Shown here piece by piece: positions 1 through 64,000 of a stretch of DNA of 64,000 nucleotides. The notes beneath the pieces were generated by a model, which was not told where the DNA came from, searched no databases, and worked only from the letters and a program-made list of their open reading frames with translations. A program made the position numbers and the translations under genes. The DNA is from Flavobacterium johnsoniae. GTDB taxonomy: Bacteria; Bacteroidota; Bacteroidia; Flavobacteriales; Flavobacteriaceae. The stretch is from contig NZ_CP103794.1 of NCBI RefSeq assembly GCF_030388325.1, positions 930,001 through 994,000 of the forward strand. Reading direction: 5' to 3'. Within the stretch, counting starts at the first letter, position 1, and every line of letters starts with the position of its first letter.

Positions 1-1086
1 TATCTTAAAAATAATTTCTCCCAAATAACTGCCAAAATAATTGAATCTAAAGAAATTGATTTCATCGAAAGATTAATAAAAGCCGGTTTTATTGAAACCG
101 ATATCTACGAATTGGACAGTTTTGACAAATCTATTTTCAATTCTCTTTCTCGAAATATAAAAAATGACGAATCATCTATTTCTTTTTTCAAAGAAATAAT
201 GTCTAAAGTCGACAATATAAATGATGAAATTAGTGATCAGACTTTATTGGGCTATTTTATAGAAAAAGAAGCAATTCCGGAAATTATTAAAATTTTAATA
301 GAAGATTTTGGTTGTAATGCACAATACAAAAACAACGCTCAAGAAAATCTAATTCATAAAATCGTAAATAATTATTCTTTAAATGCTGAAAAAGGCAAAG
401 AATACATCAAAACACTTCTCGAAAACGGAGTTGACATTAATGAGAAAAATGTAGTTAGAACTACGCCTTTGATGTACGCTGTAAAAAGAAACAAAAAAGA
501 ATATATTCCGATGTTATTAGAAAACGGAGCAGATCCTAATGAAAAAGACAATCAAGAAAATAGTTCTTTTTATTATGCAGTTGGTGAGCAATTTTCTATT
601 CCGATGTACGAACTTTTAGCCGAATCCTCTTCAGCAGATTTCAACAGCATCAACAAAGACGGAAGAACTTTACTGACCGAATTTATCCGAATGATGTCTG
701 ATTCTGAATCTGATCTAAATTCTTTACAAAGATTATTATCCGACGGTGCCGACTTAAATCATGCTGCTTTATATTATGGAAATCCAAAATCGGGTATCGA
801 TTATATTGCTGAGAAAAAATCAGGAATTTTAAAATCGGCTCTAGATAACGGAGCAATTGATGTTAATGAACAAGACAATCAGGGAAATACCATTTTACAC
901 AAAGTCTGCGCTTATAATGTGAATTATGATGCCGAAGCTGCAAAAGAAATTTACAGAAAAGTAAAACTTCTTCTAGAGAATGGCGCAGATAAAGAGATTA
1001 GTAACGATAAAGACGAAACAGCTCTTACACTTGCTTCTACAGACAATTTGAAAGTTAAAACTGTTGAGCTTTTGATGAAAGCCTAA
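1..1086 (+). CDS. Ankyrin-repeat protein, 5' end outside window
   Basis: The reading frame is open from base 1 (YLKNNFSQITAK...) with no stop, so the gene starts upstream of the window. A TTG at 112 is inside the gene and is unlikely to be the start. At least six ankyrin-type units are visible, with the usual LL.NGADxN.KD.....TPL pattern (for example LLENGADPNEKD and LLENGADKEISN). Ankyrin repeats bind proteins; no enzymatic domain is visible. No signal peptide can be judged because the N-terminus is missing. It is followed on the same strand by a second ankyrin gene and a lipoprotein gene, with a dispersed palindromic repeat between. The partner protein is unknown. Confidence 0.9.
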   Translation, partial: YLKNNFSQITAKIIESKEIDFIERLIKAGFIETDIYELDSFDKSIFNSLSRNIKNDESSISFFKEIMSKVDNINDEISDQTLLGYFIEKEAIPEIIKILIEDFGCNAQYKNNAQENLIHKIVNNYSLNAEKGKEYIKTLLENGVDINEKNVVRTTPLMYAVKRNKKEYIPMLLENGADPNEKDNQENSSFYYAVGEQFSIPMYELLAESSSADFNSINKDGRTLLTEFIRMMSDSESDLNSLQRLLSDGADLNHAALYYGNPKSGIDYIAEKKSGILKSALDNGAIDVNEQDNQGNTILHKVCAYNVNYDAEAAKEIYRKVKLLLENGADKEISNDKDETALTLASTDNLKVKTVELLMKA

Positions 1087-1110
1087 ATTTTCATCGTTAA
1101 ACAAAAAATC

Positions 1111-1258
1111 TAAACACATAGAAACATAGTTTCTAATCTTATAGGATTGTATCGAAAGAGAACAAAGAAACAAGTTTCTAGACATAGCTAAACTATGTGC
1201 ATTTAAATAAGTGAAACGCCTTTTTTAATATTCATAAAACTATGTTTCTATGTGTTTA
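1111..1258. repeat. Dispersed palindromic element, CATAG family copy 1
   Basis: A 22-bp perfect inverted repeat (arms 1111-1132 and 1237-1258, core CTATGTTTCTATGTGTTT) bounds a 148-bp AT-rich element. A second copy lies at 43735-43877. Its right arm is identical over 22 bp and the adjoining 45 bp are clearly alignable (ACTATGTG...ATTTA...TTTTTTAA...). It has no coding capacity and fills the gap between the two ankyrin genes. Confidence 0.85.
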
Positions 1259-1284
1259 CAATAATATATAAAAATCAAGATTCT

Positions 1285-2631
1285 ATGTCAATGTCATTTA
1301 TAATTGCCTGTGAAAACGGCAACCGAAAAATAGCTGAATTACTGCTTCAAAATAAAGAAGTCGATGTAAAATATACAGACGAAAAAGGAAGAACAGCTTT
1401 GCATTATGCCTCGCACAGAGGATATTTAGATTTAGTTAAAATTTTATCTGAAGAAGGCGCAGATATTAATTACGAAGATCATCAAGGAGAAACGCCTTTG
1501 TTCTTCGCTTGTCTTCAAAAACAAAAACAAACAGCTTTGTATCTTTTAGAAAACGGTGCCGAAATTACCAAAAATGATAAACTCGGAAATAGCCTTTTAC
1601 ATTTAGCTGTTCAAACCTCTCAAGTTGAAATTGCAACAAAGTTGCTTGAAGCAGGAATTGACGTTAATTTATTGAATAACAATGGAGAAACACCACTTTT
1701 ATTAGCTTCAGCTAAATTAAATCGTGAAATTATTCAATTGCTTTTAGACAAAGGTGCCGAGATTAATACGACCGATAAACAAGGAAATGCTCCATTAATT
1801 TATGCTTGTTACACCAAATCTCTTCCAATGGTGACTTTACTTTTGGATAACGGCGCGGATGTAAATCACGCTAATCATTCTGGCGAAAATGCTCTTTTGA
1901 TTGCTTGTTATGAAACCAACCGAATGCTGGCTAAACTTTTGGTCGAAAGAGGCGCAGATGTATTTACATCAAACAACAACGGTTATTCTCCAATTTGGTA
2001 CGCTTGCGCGAATAATCAAAAGGAAATTGTGTCTTTGTTTTTAGAAAATGGTGTCGATGTAAATTATAGCAAACCAGTTGCTGGCGACACTTCGTCCATG
2101 AACGATTATCTGGATTGGGTTGTAAGCGCTTCTAATATTTCTAATGATTCAAGTTTTACATTAAACAACAGTTACAATTATGGCGGAGAAAGCCTTTTAC
2201 ATGTAGCAACCAAAAAAGGAAATCTCAGCATGGTAAAACTTTTAATTGAAGCTGGAGCAAATATCAATATTCAAGACGAATCTGGAAATACGCCTTTGCA
2301 TTACAGTGCCGCAAATGGAAAGAAAGATGTTGTGAAATATTTATTAGATAATAAAGCCGACGCTTCAATTGTAAACGTAAAAGAACAAAAAGCAATTGAT
2401 TACTCAAATGTAAAAGGGTTTAATGAAATTACTGAATTGATTCTGAAATATGCACCTTCAGGAACAGTTGTAACGCCAACTCAGACTAAAAAAGAAGAAT
2501 CAAAATCTGATTCTGGAAATTCGATGGAAGAAAAGAAAAAAGCATTATTAGATTTGAAAGAACTTCTAGATGCTGGAATTTTAACTTCGGAAGAATTTGA
2601 AACTGAAAAAACTAAAATTTTAAAAGGATAA
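1285..2631 (+). CDS. Ankyrin-repeat protein with C-terminal SHOCT domain
   Basis: This 448-residue protein is built almost wholly of ankyrin repeats, about eleven, with typical GADIN/GxTPLH/A...G....V..LL signatures. A roughly 40-residue non-repeat insertion (PVAGDTSSMNDYLDWV...) sits before the last repeats. The final 35 residues (KKKALLDLKELLDAGILTSE...) match the SHOCT short C-terminal domain, a helical module usually involved in oligomerisation or tethering. A GTG at 1252 lies in the preceding dispersed repeat, so I prefer ATG 1285 (or 1291). There is no signal peptide, so it is probably cytoplasmic. The lipoprotein gene follows 9 bp downstream and is likely cotranscribed. The binding partner is unknown. 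Confidence 0.9.
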   Translation: MSMSFIIACENGNRKIAELLLQNKEVDVKYTDEKGRTALHYASHRGYLDLVKILSEEGADINYEDHQGETPLFFACLQKQKQTALYLLENGAEITKNDKLGNSLLHLAVQTSQVEIATKLLEAGIDVNLLNNNGETPLLLASAKLNREIIQLLLDKGAEINTTDKQGNAPLIYACYTKSLPMVTLLLDNGADVNHANHSGENALLIACYETNRMLAKLLVERGADVFTSNNNGYSPIWYACANNQKEIVSLFLENGVDVNYSKPVAGDTSSMNDYLDWVVSASNISNDSSFTLNNSYNYGGESLLHVATKKGNLSMVKLLIEAGANINIQDESGNTPLHYSAANGKKDVVKYLLDNKADASIVNVKEQKAIDYSNVKGFNEITELILKYAPSGTVVTPTQTKKEESKSDSGNSMEEKKKALLDLKELLDAGILTSEEFETEKTKILKG

Positions 2632-2640
2632 ATAATAAAT

Positions 2641-3192
2641 ATGTACAAAATGAAAAAAATCTTAAATGCCACAACTCTCTTTTTAGTATTAATTGCCGGA
2701 AGCTTAGTTTTTACTTCTTGTAATGATTTTTCACCCGAAAAAACTTTTGATGTAGCCGTTTTAAACTCAAATTTATTATCTCGATTTGGCGGAAAAGAAA
2801 TCAGTGACAAACTACAAGGTGAAGCTCAGGTTTATGATGAAAGCCAAAAAAAGATGATTTCGTCTTCTTATCAGGATTCTTTTAAATATGACATATCAAA
2901 TTTAGAAATTAGATTAAAATCTATTTCAGAAATACCCGAAGATGATGATAATAAAGAAATTCTTCAGGCATCAAAAGATTTATTTTCTTATGTTATTGCT
3001 AAACAAAAAGAAGGTTATTTGCCAATTGCTAAAATGAAAGATGAAAATGCTTCTCAAGAACAAATACAAAAAGCAATAATTGATTTTGACGCTTCAACTC
3101 AAAACGAAGTTGATGCGAAGTTTAACAAATTGATGGCTGCGGGAAAATCTTATGCTGAAAAACATAACATAGATGCCAAATTTGGTATTTAA
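2641..3192 (+). CDS. Hypothetical lipoprotein, ankyrin operon
   Basis: The N-terminus is a lipoprotein signal peptide: a hydrophobic stretch ending in the lipobox FTSC followed by NDF. The alternative ATG at 2650 (MKKILN) gives an equally good signal. The mature part, about 155 residues, is charged, predicted mostly helical and has no motif I recognise. It starts 9 bp after the ankyrin-SHOCT gene and is followed by a strong terminator, so it is the last gene of the operon. Function is unknown; it may be an envelope partner of the ankyrin proteins, but that is inference only. Confidence 0.8.
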   Translation: MYKMKKILNATTLFLVLIAGSLVFTSCNDFSPEKTFDVAVLNSNLLSRFGGKEISDKLQGEAQVYDESQKKMISSSYQDSFKYDISNLEIRLKSISEIPEDDDNKEILQASKDLFSYVIAKQKEGYLPIAKMKDENASQEQIQKAIIDFDASTQNEVDAKFNKLMAAGKSYAEKHNIDAKFGI

Positions 3193-3202
3193 GAGTTTAT
3201 TT

Positions 3203-3250
3203 AAAAGATAAAATCCTATTTGTGTAGATACAAATAGGATTTTATCTTTT
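3203..3250. terminator. Bidirectional intrinsic terminator
   Basis: A perfect 21-bp stem (3203-3223 with 3230-3250) with a 6-nt loop is flanked by A-rich and T-rich ends (AAAAGATAAAATCC / GGATTTTATCTTTT). It lies between convergent genes, so it can end both the ankyrin operon (plus) and the ferredoxin-trhP operon (minus). Confidence 0.9.
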
Positions 3251-3255
3251 ATTCT

Positions 3256-3486
3256 TTAAGTTTCCTTAACGGTAATAATCTTCACTGGACAAGCTTTTGC
3301 AGCCAATTCACAACTTTCGACAATCGCATGATTTGGAGATTTTAATGTAAAGAATCCTTTTGCATTTTGAGAATGAATCAAAACCGATTTTCCATCTTTT
3401 TTTGACATCTGAAAATGCACTGGATCCATTTCAACGCAATAGTTACAACCAATGCATTTATCTCTTTGTAAAGTAACGACAACCAT
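3256..3486 (-). CDS. 4Fe-4S ferredoxin linked to TrhP
   Basis: A 76-residue ferredoxin. Cys11, Cys14 and Cys17 form CIGCNYC, and Cys66 in CPVKI supplies the fourth ligand of a single [4Fe-4S] cluster. Cys59 is an additional cysteine. The start overlaps the trhP stop by one base (TAATG), implying translational coupling. From knowledge of the family, tRNA uridine hydroxylation by the U32 enzyme TrhP depends on iron-sulfur biogenesis, and the E. coli ferredoxin YfhL has been linked to the process. An electron-donor role for TrhP is therefore a reasonable inference here. Confidence 0.9.
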   Translation of the reverse strand: MVVVTLQRDKCIGCNYCVEMDPVHFQMSKKDGKSVLIHSQNAKGFFTLKSPNHAIVESCELAAKACPVKIITVKET

Positions 3487-4727
3487 TACGCCTCAACAAT
3501 TTTATACAATTTGTCAGACATTCTGATTCTGAATGGTAATTTCAAACTACAGTCGTCTCCCTTCGTAGCTTTTACTCCTGAAATATCATTTACAAACATT
3601 TCATCAATAATCATTTCCTGAGCTCCTGTACTTGGTCCTGTAATTAAAATTTTATCTCCAATTTTAATATCGTAAGCTTCAATTTTAAATTGTCCAACTT
3701 TTGCTTTTGGGAAATAATGTATTCCTTTTCCAACATAAACCTTTTTCTGCGTTGCCGCTGAACCTGGAATATCGCTCCATTCTCCTAATTCCTGACCTAG
3801 ATAATATCCAGACCAGAATCCGCGATTGTAAACCGTTTCTAAAGCTTTCATCCAAACTGCAGTTTTTTCTTTGGAGAAAGTTCCGTCATAATAAGCATCA
3901 ATCGCTTCACGATACGTCTTGGTTACCGTTGCTACATATTCAGGCGCACGGCCACGTCCTTCAATTTTTAAAACTTTTATTCCAGAATCAATAACCTGAT
4001 CTAAGAAATCCAAAGTACACAAATCTTTTGGCGACATCATGTATTCGTTATCCAATTCGATTTCGAAACCAGTTTCCTGATCGATAACGGTATATTTTTT
4101 TCGGCAGTTTTGTTTGCACGCGCCACGATTTGCAGATGAATTGTGCGAATGCAAACTCAAATAGCATTTCCCTGAAACCGCCATACATAAAGCACCATGA
4201 CCAAAGATTTCAATTTCAACCAAATTTCCGTTCGGGCCTTTGATCTGTTCTTTCTCAATTCGGTCGGTGATATTTTTTACTTGACGTAAACTCAATTCTC
4301 TGCTCAAAACCATTGTATCAGCAAATAAACTGTAGAATTTAATGGTTTCTATATTTGTTACATTTAGCTGAGTTGAAATATGAACTTCCATTTCGATTGA
4401 TCTTGCCATCGCAATTACGGCTTGATCTGATGCAATTACCGCTGTAATGTTTGCTCCTTTGGCTTTTGTCAATAATGTTTTTACGACAGATAGATCGTGA
4501 TCGTAAATAATGGTGTTTAAAGTCAAATAGCTTCGAACGTTTTTGGCTTCACAGCGATTGGCAATTTCTTTTAAATCATCAATCGTGAAATTTACTGTTG
4601 AACGTGCACGCATATTAAGTTGCTCAACTCCAAAATATACGGAATCACAGCCATTATCTAAAGCAGCCTGAAGCGACTCAAAATCTCCCGCTGGAGACAT
4701 GAGTTCAATTTTGTTGGTAATTGTCAT
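3486..4727 (-). CDS. trhP: TrhP-type tRNA uridine-34 hydroxylase (peptidase U32 family)
   Basis: A 413-residue U32-family protein. The family signature reads E173-x-F...GALC181...GKC188YLS. With Cys204 and Cys208 (GACKQNC) it gives the four cysteines expected to hold an iron-sulfur cluster. TrhP proteins use prephenate as hydroxyl donor to make 5-hydroxyuridine at the wobble position of certain tRNAs. Residues about 328-413 form the U32 C-terminal domain. This domain is nearly duplicated at the end of TrhO (5436-6794): both end in PFRIR.SDKLYKIV. The ferredoxin gene follows with a 1-base overlap. Older annotations call the family collagenase-like protease; the Cys pattern and the TrhO neighbour favour tRNA modification. 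Confidence 0.9.
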   Translation of the reverse strand: MTITNKIELMSPAGDFESLQAALDNGCDSVYFGVEQLNMRARSTVNFTIDDLKEIANRCEAKNVRSYLTLNTIIYDHDLSVVKTLLTKAKGANITAVIASDQAVIAMARSIEMEVHISTQLNVTNIETIKFYSLFADTMVLSRELSLRQVKNITDRIEKEQIKGPNGNLVEIEIFGHGALCMAVSGKCYLSLHSHNSSANRGACKQNCRKKYTVIDQETGFEIELDNEYMMSPKDLCTLDFLDQVIDSGIKVLKIEGRGRAPEYVATVTKTYREAIDAYYDGTFSKEKTAVWMKALETVYNRGFWSGYYLGQELGEWSDIPGSAATQKKVYVGKGIHYFPKAKVGQFKIEAYDIKIGDKILITGPSTGAQEMIIDEMFVNDISGVKATKGDDCSLKLPFRIRMSDKLYKIVEA

Positions 4728-4750
4728 TTTTGATTCTATTATTCAAATGA

Positions 4751-4758
4751 CAAAAATA
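4751..4758 (-). promoter_or_regulatory. Candidate -7 element for trhP
   Basis: On the minus strand this reads TATTTTTG, a match to the Bacteroidota -7 element TAnnTTTG, 24 bp upstream of the trhP start. No clear -33 TTG was found at the expected spacing. Confidence 0.4.
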
Positions 4759-4845
4759 ATGTGAGTATAGATTAGATTTCTATGATATATATCATAGTCT
4801 ATATTTTAAAATTATTCGCAAATCGTTACACAATCTTTATCAAAT

Positions 4846-4933
4846 ATAGCCCACGGTTTCAACCGTGGGAAACGTATTGTTACGCAACGTTGAGGATTCT
4901 CATTGTGTACCCACGGTTGAAACCGTGGGCTAT
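4846..4933. repeat. REP pair (BIME-like) beside the RAYT gene
   Basis: Two 24-bp arms, 4846-4869 and 4910-4933, are perfect inverted copies. Each arm is itself a hairpin (CCCACGGTTTCAACCGTGGG). This nested palindrome, two REPs in tail-to-tail orientation, is typical of bacterial interspersed mosaic elements. It ends 30 bp downstream of the RAYT stop codon, the usual place for a cognate REP. Confidence 0.9.
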
Positions 4934-4963
4934 GTTTATATTGTATTGTGGTATTTTTTGGAT

Positions 4964-5410
4964 TTAACCATTTTGGGTTTTATTTCCAAACCCGTGTAAT
5001 TTTACAAATTCATCAAACTCTTGCTGTCCATTCTTTTTGAGATGATGTTGTTTTTGATTTTTTATATAATTATAAACAACATCTAATTGAGATTCGCTTA
5101 CTGCAAAAGCGGCATAACCAGTTTGCCAAGCGAATTTTTCAGTAATTAGATTTATTCCATTTATACAATGAGAAGATCCTCCTTTCGCTTGACGAATAAC
5201 ATCTGATAGAGATTTTTTCGGATTTAATAAAAATAAAACATGTACATGATCGGCCATTCCGTTAATGATTCTATCAGGGCAATCCAAGTCAATTAATTCA
5301 TCGTGAATATAATCATGCACATTTTTCTCAATTGAAAAATCAATTAATTCCGTACGATTTTTAGTTGCCCAAATGGCATGAATCCATAATTTGGTAAAAG
5401 AATGCGACAT
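4964..5410 (-). CDS. REP-associated tyrosine transposase (RAYT, Y1 family)
   Basis: A 148-residue Y1/HUH single-strand transposase. The metal-binding HUH motif is H55-V-H57, in GMADHVHVLF. The catalytic tyrosine is most likely Tyr115 in YNYIKNQ, with Gln119 four residues on. The length and motifs indicate an intact protein. It lies between trhO and trhP on the same strand and is flanked by a REP pair downstream and a 37-bp hairpin at its start. RAYTs process and disperse REP sequences and are usually single copy and vertically kept, unlike ordinary IS200 copies. Confidence 0.9.
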   Translation of the reverse strand: MSHSFTKLWIHAIWATKNRTELIDFSIEKNVHDYIHDELIDLDCPDRIINGMADHVHVLFLLNPKKSLSDVIRQAKGGSSHCINGINLITEKFAWQTGYAAFAVSESQLDVVYNYIKNQKQHHLKKNGQQEFDEFVKLHGFGNKTQNG

Positions 5411-5446
5411 TGTAAATTAGGGTTTAAAAAAACCGCTAATTTACAA
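5410..5446. repeat. Hairpin at the RAYT/trhO junction
   Basis: TTGTAAATTAG (5410-5420) pairs with CTAATTTACAA (5436-5446), and an inner GGTTT/AAACC pairs as well. It spans the trhO stop codon and the RAYT start codon. It may be a terminator, a translation-limiting structure for the transposase, or a sequence the transposase recognises. Confidence 0.55.
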
Positions 5447-6794
5447 TTTTATACAATTTATCTGACAAACGAATACGAAATGGAACCTCAAAAGTAACCT
5501 TATCACCAATTTTAGCAGTTTGAGTTTCTGCTCCATTAACAATAATTCTATTCAAAACCATTTCCTGATCACCTGTAGTTGGTCCTGAAATTAAGATTTT
5601 ATCACCGCTGTTCAACTCTTGGTTTTCAATAGTAAATTGTCCAACCTGAGCTTTTACATAATAATGTTCCGCTTTTCCAAGAAGTACTTTTTTTACTTTT
5701 ATTTTCTGACGAATATCAGCTGTTTTTTGTGCTGTAGCCAAAGCCGTTTCTGGCAATTCACCTGAGTGTTTGAATTTTAGATTTTCAGATTTTCCTTTTC
5801 TGAATACTTTATTTCCAACTTGTTTTCCAGTTCTTAAACGAACTTGGTCAACTAATGGCATATGGATAATCTCTAAACATTCTGTAGAACAGCAGTTTTC
5901 CATAGCTGCTTTACAATCATCACACTGAATAAACAATAAATGACAACCGTCATTTTCACAATTAGTATGATTATCGCAAGGTTTTCCGCATTGGTGACAC
6001 TGCGAAATAATATCGTCAGTAATTCTTTCGCCCAGACGATTATCAAACACGAAGTTTTTACCAATGAATTTGCTTTCTAAACCTTCTTCTTTCAATTGTT
6101 TAGCGTAATTAATAATTCCGCCTTCTAACTGATAAACGTTTTTGAAGCCTTGGTGTTTAAAGTAAGCACTCGCTTTTTCGCAACGGATTCCTCCAGTACA
6201 ATACATTACCAGATTTTTATCGTCTTTGTGATCTTTAAGCTGTTCGTTGATAATTGGTAAACTTTCCCTAAAAGTTTCAACATCTGGAGTAATAGCGCCT
6301 TTAAAATGTCCAACTTCACTTTCGTAGTGATTTCTAAAATCTACTACAATTGTGTTTGGATCATCAAGGATTTCGTTGAATTCTTTGGCTTTTAAGTGAA
6401 CGCCAATATTAGTTACATCAAAAGTTTCATCGTTTAAACCGTCTGCAACGATTTTATGACGCACTTTGATGGTCAATTTTAAAAAGGAATGATCATCTTG
6501 TTCCACAGCAACATTCAATCGTATGTCTTTCATGAAATCGTAAACTTCCAGAGTTTCTCTAAAAGCTTCAAAATTTTCAGCAGGAACACTCATCTGAGCA
6601 TTAATTCCTTCATGGGCAACATAAATTCTTCCCAATGCATCTAATGCATTCCAGGCAATGAATAAATCGTTACGAAATTGTTGTGGATCTTGAATTTTGG
6701 CATACGCATAGAAAGACAACGTAAGTCGTTGTTTACCCGCATCATCGATCATGATGGCTCTTTCTTCTGCGCTTAAAGTGTTATACAGTTGCAT
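5436..6794 (-). CDS. trhO: TrhO tRNA uridine-34 hydroxylase with U32-type C-terminal domain
   Basis: A 452-residue rhodanese-family protein. Residues 1-120 form the N-terminal UPF0176 domain. Residues about 130-235 form the rhodanese domain with active loop C199TGGIRCEKA. Residues 266-306 are a cysteine-rich stretch (CHQCGKPC...CDDCK...CCSTEC), probably a metal site. TrhO uses molecular oxygen to form 5-hydroxyuridine at tRNA wobble U34. E. coli YceA is about 350 residues. Here residues 369-452 are an extra domain that closely matches the C-terminus of the neighbouring TrhP (VGQF.IE...GDKILI.GP.TG). The RAYT gene lies immediately downstream. Confidence 0.93.
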   Translation of the reverse strand: MQLYNTLSAEERAIMIDDAGKQRLTLSFYAYAKIQDPQQFRNDLFIAWNALDALGRIYVAHEGINAQMSVPAENFEAFRETLEVYDFMKDIRLNVAVEQDDHSFLKLTIKVRHKIVADGLNDETFDVTNIGVHLKAKEFNEILDDPNTIVVDFRNHYESEVGHFKGAITPDVETFRESLPIINEQLKDHKDDKNLVMYCTGGIRCEKASAYFKHQGFKNVYQLEGGIINYAKQLKEEGLESKFIGKNFVFDNRLGERITDDIISQCHQCGKPCDNHTNCENDGCHLLFIQCDDCKAAMENCCSTECLEIIHMPLVDQVRLRTGKQVGNKVFRKGKSENLKFKHSGELPETALATAQKTADIRQKIKVKKVLLGKAEHYYVKAQVGQFTIENQELNSGDKILISGPTTGDQEMVLNRIIVNGAETQTAKIGDKVTFEVPFRIRLSDKLYKIVN

Positions 6795-6859
6795 GCTATA
6801 AACGATTTTAAGTTGAGAAATATGTTGATTTTAAATAAAAAACTATTTGAAATCGGGTG

Positions 6860-6867
6860 CAAAAGTA
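6860..6867 (-). promoter_or_regulatory. Candidate -7 element for trhO
   Basis: Minus strand TACTTTTG, an exact TAnnTTTG match, 65 bp upstream of the trhO start. The -33 element is not clear. Confidence 0.45.
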
Positions 6868-7262
6868 AGGAACTTTTACTGTTTTTGAATGCTTGTTGGC
6901 GGAATATTATGATTTATGTCAAAATCTGAATTGGGATATTATTTTTTTTGAGTCTTTGTTCATTTGTTTTGATGAAGGATTCTCTGTTTGATAATTAAAG
7001 TTTTACGGCTTGGCGATGTGAGCGAACGAATTAATTTCTATTAAAGATAGCGTTTTCCGTGAAGGAAAAGCGGTTGTGAGATCGAAATCAAAAACTTGGG
7101 AAAATGCTTTGAAACAAAGGATTTCAACGAAGAACTAAAGCATTTTGAAAAAAGAAAGGCTGTTTTTACAAGGAAATAATTTAGTATAGTAATTTTAGTA
7201 AATTAAACTTTAGGTCGAATTAGTTTTGTAGTTTTTTATTTATATTTTTAAAATATTAACCA

Positions 7263-7270
7263 TATATTTG
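7263..7270 (+). promoter_or_regulatory. Candidate -7 element for the GLPGLI gene
   Basis: TATATTTG, an exact TAnnTTTG match, 38 bp before the start codon. The nearest TTTG (7225) is too far upstream to be a normal -33 element. Confidence 0.4.
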
Positions 7271-7308
7271 GCGATGTGTTAGCTTTTAACTAACTATCAT
7301 TTTTAATT

Positions 7309-8034
7309 ATGAAACATTTTTTAATTTTTCTTATTCTATTTTCTAGCACTTCTTTTGCGCAAAAAACACAGTATAAAATTACCTATGATTATCATATTGG
7401 AGCGAAAATTAATGGATTAGTTTCTATGAATACCTACCTTAAGACTTATTTAACAGGTAACGGTGAAACTTCTATTGAGGAGCAGGATTTTGTTGGAATG
7501 CAATCTACTGCAACCAATGAAAATAGTTATATTATTAAAACAAAAGATAACCCTAAATTTTATAAACATAATAGTTGTATCCTTTACAGTGATCATATAT
7601 CTCTTAAAGATTTTAATATAAAAGATTCTATAGGTTCTTTTGATTGGCAATTAGGCTCAGAAACCAAAACAATAGTAGGGTACCAATGCCAAAATGCAAC
7701 ACTCTTCTTCAGAGGGCGTAATTATACGGTTTATTTCGCTAAAGATATTCCTTTTTCGGATGGGCCTTGGAAATTGTCAGGATTGCCAGGAATGATTTTA
7801 GAAGTAAAAACAGATAATGATTTAGGACAGTACGATTGGGTAGCTTCAAAAGTGGAAATTATGAATGCTGCTACTGAAATTACAAATCCATTCGTTAATA
7901 AAGAAATAATTCCTTACGACGAATTCGTCGCCTTATATGTAAAAAAATACAAACAAATTAAGGCTCAAATTGCTAGTTATAGTGGTTCAGGAGGGATGCC
8001 AAAAGGTTACTTAGAACTTTATGTTACTGATTAA
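7309..8034 (+). CDS. GLPGLI family secreted protein
   Basis: A 241-residue protein with an N-terminal signal peptide (hydrophobic stretch ending SSTSFAQ). Its central motif DGPWKLSGLPGMILEV is the hallmark of the Bacteroidota GLPGLI family. The family is secreted or periplasmic, of unknown biochemical role, and often encoded beside outer-membrane receptors. Its end lies 4 bp before ATG 8039 of the receptor gene, so the two are almost certainly cotranscribed. The mature part looks beta-rich and contains two cysteines (SCILY and GYQCQ). Confidence 0.88.
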   Translation: MKHFLIFLILFSSTSFAQKTQYKITYDYHIGAKINGLVSMNTYLKTYLTGNGETSIEEQDFVGMQSTATNENSYIIKTKDNPKFYKHNSCILYSDHISLKDFNIKDSIGSFDWQLGSETKTIVGYQCQNATLFFRGRNYTVYFAKDIPFSDGPWKLSGLPGMILEVKTDNDLGQYDWVASKVEIMNAATEITNPFVNKEIIPYDEFVALYVKKYKQIKAQIASYSGSGGMPKGYLELYVTD

Positions 8035-8038
8035 GAGT

Positions 8039-10696
8039 ATGAATTATCGATTTTTTCTGTTTTTTTTATTCATTTCTAATTTTTCACAATCACAGACCAT
8101 TACAGGTAAAATAACGGACTCAAGTGGTGTTGCTATTCCATCAATAAATGTGATAATTAAAAAAATACAGCAACCCAATCTTATTTTTCAATTTACCAAA
8201 ACCAACAATAAAGGAATTTATACTATTGTTTTAAAAGAACCTCTTGATAGCATTTTGATTGAAATAAGTACAATTTCTCATGAACCTATTTTGAGAAAAC
8301 TCTATGACATTCAAAAAAAGGGCGAAATTAATACTCAAAATTTTTTACTTCAGGAGAGGATTACAACACTTAAAGAAGTTGTTATATCTGAAAATAAACC
8401 TATAAGAGTTAAAAAAGACACTGTTATATATGATGCCCAAAAGTTTAAAGATGGATCAGAAAAAGTTATAGAAGATCTTTTGAAAAAATTACCTGGAATT
8501 ACGGTAGAAGATAACGGTCAAATAAAGTACAATGGAAAGGCCATAAAAAAAATGCTGTTAGATGGTGATGATTTGTTTGATAGCCAATATTCTATAGGTT
8601 CCAAAAACATTACTGCGGATTTATTAGATAAAGTAGAGGCGATTGATAATTACAATTCAAATGCAGTGCTAAAAGGGTTGGTGTCAAGTGACGATGTTGC
8701 TATAAATCTTAAATTAAAAAAAGGTAAAACTGATTTCTCAGGCAATTCAAAAATTGGATTTGGATTTACAAATAAATTTGATTTATCATTATCAGGACTT
8801 TTAATCAATTCTAAGACTAAAAGTTTTGGGATTTCTAGTTATAATAACATTGGTACAAATAATACACCCTATAATTTTATTTCAAACGCTTTGTCTGTAG
8901 AATCTTTGAATGAACAAAAGTTTATTGCAAAAGAAATTATAAATCCAGGTTCATTCAGCTCTTTTTTAGATGACAAATTTCATCGCATTAATAATAATTT
9001 TTATACAAGTTTTAATTCCTTGTATAAGTTTTCTTCAAAGATTACTGCTAGAGTTAATTTAGGTTTTTATAGTGATGAGTTAACAAGGATAAATAAGCAA
9101 ATTACTTTTTATAATACAAATGAAGATAGTTTTACGTCTAACCAGTCAGAAAACATTGCAAAATCTCCTAAAGTTTATAGCGCAAATCTTCAGTTAATAA
9201 ATAAAGTTAACAGTAAACTAAGCTGGGAGTATTTAGGAAAGTTTAATTATCAAACCATTGATTATAAAAGTGTGTCATCAAACAATGATTTACTTCAATC
9301 AAATAGACTTAGTTCCGAAAATTGGTTTACGAAACAGGATTTTAATGTAACTAAGCGATTAAGTGAAAATGATGGGCTTACAGGTATAGTGTATTATACC
9401 AACAGTAACGCTCCGCAAAATTATATTTTAACACCAGGTAATAATATTCAAGAAAACCAATCGAATGTTGTTAAGCAAAATATTCAAAACTCACGCTTTA
9501 ACAAAGAAGTTTTTAATACAAATACTACGTTTTTGCATAAATCGGAGAATTTTAAGTTTGCGGGTCGGATAGGGTATTACGCTGAGAAAAATGGTTTTAG
9601 ATCTTTATTACAAACTGTAAACGAAAATGATGTGTTATATTCAAACCCTGATTTTCAAAACAATTTATCTTACAATTATAGTTTTCCATACCTCGAAGGT
9701 GGTGTTACATACAATAAAGACAAATTTACAGTTAAGATAGATTTAGGTTCTCAGTATTTTGATTTAAAATTAAAAGATTCAGTTAAAGAAAATAACAATA
9801 CCAATAAAGAATTGACTTTTACACCGCGAATAAAATTGCTTTACAGATTGACAAAACATACTAACATATTTTCTAGTTACAGTTTTAATCAAATTGCACC
9901 GCAAGAAACAAACCTTTTTGAGGGTGTTGTACAAACAGCTTTTGGAAGCTTTAGTAGTAATGAGGCAAACATTCAGTTTTTAAAAACCCATAACTATACT
10001 ATTAATTTGAATTATGGCGATTCTTTTTACATGACCAATATGTCTTTAGGATTTAATTACAACCGAAGAGAAAATAATTATTTTTATAAATCCTTAATAA
10101 ATCAGAATTATACCGTATCAACAGGGTTTTTATTAAATTCTGGAAGTCAGGATTACGGATTTAATTTTACAGGTCGTAAGTATGTTTATTTATTAAGAAC
10201 AGATTTTAAATTACGTTCGAATTATAATATTTCATTATATAAAAATATTGTAAATAATTCTGATTTAAGAGATATTAAAGCTAAAAACTTAGACTTAAAT
10301 CTTACAACCAATTCTGCAATTATAGAAAATTTGTCTATTGAAAATGTATTTTCTTATCGCATTAATAAATTTACGGTTGATGAAGTTAGTAATAACAAAT
10401 TCAGCAGTATAAAGAATTCCTTTAAAACAGTTTTAAAAACTTCAGAAAGATTTAAAACTGTGGTTGCTTTAGATTATATCATTCCAGATCTGTCCTTTAG
10501 TAAAAATTATTGGTTTTTAGATTCTGAAATAACTTTTACGTCAAAAAACAAAAAAATAGATTATTCTATTATTGGCAGGAATTTAACGAATAACAAAAAA
10601 TTTGAAATGGTGAATATTAACGATTATTCGAAAAACATCTCTTCCCACAACCTTATACAAAGGTTTATTTTGGCAAGTGTAGCTTTTAAATTTTAA
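8039..10696 (+). CDS. Outer-membrane beta-barrel protein with carboxypeptidase-regulatory N-domain
   Basis: From ATG 8039 (MNYRFFLFF) the protein has about 885 residues; an in-frame ATG at 8021 overlaps the GLPGLI gene and is less likely. A signal peptide ends near SQSQT. A carboxypeptidase-regulatory-like beta domain follows (ITGKITDSSGVAIPSINVII), then a TonB-plug-like region (KDTVIYDAQKF.DGSEKVIEDLL..LPGI) and a long Tyr/Asn-rich beta-barrel ending in F (VAFKF), as expected for BAM insertion. This domain order is shared with Bacteroidota TonB-dependent receptors of the OMP_b-brl type. The substrate is unknown. It is paired with the GLPGLI protein. Confidence 0.88.
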   Translation: MNYRFFLFFLFISNFSQSQTITGKITDSSGVAIPSINVIIKKIQQPNLIFQFTKTNNKGIYTIVLKEPLDSILIEISTISHEPILRKLYDIQKKGEINTQNFLLQERITTLKEVVISENKPIRVKKDTVIYDAQKFKDGSEKVIEDLLKKLPGITVEDNGQIKYNGKAIKKMLLDGDDLFDSQYSIGSKNITADLLDKVEAIDNYNSNAVLKGLVSSDDVAINLKLKKGKTDFSGNSKIGFGFTNKFDLSLSGLLINSKTKSFGISSYNNIGTNNTPYNFISNALSVESLNEQKFIAKEIINPGSFSSFLDDKFHRINNNFYTSFNSLYKFSSKITARVNLGFYSDELTRINKQITFYNTNEDSFTSNQSENIAKSPKVYSANLQLINKVNSKLSWEYLGKFNYQTIDYKSVSSNNDLLQSNRLSSENWFTKQDFNVTKRLSENDGLTGIVYYTNSNAPQNYILTPGNNIQENQSNVVKQNIQNSRFNKEVFNTNTTFLHKSENFKFAGRIGYYAEKNGFRSLLQTVNENDVLYSNPDFQNNLSYNYSFPYLEGGVTYNKDKFTVKIDLGSQYFDLKLKDSVKENNNTNKELTFTPRIKLLYRLTKHTNIFSSYSFNQIAPQETNLFEGVVQTAFGSFSSNEANIQFLKTHNYTINLNYGDSFYMTNMSLGFNYNRRENNYFYKSLINQNYTVSTGFLLNSGSQDYGFNFTGRKYVYLLRTDFKLRSNYNISLYKNIVNNSDLRDIKAKNLDLNLTTNSAIIENLSIENVFSYRINKFTVDEVSNNKFSSIKNSFKTVLKTSERFKTVVALDYIIPDLSFSKNYWFLDSEITFTSKNKKIDYSIIGRNLTNNKKFEMVNINDYSKNISSHNLIQRFILASVAFKF

Positions 10697-10873
10697 AAAC
10701 AATAAAAATGCTTGATTTTCGAACCATATCAAGAAAATGGAAGATTATTTAAATCTATAGTCGTAGATGGTTTTTATATAAAATGAGTTGCATTAATAAA
10801 AAACGCCTCCTGTTTATCAATACGTTATAAAATTTGATTAAATTTATCTGGTACAATTTTAACATTTGTGATT

Positions 10874-12028
10874 ATGAATGCTTTAAAACTACCAAAACCA
10901 ATCCTTCCCCTCTTCTTTCTTTTAACCTTATTTTCTTCCTGTAAAAAAGAACAACCCAAAGCGCCGCCGCCAATGCAGGCTCCGTTTGTAACGGTTAAAA
11001 GTGAAGATGTCCCCATTTATAAAGATTTTGCGGGACAGACTTTTGGAGATTTAGACATTGAATTAATCGCCAGAGTTGACGGCATCCTGACCGGAATTCA
11101 TTTTAAAGAAGGTCAAAGAGTCAAAAAAGGCCAGCTATTGTACACCATCGATCCGTTAGAATATGACACCAAAGTAGAGCAGGTTCGCGGTCAAGTTGCA
11201 GGCGCTCAAAGTAATTTGGTAAATGCCGAAGAAGAACTAAAAAGAATCCGCCCGCTTGCTGATATGAATGCTGTTAGTAAACGTGAATTGGATGCCGCTG
11301 TCGCGAAAGATAAAGCGGCACGATCTAACTTAAACAGCGTTCAGGCCAGTTTAAGAAATCAGCAGATTGAAAGAAGCTACTGCGATATTCGATCTCCAAT
11401 TGATGGTGTAATCGGACTTTCGAATGCTAGATTGGGTGATTATATTACCAGAATTGGAAATGATGCTAAACTCAATACCGTTTCCAAACTAGAAAAAGTC
11501 AGAGTTCAATTTACAGTTAGCGAATCTGATTATTTACGATATCAAAAGCAGCTCAAAGCCGGAGAACGTATTACTGATCTTGCTTTAATTCTTTCAGACG
11601 GAAGCACCCATTCTGAAAAAGGAAGTCTTAATTTTTCTGATACTAAAATTGATCCCACAACTGGAACTGTAACTATCGAAGCGCAATTTCCTAATCCAGA
11701 CGGCACTTTACGTTCTGGTCAATTTGCAAAAGTCCGTGTTTTACTGCGAACCCAAAAAGACGCCATTGTTGTCCCTCAAAAAGCCGTGACCGAGATTCAG
11801 GGACTTTTTCAGGTTTCTATAATAGATTCTAAAAACACTATCCAAACCAGAATGGTCGAAGTTGGCCAAAAAATTGGTGTCGACTGGATTATTACCAAAG
11901 GTTTAAAACCCGACGAAAAAGTCGCCATAATTGGCAATCAATTTATACAGCCTGGATCAACTGTTGTTCCGGTTCCTTATGTTGCCGACAAAGATAAAAA
12001 GCAGATTGCATCATCTCTAAACAACTAG
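10874..12028 (+). CDS. RND efflux periplasmic adaptor lipoprotein
   Basis: Membrane-fusion subunit of an AcrA/MexA-type tripartite pump. From ATG 10874 the signal ends in the lipobox FSSC23, so it is a lipoprotein anchored in the inner membrane. The biotinyl-lipoyl halves are visible (IARVDGILTGIHFKEGQRVKKGQLL and YCDIRSPIDGVIGLSNARLGDYI), separated by a coiled-coil hairpin at about residues 100-155. A GTG at 10868 is also in frame but less attractive. It is followed 3 bp later by the pump gene. No adjacent regulator is evident. Confidence 0.93.
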   Translation: MNALKLPKPILPLFFLLTLFSSCKKEQPKAPPPMQAPFVTVKSEDVPIYKDFAGQTFGDLDIELIARVDGILTGIHFKEGQRVKKGQLLYTIDPLEYDTKVEQVRGQVAGAQSNLVNAEEELKRIRPLADMNAVSKRELDAAVAKDKAARSNLNSVQASLRNQQIERSYCDIRSPIDGVIGLSNARLGDYITRIGNDAKLNTVSKLEKVRVQFTVSESDYLRYQKQLKAGERITDLALILSDGSTHSEKGSLNFSDTKIDPTTGTVTIEAQFPNPDGTLRSGQFAKVRVLLRTQKDAIVVPQKAVTEIQGLFQVSIIDSKNTIQTRMVEVGQKIGVDWIITKGLKPDEKVAIIGNQFIQPGSTVVPVPYVADKDKKQIASSLNN

Positions 12029-12031
12029 ATT

Positions 12032-15000
12032 ATGGATAATTTCTTTGTACGCAGACCAATCGTTGCTATTGTTCTCTCCATTTTCATTGTTTTAATTGGA
12101 GCTCTTTCTGTCCTTTCAACTCCTATCGCCCAATATCCTGAAATTGCACCGCCTTTGGTACAAGTTTCAACAAGTTATCGTGGCGCAAATGCTTTAAATG
12201 TCGAACAGGCCGTTGCAACGCCAATCGAGCAAAAAGTAAACGGAGTTGAAAACATGCTTTACATGCAATCCACGAATACGGGCGATGGAAGTATGACGTT
12301 AAATATCACGTTTGATATGGGAACCGATTTGGATAACGCTACCATGCTGACCCAGAACCGCGTTAACGAAGCGACCAACAAACTCCCAAATGATGTTAAG
12401 ACAACAGGAGTTACCACAAAAAAGTCACTCTCAATGCCCATGCTGATTTTGTCCCTGTATTCTCCCAACAAAACTTTCGATGGAAACTTTCTGACCAATT
12501 ATGCCAATATCAACATTGTAGATGCTTTGGCACGTATAAAAGGAGTTGGAGAAGTTACACTTTATGGAGGAAGTAATTATGCCATGCGAATCTGGGTCAA
12601 GCCCGATATTATGGCCAAATACAATTTGACGGTGCCTGATATTATACGATCCATCCAGGATCAAAATGCCATTGCACCCGGAGGAAAATTTGGTGCTCCG
12701 CCGGCAACCGAAAATAACGAGTTTACATATAACGTCATGTTGAAAGACCGCTTGGTCAATCCTGAAGATTTTGAAAATATTATTCTAAAATCAAACATCA
12801 ACAATCAGCAGGTTCGTTTAAAAGATATTGGAACAGTAACTTTAGGAACAGAAAGCTATGCTTCAATTGCCAAATTAAACGGAAATCCCGCTGGAACTAT
12901 TGGAATCAAACAAATGCCGGGTTCAAATGCTCTCGAAGTTGCCGAAAATGTAAAAAACACGATCGAAAGACTAAGCAAAAGATTTCCACAGGATTTAAAA
13001 TATCGTGTTTCATTAGATACAACTCTCGCCATTTCTGAAGGAATTAACGAAATCATGCACACTTTGGTCGAAGCAATTATTCTGGTAATTATTGTAGTTT
13101 TTATCTTTCTCCAAAACTGGCGTGCGACTTTAATTCCGCTTTTAACCGTTCCTGTTTCATTGATTGGAGTTTTTATGCTTTTTCCGTTACTCGGATTTTC
13201 CATCAATGTACTTTCTCTTTTAGGATTGGTTCTTGCGATTGGTATTGTCGTCGACGATGCCATTGTGGTTGTTGAAGCCGTAATGCATCATATTGAACAT
13301 GGAATGTCTCCTCGGGAAGCCACCAATCAGGCGATGAAAGAAGTTTCTGGTCCTGTAATTGCCATTGCGATTGTATTGACCGCCGTATTCATTCCAGTAG
13401 CTTTAACGCCCGGAATTACGGGAAGATTGTATCAGCAATTTGCTATTACAATTGCTATATCGGTGATTTTCTCCGCTTTAAGCGCTTTAACTTTAAGTCC
13501 GGCGTTGTGTTCTCTTTTATTAAAACCGAATCAGGAAGCAAAAGGCTGGCTCGGGAAATTCTTCGCATGGTTTAATGATAAGTTTGGAAAATTCACTAAT
13601 AAATATACAGGCTTTTCAGGTTTTCTAATTAAAAAAACAGCACGAAGCTTAATCTTTATCGGAATTGTCGTTGGAGCAATTATTCTCTTGGGAGGAAAAA
13701 TTCCAGGCGGTTTCGTTCCTGAAGAAGATCAGGGATATATGTTTGTGAATATTGAGCTTCCGGGTGCTTCTTCTTTAGAAAGAACAGGGAAAGTAATTCA
13801 AAAAGTAGAACATATTTTATCGCAGAATCAAGGTGTTGAATATTACACTTCGGTTGCTGGATTTAGTTTAATCAAAAACTCAGTGGCAACCAACAATGGA
13901 TTTTTCTTTGTTGCTTTAAAAGAATGGAAAGAACGCGAACAAGACGTTTTCCAAATTCTAAAAGAAGTCAACGGAAAAGTAGTTTTCGGAATTCCCGAAG
14001 CAACTGTTTTTGCATTCGGGCCTCCGCCGATTACTGGAATCGGAAATGCGGCAGGATTCTCAATGATGCTTCAGGATCGGGAAGGAAATACACCTCAATA
14101 TCTTTTTGAAAATGCTCAGCAATTTATGGCCGAAGCCAAAAAAAGACCAGAAATTGGAACGATTAGAACAACATTCAATCCGAATGTACCGCAGATTAGT
14201 CTGGACATCGATCGGGAAAAAGTCACCGAACTTAACCTTTCATTATCTGATGTAAATCTCGCCATTGGAGCCAGTTTAGGAGGACAATATATTAACGAGT
14301 TCAATAAATTTGGTCGACAATATATTGTATTGCTTCAGGCCGATCCGAGTTATACCGTAAATCCCGAAGACATTAATAAAATATTTGTTCGGAGCAAAGA
14401 CAACAAAATGATTCCGATTACGAGTATTGCCACAATTCGAAAAGTAAGCGGTCCAGAGTTTACAACTCGTTTCAATTTGTATCGCGCAGCCGAAATTGGC
14501 GGAACTCCCGCTCCCGGATTTACTTCGGCACAAGCCATGGCTGCTTTACAGGAAACCGCAGCAAAGGTTCTTCCTGCAGGAATGGGCTACGAATGGGCAA
14601 ATATGAGTTATCAGGAAAAGCAGGCTGAAGGAAAAGGAAATACTGTTTTCTTAATGGCATTGCTTTTCGTGTTTTTAATTCTCGCCGCACAATACGAAAG
14701 CTGGAAACTGCCTTTCAGTGTTTTACTCGGAACGCCTTTTGCCGTTTTTGGCGCTTTTCTTGGTTTATATATCTGCCGCTTATTAAGTCCAGATTATGTC
14801 AATAACGTTTTTGCTCAAATTGGTTTAGTGATGCTGATCGGATTGGCGGCAAAAAATGCAATTCTGATTGTAGAATTTGCCAAAGAAGAATATGAAAAAG
14901 GAATGCCAGCAAAAGATGCTGCTTTGTACGCCGCGAAACTGCGCTTCCGTCCTATTCTAATGACGGCTTTTGCTTTCATTTTAGGAGTTGTTCCGTTGTT

Positions 15001-15178
15001 AACTGCAACTGGAGCTGGAGCACAAGCCAGAAAAGTTATGGGAATGACCGTTTTTAGCGGAATGCTCGTGGCGACCATTTTGGGAGTTTGTTTAATTCCG
15101 GTATTGTTTGTTTTTATTGAAACATTCGGAAAGAAAAAATCTGAAGAAACTGATCAACCTAAAACAGAAGAACAATGA
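12032..15178 (+). CDS. RND multidrug efflux transporter, HAE1/AcrB family
   Basis: 1048 residues, the normal AcrB length. It begins MDNFFVRRPIVAIVLSI, typical of HAE1 pumps, and has the proton-relay aspartates of TM4 (GIVVDDAIVVVE). The porter-domain sequences ARIKGVGEV.LYG and the TM11 region (LIGLAAKNAILIVEFA) also fit. It exports drugs or lipophilic compounds from periplasm or membrane using the proton gradient. It is the middle gene of the adaptor-pump-outer-membrane operon, and its stop overlaps the next start (ATGA). Confidence 0.96.
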   Translation: MDNFFVRRPIVAIVLSIFIVLIGALSVLSTPIAQYPEIAPPLVQVSTSYRGANALNVEQAVATPIEQKVNGVENMLYMQSTNTGDGSMTLNITFDMGTDLDNATMLTQNRVNEATNKLPNDVKTTGVTTKKSLSMPMLILSLYSPNKTFDGNFLTNYANINIVDALARIKGVGEVTLYGGSNYAMRIWVKPDIMAKYNLTVPDIIRSIQDQNAIAPGGKFGAPPATENNEFTYNVMLKDRLVNPEDFENIILKSNINNQQVRLKDIGTVTLGTESYASIAKLNGNPAGTIGIKQMPGSNALEVAENVKNTIERLSKRFPQDLKYRVSLDTTLAISEGINEIMHTLVEAIILVIIVVFIFLQNWRATLIPLLTVPVSLIGVFMLFPLLGFSINVLSLLGLVLAIGIVVDDAIVVVEAVMHHIEHGMSPREATNQAMKEVSGPVIAIAIVLTAVFIPVALTPGITGRLYQQFAITIAISVIFSALSALTLSPALCSLLLKPNQEAKGWLGKFFAWFNDKFGKFTNKYTGFSGFLIKKTARSLIFIGIVVGAIILLGGKIPGGFVPEEDQGYMFVNIELPGASSLERTGKVIQKVEHILSQNQGVEYYTSVAGFSLIKNSVATNNGFFFVALKEWKEREQDVFQILKEVNGKVVFGIPEATVFAFGPPPITGIGNAAGFSMMLQDREGNTPQYLFENAQQFMAEAKKRPEIGTIRTTFNPNVPQISLDIDREKVTELNLSLSDVNLAIGASLGGQYINEFNKFGRQYIVLLQADPSYTVNPEDINKIFVRSKDNKMIPITSIATIRKVSGPEFTTRFNLYRAAEIGGTPAPGFTSAQAMAALQETAAKVLPAGMGYEWANMSYQEKQAEGKGNTVFLMALLFVFLILAAQYESWKLPFSVLLGTPFAVFGAFLGLYICRLLSPDYVNNVFAQIGLVMLIGLAAKNAILIVEFAKEEYEKGMPAKDAALYAAKLRFRPILMTAFAFILGVVPLLTATGAGAQARKVMGMTVFSGMLVATILGVCLIPVLFVFIETFGKKKSEETDQPKTEEQ

Positions 15179-16542
15179 AAACCCTAAAGATACTTTTAGC
15201 GCTCTTTTTAATAGCTGTTTTTCCTTTCGGATGCATGGTCGGACCAAAATATGTTAAACCAGAACAGCCTCAGGCAGATTCTTTTCGATATAGCAAACAA
15301 ACTGGTGACACTACAAAATCGGTTACAACTATAAAATGGTCATCGATATTTAACGATGATGTCTTAATTGGCTTGATCGAAAAAGGAATCCAAAATAATT
15401 ATGATCTTAAAATTGCCATTGCTCGTTTAGAACAAGTGCAAGCCAATCTCGGAATGGCAAAAGCTGATTTATTTCCGTCTTTTCAATATTCTGGTCAGGT
15501 TAATAGCGCCCAAACCTTCCAATGGCCTTCAACGGCATTGGCAAATATGTCTTGGGAATTGGATTTCTGGGGAAAATACCGTCATCAAAAAAAAGCATTG
15601 CAGAATGAACTTTTAGCCACAGATGAGGCAAGAAAAGTAATTTTATCCAATATCGTAAGCAATATTGCTATTTCCTATTTTGAATTGCGTGATTTTGACA
15701 ATCAATTGGAAATCACAATTCATACGTTAGAAACTAGACAAAAAGCTTACGACATCATCAACGAGCGGTTTATAAGCGGTTATGTTGCGGAATTGGACAA
15801 AGTACAAATCGAACAGCAAGTTGCCATTGCCGAAGCGAATATTCCGCTAATCAAAAGACAGATTACGGCTCTAGAAAATGCAATTTCAGTTTTGATTGGA
15901 CAAGTTCCGCAAGCCATTCCTAGAGGAAAAACTAATAGCGAATTGTTGATTTTAGCTGAATTTCCAACTTCGGTTCCATCGGCTTTATTAGAAAACAGAC
16001 CCGATGTTAAACGTCAGGAATATTTGTATAAAGCAGCTTTTGAGAGAATTGGTGTTGCGCAAGCCATGCGATATCCGTCTTTTAACATTTCGGCAATTGT
16101 TGGTTTTACCAACATTATGATTAGTGATTTATTTAATGATGGCTCTTATATTCAAAATGTTGGCGGCGGAATTACCGGACCGATTTTCAATTTCGGAAAA
16201 AACAAACGCCGTGTCGATTACAACAGAAAATTAGCCGAAGAAATGAAGTTTAACTTTCAGAAAACATATCTAACTGCCATTGCCGAAGTTGAAAACTCAC
16301 TTCAAAACACCGCAATGTTCAAAGAAGAATGGACAGCCCGAAATAGACAAGTTGTAGCAGCACAGAAAAATTACGATCTTTCAAATGCAAGATATTACAA
16401 CGGTTATGTTTCTTATTTAGAAGTTTTAGATGCACAAAGATCTTTGTTTGAAGCACAATTAAGTCTTTCGCAATTAACTCAAAAACAATTGAGTTCTATG
16501 GTTCAGTTGTATAAAGCTCTGGGCGGAGGATGGAGTTTTTAA
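15175..16542 (+). CDS. RND efflux outer-membrane lipoprotein, TolC/NodT family
   Basis: 455 residues with lipobox FGC20 after a short signal peptide. MVGPKYVKPE at the mature N-terminus is characteristic of NodT/OprM channel proteins. Two outer-membrane efflux repeats with long helices are visible. The start ATG overlaps the pump stop by 4 bp, so translation is coupled. Last gene of the operon; a terminator nested in dispersed repeats follows. Confidence 0.94.
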   Translation: MKTLKILLALFLIAVFPFGCMVGPKYVKPEQPQADSFRYSKQTGDTTKSVTTIKWSSIFNDDVLIGLIEKGIQNNYDLKIAIARLEQVQANLGMAKADLFPSFQYSGQVNSAQTFQWPSTALANMSWELDFWGKYRHQKKALQNELLATDEARKVILSNIVSNIAISYFELRDFDNQLEITIHTLETRQKAYDIINERFISGYVAELDKVQIEQQVAIAEANIPLIKRQITALENAISVLIGQVPQAIPRGKTNSELLILAEFPTSVPSALLENRPDVKRQEYLYKAAFERIGVAQAMRYPSFNISAIVGFTNIMISDLFNDGSYIQNVGGGITGPIFNFGKNKRRVDYNRKLAEEMKFNFQKTYLTAIAEVENSLQNTAMFKEEWTARNRQVVAAQKNYDLSNARYYNGYVSYLEVLDAQRSLFEAQLSLSQLTQKQLSSMVQLYKALGGGWSF

Positions 16543-16640
16543 TCTTGAGGTTCAAAGGGACAGAGAGGCAAAGGGACAAAGGTTTCTCTCAATTCTTAAT
16601 AAAAGCATCTCTTTTGCACTTTTTCATCACATTACGTTAT

Positions 16641-16762
16641 CATTCCGTAGGAATGTTTGGTCGGTAGAAAAATTGCAATCACCCACATTTACGTTCCGTA
16701 GGAACGTTTGATGTTATCCGATTATAAAACGATATCCAAGAAATCAAACGTTCCTACCGAAC
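16641..16762. repeat. REP-like repeat, GTTCCGTAGGAAC family
   Basis: Contains the small palindromes CATTCCGTAGGAATG (16641-16655) and ACGTTCCGTAGGAACGT (16691-16707), plus an inverted copy ATCAAACGTTCCTACCGAAC (16743-16762). The last matches the reverse of the second over 19 of 20 bases. The architecture resembles the nested REP pairs at 4846 and 45791. Confidence 0.8.
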
Positions 16763-16776
16763 AAATAATAATTACG

Positions 16777-16814
16777 AAAAAAGGGTTGTTTCAATTATGA
16801 AACAACCCTTTTTT
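16777..16814. terminator. Bidirectional intrinsic terminator
   Basis: A perfect 17-bp stem (AAAAAAGGGTTGTTTCA with its reverse complement) and a 4-nt loop lie between the convergent efflux operon and brxA. A- and T-runs on both sides allow use in both directions. Confidence 0.9.
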
Positions 16815-16857
16815 AATCTTTGTACCTCTGTACCTTTGTTACTTTGAACCTAACGAA

Positions 16858-17268
16858 CTAGCAAAACTCGTTAAACGCATCTTGCAAATTCTCAGCGATT
16901 AATTCAGCTGGACGGCCTTCGATGTGGTGACGCTCTAACATGTGAACCAATTCTCCGTTTTTGAACAAAGCCATAGATGGCGATGAAGGAGGAAAAGGAA
17001 ACATATGTTGTCTTGCAGCATCAACAGCTTCTTTGTCAACACCAGCGAAAACTGTAATAAGGTGATCTGGTTTTTTAGCTCCTTCTAAACTCATTTTTGC
17101 TCCCGGACGTGCATTTCTAGCAGCACAACCGCAAACAGAGTTCACAACAACTAAAGTGGTACCTTCAGCTTTGATAGCATTCTCAACAGCTTCAGCACTA
17201 TGTAAATCTTGAAAACCTGCAGCTGTTAATTCAGCTTCCATTGGTTTTACCATGTCTAGTGGATACAT
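16858..17268 (-). CDS. Bacilliredoxin, BrxA/BrxB family
   Basis: 136 residues, beginning [10 protein letters not shown] with the family's C46-G-C48 motif in [16 protein letters not shown] and a C-terminal cysteine (Cys136). In Bacillus these thioredoxin-fold proteins remove bacillithiol from oxidised proteins. In Bacteroidota the small thiol partner is less certain, though many species are believed to make bacillithiol. A single-gene unit with its own -7 element and a terminator downstream. Confidence 0.92.
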
Positions 17269-17300
17269 ATTCTTGTCTTTTAAATTTTACTTTTGAACTG

Positions 17301-17308
17301 CAAAGTTA
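17301..17308 (-). promoter_or_regulatory. Candidate -7 element for the bacilliredoxin gene
   Basis: Minus strand TAACTTTG, an exact TAnnTTTG match, 33 bp upstream of the start. A TTG further upstream is closer than the usual 17-23 bp spacing. Confidence 0.4.
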
Positions 17309-17386
17309 CAAAGTTTACTCGCAACTAGTTAATTTGAAGTATAAAGTTTTGTTATAGTTCGATATCAAAATTTAGATCTTAGAAAA

Positions 17387-17815
17387 TCAAATCGTTAATT
17401 GTTTCTTTTTCTTATCTGGAAATTGGTAATTGTATTGTTTTAAATGACTATTTCCGTTTGGTTTATGTCTAGTTGTTAGCACAGTCATTTTGTTTTTCTC
17501 AGGTATTTCAATTGTTGAAATGTAACTGCTTACATATTTTTTAAGTAATTGAAGATTATCAAAATTAACCGAATAAATTACTCTTTTGCCTTCGTTTTTT
17601 ATACTTACTAAATCTGCTTTTTTCAATTCTAGTAAATGTTTAGATAAAGTAGATTGAGCAAGCGGAATTAATTCAACTATTTCACCACAAGTTCTATTAT
17701 CTCTCTTCCAAAGCAAAGTCATTATTTGAATTCTTGTTGGATGACCAAGTGCTTTACAAATCTTACCAATTGCTTTGGTTTCCAAATCAAATTCCAAACG
17801 TTTTGTGATTCCCAT
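17387..17815 (-). CDS. ArsR/SmtB-family winged-helix regulator
   Basis: 142 residues. Residues about 15-90 carry the ArsR fold: LGHPTRIQIMTLLW, then the recognition helix region LAQSTLSKHLLELKKADLV and wing EGKRVIYSVN. The typical metal-binding Cys pair in the recognition helix (CVC) is absent, so this may be a non-metal sensor. The C-terminal 40 residues are a basic, low-complexity tail (ending PDKKKKQLTI). It stands alone; a palindrome 73 bp upstream is a possible operator. Confidence 0.88.
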   Translation of the reverse strand: MGITKRLEFDLETKAIGKICKALGHPTRIQIMTLLWKRDNRTCGEIVELIPLAQSTLSKHLLELKKADLVSIKNEGKRVIYSVNFDNLQLLKKYVSSYISTIEIPEKNKMTVLTTRHKPNGNSHLKQYNYQFPDKKKKQLTI

Positions 17816-17887
17816 AACCTTTTAAATTCATTTATCATCGTACAAAATCGATAATATTTTGACTCAACACATCTAAATGGTCAGGTA

Positions 17888-17907
17888 TTTTTTAGGCGCC
17901 TCAAAAA
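17888..17907. promoter_or_regulatory. 20-bp near-palindrome, possible operator
   Basis: TTTTTTAGGCGCCTCAAAAA is symmetrical except for one mismatched pair, around the GC-rich centre AGGCGCCT in an otherwise AT-rich gap. It lies upstream of the ArsR-family gene and downstream of crtY. It lacks a loop, so it is a poor terminator. An operator role is inference. Confidence 0.35.
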
Positions 17908-17966
17908 GTTTTTAAAATAAAAAAATAAGGTATTTTAGTCATCAGATAAAATTATCCAGAAGTATT

Positions 17967-19136
17967 CTAATTGGATATTACACGAAACAAAGCTTTTATA
18001 AAAGGAATTTTTGGACATTTCAAAATCACTTTTAAATCTTCAATCATGTTGGTTTCTTGATCCAAAAACTTAAAAATCAATTGCGGATTTCCTTTTTTAA
18101 ACAAAGAAGAAAAAATACTGTTTCCCAATTCGTTATGACGATAAAGAATATTCAGAAGCAACAAATCGTAAAACCAAAATCGGCTTTTTTTATGAAATGT
18201 TTTCATGCTTAAAGAATCCGAAGCCACACTTTGAAGAAATTCAACCAATTGAGATGATTTCTTATCCGAATTTTTAAAAGTATAACCCGTGCTGGCTTTT
18301 GTCCATCCGCCCGCAGTTCCAATATTTAAAACCCGTTTTGTGTTTTTTTTCCAAAAAGGATAACACGTCATTGGAATACTTCCTTGTTCTTTTTCTATAA
18401 TTTCATATTGCTGTGATCCAAGTTTTTGCAAATAAATTTGAATTTCATTTTCATACTCATCATTGGAAAGTAACTTTTCTGAAAACAAAGTATATTCTAT
18501 CAAAGCTTCGGTTTTAGAAATTGGCAAAACATACATAAATCTTGTATTTCCTTTTTGTTCAACCGAAAAATCCATGAAAGTAGTCGTTTCAGAATCAAAA
18601 ACTTCTGTTTCTGTTTTCACAAACCAACCTATAAAATGCTGTTGCAAAACGGGATATTTGGTTTGCCTTTCGGCGAAAGCCTTCGTATAAATACTATTGA
18701 AAAGATAATTTGCTGTGTATCTATTTTCTTCTGTTCCGACAAAAACGTGAGTTTCAAGTTCATTAATATCGGTTACTTTTTCGTTCAAAAAAGTAATGTT
18801 TGGATGTTTTGCAATTGCTTCAAAAACAAAATTATAAAAGTCAATTCCCCGAATTTGATTGTATTTATAAGGTTTCAACGCCATATTGCGTTTAAAACTT
18901 TCATTGGCAAATAAAGCAGAATCCCAATTTTTAGAAATTATAGAATTCCAAATCGATTCTTCTTTTTCCCAAAAACACCAAGTTCTGTCATTTGTTTTTT
19001 TAGCATTTTGATCTAGCAACAAAATAGACTTATCTGAGAATTTTCCAGACAGAATCATTTTGTAAACTGTCATTAAAGATGCCAGTCCGCTTCCAGTAAA
19101 AATGTAGTCAAAGTGTTTTATTTGCGAAGAGTTCAT
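17967..19136 (-). CDS. crtY: Lycopene beta-cyclase
   Basis: About 389 residues from ATG 19136 (MNSSQIKHFDYIFTGSGLAS). The FAD/NAD-binding GxGLAS loop is at the N-terminus. Family signatures NDRTWCFWEKEES, QHFIGWF and NIGTAGGWTKASTGYTF are clear. It cyclises lycopene to beta-carotene in zeaxanthin-type pigment pathways of flavobacteria. No other carotenoid gene (crtB, crtI, crtZ, idi) lies nearby, so it is separated from the usual cluster. Confidence 0.93.
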   Translation of the reverse strand: MNSSQIKHFDYIFTGSGLASLMTVYKMILSGKFSDKSILLLDQNAKKTNDRTWCFWEKEESIWNSIISKNWDSALFANESFKRNMALKPYKYNQIRGIDFYNFVFEAIAKHPNITFLNEKVTDINELETHVFVGTEENRYTANYLFNSIYTKAFAERQTKYPVLQQHFIGWFVKTETEVFDSETTTFMDFSVEQKGNTRFMYVLPISKTEALIEYTLFSEKLLSNDEYENEIQIYLQKLGSQQYEIIEKEQGSIPMTCYPFWKKNTKRVLNIGTAGGWTKASTGYTFKNSDKKSSQLVEFLQSVASDSLSMKTFHKKSRFWFYDLLLLNILYRHNELGNSIFSSLFKKGNPQLIFKFLDQETNMIEDLKVILKCPKIPFIKALFRVISN

Positions 19137-19272
19137 TTTCAAAAATAAGGATTTTTATTTTTTATTACTTCTGAGATTTAAATTTGTAAAACAATTTATT
19201 ATTTCATTTCGTCGTTAGTTTCAAATATCATTTAATTTTTACCTTTAACTTTTCATAACACAAATTTCTCCC

Positions 19273-20091
19273 ATGCACAAATTAATTCTTTTCATTAAAA
19301 CTTATAAACCTGACTTTGAAAGGGTTTACAATCTTTTAGATTCGATAGATAAGTTTAATAAAGATAAAATTCCAGTGATTATTTCTGTAAACGATGAACA
19401 TTTTGATCTTTTAAAATCAGATTGTTTTGAAAAGTATAAAGTGTATAAAGATTCTGAAATTACCTCAACAACTATTACCGAAGGTTGGCGTTATCAGCAA
19501 ATTGTAAAATGTAATGTTTATAAACTTAATATCTACGAAAATTATGTTGCCATAGATTCAGATTCTGTTTTTATAAAAGATTTTCATTTCTCTGATTTTA
19601 TGTTTGATGAAAATACTCCTTACACGATAATGCAAGAATCAAAGGATTTATTGGAAATGACCGAAAGACTTAAAATGGATTCTGAAAATATCTTTTTTAA
19701 AAGAGCGCTTAGAGATACTCGATCGTTTTTTGGAAATAAAGGCAAAGAATGGGATTACGGGCCTTCTCCATACATTTGGAATTGCAATGTTTGGCGACAT
19801 TTTAATGAGGTTTTCTTAAAAGATATTAATCTAGATTTTGATGCGTTTTTTAATCAAATAGACCAAAAGAGCTATTCTCCAAGCGATTGTGTTATTTATG
19901 GCGAATATCTATTAAAAACGAGATTGATTGATATAATCCCGATTGGAAGTCTTTTTAAAGTTTATCATTATAAAGAACAATACAAAATCGAGAAAAAACA
20001 GCTCAATATTAATCAATTACGAAAAATTTATCTCGGAATTATTTATCAAAGTAATTGGCAGAAAGAGAAAAAGAAGTGGTTTTTATTCTAA
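19273..20091 (+). CDS. Glycosyltransferase-like protein, DUF6492 type
   Basis: 272 residues with a GT-A-like start (ILFIKTYKPDFERVYNLLDS) and a DSDS metal/nucleotide-sugar motif near residue 95 (YVAIDSDSVFIKDF). Conserved WDYGPSPYIWN follows. The pattern matches the DUF6492 group of putative glycosyltransferases. First of three same-strand glycosyltransferase genes, 13 bp before the next. Likely involved in surface polysaccharide or lipooligosaccharide building; the acceptor is unknown. Confidence 0.75.
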   Translation: MHKLILFIKTYKPDFERVYNLLDSIDKFNKDKIPVIISVNDEHFDLLKSDCFEKYKVYKDSEITSTTITEGWRYQQIVKCNVYKLNIYENYVAIDSDSVFIKDFHFSDFMFDENTPYTIMQESKDLLEMTERLKMDSENIFFKRALRDTRSFFGNKGKEWDYGPSPYIWNCNVWRHFNEVFLKDINLDFDAFFNQIDQKSYSPSDCVIYGEYLLKTRLIDIIPIGSLFKVYHYKEQYKIEKKQLNINQLRKIYLGIIYQSNWQKEKKKWFLF

Positions 20092-20104
20092 AGAATTTCT
20101 TTAA

Positions 20105-21181
20105 ATGAAAAAGACAAACAAAGTTTATTTGGTATTTCTCAACGGAAAATCTAATGCTGGCGGCGCAGAACGCATGGTGCATTATTTGGATGAATATCTT
20201 AAAAGCCGAGAAATACAAACCGAGATTATTGATGAAGATTTTCTAAAAAACACTTTTGTCGGGAAATTGTATTGGAAATTATTCAATCGCAGGCATTTTG
20301 AAAAACGAAGAGCAAAATATATTGCAAGATTTATAACTGCTTATTTATGGCTAAATTATCGCCAAAGTACGATTATAATCAGCAACGGAGAACCAACTGC
20401 TTTTTTTCCGACAGATTATGTCATATCTCACGGCTGTTTTCATAAAATGGAACTAGATTATGGACGAAAAGATTCTAAATTGAGCCGAGTTGCCAAATTA
20501 CAAATGACAGCGTGCAAAAATGCTAAAAAAATCATCGCTGTAGAATCAAATGTCAAAGAGGATTTAATAAAATATTATGGCATTAATAAAGATAAAATCA
20601 GCATTGTTCCGAATTGTATTGATAAAAGTAATTTCTATCCGACTGAGAAACAATCTTCTAATTTTAAAACAATAGCATACATTGGAAGATTAGAATACGG
20701 AAAAGGCATTGCCGAATTGCAAGAATTAGCAAAACTCGTAGAAAAACAAAACGATTGGAAATTGCTTATCGCTTCTAATAATTCTTCTAACACAGAACTT
20801 TTTAAAAACCTCAATAATACTGAAGTTTTAGTTGGACTTACAATTGACAATATTAATAAATTGGCATACTCTAAAGCAGATATTATTTTTTATCCTTCTT
20901 ATTCAGAAAGTTTTGGAATGGTAACCATAGAAGCGCTTGCTTGCGGAAGACCAATTGCAGGAAATTCTGTTGGTGTTTTACCTAAATTAGCCGAGGAAAA
21001 ACAGCCAGGCGCGTATTTGCTTCCGAAAGTGATAAACGAAGATATTTTTTCTTTCTTGGATAATTGTATTGAAGATTCGAAGAAATTTAGTCCTAAAGAA
21101 ATTCATGAAGCTGCTATGGAAAAATTTAGTATCGAATCTTATTTTGAACAATTGGACAAACAGTTTTTCAAAACAGCTTAA
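20105..21181 (+). CDS. Glycosyltransferase family 4 protein
   Basis: 358 residues with a GT-B fold. The N-terminal GGAERMVHYL loop and the C-terminal donor site (YIGRLEYGKGI; YPSYSESFGMVTIEALACG) show the EX7E motif (E in SESFGM...IEALACG) of GT4 retaining transferases. No membrane span is seen. It lies between two other glycosyltransferases and is probably cotranscribed with them. Confidence 0.9.
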   Translation: MKKTNKVYLVFLNGKSNAGGAERMVHYLDEYLKSREIQTEIIDEDFLKNTFVGKLYWKLFNRRHFEKRRAKYIARFITAYLWLNYRQSTIIISNGEPTAFFPTDYVISHGCFHKMELDYGRKDSKLSRVAKLQMTACKNAKKIIAVESNVKEDLIKYYGINKDKISIVPNCIDKSNFYPTEKQSSNFKTIAYIGRLEYGKGIAELQELAKLVEKQNDWKLLIASNNSSNTELFKNLNNTEVLVGLTIDNINKLAYSKADIIFYPSYSESFGMVTIEALACGRPIAGNSVGVLPKLAEEKQPGAYLLPKVINEDIFSFLDNCIEDSKKFSPKEIHEAAMEKFSIESYFEQLDKQFFKTA

Positions 21182-21213
21182 TTTTAAACTTATATTATTC
21201 ACAACTTTTATAT

Positions 21214-22350
21214 ATGAAAATTTTATATTTCTATCCTGAAAATCCGTTGCATAAAACACAAGGAAATAATGCTAGAGCTTTGGCATTGCTAGAATATTTT
21301 AAAACCCGAAATATAGAAACTGATTTTGTTGGCGTTGCCACAAACATATTTACAGAAAAGGAAATCGATAAATTGAAAGAAGAAAAATTAATCTCGAATG
21401 GTTATTTGCTTCCTATTTTTATTCGAAAGAAAAACAAACTAAAATATTTCTTTTACCAATCTCTCCCGAACAGAATTACCAGAAAAATAGGTTTATTTGA
21501 CAGAACTCGAATAGGTCATTTCGAAGCTTTTAATAATGTCTTAAAAGAAAATGAATACGATGTTGTCTTGATTTCTTATGTCTATTGGTCAAGATTAATA
21601 AAGAAAAGTCCAAATCTTAAAAACTCTAGATTAATTATTGACACGCATGATTTTTTAACTTCTCAATTTCAAAAAAAGAAGAAGTTTCAATTAGGCAGAT
21701 TTTTTCAAAAAGAAATAGAAATCTTAAGCGCTTTTGATAAAATTTTGGTGATTTCTCCAGAAGAGAAATATGTTTTTTCGCAATTTGTAGACAAAGAAAT
21801 TGCGTTGGCAACTCATGCTTTGCCTTCAAAAAACAATTCTAAAACCGAATCAAAATATGATTTAATCTACGTTGCAAGCGACAATGAACACAATATTGCC
21901 GCTGTCAATTGGTTTTTTGAAAATGTTTATCCTTTGTTATCAAAATCGATAAAAATTGCCGTGATCGGAAAAATCAGCCAATATGTTGGAGAATTCGAAA
22001 ATGTAGAAAAAATCAGCTTTATTGAGAATCTAGATACTGCATACCAACAAAGTAAAATTGCACTTTGCCCAATGTTGAGCGGTACAGGAGTAAAAATCAA
22101 AGTAATCGAAGCCTTGTCTTTCGGAATTCCCGTAGTTTGCAACGAAAGAGGTATCGACGGTTTATCAAATAAAACAAACAACGGCTGTTTGGTTACTAAT
22201 GATCCGAACGAATTTGCGGAGTATATTCATAAATTACTAAACGACGAAGATTTCTATGCTCAAATTAGCTCAGAAGCCACTTCATTCTTTAATAATTTTC
22301 ATAGTCTTGAAGCAAATTATAAATTGTTGGACAAAGTATTTGGATTATAA
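21214..22350 (+). CDS. Glycosyltransferase family 4 protein
   Basis: 378 residues. The N-terminus MKILYFYPENPLHKTQGNNARALALLEYF and the C-terminal CPMLSGTGVKIKVIEALSFGIPVVC place it in the GT4-like group (Glyco_trans_1_4). Its stop overlaps the stop region of the convergent next gene by 6 bp (22345-22350). It probably works with the two genes upstream on a surface glycan. Confidence 0.88.
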   Translation: MKILYFYPENPLHKTQGNNARALALLEYFKTRNIETDFVGVATNIFTEKEIDKLKEEKLISNGYLLPIFIRKKNKLKYFFYQSLPNRITRKIGLFDRTRIGHFEAFNNVLKENEYDVVLISYVYWSRLIKKSPNLKNSRLIIDTHDFLTSQFQKKKKFQLGRFFQKEIEILSAFDKILVISPEEKYVFSQFVDKEIALATHALPSKNNSKTESKYDLIYVASDNEHNIAAVNWFFENVYPLLSKSIKIAVIGKISQYVGEFENVEKISFIENLDTAYQQSKIALCPMLSGTGVKIKVIEALSFGIPVVCNERGIDGLSNKTNNGCLVTNDPNEFAEYIHKLLNDEDFYAQISSEATSFFNNFHSLEANYKLLDKVFGL

Positions 22351-23541
22351 AGCATCGATTCTTAAAAAAATAGGTTCTAAAACCTGGATAGAAAATGGCT
22401 CCAAACTTTTCTCAGAATTTTGCTGTAATTCTGTCCACACTGTTTTGTTATTGTACAAATCAATTATTGCCGATGCAAATTCTTCTTTCGTATCATAAAC
22501 CAAAGCATTTTTTTGATGAACAAGCTGCATTCCTTCTGCTCCAACAGAAGAAGTTATAACTGGAAGAAAATACTCAAAAGCTTGTCCTATTTTTCCTTTT
22601 ACGCCAGCGCCGAATCGCAAAGGCGCGACCATTATTTTGTTTTTGGTAAAAAGAGAATCAATATTTGAAACATATCCTCGAAATATAAATCTAGAATCTG
22701 TAATCTTTTTGATCTTATCCTTTACATTTCCAATTATATTTACCTTGATATTAGCATTTTGCTGCCAAACAATAGGCATTATTTCGTGATACAAATAAGT
22801 CACTGCATCAATGTTGGGTTCGTGTCCGGAGCCAATAAAAAGAATATCTTCGCGATCTTCAAAAGGCAACGTTTCTTCTTTTTTAATTTTTTGATAATGA
22901 ATATTCGAAATCGTAATCAATTTATCTCGATCGATATATTTCGACATTATTTCCTTTTCAATATCAGAAATGGTTATAACAAAATCTGCAGTTTGAGCTA
23001 ATCTGGTTTCTACGAAAAAAAACTTATTGTAATTTTTCTTGATAGAAATTCGTTTCGGATCAATTTCCATCGCTCTTTTGTAACGCAGAAAATGAATATC
23101 GACCATATCAAAAATTGATTTTGCATTTGGCACAATCTCTTTTATTTTTTTCAAATTATAAAGCAATGTTCGTGCGCCATAATACCAGACAAAATCTACT
23201 TTGGGAATTGATTTTACAAAATCAAAATAAGTTTTGTATTGATTCGTTTCAACGAACACAATTACTCCCATTTTGCTAAAATAACTTACGTAACCATTGT
23301 CACGAAAAGTATCTTTTGAGCAAATAATACAGTTGTAGTTTTTACTTTTAAAAAACCAAATAATCTCTTTCAGTCTATTAGAACCAGAATCTTGGTCGGG
23401 AGACGGCATATTAATATTAAAAAAAACAATAGTTTTTTTTGACGGATTATAAGTATTATAGTTTGGTATTGATTGATCGGACTGGCTTTTAATTATTTTT
23501 TTTCTATTGCAATAGAGTTCTAGATTCTTAAATATCCCCAT
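22345..23541 (-). CDS. Glycosyltransferase, GT4-like
   Basis: 398 residues. An N-terminal Rossmann-like domain (TIVFFNINMPSPDQDSGSNRLKEI) is followed by the C-terminal motif APLRFGAGVKGKIGQAFEYFLPVI, the conserved G-x-G-x-K/R region of Glyco_trans_1_4 proteins. Its C-terminal motif is related to that of the convergent gene at 21214. The final codons overlap that gene, so no terminator can lie between them. Confidence 0.87.
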   Translation of the reverse strand: MGIFKNLELYCNRKKIIKSQSDQSIPNYNTYNPSKKTIVFFNINMPSPDQDSGSNRLKEIIWFFKSKNYNCIICSKDTFRDNGYVSYFSKMGVIVFVETNQYKTYFDFVKSIPKVDFVWYYGARTLLYNLKKIKEIVPNAKSIFDMVDIHFLRYKRAMEIDPKRISIKKNYNKFFFVETRLAQTADFVITISDIEKEIMSKYIDRDKLITISNIHYQKIKKEETLPFEDREDILFIGSGHEPNIDAVTYLYHEIMPIVWQQNANIKVNIIGNVKDKIKKITDSRFIFRGYVSNIDSLFTKNKIMVAPLRFGAGVKGKIGQAFEYFLPVITSSVGAEGMQLVHQKNALVYDTKEEFASAIIDLYNNKTVWTELQQNSEKSLEPFSIQVLEPIFLRIDAL

Positions 23542-23861
23542 ACATTTTCTGTTTCTGACCTGTTTTTTATGAGTCTGACTATAAATTATAGATAACCAAA
23601 AATGGATTTGGTTGCGTTTGTTTAAAAAAAATACTTTTCTTTTAAACTAAAACTCAATTTGTTTTTTCTTTATTATCTGAAAAACATTAAAAAATATAAA
23701 ATCTAAATTCAAAAAATCACATCTATTTGATTTTCAACAACTTCAAGCTTTAAACAGTTTTTAACTAATTTACAAATTAATTCTGAAAGAGCTGATTAAT
23801 AACTAATTATCTTTAAAAAAAAACTTTGATTTGGCTGAATTTAGCAGTAAAATAATTAGTT
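23542..23861. other. AT-rich intergenic region
   Basis: 320 bp, strongly AT-rich with many A and T runs, between the glycosyltransferase start and the thioredoxin stop. I see no small gene, hairpin or repeat of note. It should contain the promoter of the minus-strand glycosyltransferase. Confidence 0.5.
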
Positions 23862-24326
23862 CTAATTTTTGAGTTTTTCTAAAAGAAGTTTGAAGTCTTT
23901 TGGAGATAAATAATTCGAATATTGAAATATAATTTCATTTTTCTCATTCAAAACACACAAAACGGGATAAGTAATTTGATTGTTTTGTGTTCCTAATTGC
24001 AAAGCAAGTTCATGAACACCAACATTATTTCCAGAAGGCAAATATTTGAAAGAATGATTATTGAATGTAATATCTCGTTTTTCTTCTGCATTAAAATCAA
24101 CGAAATAAAAATCTGAATTTAGTTTTTCAATAATTTCCTGATTTTTAAAAGTTGTCGATTTCATTCTTTGGCAAAACTGACACCAGTCGGTATGAATAAA
24201 AACAATGATTTTTCGATTTTGAATTTGCTGAAGACTATCTATTTCTTCAAAAGAATTAGTCTTCAGCTGACAGAAAGCTGTTGCTGAAATTCCGAAGAAG
24301 AAAATTATTAAAAATAGCTTTTTCAT
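23862..24326 (-). CDS. Secreted thioredoxin-fold protein
   Basis: 154 residues with a signal peptide (FFFGISATAFCQ) and the active site W48-C49-Q-F-C52 in HTDWCQFCQRM. The cis-proline loop is TYPVLCVLN. It resembles periplasmic thioredoxin-like proteins (thioredoxin_7/DUF255-like) that reduce or isomerise disulfides. It lies downstream of the TonB receptor with the CxxC plug motif and may be in the same transcript, across a dispersed repeat. Confidence 0.88.
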   Translation of the reverse strand: MKKLFLIIFFFGISATAFCQLKTNSFEEIDSLQQIQNRKIIVFIHTDWCQFCQRMKSTTFKNQEIIEKLNSDFYFVDFNAEEKRDITFNNHSFKYLPSGNNVGVHELALQLGTQNNQITYPVLCVLNEKNEIIFQYSNYLSPKDFKLLLEKLKN

Positions 24327-24341
24327 TGTTTGTTGTTTTTT

Positions 24342-24428
24342 GCCACAGATTTCACAGATTAAAAGGATTTTTTGTTTGTCAGGCTGAGCGAAGTAAAAAA
24401 ATCCTTTCTAATCCTTTTGATCTGTGGC
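24342..24428. repeat. Dispersed inverted repeat, GCCACAGATT family copy 1
   Basis: Arms 24342-24372 and 24395-24428 pair (GCCACAGAT...AAAAGGATT / AATCCTTTTGATCTGTGGC). The centre carries CAGGCTGAGCGAAGT, which recalls the arm of the repeat at 57654. A weaker relative lies at 37135-37195. Confidence 0.75.
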
Positions 24429-24436
24429 TCATAAAT

Positions 24437-26689
24437 TTATCTCAAAGTATATCGCAATCCCAAAAAACCTCGAATCGTTTGATTTTGCCCATAAACATAA
24501 GTTGTATCAAATGTCAAACCGTACGGATTATCTGGCGTCACCAATACTTTTCCGTTAGAATCGTATTGTACATTTTTATCAAAAGGATCGTTGGTTCTCG
24601 AAATCAAAAACGGATTATTTTGTTTTGGTGTAAAGTTCAAAAGGTTTTTAATTCCGCCATAAATTTCGAAATCTCTCCATCCAGAATACGTAAATTGAAT
24701 GTTTTGAATACTATACCAAGGCGATTTTGGACTTCTCGGATCGGTTTCGCTCAACAAAGGTAAATTCATCGGACTGTAAACATTTCCCGTATAATCCAAA
24801 GATAAATTCCACGGTTGAATTTTGTATGAAATACTCCAAGTTCCCGTGAAATTCTCTGTTAGAAATGGTCGTTGCGAAATTCCGTTTTCTACATTTTTGT
24901 TATCTAAAACTGTTGCTCCAAGAATAAATTTCAATCCAGACGGAAAATTAAGATCAACATTGGTGCTAATTCCTTGACTGATTGCATAACCATCGATATT
25001 ATCGTAAATGATTTTATTCGGATCGGTTTCGTAATCTGATATAATTTTATTACTGAATCTTGTATAAAAAGCCGTGGTTTCGATTCCCATAAAAGTCCCA
25101 TTTCCAAAATTGATTTTCTGAATATAATTCAAATTGACATTTACAGATTGTTCGGGATTCAAATTATTGGCAATTACAACATCTCTAGAACCCGTTAAAG
25201 CGGCGTGATCTTCAGTAAATAAATTTACGACACGAAATCCAGTTCCGGCATTTAATCTAAAAATTGTGTTTTCATTTGCTTTAAAGCGATAGGCAAATCT
25301 CGGAGTAAAAATAGAGCCGTGAATAGAATTATAATCATATCGCATTCCCAACAAAACCTGACTTTTAGGAGAAAATGTAATTTCGTCCTGAACAAAAATT
25401 CCTGGAAGCCAAGTATTTTCAGCTTCTTTGGTTGCGGGCGTGTTGTCGTCGTAATAAGTGTAACGACTTGCAATTCCTGCTAATAAATCATTTCTTCCGA
25501 TTTTTTTATCCCAAGTCAATTGCAAAAATCCAATTTTCTGATTGGCGATATAAGAAGTTGTGCCATAACGACTGTCTTGATAATGAACATTTCCAGAGAA
25601 AGAAAGCATCAATTTTTCTTCAAAAGGCAATTGATAACTTCCGATTAATTCGGCTCTTTTCGTATAAATGCTTTCGCCATAAATTTCGTCTCCTCCTCTG
25701 TATTTTTTTTCCCAACGAATGTCTCCGCCCCATCGATCTTCATACATTCCGCGTGCTGCGATAGTAAACAATCTATTCTGGTTTCTTTTAAAACTCCATT
25801 TATTAAAAATCGAAATTCGTTCAGAAAGCGTTACATCGGTAAAATTGTCGTTGTCTTTATCGATAACTTGATCATAATTGAAATAATTAATTCCGATAAT
25901 GGACGTTGCTTTTTTACCAACATTAAACTTCGTTCCCAAATCGAGATTGCTTTCAAAATAAGAAGTCGTAAAATAATCCGCAGAAAAAGTCGGCGCGTTT
26001 GTTGGGTTTTTAGTAATAATATTAATCAAACCGCCAACTGCTTCACTTCCGTAAAGAGACGAAGCCGGACCTTTTACAATTTCGATTCGTTCGACCAAAG
26101 AATTCGGAATTCCAGACAAACCATAAACCGTAGAAAGACTGCTTACAATTGGCATTCCGTCGATCATAACTAAAGTATACGGACCTTCTAATCCATTTAT
26201 ATGAATATCGCCCGTGTTGCAAACCCCACAATTCAACTGCGGACGAACGCCATTTATATTTTGGAGCGCATCATAAATGCTTGGCGTTGGATTTTTTTTG
26301 AAGAAAGTAGGCGAATAAACCTCAACCGGAACAGCGCTTTCTAATCGTTTTACAGGTTTTAAAGTTCCAGAAACTACGACTTCGTTCAATTCGTTTTGAT
26401 CTTCTTTTAATTCAAAATCAAGAATCAAATTTTCATTTTCTAAAACCGTAATTTTTTGAGTTATGGTTTTGAATCCGTTCGAATTTATCGAGATTTTATA
26501 AGAACCGCTTGGGACATTTTCTAATTTATAATAACCAACCGAATCTGTTTGTGTTTTAAAGTTTGTGTTTAATAAACGAATGTTTATTTCCTGAAATGAT
26601 GGAACATCTGCTTCCACTTTTCCAGAGATATTTTGTGAATAGAAGTTTTTAGTTGAAAGTATTAATATTGTCAAAAATAAATATTTCAT
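24437..26689 (-). CDS. TonB-dependent receptor with CxxC in the plug
   Basis: About 750 residues from ATG 26689 (MKYLFLTILIL), after a signal peptide. Order: carboxypeptidase-regulatory domain (about 20-95), plug (about 105-230; VVVSGTLKPVKR..., IDGMPIVSSLSTVYGL, VKGPASSLYGSEAVGG), then a 22-strand-type barrel ending GLRYTLR. The plug has C154-G-V-C157 just before TGDIHINGLEGPY. Cysteines are rare in this family and fit a soft-metal or metallophore substrate; this is inference. It lies with thioredoxin, flavoprotein, MerC and Fur-family genes. An upstream in-frame ATG (26713) is less likely. Confidence 0.92.
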   Translation of the reverse strand: MKYLFLTILILSTKNFYSQNISGKVEADVPSFQEINIRLLNTNFKTQTDSVGYYKLENVPSGSYKISINSNGFKTITQKITVLENENLILDFELKEDQNELNEVVVSGTLKPVKRLESAVPVEVYSPTFFKKNPTPSIYDALQNINGVRPQLNCGVCNTGDIHINGLEGPYTLVMIDGMPIVSSLSTVYGLSGIPNSLVERIEIVKGPASSLYGSEAVGGLINIITKNPTNAPTFSADYFTTSYFESNLDLGTKFNVGKKATSIIGINYFNYDQVIDKDNDNFTDVTLSERISIFNKWSFKRNQNRLFTIAARGMYEDRWGGDIRWEKKYRGGDEIYGESIYTKRAELIGSYQLPFEEKLMLSFSGNVHYQDSRYGTTSYIANQKIGFLQLTWDKKIGRNDLLAGIASRYTYYDDNTPATKEAENTWLPGIFVQDEITFSPKSQVLLGMRYDYNSIHGSIFTPRFAYRFKANENTIFRLNAGTGFRVVNLFTEDHAALTGSRDVVIANNLNPEQSVNVNLNYIQKINFGNGTFMGIETTAFYTRFSNKIISDYETDPNKIIYDNIDGYAISQGISTNVDLNFPSGLKFILGATVLDNKNVENGISQRPFLTENFTGTWSISYKIQPWNLSLDYTGNVYSPMNLPLLSETDPRSPKSPWYSIQNIQFTYSGWRDFEIYGGIKNLLNFTPKQNNPFLISRTNDPFDKNVQYDSNGKVLVTPDNPYGLTFDTTYVYGQNQTIRGFLGLRYTLR

Positions 26690-26801
26690 TATTATAAAAT
26701 TAAATTTAGACAAAACTAAAAATTATATTTGACAAATAATTATTCTTGGTTTAAAAATTTTAAACTGATTTAATTCAAGATGTTAGATTTTTGATTTTAA
26801 T

Positions 26802-26875
26802 CTCGTAAAATCGTTAAGACGCAAAAATTATTTTTTAATAAGGTAAAAAACTTTGCGTCTTAGCGACTTTGCGAG
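26802..26875. repeat. Dispersed inverted repeat, AAGACGCAAAG family
   Basis: Arms 26802-26826 and 26851-26875 match in about 21 of 25 positions when inverted (CTCGTAAAATCGTTAAGACG / CGTCTTAGCGACTTTGCGAG). It fills the gap between the flavoprotein stop and the TonB receptor start. Confidence 0.75.
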
Positions 26876-26892
26876 CAATTTTCGTATGAGTA

Positions 26893-27798
26893 TCAAAAAT
26901 CCTCGTCAATAAGTTCTTTGTTTATTACCGCTCCAGCGAAAGAACCGCTAGAAACCGCAATTGCTACAGAACGCATTGGCGTTGTACAATCTCCGCTTGC
27001 AAAAATTCCCGTAACATTTGTTTTTTGCATCGCATCTACTTTCAATAAACCTTGTTCATTGATTTCGCAACCCAAATTTTCAGGAATTGGACAATGCTGT
27101 TCAAATGGCGGTCTAGAATAAATGGCTTTTACTTCAATTTTTTCTTGGTTTTTGAAGATAATATTTTGAATATAACCTTCTTTGTGTTCAAAAGAATCAA
27201 TTTCTTCTTCAAAAATTAAAACTCCATGATTTTTTAAAATTTGGGTTTGTTCCAAAGTCAATTCTGATTTTCCGTTGGTGCACAATCTCAAATCTTTTGT
27301 CCAATTCGAAATTAGTTTTGCATATTCAAATCCCATTTCTCCATTCGCTATAATTGCTGTTTTTTCGCTTTTAACTTCATAACCATGACAATATGGACAA
27401 TGCAAAACCGAAATCCCCCAACAATCTGAAAAACCTTTAATTTCTGGAAGTAAATCTTTAACGCCTGTCGCGAATAAAATTTTTCTTGAAGTGAAAACAT
27501 CGCCAGATTCTGTAGAAACTTCAAAACTATTTCCATTCTTAACTGCTTTTACAGCAAGTCCATTATAAAATTGAACTGTTTTATAAATTTCAACTTGAAG
27601 TTTGGCTTTCGCCGAAATAACTGCTGGCTTCTCCCCGTCTTGTGTGATAAAATTATGAGAATGTGGCGTTTGTTTATTACAAGGTAAACCGCTGTCAATA
27701 ACCAAAACCTGACGCAGCGATCTTCCTAAACTCATTGCGGCAGAAAGACCGCTGTAACTTCCTCCAACAATAATCACATCAAAATTCTTCTGTTTCAT
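26893..27798 (-). CDS. Thioredoxin-reductase-like FAD/NAD(P) oxidoreductase (CPYC)
   Basis: 301 residues. FAD-binding VGGSYSGLSAAMSLGR is at residues 11-26. A redox pair C134-P-Y-C137 (VLHCPYCHGYEV) takes the place of the CATC motif of thioredoxin reductase. The C-terminal FAD motif is FASGDCTTPMRSVA. The second nucleotide-binding glycine loop (ANGEMGFEYA) is atypical, so NADPH use is not assured. The start is 3 bp from merC-like gene's stop, so the two are coupled. It probably reduces a disulfide in a small thiol or protein; the partner is unknown. Confidence 0.88.
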   Translation of the reverse strand: MKQKNFDVIIVGGSYSGLSAAMSLGRSLRQVLVIDSGLPCNKQTPHSHNFITQDGEKPAVISAKAKLQVEIYKTVQFYNGLAVKAVKNGNSFEVSTESGDVFTSRKILFATGVKDLLPEIKGFSDCWGISVLHCPYCHGYEVKSEKTAIIANGEMGFEYAKLISNWTKDLRLCTNGKSELTLEQTQILKNHGVLIFEEEIDSFEHKEGYIQNIIFKNQEKIEVKAIYSRPPFEQHCPIPENLGCEINEQGLLKVDAMQKTNVTGIFASGDCTTPMRSVAIAVSSGSFAGAVINKELIDEDF

Positions 27799-27801
27799 AT
27801 C

Positions 27802-28155
27802 TTAATGATTTAGTTTTCTATGTAATTTGTAATTAATTAAATGCCCGATAATCATTCCGATTCCTCCGAAATAAATTAAATCCAAATGAATTTCGAATAA
27901 AATATCGCTCAAAACGCTCATCCAAATTAAAGCCATTGAAACAATCAAAATGGAAGACACCAAAAGAGATGATTTTTTTATAATTTTGAGAATAGCAAAT
28001 AAACCTACTGAAGCAAACAGCAAATCTATTATTGGATTGTGGCTTAATCCTAATGGAAGGATCGTTAATAACGGAAAAATCAAACAGTGAACCAGACAGA
28101 CGGTGGCACTTGAAATTCCTAAAATATCGTAAAAGGGCGTGGTTATTTTCTTCAT
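27802..28155 (-). CDS. MerC-domain membrane protein
   Basis: 117 residues, four predicted membrane helices. The MerC signature SATVCLVHCLIFPLL puts Cys20, His23 and Cys24 in the first helix, where MerC proteins bind Hg(II) or other soft metals. No mer genes are nearby, and the start is preceded by a promoter covered by two Zur-like operators. A role in zinc or another physiological metal is therefore more likely than mercury resistance. First gene of the minus-strand unit with the CPYC flavoprotein. Confidence 0.88.
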   Translation of the reverse strand: MKKITTPFYDILGISSATVCLVHCLIFPLLTILPLGLSHNPIIDLLFASVGLFAILKIIKKSSLLVSSILIVSMALIWMSVLSDILFEIHLDLIYFGGIGMIIGHLINYKLHRKLNH

Positions 28156-28173
28156 TTCGTGTACATTTGCTTA

Positions 28174-28226
28174 TTGCAATTAAGTTGCAAATATAAACAA
28201 TTTTATCAATCGCAACATTGTTGCAT
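28174..28226. promoter_or_regulatory. Paired operator boxes between MerC and the Fur/Zur gene
   Basis: Two 17-bp dyads share TnGCAAnnnnGTTGCAn: TTGCAATTAAGTTGCAA (28174-28190) and TCGCAACATTGTTGCAT (28210-28226), spaced 36 bp start to start. Box 1 overlaps the -7 and box 2 overlaps the -33 of the merC promoter, a geometry that predicts repression. The adjacent Fur-family regulator is the natural candidate to bind. Confidence 0.75.
28188..28215 (-). promoter_or_regulatory. Promoter of the merC unit
   Basis: Minus-strand TTG (28215-28213), a 17-bp spacer and TATATTTG (28195-28188) fit the flavobacterial promoter consensus TTG-N17-23-TAnnTTTG. A plus-strand TACATTTG (28162-28169) could serve the divergent regulator gene. 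Confidence 0.65.
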
Positions 28227-28248
28227 TAATTTTTTAACGCTGTAAATA

Positions 28249-28641
28249 ATGAAAACTACACGTAATACTGCAGCAAAAACAGCTGTTTTAGAAGTTTTAG
28301 AAAAATCTAAGACCGCCTTATCGCACACAGAAATTCAGAAACAATTAAATGATTTGTGCGATCGCGTTACTATTTACAGAATTTTGGATCGTTTGATAAA
28401 TGAAGATATTATACATAAAATATCTAATCTTGACGGAACAGTAAAATATGCCAAATGTCATCATTCACATCAGCGTGTGCATATACATAACCATGCTCAT
28501 TTTAGTCATGAGAATTGCCACGAAATTACTTGTCTTGAAAATGTAAAACCAAGTTACATTATGCCTCATAATTATAAAGTAAATGAAATCAATTTTACTT
28601 TATCTGGTTTATGCCCAAATTGTTTAAATTCTAACATTTAA
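28249..28641 (+). CDS. Fur-family regulator, probably Zur-like
   Basis: 130 residues. The winged helix is N-terminal (ALSHTEIQKQLND; RVTIYRILDRLINEDIIHK). A very His-rich hinge follows (CHHSHQRVHIHNHAHFSHENCHE). Cysteine pairs C90/C95 and C122-P-N-C125 are positioned like the structural Zn site of Fur proteins. Divergent from merC with two dyads between, which suggests self- and target regulation. Zn versus Fe sensing cannot be fixed from sequence; the MerC partner and the operator form favour zinc. Confidence 0.85.
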   Translation: MKTTRNTAAKTAVLEVLEKSKTALSHTEIQKQLNDLCDRVTIYRILDRLINEDIIHKISNLDGTVKYAKCHHSHQRVHIHNHAHFSHENCHEITCLENVKPSYIMPHNYKVNEINFTLSGLCPNCLNSNI

Positions 28642-28642
28642 C

Positions 28643-28660
28643 TTTTAGACTAGTCTAAAA
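28643..28660. promoter_or_regulatory. Perfect 18-bp palindrome, candidate MntR operator
   Basis: TTTTAGACTAGTCTAAAA is an exact palindrome 1 bp after the regulator stop codon and 3 bp before the -33 element of mntH. The form resembles DtxR/MntR-family sites, and a DtxR/MntR gene follows mntH. Confidence 0.7.
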
Positions 28661-28663
28661 ATA

Positions 28664-28696
28664 TTGTTCCGCGAATATAATTTTTCTATATATTTG
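28664..28696 (+). promoter_or_regulatory. mntH promoter
   Basis: TTG (28664-28666), a 22-bp spacer and TATATTTG (28689-28696), 19 bp before the start codon. The spacing lies inside the flavobacterial range. The palindrome at 28643 is directly upstream. Confidence 0.65.
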
Positions 28697-28715
28697 TGAA
28701 AACAATACTTTTACA

Positions 28716-30584
28716 ATGACTAAATCTTTAGAAGAAGTCCACGAATCGGTTTCTACCGAAAACAAAAAAAAAGGTTTTAGAAAAATTTTAGCCTTCTTAG
28801 GCCCAGCATATTTAGTAAGCGTTGGCTATATGGATCCAGGAAACTGGGCAACAGATATTGCCGGCGGAAGCCAATTCGGATATACTTTGGTCTGGGTTTT
28901 ATTGATGAGTAACTTAATGGCTTTACTTTTGCAAAGTTTAAGTGCGCGTTTGGGAATCGTAACCCAACGCGATCTTGCACAAGCTTCGAGAGAAACATAC
29001 TCCAAATACATCAACTACATTTTATATTTTTTAGCCGAAGTTGCCATTGCAGCCTGCGATCTGGCAGAAGTTCTCGGAATGGCAATCGGAATTAATCTTC
29101 TTTTTGGAATTCCGTTGCTAGAAGCGGTTCTAATTACCGTTTTAGATACCTTTTTACTGCTTTTCCTGATCAATAAAGGAATTCGCAAGATGGAAGCCTT
29201 TATTATTGCTTTGGTGGCTATTATTGGCTTTTCTTTTATTTTCGAAATGATTTTTGCAGAACCAGAAATGGGTAAAGTGCTACAAGGGCTTATTCCTTCA
29301 ATTCCAAACTCGGCTGCGTTATATATCGCAATCGGAATTATCGGAGCAACGGTAATGCCTCACAATTTATATCTTCATTCATCTTTAGTACAAACCAGAA
29401 AATTTGACAGAACTCCTGCCGGAATCAAACAAGCTTTAAAATACAATTTGATCGATTCGACAATTGCTTTAAATTTAGCTTTCTTCGTAAATGCGGCAAT
29501 TCTGATTCTTGCCGCTGCGACTTTCCATAAAAACGGAATGTTTGAAGTTGCAGAAATTCAAGATGCACATCAATTTCTCGAACCGCTTTTAGGAACCAAA
29601 TGGGCGCCAATTTTATTTGCCGTTGCTTTAATTGCTGCTGGACAAAGTTCAACTGTAACAGGAACTTTAGCGGGACAAATTGTAATGGAAGGTTATCTTC
29701 ATTTTAGAATTCAGCCTTGGGTACGAAGAATTATAACGCGTTTAATTGCCATAATTCCAGCCGTAATCGTGATTTTAATTTATGGTGAAAGCGTAACTGG
29801 AAAACTCTTAATTCTGAGTCAGGTTATTTTGAGTTTACAATTAGGTTTTGCTATTATTCCTCTAATTCACTTTGTGAGCGACAAATCAAAAATGAATGGT
29901 TTTCATATTTCAAGAACCACACAAGTCGTTTCTTGGATTATCGCTACTATTATTGTGTCGCTAAATGCAAAATTGGTTTATGATGAAATCACATCTTGGT
30001 TAGAAAACTCAGTGCATCCAACCATTCTTTGGCTAACTGTAGTTCCGTTAGCATTCGGTTTCTTAGCGTTATTATTATATATTGTTTTCAAACCTTTTAT
30101 TGCCAAAGCAAAATCAAAAACTATCAATCATTCTCCGCATAATTTAAAACTTCATTTTTCTCAAAAGAAAACACAAGAAGTAAAAAACATTGCGGTTTCT
30201 GTAGATTTTTCGAATGCAGACGAAGCAGCGCTTAATCATGCTTTCGAATTAGGCGGAATGGACGCGAAATATACGCTTATACATGTTGTAGAAACTGTCG
30301 GCGCTTTAATGTACGGCATTCATGTTCACGATCATGAAACCACAATTGACGAAAAATTATTATTAGAATATAAAAAAATGCTTTCTGAACGAGGTTTCAA
30401 TATCGAAACTGAACTTGGTTTTGGAAAACCCAACAAAATAATCCCAGAAATAATAAATGATGGTGATTTTGACATTTTAGTCATGGGAACCCACGGTCAC
30501 ACTGGCTTAAAAGATATTCTTTTTGGCACAACCGTAGATAAATTGAGACATAAAATTTCAATACCTTTGTTGATTGTTAAATAA
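28716..30584 (+). CDS. mntH: Nramp Mn/Fe transporter fused to a UspA domain
   Basis: 622 residues. Residues about 25-460 are an Nramp/MntH transporter with the metal-binding D40-P-G-N43 and M214-P-H216 motifs and about 11 helices. Residues about 488-622 are a complete universal stress protein domain (NIAVSVDFSNADEAALNHAF; MGTHGHTGLKDILFG), including the G-x2-G-x9-G ATP-binding pattern. E. coli MntH is about 410 residues and lacks this. The cytosolic UspA part may sense nucleotide. Proton-coupled Mn(II) or Fe(II) uptake; likely repressed through the palindrome at 28643 by the following MntR-type regulator. Confidence 0.93.
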   Translation: MTKSLEEVHESVSTENKKKGFRKILAFLGPAYLVSVGYMDPGNWATDIAGGSQFGYTLVWVLLMSNLMALLLQSLSARLGIVTQRDLAQASRETYSKYINYILYFLAEVAIAACDLAEVLGMAIGINLLFGIPLLEAVLITVLDTFLLLFLINKGIRKMEAFIIALVAIIGFSFIFEMIFAEPEMGKVLQGLIPSIPNSAALYIAIGIIGATVMPHNLYLHSSLVQTRKFDRTPAGIKQALKYNLIDSTIALNLAFFVNAAILILAAATFHKNGMFEVAEIQDAHQFLEPLLGTKWAPILFAVALIAAGQSSTVTGTLAGQIVMEGYLHFRIQPWVRRIITRLIAIIPAVIVILIYGESVTGKLLILSQVILSLQLGFAIIPLIHFVSDKSKMNGFHISRTTQVVSWIIATIIVSLNAKLVYDEITSWLENSVHPTILWLTVVPLAFGFLALLLYIVFKPFIAKAKSKTINHSPHNLKLHFSQKKTQEVKNIAVSVDFSNADEAALNHAFELGGMDAKYTLIHVVETVGALMYGIHVHDHETTIDEKLLLEYKKMLSERGFNIETELGFGKPNKIIPEIINDGDFDILVMGTHGHTGLKDILFGTTVDKLRHKISIPLLIVK

Positions 30585-30586
30585 TA

Positions 30587-30662
30587 AGGTGCAAAGGCTC
30601 AGAGGAACAAAGGGACAAAGGTTTTCCCTATGAACCTTTGTAACTTTGTAACTTTGAACCTT
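30587..30662. repeat. Dispersed inverted repeat, TTCAAAG/CAAAGG family copy 2
   Basis: Left arm 30587-30623 and right arm 30632-30662 are made of the same words as the outer arms at 16548-16851 (ACAAAGG, TTTGTAACTTTGAACCTT). Located between mntH and its putative regulator. Confidence 0.8.
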
Positions 30663-30669
30663 AAAAGAA

Positions 30670-31323
30670 ATGACTTTTTCAGAAGAAAACTACCTAAAAT
30701 CGATATATCACTTAACGGCTGCTTTAGAAACTGAAGTCAGTACAAATGCTATTGCAGAAATTATGGAAACTAAAGCTTCCTCTGTTACCGACATGCTTAA
30801 AAAGTTGGCAGATAAAGATTTGGTTAATTATAAAAAATACCAAGGTGTTTCGTTAACCGAAAATGGAAAACTGGCTGCCAAAATGATTGTTAGAAAACAC
30901 CGTTTATGGGAAGTTTTTTTGGTAGAAAAACTAAATTTCAGCTGGGATGAAGTTCATGATATTGCAGAACAATTGGAACACATTAAATCGGAACAATTGA
31001 TTAATCGTTTAGATGATTTTCTGGGAAATCCAACTGAAGATCCGCACGGCGATCCGATTCCAGATGCAAATGGACGAATCATTAAAATTGAGAAACAGCT
31101 TTTATCTGAATTAGAAGAAAACCAAACTGGAGTTTGTGTCGGTGTAAAAGATACTTCTTCAGAATTTTTGAAATATCTAGATAAACAAGGAATTGCTTTG
31201 GGTTCTAAAATCGAATTTATCTCTAAAGAATCTTTCGATTTATCGGTAAAAATTAAGGTGAATGAAAGGGAATTATCCATTTCGAATAAAATTGCTTCTA
31301 ACCTATTTGTAAAACTGGTATAA
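30670..31323 (+). CDS. DtxR/MntR-family metal-dependent repressor
   Basis: 217 residues. The N-terminal winged helix (AIAEIMETKASSVTDMLKKLADKDLV) is followed by the dimerisation domain with metal ligands H77, E100, E103 and H104, and a C-terminal FeoA-like SH3 domain (about 140-217). Glu at 100 instead of the DtxR cysteine suggests Mn(II) sensing. The positions equal to Asp8 and Glu11 of Bacillus MntR appear to be Asn7 and Lys10, so the primary site differs. It likely represses mntH. It is separated from mntH by a dispersed repeat and ends at a terminator. Confidence 0.88.
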   Translation: MTFSEENYLKSIYHLTAALETEVSTNAIAEIMETKASSVTDMLKKLADKDLVNYKKYQGVSLTENGKLAAKMIVRKHRLWEVFLVEKLNFSWDEVHDIAEQLEHIKSEQLINRLDDFLGNPTEDPHGDPIPDANGRIIKIEKQLLSELEENQTGVCVGVKDTSSEFLKYLDKQGIALGSKIEFISKESFDLSVKIKVNERELSISNKIASNLFVKLV

Positions 31324-31329
31324 AAAAAA

Positions 31330-31353
31330 ATCCCAAAACTCGAGTTTTGGGAT
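31330..31353. terminator. Bidirectional intrinsic terminator
   Basis: ATCCCAAAACTC pairs perfectly with GAGTTTTGGGAT, with A- and T-runs outside, between the convergent mntR-type gene and the minus-strand secreted protein. Confidence 0.88.
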
Positions 31354-31360
31354 TTTTTGT

Positions 31361-31882
31361 TTAGTCTTTTATGCTGTAAAGTATTTTCTGAAAATCTCCT
31401 TTAAATTTATCTTTATTCTCCTTTCCAGACCAAGAAAGAATCTTATAAAATGCTTTTTTAGTTTCAACAACGCCAATTAAATAATAGATTTCCGTATTGG
31501 CCTCTTTATCAAAAGCATCAACATCTGCTTCTATAAAATTAATGCCATTAACTGTTTTCGAAATTGGATTGGAAATAGTCTTTTTCTCTGTTTCTTTTAA
31601 GAAATCTTTCATAAAACCGTCGTAAAACTCTTTTGCCGAATTGAAATTTAATTCGACCAATTTCAAATCTTCCTTTAAATCATAAATAACAAAACCATAA
31701 AGCTCTTTTACTTCGCTTTGATATTCTATCGCAGAATCTTCGTTTAAACCAACCGTTTTATTCATATAATCGGGAATACTTATATCAAAAGTATGTCCTG
31801 CTTTATATTCTTTCATTTTGGTTTGAGCCGATGTTGTCATAGAAATTAATACAACTGCAATAAAAGTAATTATTTGTTTCAT
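31361..31882 (-). CDS. Hypothetical secreted protein
   Basis: 173 residues with a signal peptide (VVLISMTTSAQ). The mature part has a mixed alpha/beta pattern (YKAGHTFDISIPDYMNKT...; INFIEADVDAF; YYLIGVVETKKAFYKIL) reminiscent of PsbP/DcrB-like proteins, but I cannot assign a family. It is 15 bp downstream of the membrane protein gene below, so the two form an operon. Confidence 0.75.
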   Translation of the reverse strand: MKQIITFIAVVLISMTTSAQTKMKEYKAGHTFDISIPDYMNKTVGLNEDSAIEYQSEVKELYGFVIYDLKEDLKLVELNFNSAKEFYDGFMKDFLKETEKKTISNPISKTVNGINFIEADVDAFDKEANTEIYYLIGVVETKKAFYKILSWSGKENKDKFKGDFQKILYSIKD

Positions 31883-31897
31883 TTTGAGATTTTTATA

Positions 31898-32422
31898 TTA
31901 TTCTTTATCGTCGTTTTTTTGTTTGTCAATAAACTTAATGATCGTTTTACTATTTGTCATAATTAAATAGCCTGAAATTGCTTTTAAAAAGTAAAAAATG
32001 AGCCACGAAGTTCCAGCATAATCCTTAATTAGTTCTTTCTGCTTTACAAATTCATAAATTGTAGAGCAAAGTTTAGGAATCGATTCCACGAAAACAAGAG
32101 CTCCAATAACAATTACGGCAATAGAAAGAACACTTTTATAAGGAATATTTACATCAATTCTATTTTCAGTAAATTTCTGGTCCAGTTTCAATATCGAAAC
32201 AATCCATTCTGTTTTAAAAAGAAAAAATCCCGTTACAAAAAGATATACTGCAAGGGTTCCCAATACTATAAACCAAACGCTAATTAAATTTTCCCAATTC
32301 AAGCCTCCATATTCAATGAAAGAAAATGTAGAAGCAAATTGCGGAATCACATAAATACTATTTACTAAAAGCCACAAACCAATTCCTTTAACAATAATTC
32401 TCCAGAACGTTTTTATTTCCAT
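31898..32422 (-). CDS. Hypothetical membrane protein, four helices
   Basis: 174 residues with four hydrophobic spans at about 10-30, 48-70, 96-115 and 140-160, and a charged cytosolic tail (DKQKNDDKE). No catalytic motif is visible and the family is not recognised. It sits between two small genes of unknown function on the same strand. Confidence 0.72.
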   Translation of the reverse strand: MEIKTFWRIIVKGIGLWLLVNSIYVIPQFASTFSFIEYGGLNWENLISVWFIVLGTLAVYLFVTGFFLFKTEWIVSILKLDQKFTENRIDVNIPYKSVLSIAVIVIGALVFVESIPKLCSTIYEFVKQKELIKDYAGTSWLIFYFLKAISGYLIMTNSKTIIKFIDKQKNDDKE

Positions 32423-32437
32423 AAAATTTTTAGTTTA

Positions 32438-32836
32438 CTAAACAATCCCTTTTTCAATCATTTCTAACATTACAGGCGAAGCATTTTTAAAAGTCGGCGG
32501 CTGTTCAATAATACTTCCTGCGTTCTTTTTATTGACTTTGAAAGTAACATCGTCATTTGTTGTAAACAAAAGTGCTGTTAAAAAAGGTTTTTTAATATGA
32601 GAACCCAAAATCAATAAAGCTTCGTCTAAAGTGTGAATACTTTCAACTTCTTCGGTTTTATATCTAAAAGTTAATGAAATGGAGAAAGTATTGTCTTCAT
32701 TGAGAACTAGTCTGAAATAAACATTTTTAAGTTCTGTATCGCCCATAGTTTTGGCTAAAGTTAGCTTAGCGAAAGTTCCGCTTTGGATGCTTTCTTTAAC
32801 TCGTTCACAAAAAAGGGCAAATATTGGTTCGTACAT
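32438..32836 (-). CDS. Hypothetical cytoplasmic protein
   Basis: 132 residues, no signal peptide or membrane span. The central part appears beta-rich (KNVYFRLVLNEDNTFSISLTFRY), followed by a helix (HTLDEALLILGSHIKK) and a conserved-looking basic tail. I do not recognise the family. First gene of a three-gene minus-strand unit, upstream of the membrane and secreted proteins. Confidence 0.68.
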   Translation of the reverse strand: MYEPIFALFCERVKESIQSGTFAKLTLAKTMGDTELKNVYFRLVLNEDNTFSISLTFRYKTEEVESIHTLDEALLILGSHIKKPFLTALLFTTNDDVTFKVNKKNAGSIIEQPPTFKNASPVMLEMIEKGIV

Positions 32837-32879
32837 TTTTTTTAAGGTTCTAAGTTTTTACAATCTTTGTCTATAATTT

Positions 32880-32970
32880 TACCGCAAAGGTCGCAAAGAT
32901 TTACGCAAAGGGCACAAAGATTTTAGAAAAACTTGCGAACCTTGCGTAGTCCCTAGCGACCTTTGCGGTT
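32880..32970. repeat. Dispersed inverted repeat, CGCAAAGGTCGCAAAG family
   Basis: Left arm 32881-32920 and right arm 32932-32970 are imperfect inverted copies built on CGCAAAG words. The outer 18 bp pair well (ACCGCAAAGGTCGCAAAG with CTAGCGACCTTTGCGGTT). Located between the crotonase stop and the hypothetical gene start. Confidence 0.78.
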
Positions 32971-32981
32971 AAGCAAAAAAT

Positions 32982-33764
32982 TTATTTTCCTGTAAATTCT
33001 GCTTTACGTTTTTCTAAGAAAGCGGTTGTTCCTTCTTTAAAATCTTGGGTTCCGAAGCATTTTCCGAATGATTTTATTTCGACATCAAAACCGTTTTTAC
33101 CATCTGTAAAATTAGCATTGATTGCTTTTATCGCTTTTCCGATAGCGAAAGGTGCATTTTTGATGATTTTCTGTGCAATTACATTGGTAAATGAAAGCAA
33201 TTCTTCTTGAGGCACAACATGGTTTACCAAACCGTAATCTTTTGCTTGTTCAGCAGTAATCATTGCTGCGGTCATAATTAATTCCATTGCACGTCCTTTA
33301 CCGATTAATTGTGGCAAACGCTGTGTTCCCCCATAACCTGGAATCAATCCTAAAGTCACTTCTGGAAGTCCCATTTTAGCATTATCAGAAGCAATTCTAA
33401 AATGACAAGCCATTGCCAACTCTAATCCGCCTCCAAGAGCAAAGCCGTTAATTGCGGCAATAACAGGTTTTTTAAGTCCTTCGATAAAATCAAAAAGCGA
33501 TTCTTGACCTTCTGCAGCCAATTGAGCGCCTTCAACAATAGTATAATTGGCAAATTCAGAAATATCGGCTCCGGCAACAAATGCTTTTTCGCCGCTTCCA
33601 GTCAAAATAATAACGCGGACATCATCATTTTTACCCAATAATTTGATCGCTTTACTCAAATCGCTAATTGTTGCTTTGTTCAAAGCATTCAATTTTGTCG
33701 GTCTGTTTATTGTAATGGTCGCGATATTTTCTTCAATTGCAATTAAAAGATTCTCGTAGTTCAT
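32982..33764 (-). CDS. Enoyl-CoA hydratase/isomerase (crotonase) family protein
   Basis: 260 residues from ATG 33764 (MNYENLLIAIEENIATITINRP); a longer frame to 33836 would overlap the kinase gene. The oxyanion-hole regions AFVAGADISEF and GFALGGGLELAMACHFRIAS and the catalytic-Glu region LPEVTLGLIPGYGGTQRLP, with both Glu residues, indicate a true enoyl-CoA hydratase. Length is normal. It begins 10 bp after the histidine kinase gene but has no obvious link to it. Confidence 0.92.
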   Translation of the reverse strand: MNYENLLIAIEENIATITINRPTKLNALNKATISDLSKAIKLLGKNDDVRVIILTGSGEKAFVAGADISEFANYTIVEGAQLAAEGQESLFDFIEGLKKPVIAAINGFALGGGLELAMACHFRIASDNAKMGLPEVTLGLIPGYGGTQRLPQLIGKGRAMELIMTAAMITAEQAKDYGLVNHVVPQEELLSFTNVIAQKIIKNAPFAIGKAIKAINANFTDGKNGFDVEIKSFGKCFGTQDFKEGTTAFLEKRKAEFTGK

Positions 33765-33774
33765 GACACTTTTT

Positions 33775-35244
33775 TTAGGAGTTGGTAATAGGTAAAGAAA
33801 CTCTAAAAGTTGTTCCTTTTCCGTAAGTTGACTCAAAGGTAATTGTTCCTTTGTAATTTTCGATAATGTTTTTAATAATTCCTAATCCAAGTCCCATACC
33901 GCTGGTTTTGGTTGTAAATTTAGGTTCGAAAATTCGTCCGATATCTTGTTTTTGGATTCCTATTCCGTTGTCTTTTACCGCAATTTCAACATTATCATTT
34001 CGTCTTTTTACTGTAACAACAATCGATTTTTGAAACTGACTTTCTGGAATTGCCTGAGTTGCATTTTTTACCAAATTGGTAATGACACGAATTAATTGCG
34101 TACGATCCATTTTGGAAATGATTTCTTCTTCTTCTTTTTCGAAAACAATATAATCTTCGTTGAAAATATCCAAAGCCAATTCTACAACCTCAACAACATT
34201 TAGCGTTTCATTTTGCTGCGCTGGCATCGAAGCAAAATTCGAAAAAGCCGAAGCGACAGAAGTCATCGTATCAATCTGCTGAATTAAAGTTTCAGAATAG
34301 TCATTCATCTTCTGCTTTACATCAGGGTCGTTCGGATCAAACTTTCGTTGAAAACTCTGAACCGTCAAACGCATCGGCGTAAGTGGATTTTTAATTTCAT
34401 GCGCGACCTGTTTCGCCATTTCGCGCCAAGCTTCTTCTCTTTCGCTTTGGGCTAGTTTTACGGCACTGGTTTCCAGTTTGTCTACCATTCCGTTATAAGC
34501 TTTTATCAGGAAGTTAACTTCTTTGCTATTAGCTTCTAAAACAATTTTCTCGTTTTTCTGATCCAAATTGGTTTCTTCCAAACGATCTGAAATGGTTTTT
34601 AATGATTTTGTGATATAAGTCGAAAGGAAATATGCCAAAGCAAAAGCCACAATCAGCATAAAAGAATACACCTGACTCAAACGAATCAAGAAAGTATTCA
34701 ACTCATTATCGTAATAACCATCGTCTTCTAAATACGGGAGATTCAAGATTCCGAGCGGTTTGAATTTTTCGTCTTTTATTAAACTATATGAAGATCGGTT
34801 TTTAACTCCGTCAATCGTTTTAATGTCTACAAAACGTTTTTCAATAGAAGAACGAACCAGTTTTAGAATGTATTCTGGAATCGGTGGCGCAATTTTATCT
34901 ACAGCAAAAGACTCTTTGGATGATTTAAGCAGTTTTCCGTCTAGGCTATAAATATTGATTTCAATTTTGTGAATCTGCGCTAATTCGTGAATTTTATCTT
35001 TAAAAATTAAATCTAAATTTCCTGTTTTAAGAGGATATGTTGTAGTTGAAAGCACATAATTGATGTGCTCTTTTACGGCATTTTCTTTTCTTTCTAACCG
35101 TTCTTGATGGTATTCTTTGGCCTCTGTTTTAAACTGAATAATCGAAATCGAAGCCAATAAAAAAGATGCCACAACAATCAATACAATCATCGACAGGAAA
35201 ATCCTGGTTCGAAGCGATAGCATTGTCATTTTGATGTTTAGCAT
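33775..35244 (-). CDS. Sensor histidine kinase, NtrY-like
   Basis: 489 residues. TM1 at about 13-35, periplasmic sensor region to about 190, TM2 at about 191-212, HAMP at about 213-265, then the H-box QVAH282EIKNPLTPMRL, the N-box VTNLVKNATQAIP, and ATP-lid motifs DNGIGIQ and SGMGLGLGI. Such kinases phosphorylate a response regulator, but none is encoded nearby, so it is an orphan. ATGs at 35229 and 35223 are alternative starts. Stimulus unknown. Confidence 0.92.
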   Translation of the reverse strand: MLNIKMTMLSLRTRIFLSMIVLIVVASFLLASISIIQFKTEAKEYHQERLERKENAVKEHINYVLSTTTYPLKTGNLDLIFKDKIHELAQIHKIEINIYSLDGKLLKSSKESFAVDKIAPPIPEYILKLVRSSIEKRFVDIKTIDGVKNRSSYSLIKDEKFKPLGILNLPYLEDDGYYDNELNTFLIRLSQVYSFMLIVAFALAYFLSTYITKSLKTISDRLEETNLDQKNEKIVLEANSKEVNFLIKAYNGMVDKLETSAVKLAQSEREEAWREMAKQVAHEIKNPLTPMRLTVQSFQRKFDPNDPDVKQKMNDYSETLIQQIDTMTSVASAFSNFASMPAQQNETLNVVEVVELALDIFNEDYIVFEKEEEEIISKMDRTQLIRVITNLVKNATQAIPESQFQKSIVVTVKRRNDNVEIAVKDNGIGIQKQDIGRIFEPKFTTKTSGMGLGLGIIKNIIENYKGTITFESTYGKGTTFRVSLPITNS

Positions 35245-35262
35245 GTTTTTTTGTTTTTGTTT

Positions 35263-35324
35263 GTTTCAGGTTTCAAGTTTCAGGTTACGTTGCGTATGGC
35301 AACTTGAAACTTGAAACCTGAAAC
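35263..35324. repeat. Dispersed inverted repeat, GTTTCAGGTTTCAAG family copy 1
   Basis: Arms 35263-35286 and 35301-35324 are inverted copies with one mismatch in 24 bp, made of tandem TTTCAGG/TTTCAAG words. A second copy lies 570 bp away at 35891-35968, so the two flank hemJ. Confidence 0.85.
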
Positions 35325-35332
35325 TAAAAAAA

Positions 35333-35881
35333 CTATTTTCTTTCTCTAATTCTTTTGTAAAATCGAAATCCCAGCATAATTAAAACGGAGAATAATATGA
35401 TTCCGATTACGCCGTAAATCCAGTTGATGGCACTTTTTAAAACTACTAAAAAAACAACGGCAAACAAAATAATCGTTGCGCCTTCGTTCCATAAACGCAT
35501 AAAATTATTGGAATATTTTACCTCATCGTTTTGTAATTGTTTGAATATTTGATGACATTTTCCGTGATATAAATACAAAAGGAAAACGAAACATAATTTT
35601 ACGTGCATCCACGGCATTTTGATCCAAACACTTCCTGCATCGGTAAAAAACAGCATCCAAAAAGCAAAAATACTTGCCAAAACCGCCGAAGGCCATGTAA
35701 TAATGTACCACAAACGGTAGGCCATAATTTTATATTGCGCCTGTAAAATTTCTTTTTCTGGCGAAGGTTTTTCATTGGCTTCGATTTGATAAACAAACAA
35801 ACGCACAATATAAAACAAACCCGCAAACCAGGTAATTACGAATATTAGATGCAGTGATTTTAGATAGTTATAATATTCCAT
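35333..35881 (-). CDS. hemJ: Protoporphyrinogen IX oxidase HemJ
   Basis: 182 residues, four to five membrane helices. The N-terminal LKSLH11LIFVITWFAGLFY and the later MPWMHVKLCFVF carry the two conserved histidines of HemJ (UPF0093/CopD-like) proteins. HemJ oxidises protoporphyrinogen IX to protoporphyrin IX in the membrane, between HemF and HemH. The neighbouring hemH and the rest of the heme locus support this call over CopD. Dispersed repeats of the same family lie on both sides. Confidence 0.93.
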   Translation of the reverse strand: MEYYNYLKSLHLIFVITWFAGLFYIVRLFVYQIEANEKPSPEKEILQAQYKIMAYRLWYIITWPSAVLASIFAFWMLFFTDAGSVWIKMPWMHVKLCFVFLLYLYHGKCHQIFKQLQNDEVKYSNNFMRLWNEGATIILFAVVFLVVLKSAINWIYGVIGIILFSVLIMLGFRFYKRIRERK

Positions 35882-35890
35882 TTATAATTT

Positions 35891-35968
35891 GTTTCAGATT
35901 TCAGGTTTCAGGTTTCAGGTTTCAGGTTAATCAACTTTGAGAAAAACTTGAAACTTTAAACCTGAAAC
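35891..35968. repeat. Dispersed inverted repeat, GTTTCAGGTTTCAAG family copy 2
   Basis: The left arm contains four to five tandem TTTCAGG words (35891-35928). The right arm 35945-35968 has AACTTGAAACTTTAAACCTG. Between hemH and hemJ, so both genes are on one strand with the repeat in the middle. Confidence 0.82.
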
Positions 35969-35974
35969 TAAATT

Positions 35975-36988
35975 TTATTTCGCCCAATCATTAATCCAAT
36001 TCGCAACAGTTTCGCACCATTCATCATCATCATTCAAACATGGAATTGCCAAGAACTCTTCTCCTCCATTTGCCTCGAAATCTTCTTTGGCACGCATTGC
36101 GATTTCTTCCAAAGTTTCTAAACAATCCGAAACGAAAGCTGGTGTAACAACTGCCAATTTCTTAATTCCTTTTGCTGGCATGTTATCAATTTCAACATCT
36201 GTATAAGGTTCTAACCATTTGTCTCCCGCTAAACGCGATTGAAATGTCAAACTATATTTATCTTCTGGAAGTCCTAATAATTTAACGACTTGTTTTGTCG
36301 TCTCATAACATTGGTGACGGTAGCAAAATTCGTGCGCCGGCGATGGCGTGTTACAGCAAGAACCGTCAATTTTACAATGCGATTTAGTCACATCGGTTTT
36401 ACGGATATGACGCTCTGGAATTCCGTGGTATGAAAACAATAAATGATCGTAATCAAAACCAACTAAATGTTTCTGAATAGAATCAGCCAAATTCTTGATG
36501 TAATCGGGTTTATTGTAGAATGCCGGAACATCTGTAAACTTCATGTGTGGGAATTTCTTCTTGCGAATTTCTTCTGCTTTTACTAAAATAGTCAAAGTTG
36601 AAGCCATTGCATATTGCGGATATAAAGGAAAAAGCATTACATCTGTAATTCCTTTATCGCTTAATTCCTGAAGTCCTTTTTCGATTGTCATCGTTCCGTA
36701 ACGCATTGCCAAAGAAACTGGAACGTTTACAAGTGGCTGTACTTTTTTCTGCATTCTTTCTGAAAGAACAACTAACGGTGAACCTTCTTCCCACCAAATT
36801 TTTGCATAAGCGTGTGCTGATTCTTCTGGTCTTTTTCTTAAAATAATTCCGCGAACCAATAATGCTCTTAATAAATACGGAACGTCAATCACGTATTTAT
36901 CCATTAAAAATTCATCTAAATAAGGTTTAACATCTTTTGGAGTTGGACTTTCTGGAGATCCAAGATTTACTAATAATACGCCTTTCAT
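35975..36988 (-). CDS. hemH: Ferrochelatase
   Basis: 337 residues. The active-site histidine lies in LLFSYHGIPERH and the acidic metal site in SDCLETLEEI. It inserts Fe(II) into protoporphyrin IX to make protoheme. A cysteine-rich insertion after the HGIPERH motif (SHCKIDGSCC...EFCYRHQC) is longer than in E. coli and could bind an iron-sulfur cluster, as known for some other ferrochelatases. It lies upstream of hemJ on the same strand, with the hem plus-strand operon beyond the AraC gene. Confidence 0.95.
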   Translation of the reverse strand: MKGVLLVNLGSPESPTPKDVKPYLDEFLMDKYVIDVPYLLRALLVRGIILRKRPEESAHAYAKIWWEEGSPLVVLSERMQKKVQPLVNVPVSLAMRYGTMTIEKGLQELSDKGITDVMLFPLYPQYAMASTLTILVKAEEIRKKKFPHMKFTDVPAFYNKPDYIKNLADSIQKHLVGFDYDHLLFSYHGIPERHIRKTDVTKSHCKIDGSCCNTPSPAHEFCYRHQCYETTKQVVKLLGLPEDKYSLTFQSRLAGDKWLEPYTDVEIDNMPAKGIKKLAVVTPAFVSDCLETLEEIAMRAKEDFEANGGEEFLAIPCLNDDDEWCETVANWINDWAK

Positions 36989-37000
36989 TATTGTTTTTTT

Positions 37001-37030
37001 GCATTAGGCTTTAAGCATTAGGCTTTAAGC
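37001..37030. repeat. Tandem repeat, GCATTAGGCTTTAA x2
   Basis: Two exact 14-bp units plus GC. The same word (AGGCTTTAAGC) forms both arms of the inverted repeat at 41235-41316. Confidence 0.8.
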
Positions 37031-37054
37031 TTTTTGTTTGTTTTAAAATTTCCG

Positions 37055-37062
37055 CAAAAGTA
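37055..37062 (-). promoter_or_regulatory. Candidate -7 element for hemH
   Basis: Minus strand TACTTTTG, an exact TAnnTTTG match, 66 bp upstream of hemH; the GCATTAGG tandem repeat would be in the 5' leader. Confidence 0.4.
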
Positions 37063-37134
37063 AACGCTGTACTTTATTCGAAATATGATAATTATTACTT
37101 TTTAATTATTGTCGAATATTCAAAATTGATTTCT

Positions 37135-37195
37135 ATCACAGATTCGGGAGGTTGAGCAGATTTTTATTTGGTGCTAATTTGTGAAATCCGTGTTT
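37135..37195. repeat. Degenerate inverted repeat, CACAGATT family copy 2
   Basis: ATCACAGATT at the left and AATTTGTGAAATCCGTGTTT at the right form imperfect arms related to the repeat at 24342. It lies directly downstream of the AraC-family gene. Confidence 0.5.
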
Positions 37196-37201
37196 AAATT
37201 T

Positions 37202-38077
37202 TTAAACATTCGCATTAATCGACATTAAATACTTTTTTGGTGTTGTTCCGAATTTCTTTTTGAACGCGGCTATGAAATGACTTCCTGTACTGTAACCGAT
37301 TTTCAATCCAACTTCATTTACATTATAAGAACCGCTGTCTAAAAGTTTTCTAGCGAAATCCATTTTATAATCGAAAAGGAAACCATAAACCGTATCACCA
37401 TAAATTTGTTTGAAACCCATTTTCAGCTTTTTCAAATTCAAACCGATTTCGTCTGCTAGTTCTTGCAATCCTGGTGGTTCGGCCATATTAGCGATTACAA
37501 TTTCTTTTGCCTTTCTGATTTTTAGAACATTGTCTTCATCAATCAAAAACGGACATTGTTCTGCATTTGGATCTTCAGTTCTATTAAAATACAAACTCAG
37601 CAATTCGTATCCTTTTCCTTTATAATATAGATTTTTTATGGATGGATGAAGATTGTAATGAAACAACTGACTCAGCACAATTGCCATTGACGGACTGATA
37701 TTTCCTTCGTTATAATACTTCTTATCCTTATTATCAGGACTTAAAAAAGTAATATAATCGGCTTCGGCAGAAAATAACGCGTGAAATTTTTTAATTGATA
37801 CAATTACTGAAATCGCCCACGAGTTTGGAGCCAATTCTAAATTTAGTGGTAATTCTTTCTGCGGATTATATAAAAGAAGCGATTTTTCTTCTTTCAATTC
37901 TAAAGCATAATTGCCTTGATTGAACAAGAATTTTGCGTTTCCTTTTATCCCGAAGTGAAACTGTATCAGGCCAGTACCTATTATTTCGTATTGTGCGTAA
38001 AAAGGTTCTGAACCATCATTTTGAAAACGAATCAGCGTAAAGTCGTCTTCAATTTTTATAACTTCTTGAGAACTCAT
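37202..38077 (-). CDS. AraC-family regulator at the heme locus
   Basis: About 291 residues from ATG 38077 (MSSQEVIKIEDDF); ATG 38098 is the alternative. The C-terminal double helix-turn-helix is typical (LQELADEIGLNLKKLKMGFKQIYG; VNEVGLKIGYSTGSHFIAAFKKKFGTTPKKY). The N-terminal half looks like the sensor domain of PchR-type regulators. It faces hemA across a 227-bp gap, a common layout for a local regulator; regulation of hem genes by heme or iron is inference. Confidence 0.88.
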   Translation of the reverse strand: MSSQEVIKIEDDFTLIRFQNDGSEPFYAQYEIIGTGLIQFHFGIKGNAKFLFNQGNYALELKEEKSLLLYNPQKELPLNLELAPNSWAISVIVSIKKFHALFSAEADYITFLSPDNKDKKYYNEGNISPSMAIVLSQLFHYNLHPSIKNLYYKGKGYELLSLYFNRTEDPNAEQCPFLIDEDNVLKIRKAKEIVIANMAEPPGLQELADEIGLNLKKLKMGFKQIYGDTVYGFLFDYKMDFARKLLDSGSYNVNEVGLKIGYSTGSHFIAAFKKKFGTTPKKYLMSINANV

Positions 38078-38272
38078 AGCGATATTTTTTTGAAACAAAA
38101 ATCAAAACAAACTCAAAATGTTATTTAGAATCACTCTAAACTAATCACTTCAAAGGAGTTGATTTTGCTACAAAAGTAGCCTTTTTTACTCAAAAACACC
38201 TATTTAGGTTCAAAAAAACATACAGCGACATAAAAAGTACTTTTAGCGTTACTTTTATAAACACTATAGTAA

Positions 38273-38280
38273 TAATTTTG
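38273..38280 (+). promoter_or_regulatory. Candidate -7 element for hemA
   Basis: TAATTTTG, an exact TAnnTTTG match, 24 bp before the hemA start. The upstream gap (38100-38270) contains several AT-rich imperfect dyads that could bind the AraC regulator, none decisive. Confidence 0.45.
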
Positions 38281-38304
38281 TTGCACTTTTATGAAAGTGA
38301 ATTT

Positions 38305-39555
38305 ATGGAAAACAATAACGTACCGAAACACCTTTATTTTTACTCAGTTGGTCTGAGTTATAAAAAAGCTGATGCTGAGGTCAGAGGTCAATTTAGTTTG
38401 GACGCAGTTGCTAAAACGCGTTTGCTTGAACAAGCTAAAAACGAGGGAATAGAAAGTTTAATAGTTACTTCAACTTGCAACAGAACCGAAATCTACGGTT
38501 TTGCCGAACATCCATTTCAATTAATAAAACTTATCTGCGACAACAGTAATGGTTCTGTTGATGCCTTTCAAAAAGTGGGTTTCGTTTACAAAAATCAAGA
38601 AGCAATCAATCACTTATTTCGTGTAGGAACTGGTTTAGACAGTCAGATTTTAGGTGATTTCGAAATTATATCTCAAATTAAAACTTCTTTTATTCATTCA
38701 AAATCAATGAATTTAGCCAACGCTTTTATGGAAAGATTGGTAAATGCAGTGATTCAGGCAAGTAAAAGAATTAAAACAGAAACAGAAATTAGTTCTGGAG
38801 CGACTTCGGTTTCTTTTGCTTCTGTACAATATATTTTGAAGAATGTCGAAGATATCAGCAACAAGAACATTTTACTTTTTGGAACTGGTAAAATCGGAAG
38901 AAATACTTGTGAGAATTTAGTAAAACACACTAAAAACGAACACATTACTTTAATCAACAGAACAAAAGACAAAGCTGAGAAATTGGCTGGAAAGCTAAAT
39001 CTGATTGTTAAAGATTATTCTGAATTACATTTAGAACTTCAAAAAGCCGATGTTGTTGTTGTGGCAACTGGCGCACAAAACCCAACGGTTGACAAAGCCA
39101 TTTTAAATCTTAAAAAACCTTTGTTGATTCTGGATTTATCGATTCCGAAAAACGTAAATGAAAACGTAGAGGAATTAGAAGGTGTAACTTTAATCCACAT
39201 GGATTATTTGTCTCAATTGACAGATGAAACTTTGGAAAACAGAAAATTACACATTCCAGCTGCTGAAGCAATTATCGAAGAAATCAAAGAAGAATTTGTC
39301 ATTTGGATGAAAGGCAGAAAATTTGCACCTACAATCAACGCCTTAAAAGACAAATTAAACGCTATTAAAGCTTCTGAATTGGATTTTCAAAGCAAAAAAA
39401 TCGCTGATTTCAACGAAGAGCAAGCTGAAATTATCAGTAACAGAATCATCCAAAAAATTACTACACATTTTGCAAATCATTTAAAAGACGACGATACCAT
39501 GGTTGATGAAAGCATCGAATGGATCGAGAAAGTCTTCAAGATAAAAGCATCTTAA
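38305..39555 (+). CDS. hemA: Glutamyl-tRNA reductase
   Basis: 416 residues from ATG 38305 (MENNNVPKHLYFYSVGLSYKKA); a TTG 27 bp earlier is less likely. The catalytic nucleophile Cys58 is in VTSTCNRTEIYGF. NADPH-binding NILLFGTGKIGRNTCENL follows, then the helical dimerisation domain. It reduces glutamyl-tRNA to glutamate-1-semialdehyde, the first committed step of C5-pathway heme synthesis. First gene of the plus-strand hem operon; divergent from the AraC regulator. Confidence 0.96.
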   Translation: MENNNVPKHLYFYSVGLSYKKADAEVRGQFSLDAVAKTRLLEQAKNEGIESLIVTSTCNRTEIYGFAEHPFQLIKLICDNSNGSVDAFQKVGFVYKNQEAINHLFRVGTGLDSQILGDFEIISQIKTSFIHSKSMNLANAFMERLVNAVIQASKRIKTETEISSGATSVSFASVQYILKNVEDISNKNILLFGTGKIGRNTCENLVKHTKNEHITLINRTKDKAEKLAGKLNLIVKDYSELHLELQKADVVVVATGAQNPTVDKAILNLKKPLLILDLSIPKNVNENVEELEGVTLIHMDYLSQLTDETLENRKLHIPAAEAIIEEIKEEFVIWMKGRKFAPTINALKDKLNAIKASELDFQSKKIADFNEEQAEIISNRIIQKITTHFANHLKDDDTMVDESIEWIEKVFKIKAS

Positions 39556-39561
39556 TTTTAG

Positions 39562-39630
39562 TTTTACCATTAAGATATTAAGAAAGTTAAGTTTCTAAGC
39601 CTTAATTAACTTAATATCTTAATGGTAAAA
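39562..39630. repeat. Inverted repeat between hemA and hemC
   Basis: Arms 39562-39591 and 39601-39630 match in about 27 of 30 positions when inverted (TTTTACCATTAAGATATTAA / TTAATATCTTAATGGTAAAA). A strong AT-only hairpin in the mRNA between two genes of the same operon. Confidence 0.85.
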
Positions 39631-39645
39631 TTTTAATACAAAATC

Positions 39646-40569
39646 ATGGCAGAAAAAACAATCAGAATTGGAACGCGTGACAGCGAATTAGCACTTTGGC
39701 AAGCACACACTGTAGAGAAAAAACTAAACGATTTAGGTTATAAAACCTCGATTGTTGCGGTAAAATCTCAAGGTGATATTATTCTGGATAAGCCGCTTTA
39801 CGAATTAGGAATTACCGGAATTTTTACGAAAACGCTTGACATCGCGATGATTAATGGTGATTGTGATATCGCTGTGCATTCTATGAAAGATGTTCCAACG
39901 GCTTTGCCAAAAGGAATTGTTCAAGCTGCAGTTTTAGAAAGAGCCAATGTTTTAGACATTTTGGTTCATAAAGGAAACCCTGATTTTACAAATCCAAGCA
40001 CCATTGCAACCGGAAGCTTACGTCGTCAGGCGCAATGGTTTAATAAATACCCAAATCATACCGTTGTTGACTTACGTGGAAACGTAAATACGCGTATGCA
40101 AAAACTTAAAGACAATGATTGGGACGGAGCTGTTTTTGCTGCTGCTGGTTTGGAAAGAATCAACTTGAAACCAGAAAATTACATCAATTTAGATTGGATG
40201 ATTCCGGCACCGGCGCAAGGCGCAATGCTTGTAGTGGCAATGGAAAATGACAATTATACTCTTGATGCACTTTCGCAATTAAATGATATCGAAACTGAAA
40301 TCTGCACCTACATCGAACGTCAATTTTTGAGAACGCTTGAAGGCGGATGTACGGCTCCAATTGGATCGTTGGTAACTTATAATGAAGATGAAGACACTTT
40401 GCATTTTCAAGGTGTTTTACTTTCTATTGACGGAAAACAAAAACTGGAAATCAATAAAACAGTTGATATTTCAGAATGGAAGAAACTAGGTTTCAACTGT
40501 GCTCAAGAAATCTTAAATAATGGCGGAACAGAATTAATGAAGCAGATTAAAGAATCTCTGAAGAAATAA
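39646..40569 (+). CDS. hemC: Hydroxymethylbilane synthase
   Basis: 307 residues. IRIGTRDSELALWQA at the N-terminus, porphobilinogen-binding VHSMKDVPT and SLRRQAQ, and Cys235 in LEGGCTAPIG, which carries the dipyrromethane cofactor. It links four porphobilinogens into hydroxymethylbilane. The stop overlaps the hemD start by one base (TAATG). Confidence 0.97.
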   Translation: MAEKTIRIGTRDSELALWQAHTVEKKLNDLGYKTSIVAVKSQGDIILDKPLYELGITGIFTKTLDIAMINGDCDIAVHSMKDVPTALPKGIVQAAVLERANVLDILVHKGNPDFTNPSTIATGSLRRQAQWFNKYPNHTVVDLRGNVNTRMQKLKDNDWDGAVFAAAGLERINLKPENYINLDWMIPAPAQGAMLVVAMENDNYTLDALSQLNDIETEICTYIERQFLRTLEGGCTAPIGSLVTYNEDEDTLHFQGVLLSIDGKQKLEINKTVDISEWKKLGFNCAQEILNNGGTELMKQIKESLKK

Positions 40570-41234
40570 TGGCAAATCCAGTTCAAATAGTATCTACAAA
40601 AATATTGTCTCCTCTTCATAAACAAGAGCTAATGAAATATGGCGTTGAATTAATCGAAGCCGATTTCATTAAAACTGAAAACAAACCTTTCGAATTAAAA
40701 GACCTCAACGAAAGTTTAATTTTTACAAGTCAAAATGCCGTTCATAGTGTTTTATCTGACCCAAAATCAGAAAAACTTAAAAGTAAAAACGTGTACTGTG
40801 TTGGGCTAAAAACCAAAACGCTTTTAAGCGATAATGGTTTTAATGTTGTAGCTTACACAGGTTACGCTGCAGATTTAGCCGAAATTATCACTTTGATTTA
40901 CGGAAATGAAAGCTATACTTTTTTTAGTGGAAATCTTAGAAGAGACACTTTGCCAGAAGCCTTAAAGGAAAACGGAATTAAATTCAATGAAATTCAGGTG
41001 TACGAAACTACGCTTCAACCTCAGAAAATAAAAGCAAATCCTGAAGCGATTTTATTTTTTAGTCCGTCTGGAGTTAAAAGTTATCTGAAACACAATACAA
41101 TCAAAAAAGAAATCTGTTTCTGCATTGGCGATACAACTGCAGAAGCTTTGTCAAAAATCACTAAAAATATCATCGTTGCTGATCAACCAACAATTGAAGA
41201 TGTGATAGAAGATGTAATTCACGAATATAAGTAA
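40569..41234 (+). CDS. hemD: Uroporphyrinogen-III synthase
   Basis: 221 residues, a weakly conserved family recognised by ILSPLHKQELMKYGVELIEADFI at the start, the LIFTSQNAVHSV motif, and the later FFSPSGVKSYL plus FCIGDTTAEAL. It closes hydroxymethylbilane with ring D inversion. Position between hemC and hemE with a translation-coupling overlap makes the assignment secure. Confidence 0.93.
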   Translation: MANPVQIVSTKILSPLHKQELMKYGVELIEADFIKTENKPFELKDLNESLIFTSQNAVHSVLSDPKSEKLKSKNVYCVGLKTKTLLSDNGFNVVAYTGYAADLAEIITLIYGNESYTFFSGNLRRDTLPEALKENGIKFNEIQVYETTLQPQKIKANPEAILFFSPSGVKSYLKHNTIKKEICFCIGDTTAEALSKITKNIIVADQPTIEDVIEDVIHEYK

Positions 41235-41316
41235 GCAATAAGCTTTAGGCAGTAAGCCGTAAGCAAAAAAAATCATAGTTAAACAAGCTTAAAGCCTAAA
41301 GCTTAAAGCCTAAAGC
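41235..41316. repeat. Dispersed inverted repeat, AGGCTTTAAGC family
   Basis: Arms 41235-41264 and 41287-41316 pair imperfectly. The right arm is GCTTAAAGCCTAAA twice in tandem. The word is shared with the tandem repeat 37001-37030 near hemH. Located between hemD and hemE. Confidence 0.82.
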
Positions 41317-41326
41317 AAAGAAAAAA

Positions 41327-42352
41327 ATGTTAAAAAACGACCTATTTTTAAAAGCATTAAAAGGAGAAACAGTACAGCGTCCGCCGGTATGGATGATGCG
41401 TCAGGCAGGAAGATATTTACCAGAATTTAGAGAACTTCGTGATAAATATGATTTCTTTACGCGTTGCGAAACTCCAGAATTAGCTGCTGAAATCACGGTT
41501 CAGCCAATTCGCCGAATTGCTCCCGATGCCGCAATTTTGTTCTCAGATATTTTGGTAGTGCCTCGCGCAATGGGAATTCACGTTGAATTAAAAGATAATT
41601 TAGGTCCGATTATTCCAAATCCGATTCGTTCTTTGGCAGATGTTCATAAAGTTTATGTTCCAGATGTAAATGAAACTTTAGGTTACGTTTTTGATGCTGT
41701 AAAATTGACTAAAGAAATGTTGAACGACGAAGTGCCATTAATTGGTTTCGCTGGTTCGCCTTGGACAATTTTCTGTTATGCTGTTGAAGGAAAAGGTTCT
41801 AAAAGTTTTGATACTGCAAAAGGATTCTGTTTTTCAAATCCAGCTGCTGCACATACTTTATTGCAAAAAATCACAGATACGACTATTTTATACTTAAAAG
41901 AAAAAGTAAAATCGGGAGTAAATGCCGTTCAGATTTTTGATTCTTGGGGAGGAATGCTTTCTCCAGTTGATTATCAGGAATTTTCATGGAAATACATCAA
42001 CCAGATTGTTGACGCTTTAGCTGATATTACTCCGGTAATCGTTTTCGGAAAAGGTTGTTGGTTTGCTCTTGGCGAAATGGGTAAAAGTCGTGCTTCTGCA
42101 TTAGGAGTAGATTGGACTTGTTCGGCAAGAAATGCTCGTTATTTGTCTGGTGGAAATATTACTTTACAAGGAAATTTTGATCCCTCAAGATTACTTTCTC
42201 CAATTCCGACTATCAAGAAAATGGTTCACGAAATGATCGACGAATTCGGAAAAGATAAATATATCGTAAATTTAGGTCACGGAATTTTACCAAATATCCC
42301 TGTAGATCACGCAAAAGCGTTTATTGACGCGGTGAAGGAATACGGGCAATAA
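41327..42352 (+). CDS. hemE: Uroporphyrinogen decarboxylase
   Basis: 341 residues. The hallmark [20 protein letters not shown] lies near the N-terminus, [17 protein letters not shown] in the middle, and [11 protein letters not shown] near the end. It removes four acetate carboxyls to give coproporphyrinogen III. Same strand as hemACD, with a dispersed repeat before and after it. Confidence 0.97.
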
Positions 42353-42353
42353 T

Positions 42354-42416
42354 AGTATTCAGTTTTAAGTCGCAGTATTCAGTTTTGCTCTGCGACTGTA
42401 AACTGAACTGAAAACT
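42354..42416. repeat. Inverted repeat, AGTTTTCAGTTTACAG family copy 1
   Basis: The left part has GTATTCAGTTTTAAGTCGCA with a second ATTCAGTTTTG. The right part TGCGACTGTAAACTGAACTG pairs with it. The same words form the repeat at 56840-56889. Between hemE and the following small gene. Confidence 0.72.
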
Positions 42417-42424
42417 CAAAAAAA

Positions 42425-42805
42425 ATGCTAAACAAAGGCTTAAGAGACGAAGAAAAAATTAGAATTGATAACGTTCTCAAAACGTTAAGAACCCTTATTT
42501 TTGTTCCTTATCCTTTGAGTCATTTACAAAAATCAGATATCGAAAATCAATTAAAAGAGTTTGGATTAAATGTTGAAACTTTAGTCAATTATTCAAATGA
42601 AGATTTAATCACATTATTAAACCGTCTTCATTTTGACTGGGAACAATTAGAGCAATTTGGAGATATTTTAATAGAATTTTCAAAAGAAGAAAATTATAAT
42701 TTTGAAGATAAAGCTTTGGCTATTTATCAATATATACAGCAGGAAAGCAAGGTTTTTTCTTTTGGAATAAATGGAAAAATTGCTTCGGCGAAAGCCAAAA
42801 AATAA
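42425..42805 (+). CDS. Hypothetical protein in the hem operon
   Basis: 126 residues, acidic to neutral, predicted mostly helical, no signal peptide, membrane span or cysteine. Family not recognised. It lies 5 bp upstream of hemF, so the two are surely cotranscribed. Two LxxL-rich helical segments (IENQLKEFGLNVETLVNYS; LLNRLHFDWEQLEQFGDIL) suggest a small alpha-helical bundle. A role in heme synthesis is suggested only by position. Confidence 0.78.
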   Translation: MLNKGLRDEEKIRIDNVLKTLRTLIFVPYPLSHLQKSDIENQLKEFGLNVETLVNYSNEDLITLLNRLHFDWEQLEQFGDILIEFSKEENYNFEDKALAIYQYIQQESKVFSFGINGKIASAKAKK

Positions 42806-42810
42806 TTACA

Positions 42811-43713
42811 ATGAAAGATCAATTTTACGCCTACATACAAAACTTACAAGACCAAATCTGCGCTGGATTAGAAGCTGTTGACGGAACTGCAAAATTTCGT
42901 GAAGATTTATGGAAACGTCCAGAAGGTGGCGGCGGTAGAACTCGCGTTATTGAAAATGGAGCTGTTTTCGAAAAAGGCGGTGTCAACATTTCAGCCGTTC
43001 ACGGAAAACTTCCTGAAACGATGCAAAAAATGTTTGGCGTTGGCGAAGCCGATTTCTTTGCCTGCGGATTAAGTTTAGTAATTCACCCGAAAAACCCAAT
43101 GGTTCCTACTGTGCACGCCAACTGGCGTTATTTTGAAATGTATGATGAATCTGGAAAAGTAATCAATCAATGGTTTGGCGGCGGACAGGATTTAACGCCT
43201 TATTACTTGTTTGAAGAAGATGCAAAACACTTTCATCAAACATGTAAAACTGCTTGCGATAAACACAATCCAGAGTTTTATCCGAAATATAAAAAACAAT
43301 GTGATTCGTATTTTTGGAACGCACATCGTAATGAAGCCCGCGGACTTGGCGGTTTATTCTTTGATTATTGCAAAGCAAATGAGCAAATGTCAATGGAAAA
43401 CTGGTACGATTTTGTAACCGAAGTCGGAAATAGTTTCCTTGAAGCTTATGTTCCTATTGTTGAAAGAAGAAAAAATCTAGAATACACTCCAGAAAACAGA
43501 ACGTGGCAGGAAATCCGTCGTGGTCGTTATGTTGAGTTTAATCTTGTTCATGATAAAGGAACTTTATTTGGTTTAAAAACCAACGGAAGAATTGAAAGTA
43601 TTTTAATGAGCTTGCCTCCGCATGTGCAATGGGTTTATGATCATCATCCAGAAGCAGGAAGCGAAGAAGAAAAATTGATCAATGTGTTGCAGAATCCAGT
43701 TGATTGGGTTTAA
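42811..43713 (+). CDS. hemF: Oxygen-dependent coproporphyrinogen III oxidase
   Basis: 300 residues. Typical HemF motifs EGGGGRTRVIENGAVFEKGG, VHANWRYFEM, WFGGGQDLTPYY, RGLGGLFFDY and RRGRYVEFNLVHDKGT. It decarboxylates two propionates to vinyls using O2, giving protoporphyrinogen IX for HemJ. The aerobic enzyme fits a mainly aerobic flavobacterium; no HemN is present here. Confidence 0.97.
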   Translation: MKDQFYAYIQNLQDQICAGLEAVDGTAKFREDLWKRPEGGGGRTRVIENGAVFEKGGVNISAVHGKLPETMQKMFGVGEADFFACGLSLVIHPKNPMVPTVHANWRYFEMYDESGKVINQWFGGGQDLTPYYLFEEDAKHFHQTCKTACDKHNPEFYPKYKKQCDSYFWNAHRNEARGLGGLFFDYCKANEQMSMENWYDFVTEVGNSFLEAYVPIVERRKNLEYTPENRTWQEIRRGRYVEFNLVHDKGTLFGLKTNGRIESILMSLPPHVQWVYDHHPEAGSEEEKLINVLQNPVDWV

Positions 43714-43734
43714 TATTATTGCCTAAAAATTTAT

Positions 43735-43877
43735 TTAACACATAGAAAAATAGATTTAAAGACCTATCTTAGAGGAGATTTTAAAAAATTACATTTTTTC
43801 ATATAACACTATGTGATTTATTTGGAATAAAATGTCTTTTTTAAAACAATCCAAAAACTATGTTTCTATGTGTTTAA
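43735..43877. repeat. Dispersed palindromic element, CATAG family copy 2
   Basis: The left arm 43735-43757 (TTAACACATAGAAAAATAG) and right arm 43855-43876 (core CTATGTTTCTATGTGTTT) bound the element. The right arm is identical to that of copy 1 at 1237-1258, and the adjoining interior is alignable. Its right arm supplies the ATG of the next gene. Confidence 0.85.
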
Positions 43878-44806
43878 AACTAATTTACACTACATTCTTC
43901 GCCAGCATTTTTGGATGTTTCGCCCAAAACGATTCCATACGAAATCCGTATTTTAAATCTTATAATGATAAAATTACGGCAAGCGTTTATTATTTAGACA
44001 CTTCTAATAGTTTTCAGATTGCTTCGGATAATCCAGAAACCAAAATGTATTTCAATCTAATTCCGAATCGAAGAGAACAGATTGGTTTCAACTTAAATTA
44101 TAAAATCATTGATATTGGTATTGGTTTTGCTCCCAAATTTCTGAGTCAGAATAAAGGCGATTCGCATTCTAAACATTTTAATTTCAATACACGTTTTTAT
44201 TTCAAAAAATGGATGCAGTCGTTCACTTTCATCAATCAAAAAGGGTTTTATATTAGCGAAGATAACTTTATGGCACAGTTGCCAGATATGAGAACTATGA
44301 AAATCGGCGGATCAACAGCTTATGTTTTCAATGATAAATTTTCTTTTAAAACACTCGTAAGTCAAAACGAATGGCAGACTAAAAGTTCTGGAAGTTTTAT
44401 TCCGACCTTCTCATTTTATTACACAAATTTGGATGTAAATACAAAAGATTCATCGCCTGGAGATATTTATGTATTTACGCTCGCTCCTTCTTATTTCTAT
44501 AATTTTGTAATTAGTGACCGCGTTTTAATTGGTGCAGGACTTGCTTTAGGCGCTGGCTTAAATGTTATTGACAAAGAAACTTCGGCACTCTATCAAGCTG
44601 ATTTCAATTTAAAATTAGCATATAATAAAGACCGTTTTTTTGCTTTTGCAACTCTAAATACAATAAGTTTTGCTCAAGATGATAAAGTTGATCCGAGATT
44701 AAACGATCATATTGCAACCTTAAAACTTTCTGCGGGTTATCGATTTGATCCTCCTAAAAAGGTAAAAGAAGTTTATGATAAAGTAAATGAGAAAATCGGA
44801 CTTTAA
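43868..44806 (+). CDS. DUF4421-type secreted or outer-membrane protein
   Basis: About 312 residues from ATG 43868, giving a signal peptide MCLKLIYTTFFASIFGCFAQ. A frame from 43832 would add 12 residues from repeat DNA. The mature part has alternating beta strands and patterns such as IPNRREQIGFNLNYKIIDIGIGF and PTFSFYYTNL. These fit the DUF4421 family of Bacteroidota, probably an outer-membrane beta-barrel. Function unknown. The start codon lies in the right arm of a dispersed repeat, which is unusual. Confidence 0.8.
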   Translation: MCLKLIYTTFFASIFGCFAQNDSIRNPYFKSYNDKITASVYYLDTSNSFQIASDNPETKMYFNLIPNRREQIGFNLNYKIIDIGIGFAPKFLSQNKGDSHSKHFNFNTRFYFKKWMQSFTFINQKGFYISEDNFMAQLPDMRTMKIGGSTAYVFNDKFSFKTLVSQNEWQTKSSGSFIPTFSFYYTNLDVNTKDSSPGDIYVFTLAPSYFYNFVISDRVLIGAGLALGAGLNVIDKETSALYQADFNLKLAYNKDRFFAFATLNTISFAQDDKVDPRLNDHIATLKLSAGYRFDPPKKVKEVYDKVNEKIGL

Positions 44807-44884
44807 TAAAACTACAATCTCATAATCAATAAGTTGTAAAAATTGCTTAAATTACATGGATTTACAAAACTAAAATTCATTATT

Positions 44885-45781
44885 ATGGCAAATGTGAACA
44901 AAGAGCAGTTAAATCTCATGCATTCTGGAAAAGGTTTTATTGCGGCACTAGACCAAAGCGGCGGAAGTACACCAAAAGCATTACTACAATATGGCGTACA
45001 AGAAAATCAATATTCGAACGAAGAAGAAATGTACACGATTGTGCATGAAATGAGAACTCGAATTATTAAAAGTCCTTCTTTTGACAGCAAACATATTTTA
45101 GGTGCTATTTTGTTTGAAAACACTATTGATCGCAAAATAGATAATCTTTGGACTGCAGATTATTTATGGGAAAAGAAAAATATAGTTCCGTTTCTAAAAG
45201 TTGATAAAGGATTGGCAGATCTTGCTAGCGGTGTTCAATTGATGAAACCAATTCCGAATTTGGATGAATTGCTGACAAGAGCTGTAGAACGAAATATTTT
45301 TGGAACTAAAATGCGTTCGTTTATTAAAGAAGCAAATCCAGACGGAATTCGCGATATTGTAGAACAGCAATTTAGAGTGGGTTTGCAGATTTTCCAAAAA
45401 GGACTAATTCCGATTATTGAACCTGAAATTGATATTTATAGTGCTGATAAAGAAAAATCAGAAGAAATTTTAAAACAAGAAATCAAAAAACAGCTTGATT
45501 TATTGGATAAAGATGTGAAAGTGATGCTGAAACTTTCTATTCCAACAAAACCTAATTTTTATAGTGATTTGATGTCCGACTCTCATGTCGTTCGCGTAGT
45601 AGCACTTTCTGGTGGATATTCTAGAGAAGAAGCCAATGAAAAACTGGCAGAAAACCACGGATTAATTGCTAGTTTTTCAAGAGCATTATCTGAAGGATTA
45701 ACGGCAGACCAATCGGATGCTGATTTTAATAATCAAATTGGGAAATCCATTCAAGAAATTTATGAGGCTTCGATTACTTAA
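44885..45781 (+). CDS. Class I fructose-bisphosphate aldolase
   Basis: 298 residues from ATG 44885 ([33 protein letters not shown]). [14 protein letters not shown] at the start, [13 protein letters not shown], the Lys-containing FLKVDKGL and [14 protein letters not shown] define the class I aldolase family. It interconverts fructose-1,6-bisphosphate with triose phosphates through a Schiff base. A frame starting at 44843 is possible but has no advantage. Not obviously connected to heme synthesis. Confidence 0.93.
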
Positions 45782-45790
45782 AAGATATTT

Positions 45791-45896
45791 CGATAGCGCG
45801 GATTTGTAATCCGTGCCCGCAACAGTGAGACACAATACTAATTCTCAAAGCAAAAAATCAATCTTTGTGGGCACGGATTACAAATCCGCGCTATCG
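45791..45896. repeat. REP pair, GCGCGGATTTGTAATCCGTG family
   Basis: 32-bp arms 45791-45822 and 45865-45896 are inverted copies with one mismatch. Each arm contains the palindrome GGATTTGTAATCC. The nested design matches the REP pair next to the RAYT but with a different sequence. It lies between convergent genes and could also end transcription. Confidence 0.88.
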
Positions 45897-45900
45897 GCTA

Positions 45901-46401
45901 TTATTTGAAAAACTTTTTTACGTCGGAATTACTAATCGAATTAGCTAAACAAAAAGCGCTTATTCCGTTATTATTTTCTAAATTAATATTCGCCCCACTT
46001 TTAATCAACTTTTCTATAAAAAATCCATTTTGATCTCGATAAAACATAACGGCGGTCCATATAATTGAATTTCCATTTGCATCGGTAGAATTTACATCTG
46101 CTCCTAATTCAATTAGATAATTTACAATATTTTCTAACTTCATAAAAACAGCAAGATGCAATGGACTTCTTTTAAAATTACCTTTGCTTTGTTTTTGATT
46201 GATATTAAGACCTTTTGACAATATAATATCGATAACATCTTTATAGCTCATTTTCAAATTCTCTGATTCTTTTATATAACAGTGAAGGATATTATTTCCG
46301 AAATTATCTACTTCTAGAATATTATAATCCGTTAAAGTTTCTTTAAATTCTATAAAATTTGAATTAAATAAAATCCTGCTCAATTCTTCAATTCTAATCA
46401 T
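45901..46401 (-). CDS. Small ankyrin-repeat protein
   Basis: 166 residues with about three ankyrin units (SPLHLAVFMKLENIVNYLIELGADVNSTDANGNSIIW...). No signal peptide, so probably cytosolic. It is a lone minus-strand gene inserted between the aldolase and hemB, bounded by a REP pair at its 3' end. Not closely similar by eye to the ankyrin proteins at 1-2631. Confidence 0.85.
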   Translation of the reverse strand: MIRIEELSRILFNSNFIEFKETLTDYNILEVDNFGNNILHCYIKESENLKMSYKDVIDIILSKGLNINQKQSKGNFKRSPLHLAVFMKLENIVNYLIELGADVNSTDANGNSIIWTAVMFYRDQNGFFIEKLIKSGANINLENNNGISAFCLANSISNSDVKKFFK

Positions 46402-46535
46402 AAATAAAATTATTACAAAATAAGATTTTTCTTAATTTTACAAATCTACTTCAAATTTCAACATCCAACCAAATTTTTAGATAATATTAACTCATTCTAC
46501 AATACCCTAAACGCCTTATTCTGTTCCTTTTTCTT

Positions 46536-46543
46536 TAACTTTG
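46536..46543 (+). promoter_or_regulatory. Candidate -7 element for hemB
   Basis: TAACTTTG, an exact TAnnTTTG match, 107 bp upstream of hemB, giving a leader of about 100 nt that contains the TCTAAAA tandem repeat. Confidence 0.4.
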
Positions 46544-46619
46544 CACCACTTATAAAAAAGTAAAAGAATCTTCAAAAAGAAAAAACAAAACTTCATTTTA
46601 GAGACAACGATTAATCAAT

Positions 46620-46647
46620 CTAAAATCTAAAATCTAAAATCTAAAAT
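46620..46647. repeat. Tandem repeat TCTAAAA x4
   Basis: Four exact 7-bp units ending 3 bp before the hemB start codon. Three units of the same word occur at 57750-57770. Variable copy number by slippage could change the leader length; this is inference. Confidence 0.8.
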
Positions 46648-46650
46648 TAT

Positions 46651-47643
46651 ATGTTTCCACTACAAAGAAACCGCCGTTTGAGAACCAATGAATCTATTCG
46701 TTCATTAGTTCGCGAAACCAGTTTGAGTCCACAAGATTTTATGCTTCCTATGTTTGTTGCAGAAGGAAAAGATGTAAAATCGGCTATTCCTTCGATGCCT
46801 GGAATTTATCGTCATTCTTTAGATAACACGATCAAAGAAGTAAAAGAAGCTTGGGATTTAGGAATTAGAGCGGTGAATATTTATGTAAAAGTATCGGAAA
46901 ATTTAAAAGACAATAAAGGAACTGAAGCTTGGAACAAAGACGGTTTAATGCAGCAAACGATTCGTGCGATTAAAGATGCTGTTCCAGAAATGATTGTAAT
47001 GCCAGACGTTGCTTTAGATCCGTATTCTATTTACGGTCACGACGGAATTATCGAAAAAGGGCAATTATTAAATGATCCAACTGTTGATGCTTTAACTCGT
47101 ATGAGTTTAAGCCATGCCGAAGCTGGTGCCGATTTCGTAGCGCCAAGTGACATGATGGACGGAAGAGTTCTGAAAATCAGACAAGCATTAGAAGAAAACG
47201 GACATCATAATGTTGGAATTATGAGTTACAGCGCAAAATATGCTTCTGCATTTTACGGTCCTTTCCGCGATGCTTTGGATTCTGCTCCTGTTGATTCTCA
47301 AGATATTCCGAAAGATAAAAAAACGTATCAAATGGATTATGCAAACCGAATTGAAGGAATTCGCGAAGCTTTATTAGATGTTGAAGAAGGTGCAGATATC
47401 GTAATGGTAAAACCAGGAATTGCGTATTTGGATATTGTTCGTGAAATAAAAGATAAAGTGCATGTTCCTGTTTCTGTTTACCAAGTTTCTGGCGAATATG
47501 CGATGGTAAAAGCAGCCGCAGAACGAGGATGGTTAGATCACGATAAAATTATGATTGAGCAGTTATATTGCATTAAACGTGCTGGTGCAAGTATCATCAC
47601 AACTTATTTTGCAAAAGAAGCGGCAATATTTTTAAATAAGTAA
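46651..47643 (+). CDS. hemB: Porphobilinogen synthase (delta-aminolevulinate dehydratase)
   Basis: 330 residues. RPRRLR-like start (MFPLQRNRRLRTNESIRSLV), substrate motif APSDMMDGRV, and the Schiff-base lysine in DIVMVKPGIAYLDIVRE. The Cys-rich Zn motif of the Zn-dependent class is replaced by VALDPYSIYGHDG, which points to a Mg-dependent type. It condenses two 5-aminolevulinates. It is separated from the hemA-F operon by three unrelated genes. Confidence 0.96.
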   Translation: MFPLQRNRRLRTNESIRSLVRETSLSPQDFMLPMFVAEGKDVKSAIPSMPGIYRHSLDNTIKEVKEAWDLGIRAVNIYVKVSENLKDNKGTEAWNKDGLMQQTIRAIKDAVPEMIVMPDVALDPYSIYGHDGIIEKGQLLNDPTVDALTRMSLSHAEAGADFVAPSDMMDGRVLKIRQALEENGHHNVGIMSYSAKYASAFYGPFRDALDSAPVDSQDIPKDKKTYQMDYANRIEGIREALLDVEEGADIVMVKPGIAYLDIVREIKDKVHVPVSVYQVSGEYAMVKAAAERGWLDHDKIMIEQLYCIKRAGASIITTYFAKEAAIFLNK

Positions 47644-47695
47644 TTAATTACAAAAAAAACATATATTTTAGCGCAACAAATCTAAACTATAATAT

Positions 47696-48610
47696 ATGAA
47701 AAATCTATTACTTACTGTTATGATGGCTGCTGGCTTAAGCTCTGTAGCACAAGAAATTAAATTTAAAAAAGACAAAATCAGCATTGATGGAACCGAGGTT
47801 GCCATTCTGGACAAGGTAAAAGTAAATTACAAAATCTTGTCTTTAGACAACAGACCGATCTTTTCTATAGAAAGAAAAAATGTTTTAATGCTTGACGGAT
47901 CTACTTTTAACTGGTCTGTACTTACTGATTTAAGTAATGGTAAAACAAATGAAGTAGTTGATTATGGTAAAGATCAAGGTTTAAGTTTTCAGAAAACGAT
48001 TGTTGCAAGTGTTTGTAACGACAAATACAAATTTATCAGCTCGGCAGGTATTGATGAAAAAGGTGTTTTAGAATTCATAAACGGAACACCAACCGACATT
48101 CAAAAAGTAATTGCTGACGCCAATCAGAAAACGGTTGATCAGTTAAAAATTGAAGCTGATGCAATGGCTGCTTTAAAAATAAAAGTAACAGACGGAGTTA
48201 TTTACCAAAAACAGGAAGTTCTAAAAGAAAACGGAATGGCTGAGGATTATGTAAAAATTGGAAATGTGGTAAAACAAAACATCACATTTATGGCTAACTG
48301 GCCACCAAGTTTAGTTTACATGGTAAATTCTGTGTTTACAACAATAGATAATAACAACAGAGAGCAAGTAAGAACCAGAGAAATTGGTGGTTGGTATGCA
48401 ACTAAAACAGGTTATGCTAATCCGAAAACAGGTAAAAATATTAAAGACGAAATAATTACTGCCGACAATAAATATTTCCCTTTAAGAGGAACTCTTACTG
48501 ATACAGAAAAAATTAATCTTTCTTTTTCTAAAGGAGATAAAGATTTACTTGAAAAACAAATTGTAGCAAAATTACTTTACAATGGCTACAAATTTGAAGC
48601 AATGAAATAA
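47696..48610 (+). CDS. Hypothetical secreted protein
   Basis: 304 residues with a signal peptide (VMMAAGLSSVAQ). The mature protein has predicted beta strands at the N-terminal half (IKFKKDKISIDGTEVAILDKVKVNY) and a helical middle. No catalytic motif or family recognised. It is 52 bp after hemB and 10 bp before a lipoprotein cytochrome c, so at least the latter is cotranscribed. Confidence 0.78.
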   Translation: MKNLLLTVMMAAGLSSVAQEIKFKKDKISIDGTEVAILDKVKVNYKILSLDNRPIFSIERKNVLMLDGSTFNWSVLTDLSNGKTNEVVDYGKDQGLSFQKTIVASVCNDKYKFISSAGIDEKGVLEFINGTPTDIQKVIADANQKTVDQLKIEADAMAALKIKVTDGVIYQKQEVLKENGMAEDYVKIGNVVKQNITFMANWPPSLVYMVNSVFTTIDNNNREQVRTREIGGWYATKTGYANPKTGKNIKDEIITADNKYFPLRGTLTDTEKINLSFSKGDKDLLEKQIVAKLLYNGYKFEAMK

Positions 48611-48620
48611 TAATTAAAAT

Positions 48621-49019
48621 ATGAATAAAGCAGTATTTTTAGCTGCTGTTTTAGCTTTTGCCTCTTGTAAAAAAGAGGGTTCCGAAAAAACAGATCAGAC
48701 AAATGAAACCTATTCTGAAGGAGAATCGGCAAAAGCCAAAACACCAGAAGAATTAGGAAAACAAATTTTTGAAGGAACTGGAAATTGCTTTGCATGCCAT
48801 CAGCCAGATCAAAAAGTAATTGGGCCGAGCATTAAAGAAATTGCCAAAATCTACAAAGACAAAAATGGTAATATGGTTAATTTCTTAAAAGGAAATGCAG
48901 AACCAATTGTCGATCCGAGTCAGTTTGAGGTTATGAAAACCAATTTTGCAATCACTCAGGCAATGTCTGATGAAGAACTGAAAGCTATCGAAACTTACAT
49001 TTACACTCATCTAAAATAA
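48621..49019 (+). CDS. Lipoprotein c-type cytochrome
   Basis: 132 residues. Lipobox FAS-C16, then a charged linker and a class I cytochrome c domain with heme motif C56-F-A-C59-H60 and a distal Met in the C-terminal third (VMKTNFAITQAM). A periplasm-facing electron carrier anchored by lipid. It is a user of the heme made by the genes around it. A strong terminator follows. Confidence 0.92.
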   Translation: MNKAVFLAAVLAFASCKKEGSEKTDQTNETYSEGESAKAKTPEELGKQIFEGTGNCFACHQPDQKVIGPSIKEIAKIYKDKNGNMVNFLKGNAEPIVDPSQFEVMKTNFAITQAMSDEELKAIETYIYTHLK

Positions 49020-49034
49020 TTGACTTTTATTATA

Positions 49035-49067
49035 AAAAAACGGCGCTTTTATCAAGCGCCGTTTTTT
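49035..49067. terminator. Bidirectional intrinsic terminator
   Basis: AAAAAACGGCGCTT pairs perfectly with AAGCGCCGTTTTTT across a 5-nt loop, between the convergent cytochrome gene and the first M13 peptidase. Confidence 0.9.
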
Positions 49068-49084
49068 ATTTATTCTAGACTAAA

Positions 49085-51145
49085 TTACCAGATTTTAACC
49101 CTTTTTTCAGGTTCTAAATACATCGGATCTCCTTTTTTGATTCCGAAAGCCTCGTAGAAAGAATCTAAGTTTTTAATTGGCACAACCGCTCTGTACATTC
49201 CTGGAGAGTGCGGATCTGTTTTAACTTGACTTTTAATTGCTTCGTCACGAGATTTTGTTCTCCAAACTGTTGCCCAAGAAATAAAGAAACGCTGTTCTGG
49301 AGTAAATCCGTCGATTAAACCTGGATTACCGTGTTTTTTCAAATACAATTGTAAACCATCGTAAGCAGCATTTGTACCGCCCAAATCTCCGATATTTTCA
49401 CCCAATGTAAATTTACCATCTACAAAAATACCAGGAAGCGGCTCTAAAGCGCTGTATTGCGCTGCTAGCTGACCTCCAAGAGCTGTAAATTGTTTTAAGT
49501 CTTCTGGTGTCCACCAATCAACTAAATTCCCGTCAGCATTGTAACGCGCTCCAGAATCATCAAAACCATGAGAGATTTCGTGTCCGATTACAGCTCCAAT
49601 TCCACCATAATTTACAGCTTCATCAGCTTGATAATTGTAGAACGGTGGTTGCAAAATCGCTGCTGGGAATACAATTTCATTATAAGAAGGATTGAAATAA
49701 GCGTTAACCGTTTGCGGAGACATTCCCCACTCTGTTTTATCAACCGGTTTCCCTAATTTTGCCAAGTTTTCAGCATAAGCCCATTTTGATAAATTTTTCA
49801 TGTTATCAAAATAAGTTCCGCCTTCATTTACATTTTTAAGTTCTAGTTTAGAATAATCTTTCCATTTATCAGGATAACCAATCTTAACTGTCAATTTGTT
49901 TAGTTTCTCAATAGCTTTTACTTTAGTCTCTTTAGACATCCAAGGCAAAGCATTGATTCTGTTTTCGTAAGCTAACATTACATTAGCAATCATGTCTTTT
50001 GCTTTTGCTTTTGCTTCAGCTGGAAATAATTTTTCTACATATAATTTTCCTAAAGCTTCTCCCGTTGCTCCGTTGATTACTTGAAGTGCAACTTCTTCAC
50101 GCGGACGCTGTTTTAAAGCTCCTGTTAATGTTTTTCCGTAAAAATCGAAGTTTGCGTTTTCAATATCTGTAGACAATGTTGAAGCCGCTCTATTTAACAG
50201 CGACCATTTCAAATACTCTTTCCAAGCTTCTACTTTCTTTTCTGTAAAAGTCTTTTCTAAAGCGATCATGTAACGAGGCTGAGCAACGTTTACAGTATCT
50301 AATTTTGCCATTCCGATTCCTGCGAAATATTTCTCCCATTGAATAGAAGGCGTATTTTTTTTCAAATCTGCAACAGCAGTTGGATTGTATTGTTTTCTTC
50401 TGTCTCTTCTTTCTACACGATCTAATCTTGGTGAAGACATTTCAACTTCTAAAGCTAAAATTTGTTTTGCACTTTCTTTTGCTTTTGCTGGAGATTCTCC
50501 AATGTATTGTAACATTCTAGCAACGTGTACTTCATATTTCTCACGTTTTTCTTTAGAATCTTTATCGTCTGAATTGTAGTAATCTTTATCAGATAATCCT
50601 AACCCTCCTGGACTTAATGTTACCGAATTTTTATTACTATTTTTAGCATCAGCTCCAACGTAAACTCCAAAAAAACCTGAGCCACCTGTAAGCTGCATTT
50701 CAGTGATATAATTCTGAAGATCTGCAACGTTTTTAATAGCATCGATTTTCTTTAAATAAGGCTGAAGTGGCGTAACTCCTCTTTTATTTCTTCCAACAGT
50801 ATCTAAAATAGTATTGAATAAAGCAATTGCTTTACCTTGATCTGTATTAGATTTATACTTCGGATCTTTAGAAGCTGCTTTTAAAATAGCAAGTGCATCG
50901 TTATCTGTCTTTTGACGAAGTTCATTAAAACTTCCCCAAGAGTTACGGTCACTTGGAATTTCTGTTTTATCTAACCAGGCACCGTTTACATAACGGAAAA
51001 AATCCTGACTTGCACTAACTTTAGGATCCATGTTAGAAACATTAATTCCTGGTTCCTTTGGCTTTGTATTTTGTGCTTGTACTGCCGTTAACGATAACAT
51101 TGCAGAAACCACACAAAACATAGGTTTAGAAAGCTTTTTAATCAT
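49085..51145 (-). CDS. M13-family metallopeptidase, paralog A
   Basis: 686 residues with a signal peptide (MLSLTAVQAQ). Peptidase_M13 N-domain, then the C-domain with zinc motif HEISH (about 522-526), third ligand Glu583 in GENIGDLGG, and the C-terminal KTDPHSPGMYR. Similar to neprilysin and PepO: zinc endopeptidase acting on oligopeptides in the periplasm or outside. It lies directly downstream of a close paralog, with about three quarters of residues identical by eye, including long exact blocks around the active site. Confidence 0.95.
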   Translation of the reverse strand: MIKKLSKPMFCVVSAMLSLTAVQAQNTKPKEPGINVSNMDPKVSASQDFFRYVNGAWLDKTEIPSDRNSWGSFNELRQKTDNDALAILKAASKDPKYKSNTDQGKAIALFNTILDTVGRNKRGVTPLQPYLKKIDAIKNVADLQNYITEMQLTGGSGFFGVYVGADAKNSNKNSVTLSPGGLGLSDKDYYNSDDKDSKEKREKYEVHVARMLQYIGESPAKAKESAKQILALEVEMSSPRLDRVERRDRRKQYNPTAVADLKKNTPSIQWEKYFAGIGMAKLDTVNVAQPRYMIALEKTFTEKKVEAWKEYLKWSLLNRAASTLSTDIENANFDFYGKTLTGALKQRPREEVALQVINGATGEALGKLYVEKLFPAEAKAKAKDMIANVMLAYENRINALPWMSKETKVKAIEKLNKLTVKIGYPDKWKDYSKLELKNVNEGGTYFDNMKNLSKWAYAENLAKLGKPVDKTEWGMSPQTVNAYFNPSYNEIVFPAAILQPPFYNYQADEAVNYGGIGAVIGHEISHGFDDSGARYNADGNLVDWWTPEDLKQFTALGGQLAAQYSALEPLPGIFVDGKFTLGENIGDLGGTNAAYDGLQLYLKKHGNPGLIDGFTPEQRFFISWATVWRTKSRDEAIKSQVKTDPHSPGMYRAVVPIKNLDSFYEAFGIKKGDPMYLEPEKRVKIW

Positions 51146-51171
51146 TTTTTTTTAGTGTTTTAGTATATTTA

Positions 51172-51179
51172 CAAACATA
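51172..51179 (-). promoter_or_regulatory. Promoter element of M13 paralog A
   Basis: Minus strand TATGTTTG. The sequence ACAAACATATTGTTATTAT on the plus strand is repeated at the paralog (53393-53411), and a nearby TATGTTAAAATT is also shared. Confidence 0.55.
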
Positions 51180-51264
51180 TTGTTATTATTTCTAACTCTA
51201 TGTTAAAATTTCCGAATAATTAATCTAAAAATATATCTAACGTATTTTTTTGTTTAAAATGAAT

Positions 51265-51294
51265 AAAAAACGACGCTAGATAAGCGCCGTTTTT
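51265..51294. terminator. Terminator of M13 paralog B
   Basis: AAAAACGACGCT pairs with AGCGCCGTTTTT (one non-Watson-Crick pair). It is related in sequence to the terminator of paralog A at 49035. Confidence 0.75.
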
Positions 51295-51309
51295 ACTATT
51301 TGATTTGAA

Positions 51310-53367
51310 TTACCAGATTTTAACTCGTTTGTCTGGCTCAACATACATTTTATCACCTTTCTTAATATCGAAAGCATTGTAGAAAGCATCAACATTTTGA
51401 ATTGGCACATAAGCTCTGTACATTCCAGGAGAGTGTGGATCTGTTTTCACTTGATTTTTGATTGCTTCATCTCTAGTTTTGGTTCTCCAAACGGTAGCCC
51501 AAGAAATAAAGAAACGTTGTTCTGGCGTAAATCCGTCGATTAAACCTGGATTTCCTTTTTCTTTTAAGTATAATTGAAGACCATCGTAAGCTGCATTAAT
51601 TCCACCTAAATCTCCAATATTTTCACCTAAAGTAAAGTTTCCATCAACGTGAATTCCTGGCAATGGCTCAAGTGCGCTATATTGGTTTGCTAAAGCAGTT
51701 CCTAAAGCTGTAAATTGTTTTAAGTCTTCTTCTGTCCACCAATCAACTAAGTTTCCGTCAGCATTGTAACGAGCACCAGAATCGTCAAATCCGTGAGAGA
51801 TTTCGTGTCCGATTACAGCTCCGATTCCACCATAATTAACTGCTTCGTCAGCTTGGTAATTGTAAAAAGGCGGTTGTAAAATTGCCGCTGGAAATACAAT
51901 TTCATTATAAGATGGATTGTAATAAGCATTTACAGTTTGAGGAGACATATGCCATTCTGTTTTATCAACTGGTTTAGGCAATTTATCCACGCTTTTCTTA
52001 AAGTTCCATTTTGCTAAGTTTTTCATGTTATCAAAATAGCTTCCTCCCTCTGCAACACTTTTAATTTCAAGAGCAGAATAATCTTTCCATTTATCAGGAT
52101 ATCCAACTTTGATCGTAATTTTATTTAGCTTCTCAATCGCTTTTGCTTTAGTATCTTTAGACATCCAAGTTAAATTGTTAATACGGTTTTGGTACGCCAT
52201 AATTACATTATGAATCATGTCAACCGCTTTTGCTTTAGCTTCAGCTGGAAAAACTTTCTCAACATAAAGTTTTCCAAGTGCCTCACCAACAGTTCCGTTA
52301 ACTAGGTTTAATGCTCTTTCTTCAGCAGGAAGCTGCTTAATTGCACCTCTTAATGTTTTGCTGTAAAAATCAAAATTAGCTTGGTCAATTTCTGTAGTCA
52401 ATTGGCTAGCAGCACCGTTTAGAAGATCCCATTTTAGGTATTCTTTCCATTGTGCCACTTTATTTTCTTTAAAAACAGTTTCTAGAGCTGTCATGTATTT
52501 AGGCTCAGAAACAATTACCGATTCTAATTTCGTAATTCCTAAACCTGCAAAATATTCATTCCATTTGATGGCTGGAGTCAATTTCTGAATTTCAGCAATT
52601 GTCATCGGATTGTATTGCAAACGGCTGTCTCTTCTTTCAACTCTGTTTAATCTTGGTTTAGACAATTCTGTCTCTAAAGCTAAAATTTCAGCAGCACTTT
52701 GTTTTGCTTTTTCTGGAGATTCTCCAATAAACTGCATCATTCTTGCTACGTGCAATTCGTATTTAGCTCGCTTTTCTTTAGAATCTTTATCATCAGAGAT
52801 GTAATAATCTTTGTCTGAAAGTCCAAGGCTGCTTGGAGCTAGGTTTACAGAGTTTATAGAACTGTTTTTATCGTCAGCGCCAATGTAAATTCCGAAAAAT
52901 CCAGAACCGCCTTCTTTTTCCGTTTCTACTAAATATTTCTGAACATCAGCAATATTTTTAATAGCGTCGATTTTTTTCAAATACGGTTTTAAAGGCTCAA
53001 TTCCTCTTTTATTTCTTCCAACAGAATCTAAATAAGTATTGAATAAATTAACCGCTTTTCCCTGATCTGTATTAGACTTGTATTTTGGGTTTTTAGAAGC
53101 TTCTTTTAAAACTGCCATTACATCTTTGTCCGTTCTTTTGATCAGTTCATTAAAACTTCCCCAAGTTGTTCTGTCGCTAGGAATTTCAGTTTTATCCAAC
53201 CAAGTTCCGTTTACATATCTAAAAAAGTCCTGACTTGGTTTTACTTTCGTATCCATATAAGATACATTGATACCTGGTTCTTTTGGAGCGTTTTGTGCTT
53301 GAACTGCTGTCAACGAAAACATTGCAGATAAAACACCAAACACAGGTTTAGCAAATTGTTTTTTCAT
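51310..53367 (-). CDS. M13-family metallopeptidase, paralog B
   Basis: 685 residues, signal peptide ending FSLTAVQAQ. Zinc motif H521-E-I-S-H525, Glu582 in GENIGDLGG and the C-terminal RVKIW. Catalytic residues are all intact, so both paralogs should be active. Differences from paralog A cluster in the N-domain (for example ELIKRTDKDVMAVL versus ELRQKTDNDALAIL), which may alter substrate choice. Separate promoter and terminator. Confidence 0.95.
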   Translation of the reverse strand: MKKQFAKPVFGVLSAMFSLTAVQAQNAPKEPGINVSYMDTKVKPSQDFFRYVNGTWLDKTEIPSDRTTWGSFNELIKRTDKDVMAVLKEASKNPKYKSNTDQGKAVNLFNTYLDSVGRNKRGIEPLKPYLKKIDAIKNIADVQKYLVETEKEGGSGFFGIYIGADDKNSSINSVNLAPSSLGLSDKDYYISDDKDSKEKRAKYELHVARMMQFIGESPEKAKQSAAEILALETELSKPRLNRVERRDSRLQYNPMTIAEIQKLTPAIKWNEYFAGLGITKLESVIVSEPKYMTALETVFKENKVAQWKEYLKWDLLNGAASQLTTEIDQANFDFYSKTLRGAIKQLPAEERALNLVNGTVGEALGKLYVEKVFPAEAKAKAVDMIHNVIMAYQNRINNLTWMSKDTKAKAIEKLNKITIKVGYPDKWKDYSALEIKSVAEGGSYFDNMKNLAKWNFKKSVDKLPKPVDKTEWHMSPQTVNAYYNPSYNEIVFPAAILQPPFYNYQADEAVNYGGIGAVIGHEISHGFDDSGARYNADGNLVDWWTEEDLKQFTALGTALANQYSALEPLPGIHVDGNFTLGENIGDLGGINAAYDGLQLYLKEKGNPGLIDGFTPEQRFFISWATVWRTKTRDEAIKNQVKTDPHSPGMYRAYVPIQNVDAFYNAFDIKKGDKMYVEPDKRVKIW

Positions 53368-53393
53368 AAAAATTTAGTGTTTAAGGGAAAATA

Positions 53394-53401
53394 CAAACAT
53401 A
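53394..53401 (-). promoter_or_regulatory. Promoter element of M13 paralog B
   Basis: Minus strand TATGTTTG, within the same conserved block as the promoter of paralog A, 27 bp from the start codon. Confidence 0.55.
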
Positions 53402-53570
53402 TTGTTATTATCTTGAATATTATGTTAAAATTCTAACTGAAAAGCCGTAAAGACATTCAAATTTCACAATTAGAGTTTTAAAACTATTTTATTAGACAGC
53501 TAAATGTTGTAAATGTTACAAAAGGCTGTTAAAAAAATAATACAGTAAAGTTTTTAAAATCTGCTTTTTG

Positions 53571-53578
53571 TATTTTTG
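53571..53578 (+). promoter_or_regulatory. Candidate -7 element for the SCO1 gene
   Basis: TATTTTTG, an exact TAnnTTTG match, 15 bp before ATG 53594. This supports 53594 over a TTG at 53576. Confidence 0.4.
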
Positions 53579-53593
53579 CGCCAAATTATTTTT

Positions 53594-54259
53594 ATGAAAT
53601 CGCTTTTATATAAATACCGTAAATTCTTTATTGTTTTAATAGTATTTTCGGTTGTTACGATATCCTTGTTTTACTCTGCATTAAAACCTAAAAAAACACT
53701 TCCAATTTACAATCCGTCTGATGTAAATCCTGAATTAGTGGATAGCACCATTCAATATAAAAGCAAATACCACACGATTGCCGATTTTTCTTTTGTAAAT
53801 CAAAATGGCGATACGATTACACAAAAAAATTACGAAGGAAAAATTTATGTTGCCGATTTCTTCTTTACCACTTGCGGATCAATCTGCCCGAAAATGTCAA
53901 CTAATTTGGTTGAAGTTCAAAAAGCGGTTTTAAATAATCCGCAAGTAATGTTACTTTCTCACACCGTTTTTCCAGAAGTAGACAGCGTTTCTGTTTTAAA
54001 AGCGTATGCCATTAAATATGGCGTTGTAGACAGCAAATGGAATTTGGTTACTGGAGATAAAAAAGAAATCTACACGATGGCCAGAAAATCATATTTGGCT
54101 GTAAAAATGGGAAGACCAGATCAGCTTTACGATATGGTTCATACCGAGAATTTTGTTTTGGTTGATCAAAAACGTCGCGTTCGAGGATTTTATGACGGAA
54201 CAAATAAGGAAGATATAAAACGACTTTTAGAAGACATCGATTTCCTTTCTCAAGAGTAA
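53594..54259 (+). CDS. SCO1/SenC-family copper chaperone or thiol protein
   Basis: About 221 residues from ATG 53594 (MKSLLYKYRKFFIVLIVF). N-terminal membrane anchor, then a thioredoxin fold with copper ligands Cys94, Cys98 (TTCGSICPKM) and His183 (DMVHTENF). SCO1 proteins deliver copper or reduce thiols for cytochrome oxidase CuA. No oxidase genes are adjacent. It precedes the feo operon. Confidence 0.92.
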   Translation: MKSLLYKYRKFFIVLIVFSVVTISLFYSALKPKKTLPIYNPSDVNPELVDSTIQYKSKYHTIADFSFVNQNGDTITQKNYEGKIYVADFFFTTCGSICPKMSTNLVEVQKAVLNNPQVMLLSHTVFPEVDSVSVLKAYAIKYGVVDSKWNLVTGDKKEIYTMARKSYLAVKMGRPDQLYDMVHTENFVLVDQKRRVRGFYDGTNKEDIKRLLEDIDFLSQE

Positions 54260-54308
54260 AATCCTTTATTTTTAGAAAGTTTTAGCATTTGTCGAAGTGT
54301 TAAATGCC

Positions 54309-54337
54309 TTGAAATAAAGAATAATTGCCTACTTTTG
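54309..54337 (+). promoter_or_regulatory. feoA promoter
   Basis: TTG (54309-54311), an 18-bp spacer and TACTTTTG (54330-54337), the best full match to the flavobacterial consensus in the window. It is 25 bp before the feoA TTG start. Confidence 0.7.
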
Positions 54338-54362
54338 CAATCTAAATTCAATCTAAATAAGC

Positions 54363-54602
54363 TTGCAAAATACAATACACACCCTGAAAAAAGGCGAAAA
54401 AGCCATTATCAAAGATTTTGATATCGATCTTATTCCACTTAAATTATTAGAAATGGGTTGTCTGCCTGGCAGCTTAGTTGAATTACTGCAAGTTGCACCT
54501 TTTGGCGATCCTTTATATTTAGACATAAACGGCTCACATGTTGCAATTCGTATTGAAACGGCTCGTGAAATTGAAGTTGAACTTATCCAAAACAATTTAT
54601 AA
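54363..54602 (+). CDS. feoA: FeoA ferrous iron transport accessory protein
   Basis: 79 residues, an SH3-like FeoA domain (LLEMGCLPGSLVELLQVAPFGDPLYL). No ATG lies between the upstream stop at 54354 and the domain, and the first plausible start is TTG 54363 (TTGCAAAATACA), so a TTG start is inferred. The stop overlaps the feoB start by one base (TAATG). It modulates FeoB. Confidence 0.9.
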   Translation: MQNTIHTLKKGEKAIIKDFDIDLIPLKLLEMGCLPGSLVELLQVAPFGDPLYLDINGSHVAIRIETAREIEVELIQNNL

Positions 54603-56701
54603 TGAGCGTTCAGAATATCAATGTTGCCCTTATCGGAAATCCAAATACCGGAAAAACTTCTGTTTTTAATCAGCTTACAGGTTTAAATCAACAAGTTGGA
54701 AATTATCCTGGAATCACGGTTGAGAAAAAAATGGGTTTCTGTAAATTACCCAATAATGTAAAAGCCAATATTTTAGATTTACCAGGAACATATAGTTTGA
54801 ACGCTAGTTCAATGGACGAAAGTGTGGTTATCGAACTTTTATTGAATAAAAACGACAAACTTTATCCAGACGTTGCCGTTGTGGTAACAGATGTTGAAAA
54901 TCTGAAAAGAAACTTACTGATTTACACTCAAATAAAAGACCTTGAAATTCCGACGATTTTGGTTATCAATATGTCAGATCGTATGGAAAGAAAAGGAATT
55001 ACTCTTGACATTCCGTATTTAGAAGAGAAACTAAAAACTAAAATTGCTTTAGTAAGTTCAAGAAAAGGTTTAGGAATTGATGAGCTAAAAGAACTTATTG
55101 TTTCTTATAAAACCATACCGCACGAGCCATGTTTAAACGCTTCTGTAATTGATCCTGAATATTTTGAAAAACTTCAGCATGCATTTCCAAATCAATTAAT
55201 GTACAAATTGTGGCTTGTAATTACGCAAGATGTCAATTTTTCAAATTTGGATCGAAATGAAGTTCGTAACACTTTCACCAAATCACATTCAGAACTAAAA
55301 CGTCTTCAGCAAAAAGAAACTATAAAAAGATATCAGTTTATAAATGATGTTCTAAAAGAAGGTCTAAAAGTTGATGCTTCGATGGCAAAAGATATTCGTG
55401 CAAAACTTGATCGCATTTTAACGCATAAAGTTTTCGGTTACGTTATTTTCTTTGCCATTTTATTTTTGATTTTCCAATCGATTTTCAGCTGGTCAACCAT
55501 TCCGATGGATTTTATTGACAGCACTTTTGCTTCTTTAAGCAGTTGGGTTGCAGAAGAATTGCCAAGCGGAATTTTAACTGATTTACTTTCGCAAGGAATT
55601 ATTCCGGGAATTGGCGGAGTTGTTATTTTTATTCCACAAATTGCCGTCTTATTCTTGTTTATTTCGATTTTGGAAGAAAGTGGATATATGAGCCGCGTCG
55701 TATTTTTAATGGACAAAATCATGCGCCGATTTGGGCTTTCTGGAAAAAGCGTCGTGCCTTTGATTTCGGGAACAGCATGTGCGATTCCGGCGATTATGGC
55801 AACAAGAAATATCGAAAACTGGAAAGAACGCCTTATTACGATCTTAGTAACGCCATTCACAACTTGTTCGGCAAGATTGCCAGTTTATGCGATTATTATT
55901 TCGCTTGTTGTTCCTAGCAAACGCATTTTTGGATTTCTGAATGTTCAAGGTTTGACCTTAATGGCATTATATGTTTTAGGATTTTTTGCAGCTATTTTAT
56001 CTGCTTATATTCTGAATAAAGTTTTAAAACTAGAATCTAAAACGTATTTCGTAGTCGAAATGCCAAGTTATAAAATGCCTCTTTTCAAAAACGTCGGAAT
56101 CAATGTAGTGGAAAAAACGAAAGCATTTATTGCTGGAGCAGGAAAAATCATTCTTGCAATTTCTATTATATTATGGTTTTTAGCTTCTTACGGTCCAGGA
56201 AAAGAATTTAATGATGCTGAAAACATTGTAAAAGAACGATTTGCAAATACTACTTTAGACGAAACTCAGTTTGAAAATGAAGTTAATTCTCAAAAATTAG
56301 AAAATTCATATATCGGATTAATGGGACACGCCATCGAGCCCGTAATTCAGCCTTTAGGTTACGATTGGAAAATCGGAATTGCATTAATTAGTTCGTTTGC
56401 TGCGCGTGAAGTTTTTGTTGGAACTTTAGCTACTATTTACAGCGTTGGAGACTCTGATAACGAATCAACCATAAAAAGTAAAATGCAGGCAGAAATTCAT
56501 CCAGAAACTGGAAAAAAAGTGTTTGATTTTCCAACAGGAATTTCGTTATTATTATTTTATGCTTTTGCCATGCAGTGTGCTAGTACATTGGCAATTACAA
56601 AAAAAGAAACCAATTCTTGGAAATGGCCAGCAATGCAGTTAGTTTTCATGAGCGGATTGGCTTATTTTGCTGCATTAATTGCGTATCAACTTTTAAAATA
56701 A
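54602..56701 (+). CDS. feoB: FeoB ferrous iron transporter
   Basis: 699 residues. N-terminal G domain with G1 GNPNTGKTS (12-20), G3 DLPGTYSL, G4 NMSD, then the helical spacer, and a polytopic membrane domain with two Gate motifs (PLISGTACAIPAI; the CSARLPVYA segment). It takes up Fe(II) across the inner membrane with GTP/ATP hydrolysis. Second gene of feoA-feoB-Cys-rich peptide. Confidence 0.97.
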   Translation: MSVQNINVALIGNPNTGKTSVFNQLTGLNQQVGNYPGITVEKKMGFCKLPNNVKANILDLPGTYSLNASSMDESVVIELLLNKNDKLYPDVAVVVTDVENLKRNLLIYTQIKDLEIPTILVINMSDRMERKGITLDIPYLEEKLKTKIALVSSRKGLGIDELKELIVSYKTIPHEPCLNASVIDPEYFEKLQHAFPNQLMYKLWLVITQDVNFSNLDRNEVRNTFTKSHSELKRLQQKETIKRYQFINDVLKEGLKVDASMAKDIRAKLDRILTHKVFGYVIFFAILFLIFQSIFSWSTIPMDFIDSTFASLSSWVAEELPSGILTDLLSQGIIPGIGGVVIFIPQIAVLFLFISILEESGYMSRVVFLMDKIMRRFGLSGKSVVPLISGTACAIPAIMATRNIENWKERLITILVTPFTTCSARLPVYAIIISLVVPSKRIFGFLNVQGLTLMALYVLGFFAAILSAYILNKVLKLESKTYFVVEMPSYKMPLFKNVGINVVEKTKAFIAGAGKIILAISIILWFLASYGPGKEFNDAENIVKERFANTTLDETQFENEVNSQKLENSYIGLMGHAIEPVIQPLGYDWKIGIALISSFAAREVFVGTLATIYSVGDSDNESTIKSKMQAEIHPETGKKVFDFPTGISLLLFYAFAMQCASTLAITKKETNSWKWPAMQLVFMSGLAYFAALIAYQLLK

Positions 56702-56707
56702 AAAGTT

Positions 56708-56833
56708 ATGTTTCAAGAAATTATAGCCTTTACGATATTAGGATTAGCAGTTGCTTTTCTGATTAAAAAGTTCTTTTTCAAATCAAAAAAGAAAAAAGAT
56801 TGTGGCAATGGAACGGATTGTGGATGCAGTTAA
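56708..56833 (+). CDS. FeoB-associated Cys-rich membrane peptide
   Basis: 41 residues: one membrane helix (IIAFTILGLAVAFLIKKFFF), a lysine-rich stretch, then a cysteine tail (DCGNGTDCGCS). This matches the FeoB-associated Cys-rich group found after feoB in many bacteria. Starts 6 bp after the feoB stop. Cysteines may bind iron or be part of redox control of the transporter. It is below usual length cut-offs and easily missed. Confidence 0.85.
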   Translation: MFQEIIAFTILGLAVAFLIKKFFFKSKKKKDCGNGTDCGCS

Positions 56834-56839
56834 TTTTTT

Positions 56840-56889
56840 AGTTTTCAGTCTCAGTTTACAGTTGTTGCTGAAAACTGAGACTGAAAACT
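56840..56889. repeat. Inverted repeat, AGTTTTCAGTCTCAG family copy 2
   Basis: A perfect 17-bp arm (AGTTTTCAGTCTCAGTT at 56840 with its inverse ending 56889) and a 15-nt centre. Shares words with 42354-42416. Between convergent feo and HD genes, so it may act as a terminator. Confidence 0.78.
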
Positions 56890-57542
56890 TACTTCACCCC
56901 TTCCCACTCTGCATAAAACTGAGCAAGAAATGTTTCCATAAAGCGATGTCTTTCTGCTGCGATTTCTTTTCCTTTTACTGTATTCATTTTGTCTTTTAGA
57001 AGTAACAGTTTTTCATAAAAGTGATTTATAGTTGGAGCGTTATTCTTTTTATACTCCTCTTTTGTCATATTCGTTACAGGCGCAATTTCAGGATTGTATA
57101 AAGCTCGATTTTTAAATCCCCCATAATTAAACGCTCTTGCTACTCCAATTGCACCAATTGCATCTAAACGATCAGCATCTTGTACAATATCCAATTCGAC
57201 AGAAGAGAATTTCTTTTCGAAATTTCCGCCTTTGTAAGAGATATTTTCAATGATATTGACAACATGAGCAATTATATCCTCAGAAACATTTTGAGACTCT
57301 AAAAACGCTCGTGCAGTTTTTGGACCAATAGTTTCATCTCCATTATGAAATTTACTGTCGGCAATATCATGCAATAAAGCACCTAATTGAACAACTGTAA
57401 TATCGCAATCTGTATCTTTTGCAATTAAAAGTGAGTTTTTATAAACGCGTTCGATATGAAACCAATCGTGTCCACCTTCGGCATTGTTTAATTTTTCTTT
57501 TACAAAAGAGATTGTTTTATTAATTAATTCTGAAGTGCTCAT
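56889..57542 (-). CDS. HD-domain phosphohydrolase
   Basis: 217 residues. Metal-binding residues His in GGHDWFHIERV, HD in LLHDIADSK and the later Asp in VQDADRLDAIG follow the H...HD...D pattern of the HD superfamily. Similar to the uncharacterised YedJ-type group, likely a phosphohydrolase on nucleotides. The stop overlaps the end of the repeat at 56840-56889 by one base. Confidence 0.88.
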   Translation of the reverse strand: MSTSELINKTISFVKEKLNNAEGGHDWFHIERVYKNSLLIAKDTDCDITVVQLGALLHDIADSKFHNGDETIGPKTARAFLESQNVSEDIIAHVVNIIENISYKGGNFEKKFSSVELDIVQDADRLDAIGAIGVARAFNYGGFKNRALYNPEIAPVTNMTKEEYKKNNAPTINHFYEKLLLLKDKMNTVKGKEIAAERHRFMETFLAQFYAEWEGVK

Positions 57543-57653
57543 AAAAATGCTTTTTAATTATTTTTTATAAAAAAATGTTGATTGTCAAAGTTTAATTATA
57601 AACCTCAACAATCAACAAGTATATTTTTAAATTTCAAATCTCATTTTATGTAT

Positions 57654-57718
57654 TCCTGAGCGAAGTCGAAGGACACACAGTACGAATTTAGCATGAGATC
57701 CTTCGACTTCGCTCAGGA
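57654..57718. repeat. Inverted repeat, CTGAGCGAAGTCGAAGGA family
   Basis: Perfect 20-bp arms TCCTGAGCGAAGTCGAAGGA (57654-57673) and inverse (57699-57718). The core GCTGAGCGAAGT also appears inside the repeat at 24342. From general knowledge this word is frequent between genes in many Bacteroidota. Confidence 0.88.
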
Positions 57719-57749
57719 GGACAAGCTTTATAAATCACTATACAGAAAA

Positions 57750-57770
57750 TCTAAAATCTAAAATCTAAAA
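57750..57770. repeat. Tandem repeat TCTAAAA x3
   Basis: Three exact 7-bp units directly downstream of the desaturase stop; the same word is in front of hemB. Confidence 0.75.
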
Positions 57771-57773
57771 TTT

Positions 57774-58766
57774 TTACAGTCTCGCTGGTTCAACCCATTT
57801 AAAAATGTGAGATTCTTGTGGAATTACAATTCTTTCTGAAATTCTCGCCATACGAGCTGGTAATTTCATTAAATAATCACGAGCTTTTTCTGCTTCGTCA
57901 GTCAAATTAGAAATTTTATCAATTTCCCATTTGTTCATTAATTTCTGCATAATTTCAACGTAATCATTTGCTGTATAAACACCAATACGTTGCGCAGAAT
58001 CTGAAAATTGCTCAAAAGCTGTGCTGATTTTTTGTCCAGATTCTCTTAAGAAATGCGCTGGCATAACGATTTTTTGTTTCATCATGTATTGAAACGCCAA
58101 CATCATTTCGCTAGGATCAACTTGGAAAATTCTAGTTACAAATTCGCTATATGCGTGGTGATGACGCATTTCGTCACCCGCAATCATTTTACACATTTTA
58201 GACAACTTGTTATCGCCAAATTTCTTTGCGATTTGTGAAACTCTATTATGAGAAACGTAAGTTGCTAATTCTTGGAAACTAGTATATACAAAGTTTTTGT
58301 ACGGATCAGAACCAGTTCCAATATCAAAACCGTCGTTGATCAAATGCTGCGTTGTCATTTCGATTTCACGCATATTGACACGACCAGACAAATACAAGTA
58401 TTTATTTAAAAGATCTCCGTGACGGTTTTCTTCTCCGGTCCATTGACGGATCCATTTAGACCAACCGTTACCACCATCTTCTACCTGGTTTACACCTTCA
58501 ACATCCATTAACCAAGACTCATATGTAGGCAAAGCTTCTTCAGTGATAGTATCACCAACAAGCGTAACCCAGAAATCGTATGGAAGTTCTTTAGCAATTT
58601 CGCGTAATTCTTTTACCTCTTCAAAGAAATTTTCTCCTTCAGAATTTGGTAAAAAATCAGACGGCTGCCAAATTTTTTCCACAGGAATTAAATACTGTTC
58701 AACGAAGCTATCCACGTTTTTTTCCAAAAACTGCATTACTTCTAATCTAATGTTTTTTATAGACAT
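57774..58766 (-). CDS. Acyl-ACP desaturase
   Basis: 330 residues. Di-iron ligands are visible in EENRHGDLL and DEMRHHHAY (E-x2-H motifs). Relative of plant stearoyl-ACP desaturase. It introduces a double bond into acyl chains using O2 and reduced ferredoxin. The plsC gene is just upstream on the same strand (45-bp gap), so membrane lipid remodelling is the shared theme. Confidence 0.93.
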   Translation of the reverse strand: MSIKNIRLEVMQFLEKNVDSFVEQYLIPVEKIWQPSDFLPNSEGENFFEEVKELREIAKELPYDFWVTLVGDTITEEALPTYESWLMDVEGVNQVEDGGNGWSKWIRQWTGEENRHGDLLNKYLYLSGRVNMREIEMTTQHLINDGFDIGTGSDPYKNFVYTSFQELATYVSHNRVSQIAKKFGDNKLSKMCKMIAGDEMRHHHAYSEFVTRIFQVDPSEMMLAFQYMMKQKIVMPAHFLRESGQKISTAFEQFSDSAQRIGVYTANDYVEIMQKLMNKWEIDKISNLTDEAEKARDYLMKLPARMARISERIVIPQESHIFKWVEPARL

Positions 58767-58811
58767 TACTTATATTAAATTTGGGTTTTACGTTTTAGCT
58801 CGGACTAAAAC

Positions 58812-59558
58812 TTAAACCTGTTTATACTCATTTATTCCTTCTTTAACTGCTTTTTCAGTAATCTCCATTAGCTCTTCAAATTTGTAATCTTTGACAGCTA
58901 AAGCTTTGTGCGCCGTAAATTTCAGGTGATTTCCTAAACCAACAGGAAAAAAACCAAATTTTACCATTTTCCAAGAATTATTAATACTCACCGGTACAAC
59001 ATATGCAGAAGGCGCATATTTGCATAAAATTTTTAAACCGCTTTGAGCGAATTCTTTTGGTTTTCCTGTCTTGCTTCTTGTTCCTTCTGGAAAGATAACG
59101 GCAGATCTTGTGTTTTTTTCGATATATTCAGACAAGCCTTTGATAACTGGTATCGCTTGTTTAGGGTCTTTTCGGTCAATTAAGACAGATCCTCCGTATT
59201 TCAAATTAAAAGAAACACTCGGAATTCCGCTGCCTAATTCCTTCTTACTTACAAATTTACAATGAAAACGTCTAAAGTACCAAATCATTGCCACGATATC
59301 GTACATACTTTGGTGATTTGCCACGAAAATGATTGGAACTCCCGTCGGAATTGTCTCTCTATTTTCAATTGTATATCTCGTTCCAACAAGATTTGTACAT
59401 CTTAAAAGGAAGAAGTTTAAATAATCTACGCTTTTTTTGTGAGCTTGGTAACCAAAAACATTTAAACAAATCCATTGAATTGGATGAAAAACAGCCAAAC
59501 ATAAACCAAATAATAAATAGTAAATTACCGATATTGGATAAGATATAATTTTTTCCAT
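58812..59558 (-). CDS. plsC: 1-acyl-sn-glycerol-3-phosphate acyltransferase
   Basis: 248 residues, an N-terminal membrane span, the catalytic NHQSMYD (HX4D) motif, and the substrate motif FPEGTRSKTG. It acylates lysophosphatidic acid at sn-2. Probably in one transcript with the acyl-ACP desaturase. Confidence 0.93.
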   Translation of the reverse strand: MEKIISYPISVIYYLLFGLCLAVFHPIQWICLNVFGYQAHKKSVDYLNFFLLRCTNLVGTRYTIENRETIPTGVPIIFVANHQSMYDIVAMIWYFRRFHCKFVSKKELGSGIPSVSFNLKYGGSVLIDRKDPKQAIPVIKGLSEYIEKNTRSAVIFPEGTRSKTGKPKEFAQSGLKILCKYAPSAYVVPVSINNSWKMVKFGFFPVGLGNHLKFTAHKALAVKDYKFEELMEITEKAVKEGINEYKQV

Positions 59559-59576
59559 GCTTCAAAAATTAATGCG

Positions 59577-59584
59577 CAAAAGTA
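59577..59584 (-). promoter_or_regulatory. Candidate -7 element for plsC
   Basis: Minus strand TACTTTTG, exact TAnnTTTG match, 18 bp upstream of the plsC start. Confidence 0.45.
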
Positions 59585-59644
59585 ATAAATATATTTTTAG
59601 ACTTATTAAAATTAAAAACAATAACCGTTTTTCTGGTTTAATTG

Positions 59645-59652
59645 TACCTTTG
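59645..59652 (+). promoter_or_regulatory. Candidate -7 element for rnpA
   Basis: TACCTTTG, exact TAnnTTTG match, 31 bp before the rnpA start. The two divergent -7 elements of plsC and rnpA are about 60 bp apart. Confidence 0.45.
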
Positions 59653-59683
59653 TACCAAAATTTGCAAATTTTTTCTGAATTAA

Positions 59684-60088
59684 ATGAACTTCAATTACCC
59701 TAAAAACGAGCGTTTAAAAAGCAAAACCACAATCGGATTATTATTTTCTGATGGTAAATCGGTTTCTAAATATCCGCTTCGTTTGGTTTACCGTCAAGCG
59801 GAAGAAAATTCAGAAGAAAGAACCAAAATTGGCGTTTCGGTTTCGAAGAAATATTTCAAGAAAGCTGTTGATAGAAATTACTTCAAAAGAGTTTTGAGAG
59901 AAACCTATCGTTTAAACAAACATTTACTTCTGGATAATCTCGATCAAAATTATTCGATAATGCTTTTTTATCAGACTAAAGAACGTTTGACTTATCAGGA
60001 AATCAACACCAAAATGATTCAGTTGTTTGAGAAATTTTCGCTTCAAATCAACAAAACTCCAGATTCTGAACAGAAAATCGAATCGTAA
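59684..60088 (+). CDS. rnpA: Ribonuclease P protein component
   Basis: 134 residues. Conserved RNA-binding RNR-type motif in KIGVSVSKKYFKKAVDRNYFKRVLRETYR. It assists the RNase P RNA in tRNA 5' maturation. rpmH and the dnaA region are not adjacent, unlike in many bacteria. First gene of a plus-strand run with the DUF4349, S41 and OmpA genes. Confidence 0.93.
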   Translation: MNFNYPKNERLKSKTTIGLLFSDGKSVSKYPLRLVYRQAEENSEERTKIGVSVSKKYFKKAVDRNYFKRVLRETYRLNKHLLLDNLDQNYSIMLFYQTKERLTYQEINTKMIQLFEKFSLQINKTPDSEQKIES

Positions 60089-60158
60089 ATTTCAAAACGT
60101 AAGATTAATAATCAAATTAGACAAAAAAATCGTAGTTTTAGATCTAAATTGAAACTTT

Positions 60159-61007
60159 ATGCGACACATTTTCTTTTTATTATCTTTAGTTTTAATTCTT
60201 TCTGGCTGTAATAAAGCTGATGCTTCAGCTAACGAAAACATCGTTATCTCTGCTGTAAAAATGCCTGCAAAAGCAGAAAGCGGCTCTTACGACAGAAGTC
60301 CGGATCCAGCTTCTCCGCCACCGCCAGCTCCAAAAGATAAAGAAAAAATTGAGCAAAAAATCATTAAAGAAGCGACTTTAAAATTTGAAACTGATAATTT
60401 AGAAAATTCTTTCAGTCAAATTAAAAAGGCAGTTGCCAATAGTAAAGCAAGAATTATAAACGATTCTGAAGGAAAAGATTTTGCAACTGTTTTTAGAAAT
60501 CTTACTATAAAAGTACCAAGCCAGAATTTTGACCGCTTTATAAATGATGTTTCTAAAGGTGTTTCGTATTTTGAAGTAAAAACTATTTCTGCTCAAGATG
60601 TTACAGAACAATATATAGATCTTACTTCAAGATTAAAAACCAAGAAAAAACTAGAAGAACGTTATCTCGAAATTTTAAAGAAAGCAAACAAAGTCAGCGA
60701 GATTTTAGAAATTGAAGAACAAATTTCTGCTATTCGCGAAGAAATCGATGCCAAAGAAGGTCAGCTGAAATATTTAGAAAGCCGTGTTTCTGAAAGCACA
60801 ATTACAATCGAATTTTATAAAACAATACCTGAAAAAGAGGGCGTTAAAATATCTTACGGTTCCAAACTTTGGAGTGCAATTGAATCTGGATTCTATACTT
60901 TATCCGATTTATTAATTTCGCTATTAAGTGCTTGGCCGTTTGTAATTTTGTTTGTTGTATTTGCCTATTTTATTAGAAAAAGATTAAAAAGAAGAAAAAA
61001 AGAATAA
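60159..61007 (+). CDS. DUF4349 lipoprotein
   Basis: 282 residues. Lipobox LSGC at about residue 17, a Pro-rich segment (SPPPPAPKD), the DUF4349 domain at about 65-245 with a coiled coil (LKTKKKLEERYLEILKKANKVSEILEIEEQI), and a C-terminal membrane helix followed by a basic tail (IRKRLKRRKKE). Envelope protein of unknown function. The S41 protease gene begins 2 bp later. Confidence 0.88.
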   Translation: MRHIFFLLSLVLILSGCNKADASANENIVISAVKMPAKAESGSYDRSPDPASPPPPAPKDKEKIEQKIIKEATLKFETDNLENSFSQIKKAVANSKARIINDSEGKDFATVFRNLTIKVPSQNFDRFINDVSKGVSYFEVKTISAQDVTEQYIDLTSRLKTKKKLEERYLEILKKANKVSEILEIEEQISAIREEIDAKEGQLKYLESRVSESTITIEFYKTIPEKEGVKISYGSKLWSAIESGFYTLSDLLISLLSAWPFVILFVVFAYFIRKRLKRRKKE

Positions 61008-61009
61008 TC

Positions 61010-62647
61010 ATGTATCCGTATTTCAAAAAGAAATTTATTATACCAGTCGCTGCGGCGGGAATGTTGTTTGTTGGAACCAGTTTTAAAGAAGATTTTTTTG
61101 AAATTGCCAAACAGATCGAAATTTTCACAACGTTATTTAAAGCCGTAAACACCAATTATGTAGACGAAACGAATCCTGGCGATTTGATGGATAAAGCGAT
61201 CAAAAGCATGTTGGGAAGTTTAGATCCGTATACGGTTTATTTTAATGAACAAGATGTTGTCAACTTCAAAATAAATAATACTGGCGAATATACAGGAATC
61301 GGCGCTTTAATTTCTAGAAAAAAAGACCGTTTAATTGTACGTGAACCTTATAAAAATTATCCAGCCGATAAAGCCGGATTAAAAGCGGGTGATGAAATCA
61401 TCCAAATTGGAGACGTTTTGATTGCAGATTTTAAAGACGATGCTTCTCAATTATTGAAAGGGACAAAAAACACTAAAATCAACATCAAATATCTTCGTCA
61501 AGGTAAACCATTTACGACTGTTTTGGTTTTGGATGAAGTAGATATTAAATCGGTTCCTTTCTACGGAAAAATTGATGATAAAACGGGTTATATTGTTTTG
61601 GCACATTTTAGCAGAAAAGCATCAAACGAAGTAAAAGAAGCGCTGGAAAAACTAAAAGCTGATGGTGCAACGCAGATTGTTTTAGATTTGAGAGGAAATC
61701 CTGGAGGTTTATTAAACGAAGCAATTGATATCTGTAATTTATTTGTTCCGAAGAATGAAGTAATTGTAACGACTAAATCGAGAATCGAAAAACATAATAA
61801 TACTTATAAAACACAAAAAGAACCAATTGACACTCAAATTCCGCTTGCTATTTTAGTGAATGGAAGAAGTGCTTCGGCTTCTGAAATTGTTTCGGGCGCT
61901 TTACAAGATTTGGATCGTGCAGTTGTTTTAGGAAGCAGAAGTTTCGGTAAAGGCTTGGTTCAACGTTCTGTTGATTTAACTTACGGAACACAATTGAAAG
62001 TAACCATTTCAAGATATTATACACCTTCTGGAAGATGTATTCAAGCTTTGGATTATGCACATAAAGACAAAAATGGAATTGCTCAGAAAACCGATGCTAA
62101 AAATTTCAATGCATTTAAAACCAGAAAAGGAAGAACGGTTTATGACGGCGGAGGAGTTTTACCAGATATTGAATTAGAAGAAACTAAAACGAGTCCGATT
62201 GCTACGGCGCTAATTAAAAATGATGGTGTTTTTGATTATGCAACAAGTTATTATTATAAAAATCCAAATTTGGGCGATAAGATTCCGACTATTTCAGATG
62301 CAGATTACACGGCCTTCAAACAATTCTTGAAAGCCAATAAAATTTCTTTTGATACAGAAACCGAAGTGGCTTTGAGAAATACTTTAGCTGCAGCTAAAAA
62401 TGAAAAAATTGACGAAACTATTGCTCCAGAATATCAGCAATTATTGGCGGCTTTAGAAAAAAGCGAAAGTACTTTATTAGACAAAAACCAAAAGGAAATC
62501 AAAAACATGATTCAGGAAGAATTGATTAAAAGATATCAATATCAAGAAGGTTTGTATCAGTTTTACATCAAAAACAATTCTGAAATTAAAAGAGCAGTTA
62601 GCGTATTAAATAACCAGACAGAATATAAAACGATTTTAAAAATGTAG
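61010..62647 (+). CDS. S41-family C-terminal processing peptidase
   Basis: 545 residues. N-terminal hydrophobic segment, PDZ domain (about 85-165; GEYTGIGALISRK, NYPADKAGLKAGDEII), then the S41 catalytic domain with the serine region NGRSASASEIVSGAL and lysine region GSRSFGKGLVQ. A CtpA/Prc-like periplasmic protease. It lies between a lipoprotein and an OmpA-type protein, with gaps of 2 and 3 bp. Confidence 0.94.
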   Translation: MYPYFKKKFIIPVAAAGMLFVGTSFKEDFFEIAKQIEIFTTLFKAVNTNYVDETNPGDLMDKAIKSMLGSLDPYTVYFNEQDVVNFKINNTGEYTGIGALISRKKDRLIVREPYKNYPADKAGLKAGDEIIQIGDVLIADFKDDASQLLKGTKNTKINIKYLRQGKPFTTVLVLDEVDIKSVPFYGKIDDKTGYIVLAHFSRKASNEVKEALEKLKADGATQIVLDLRGNPGGLLNEAIDICNLFVPKNEVIVTTKSRIEKHNNTYKTQKEPIDTQIPLAILVNGRSASASEIVSGALQDLDRAVVLGSRSFGKGLVQRSVDLTYGTQLKVTISRYYTPSGRCIQALDYAHKDKNGIAQKTDAKNFNAFKTRKGRTVYDGGGVLPDIELEETKTSPIATALIKNDGVFDYATSYYYKNPNLGDKIPTISDADYTAFKQFLKANKISFDTETEVALRNTLAAAKNEKIDETIAPEYQQLLAALEKSESTLLDKNQKEIKNMIQEELIKRYQYQEGLYQFYIKNNSEIKRAVSVLNNQTEYKTILKM

Positions 62648-62650
62648 TAA

Positions 62651-63454
62651 ATGAAGTTAAATCTAGCCATACTTCTTTTCTCATTTTATACAGTATCGGC
62701 ACAACAAAAACCTGTTGAAACCATCTATTTTGAATTTGACAGGTATGATTTAACAAGCAAACAAATAAATGTTGTTTCGGACTTTATAAAAAATATAGAC
62801 ACCTCTCAGGTTGAGTCTATACAGATTTATGGCTATTGCGATGACCGAGGAACGGATAAATACAATTTTAAATTATCTAACAAACGTGCAAATAAAATCC
62901 AAAATCTTTTAGTTGGTTATGGATTCAAAAAAAGCAAAATTGTAATTCTTGAAGGAAGAGGTAGAATTATTGTAAAACCAGATACAATTGAAAACCTTTC
63001 TGAAACTAGATTAAAAAATCGGCGGGTTGATTTAGTCGTTGTTAAGAAAAACAATCTTGGCGAAGGTGTTGTTACTTCGTTTAAAGATCAATTAAACGTT
63101 GGAGATCGGGTTTATCTGGAATCTATTCTTTTTAATATTGGAAGCGCCAAGCTGACTTCTACAGCCAAAAAAGAATTGGACAAAGTTGCAATAACACTTT
63201 TAAAACATCAAAACATTAAGTTTGAGATACGTGGTCACGTCTGCTGTACACCTGAAATTTACAGCGACGGCATTGACCGAGATACGAAAGAAAGAAGGCT
63301 TTCTTGGAATCGAGCCAAAACTGTTTTTCATTATTTAATCTCCAAAAAAATTTCCAAAAGCCGTATGACTTATCTCGGATGCGGCAATAAATATCCGCTA
63401 AAAAAAGGTGATAAATATGATCGGAGAGTGGAGTTTTTAATTACTAATATTTAA
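62651..63454 (+). CDS. Tandem OmpA-domain protein
   Basis: 267 residues with a signal peptide (LFSFYTVSAQQ). Two OmpA peptidoglycan-binding domains in a row: first at about 25-130 (YFEFDRYDLTSKQ..., IQIYGYCDDRGTDKYN..LSNKRA), second at about 145-267 (SILFNIGSAKLT..., RGHVCCTPEI.., LSWNRAKTV). The second has a loop with a Cys-Cys pair where NxxLSxxRA is interrupted. No barrel precedes them, so it is a soluble or peptidoglycan-bound protein. It overlaps the convergent next gene by 11 bp. Confidence 0.9.
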   Translation: MKLNLAILLFSFYTVSAQQKPVETIYFEFDRYDLTSKQINVVSDFIKNIDTSQVESIQIYGYCDDRGTDKYNFKLSNKRANKIQNLLVGYGFKKSKIVILEGRGRIIVKPDTIENLSETRLKNRRVDLVVVKKNNLGEGVVTSFKDQLNVGDRVYLESILFNIGSAKLTSTAKKELDKVAITLLKHQNIKFEIRGHVCCTPEIYSDGIDRDTKERRLSWNRAKTVFHYLISKKISKSRMTYLGCGNKYPLKKGDKYDRRVEFLITNI

Positions 63455-64000
63455 GATGAAATAAATTGCTTAACCAATTAGTAATATACTCAATTAGTTT
63501 ATCAAATTGATCAAATAAGCTGTGATCTCCATTTTCAAATAGAATAAAATCTGCTGTATATCCTTTTTCTCTTGTTTTATCATAAAGTTCTACACTATTA
63601 AAAACTTCAACTCTTTCGTCTTTATCACCGTGTATAAATAAAAAGTTTTCCTTTTTGTTTAAAATGGAATCAATCTGGAATATTGGAGATACTTTTTTAG
63701 AATAATAAATAGAATCCAAATTGTAATTTTTAATTCGATTTCTATATACTGTAAACATTTCTTTTCTATTAGTTTTCAGAATATCGCTAGGTCCAGCTAT
63801 ATTAATGGTGCCTTCAATTTTCTTGGTTCTTTTTAAAAGCTGAAAATTGGTTATACCACCTCTGCTCCAACCAATTTGAGCAATTTTAGTTGTATCGGCA
63901 ATTTCGATTTTATCAATAATACTAAATAAAGAAAGTACATCATCAATTTCTTTTCCTCCAAACTCGTCTATTCCTTCACTTCCTTCAGATCCTCTTAACT
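63444..64000 (-). CDS. Alpha/beta hydrolase, prolyl-oligopeptidase-like, 5' end outside window
   Basis: The frame is open to the right edge, so the start lies beyond 64000; the Met at 63758 is internal. The nucleophile elbow is QIGWSRGGITNF, with the Ser codon at 63864-63866. The acid is in FIHGDKDERVEVF and the histidine in FENGDHSLF. This completes a Ser-Asp-His triad in the correct order. Probably an esterase or S9-like peptidase; substrate unknown. Confidence 0.88.
   Translation of the reverse strand, partial: LRGSEGSEGIDEFGGKEIDDVLSLFSIIDKIEIADTTKIAQIGWSRGGITNFQLLKRTKKIEGTINIAGPSDILKTNRKEMFTVYRNRIKNYNLDSIYYSKKVSPIFQIDSILNKKENFLFIHGDKDERVEVFNSVELYDKTREKGYTADFILFENGDHSLFDQFDKLIEYITNWLSNLFHLKY

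Follow-up and report, generated by a model that had tools for sequence, protein, structure and literature searches.

A U32-type C-terminal barrel on the tRNA hydroxylase TrhO of Flavobacterium, a putative tRNA-handling module

Introduction

The described systems closest to the locus analysed here are the tRNA hydroxylases TrhO (YceA) and TrhP (YegQ) of Escherichia coli and the U32 proteins YrrN and YrrO (TrhP1 and TrhP2) of Bacillus subtilis. As the 2019 paper on these enzymes (PMC6599085) states in its main text, a glutamate and two cysteines of E. coli TrhP are essential, and matching residues are given for RlhA too; likewise, YrrN and YrrO are required for the mo5U34 that derives from ho5U34, and the C-terminal motif of TrhP also occurs in YrrO. 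The words Fe-S and iron-sulfur are absent from that main text, and its section on distribution does not mention the kind of Bacteroidota U32 protein described below.

Results

Two enzymes encoded close together

The window, that is, the whole stretch of 64,000 nucleotides of Flavobacterium johnsoniae DNA that was analysed, contains two open frames on the minus strand that encode a U32 protein and a TrhO (Table 1). A Y1 transposase gene, absent from the earlier note and not part of the enzyme pair, starts 25 nt past the end of trhO, and the two palindromes beside it are the only exact matches to their pattern in the genome.

Table 1. Features of the trhO-U32 locus (positions within the window)
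Feature	Position	Strand	Evidence
trhO, 452 aa; body of a predicted O2-dependent tRNA U34 hydroxylase followed by a C-terminal barrel	5436..6794	-	NCBIfam TrhO model, CTGGIRC
TrhO UPF0176_N, residues 25-115	6450..6722	-	Pfam PF17773, 5.2e-23
TrhO rhodanese domain, residues 136-231	6102..6389	-	Pfam PF00581, 4.5e-13
TrhO Rhodanese_C, residues 245-306	5877..6062	-	Pfam PF12368, 2e-21
TrhO variable linker between body and tail, residues about 341-366	5697..5774	-	Junction alignment; E. coli TrhO BLASTP stops at residue 336
TrhO tail, U32-type C-terminal barrel, residues 367-452	5439..5696	-	Sequence, profile and model matches
TrhP-like U32 protein, 413 aa	3486..4727	-	Peptidase_U32 2.7e-70; E173, C181, C188
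U32 domain, residues 82-312	3792..4484	-	Pfam match PF01136
U32 protein C-terminal barrel, residues 327-413	3489..3749	-	Sequence, profile and model matches
Y1 (IS200-like) transposase gene, lying between the trhO and U32 genes	4964..5410	-	Domain/family model matches
Two 20-base palindromes (4850-4869, 4910-4929) next to the Y1 transposase gene	4850..4929		Pattern search

The TrhO of the window scores 267.8 bits against the NCBIfam TrhO model, above its cut-off of 170, and its CTGGIRC at residues 199-205 fits the rhodanese motif CXGGXR. The U32 protein had been taken for TrhP in an earlier note on this DNA, and it does possess a U32 domain and residues E173, C181 and C188, which align with E162, C170 and C177 of E. 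coli TrhP; however, its 200.3 bits fall below the cut-off of the NCBIfam TrhP equivalog (534 bits). TrhP is the best scoring of four U32 models, the cut-off of each being missed, and the presence of the glutamate and the two cysteines does not separate TrhP from RlhA, because RlhA has the corresponding residues. Placing the protein among the E. coli U32 enzymes by identity also failed, since it is about equally distant from RlhA (31%), UbiU (29%) and TrhP (26%), and hhalign, run on profiles, gave a weak match to E. coli TrhP (E of 0.093 and 0.0061). The protein is probably an O2-independent, TrhP-like U34 hydroxylase, and we use the safe name TrhP-like because the strict TrhP model failed.

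A homologous C-terminal domain on unrelated enzymes

The C-terminal domains (tails) of both proteins align without gaps, residues 328-411 of the U32 protein with 368-451 of TrhO, showing 55% identity and 73% positives over 84 residues (E = 1e-26, a value for that single pairwise comparison), and profile-profile comparison gave a probability of 100% and an E of 5e-49. When the tail was used to search the 5.32-Mb genome, it matched two places only at E up to 10, the TrhO and the U32 tails. The bodies have separate Pfam domains, Peptidase_U32 in the U32 protein versus UPF0176_N, Rhodanese and Rhodanese_C in TrhO. Together, these comparisons agree with the earlier observation of alignable C-terminal domains on enzymes with unrelated catalytic parts, and indicate that the two tails are one homologous domain.

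For the models of both tails, a Geobacillus U32 protein (4he5/4he6) is the top PDB match, through its C-terminal domain, and these entries are the sole matches at 1e-3 or better; EF-Tu-domain-2-like barrels come next, and the models of the TrhO and U32 tails have a near-identical strand string. The comparison of predicted structures proposed in the earlier note thus gave no sign of differing folds; according to these models, the tail folds like the U32 C-terminal domain of known structure and is an EF-Tu-domain-2-like barrel. Pfam PF16325 (Peptidase_U32_C) did not match the U32 tail of the window and matched weakly 9 of 45 U32 tails (best value 0.0077).

Distribution and history of the tail

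A tailed TrhO was found in 145 of 148 Flavobacterium loci (one of the remaining three is cut by a contig end), in one further genus of its family and in all eight genomes of another family. A family-wide survey of TrhO found the tail in 3 of 215 TrhO-bearing genomes, the other TrhO seen being tail-less, which discards the possibility, considered in the earlier note, that all TrhO have it. Among the 120 matches listed of 1562, the tail-bearing proteins were all TrhO or pieces of it, as judged by Pfam domains or name. The trhO and U32 genes are neighbouring and often overlap, although the TrhP-like partner does not always lie beside a tailed trhO, as the earlier note had wondered: 74 Flavobacterium genomes, about half of those of the genus with the tail, and six of the eight from the other family have a tailed TrhO and no TrhP. 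The gene pair also occurs in other genera where TrhO is tail-less, and it is therefore probably older than the tail.

The U32 proteins seen carry the tail as a rule, and in TrhO it is a derived feature, as expected if the domain moved between the enzymes, which had been proposed. Sequence comparisons point to a lineage trait, most likely taken once by the Flavobacterium TrhO from a U32 hydroxylase such as its neighbour. All 87 dereplicated TrhO tails fall on one side of the tail tree, which has 87 columns only; one TrhO-tail subclade is nearest the U32 side, and its grouping with the U32 tails also appears as a branch (support 60), so that a second capture may have occurred in one subclade. 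In some genomes without TrhP, the TrhO tails are closer to U32 tails, with mean identities of up to 65%, which had suggested that TrhO tails are renewed through recombination between the two neighbouring tails, these being tandem repeats; the clustering of the 87 TrhO tails on one side gave this idea no support.

Genomes G397 and G416 nest inside the tailed TrhO, and the tail is lost in that one branch. G416 has a tail-less TrhO beside trhP, and G397 has TrhO and U32 in a single open frame with one tail at its end, a fusion found in this assembly only and absent from the 120 protein matches listed out of 2134. Their nested position rules out the fusion as an ancestral missing link, and both cases represent secondary tail loss.

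Selection on the tail

As computed on a codon alignment, the TrhO tail is under purifying selection in genomes without TrhP (dN/dS well below 1); together with the existence of 74 such tailed genomes, this indicates that the TrhO tail needs no TrhP. The dN/dS of the TrhO tail is 2.6-2.8 times that of the TrhO body, a constraint that is weak for a specific tRNA contact. Six residues (H11, G38, T41, V53, R76 and D79) are invariant in 41 divergent TrhO tails, and G38, R76 and D79 are invariant in 45 U32 tails as well. Numbered along the whole proteins, the conserved tail positions include H377, R442 and D445 in TrhO, to which H337, R402 and D405 correspond in the U32 protein.

Discussion

The best explanation as a whole, to which we give a probability of roughly 0.6, is that the captured U32 barrel is a cis-acting tRNA-handling module in TrhO. 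The retention of the tail in species without a TrhP-like neighbour suggests that the barrel helps to handle tRNA, which is also its most likely role in view of the modelled fold. The barrel would hold the tRNA, and the rhodanese domain in TrhO, or the U32 domain in the TrhP-like protein, would present its own chemistry to U34; because the TrhO body is complete without the tail, the barrel would tune affinity or tRNA choice and would not be the source of catalysis. Counted against this explanation are the other, tail-less TrhO seen in the family, the tail loss in G397 and G416, protein binding by EF-Tu-domain-2-like barrels, the raised dN/dS of the tail, the identity scores of the U32 protein, its score under the TrhP cut-off and its weak profile match to E. 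coli TrhP, the failure of PF16325 to match its tail, and the 87-column tree with its possible second capture. Of the earlier proposal that the tail binds tRNA or a common partner, the first part is favoured by the predicted fold, and a common partner may exist, but TrhP as the partner is disfavoured by the 74 Flavobacterium genomes that lack it and by the purifying selection on their tails. Somewhat short of even odds, and thus tentative, is the broader idea that two unrelated enzymes, one O2-using and one O2-free, converged on the same tRNA-reading domain, which TrhO would have acquired from the TrhP-like neighbour and retained as an independent module, with tRNA selection and chemistry being separable.

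Alternatively, the tail could be a protein-docking module with which TrhO and the U32 enzyme bind a common third partner, for instance the methyltransferase of the following step or a ribosome- or tRNA-handling factor. The tail shares its fold with barrels of translation factors, some of which contact proteins too, and this reading would also suit the fast evolution of the TrhO tail and a genome with no CmoB above cut-off (a single match, under it). However, TrhO acts on tRNA, as the U32 enzyme probably does, and several of the matched barrels belong, by their entry titles, to factors handling aminoacyl- or initiator tRNA, and we regard docking as unlikely.

The adjacency and frequent overlap of the genes, the single-frame fusion of G397 with its one end tail, and its relative G416, whose TrhO lacks the tail and is encoded next to the U32 protein, could instead suggest that the tail holds TrhO and TrhP together as a complex of two enzymes, switching between them with oxygen. 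We give this little credence, because genomes of both families have a tailed TrhO and no TrhP, because the tail is still under purifying selection, because both genes are neighbours in other genera with a tail-less TrhO, and because the fusion was seen in one assembly and not among the 120 protein matches listed. The dual-pathway module of the earlier note is partly supported, in that the gene pair is real and probably predates the tail, but the tail does not mark such a module, since about half of the tailed Flavobacterium genomes lack TrhP. That the tail is a neutral passenger of a gene-fusion accident, functionless in TrhO, seems improbable to us: its restriction to a lineage, the alignment of TrhO with the tail-less E. 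coli enzyme, a dN/dS above that of the body and its disappearance from G397 and G416 would all fit, but not its persistence in nearly all the genus loci and every genome of the other family, a dN/dS well below 1, or the invariant residues, half of them common to TrhO and U32 tails.

If the barrel does handle tRNA, the genus supplies natural experiments in the form of tailed, tail-less and fused TrhO, with or without the U32 protein, which would offer a direct route to separating the part that selects the tRNA from the part that performs the ho5U34 chemistry. This would also offer a testable role for the U32 C-terminal domain, for which no stated function was found in the portions of the literature consulted, and the locus predicts that Bacteroidota U32 proteins of this kind belong to ho5U34 synthesis.

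Comparison with known systems

E. coli TrhO (YceA; PMC6599085; PDB 9j5o, the best PDB match of the window TrhO by sequence) is 52% identical to the window TrhO body over 335 residues and has the CTGGIRC motif in common with it; unlike the window protein, and as the earlier note had stated, it has 350 aa, aligns to window residues 3-336 and lacks the C-terminal barrel. E. coli TrhP (YegQ; PMC6599085) consists of a U32 domain and a C-terminal domain, as does the window U32 protein, although their identity is low and PF16325 misses the window tail. B. subtilis YrrN/YrrO, likened here by description, provide two U32 partners, whereas the window has one U32 protein near TrhO. The C-terminal domain of the Geobacillus thermoleovorans U32 protein (4he5/4he6) shows 14-19% identity to the tails and sits on a U32 protein, whereas the barrel of the window is also found on a rhodanese-type enzyme. 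Finally, EF-Tu, eEF1A, IF2 and related translation factors contain barrels of similar fold, but the window enzymes carry it without a GTPase part.

C-terminal domain shared by TrhO and a neighbouring U32 protein

The window TrhO and the U32 protein encoded near it align at their C-terminal ends over 84 residues, without gaps and with 55% identity (E 1e-26). The earlier note claimed that a single domain had moved between the two enzymes, and this stands: the shared domain (hereafter the tail, or barrel, from its EF-Tu-domain-2-like models) is a real domain transfer, specific to one lineage in TrhO. Because E. coli TrhO (350 aa) could be aligned to residues 3–336 only of the window protein, the tail is an addition behind a complete TrhO. 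The latter contains UPF0176_N, Rhodanese and Rhodanese_C domains, and scores 267.8 bits with the NCBIfam TrhO model, above the cut-off of 170. The U32 protein contains a Peptidase_U32 domain and has the TrhP model as its best match, yet its 200 bits are far under the cut-off of 534.

Genes of the trhO locus in the window
Gene	Position	Strand	Product and order
trhO	5436-6794	minus	452 aa; upstream-most of the three genes
Y1 transposase gene	4964-5410	minus	148 aa; between trhO and the U32 gene
U32 gene	3486-4727	minus	413 aa; third in order, after the transposase gene

The Y1/IS200-like transposase gene starts 25 nt after trhO. Using tblastn, we found relatives of it in 15 of 160 fetched loci, with 67–93% identity save for one with 45%, most of them beginning about 25–35 nt past trhO; two of these loci (L211 and L138) lack TrhP. 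The transposase gene looks settled and vertically inherited. Beside it lie two perfect 20-base palindromes (4850-4869 and 4910-4929), whose pattern has no further exact match in the 5.32-Mb genome.

Distribution of tailed TrhO

In a sample of Flavobacteriaceae (249 genomes, 235 genera), the TrhO query matched 245 genomes. However, 30 of these matches, with best E-values of 1e-24 to 1e-18, fitted only the tail of the U32 protein, which was found with that tail in all 30 genomes, leaving TrhO in 215. The match covered the tail in three of these (two of Flavobacterium and one of another genus, g62), tail absence being judged from the best E-value for genomes other than those of the matches listed; two further listed matches extend to residues 372 and 381, through stop codons. 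The U32 protein occurs in 83 of the 249 genomes; this figure includes a copy truncated at residue 270 but not a contig-end piece of 69 residues. All complete U32 matches among those listed for the family carry the tail.

Among 149 Flavobacterium genomes at least 90% complete, TrhO was present in 148 and tailed in 145; the other three were cut by a contig end (G031), tail-less (G416) or fused to the U32 protein (G397). Of 395 Bacteroidota genomes, 230 matched the TrhO query, and the tailed form appeared in 24 of 24 Flavobacterium genomes, one of g62 and eight of eight from another family, f5; the remaining matches among those listed end at residue 378 or earlier. The two f5 genomes placed in the TrhO tree nest within Flavobacterium, a placement that suggests transfer. 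In public genome contigs, the best 80 of 337 loci were named Flavobacterium, save two Flavobacteriaceae isolates and one [Flexibacter].

Pairing of trhO with the U32 gene

Among the matches listed for other genera, both positions were readable in 44 genomes: trhO and the U32 gene adjoin on the same strand in 38 (trhO first in 32, the U32 gene first in six), adjoin on opposite strands in one and lie apart in five. The TrhO of these pairs is tail-less, and the pairing of the genes probably predates the tail. For G222 and G259 (loci L074 and L073), the genome search reported trhO open frames of 777 aa; the fetched loci contain separate, adjoining trhO (359) and U32 (417) frames.

Within the 3 kb fetched after trhO, the U32 gene lies downstream on the same strand in 70 of the 145 tailed Flavobacterium genomes, including the window and also G417, though its U32 gene is split in two frames (G417:C1:1595160-1596397). 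It is missing from 74 and lies on another contig in one (G311). The gaps (n=69, without the window and with that of G417 taken to the second piece) are of 20 nt or less in 38 cases, including 18 of -1 (stop/start overlap), and of at least 100 nt in 26. In f5, six of the eight genomes with tailed TrhO lack TrhP, and the U32 gene adjoins trhO in the other two. A decayed extra U32 copy lies near an intact one in G339 (C16:481319-481795); this and the split gene of G417 perhaps represent gene loss in progress. The U32 protein of G311 (C35:3164-4390) is only 73% identical and, unlike in other U32-bearing genomes of the genus, is encoded on a contig other than that of trhO; a separate acquisition is possible.

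Capture, loss and selection of the tail

The tail tree (87 columns), built from dereplicated sequences, included 87 of 149 TrhO tails and 60 U32 tails, of which rows L073, L074, L076 and L077 bear the label P_genus but come from other genera. TrhO and U32 tails separate on one branch (SH-aLRT 84, not starred), and 79 of the tree's 144 forks are open. The body tree contained 52 TrhO rows (dereplication at 90%, with chosen rows kept); in it, the 13 tail-less rows of other genera are set apart from the remaining group, and g62 lies at the unresolved base of the tailed group. The trees favour a single capture of the tail by TrhO as the most likely history. G397 and G416 are nested inside the tailed group, indicating that both lost the tail. 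In G416, the stop codon of trhO and the U32 start codon lie a single base apart. In G397 (L063), TrhO, a linker and a complete U32 protein form one 792-codon open frame (G397:C22:167608-169935), with a single tail, that of the U32 part; this fusion was seen in one assembly only, with none like it in the best 120 of 2134 protein matches.

Median dN/dS of the tail, from pairs that share ancestry, was 0.135 with an adjacent U32 gene (777 pairs, 69 genomes) and 0.162 without one (538 pairs, 76 genomes, including G311, whose U32 gene lies elsewhere), and never reached 1; medians for the TrhO body were 0.049 and 0.063, respectively. Once captured, the tail leads a life of its own in TrhO.

Proposed function

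The U32 protein is probably an O2-independent U34 hydroxylase, because its gene neighbours trhO, because it shares the Glu and Cys residues that E. coli TrhP requires (PMC6599085), and because 79 genomes of the family f32 contain a U32 protein of the window kind (E 1e-70 or better) without any TrhO match at 1e-9. Our guess is that f32 are anaerobes, which would fit the absence of trhO from Bacteroides and other obligate anaerobes (PMC6599085). TrhO and the U32 protein probably belong to one pathway. The dual-pathway module proposed in the earlier note is weaker than claimed: trhO-U32 pairs recur, but half of the tailed Flavobacterium genomes lack TrhP. For that reason the barrel cannot be a mere link to TrhP, and it must be dispensable for catalysis as such, because the remaining TrhO examined are tail-less. 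Probably, the barrel would hold the tRNA for whichever active site carries it, a contact with RNA being suggested by its modelled fold and by the substrate.

Comparison with known systems

Public records already call the relatives of the window protein TrhO, under names that omit the tail, and a YceA-like gene of a Flavobacterium has been listed (PMC9723704). In the open-access literature, covered mostly through titles and the beginnings of abstracts, we did not find any TrhO that carries a U32-type C-terminal domain. The two pathways of E. coli are the subject of PMC6599085, which also points out a C-terminal motif common to TrhP and YrrO and shows PF16325 in TrhP; it places trhP mainly in gamma- and beta-proteobacteria. 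The window's genome also encodes a second U32 protein (G000:C1:1874461-1875417; open frame of 639 aa), about as long as RlhA of E. coli (653 aa). As domain shuffling, perhaps between neighbours, the transfer is ordinary in kind; what makes it unusual is that it links two unrelated chemistries.
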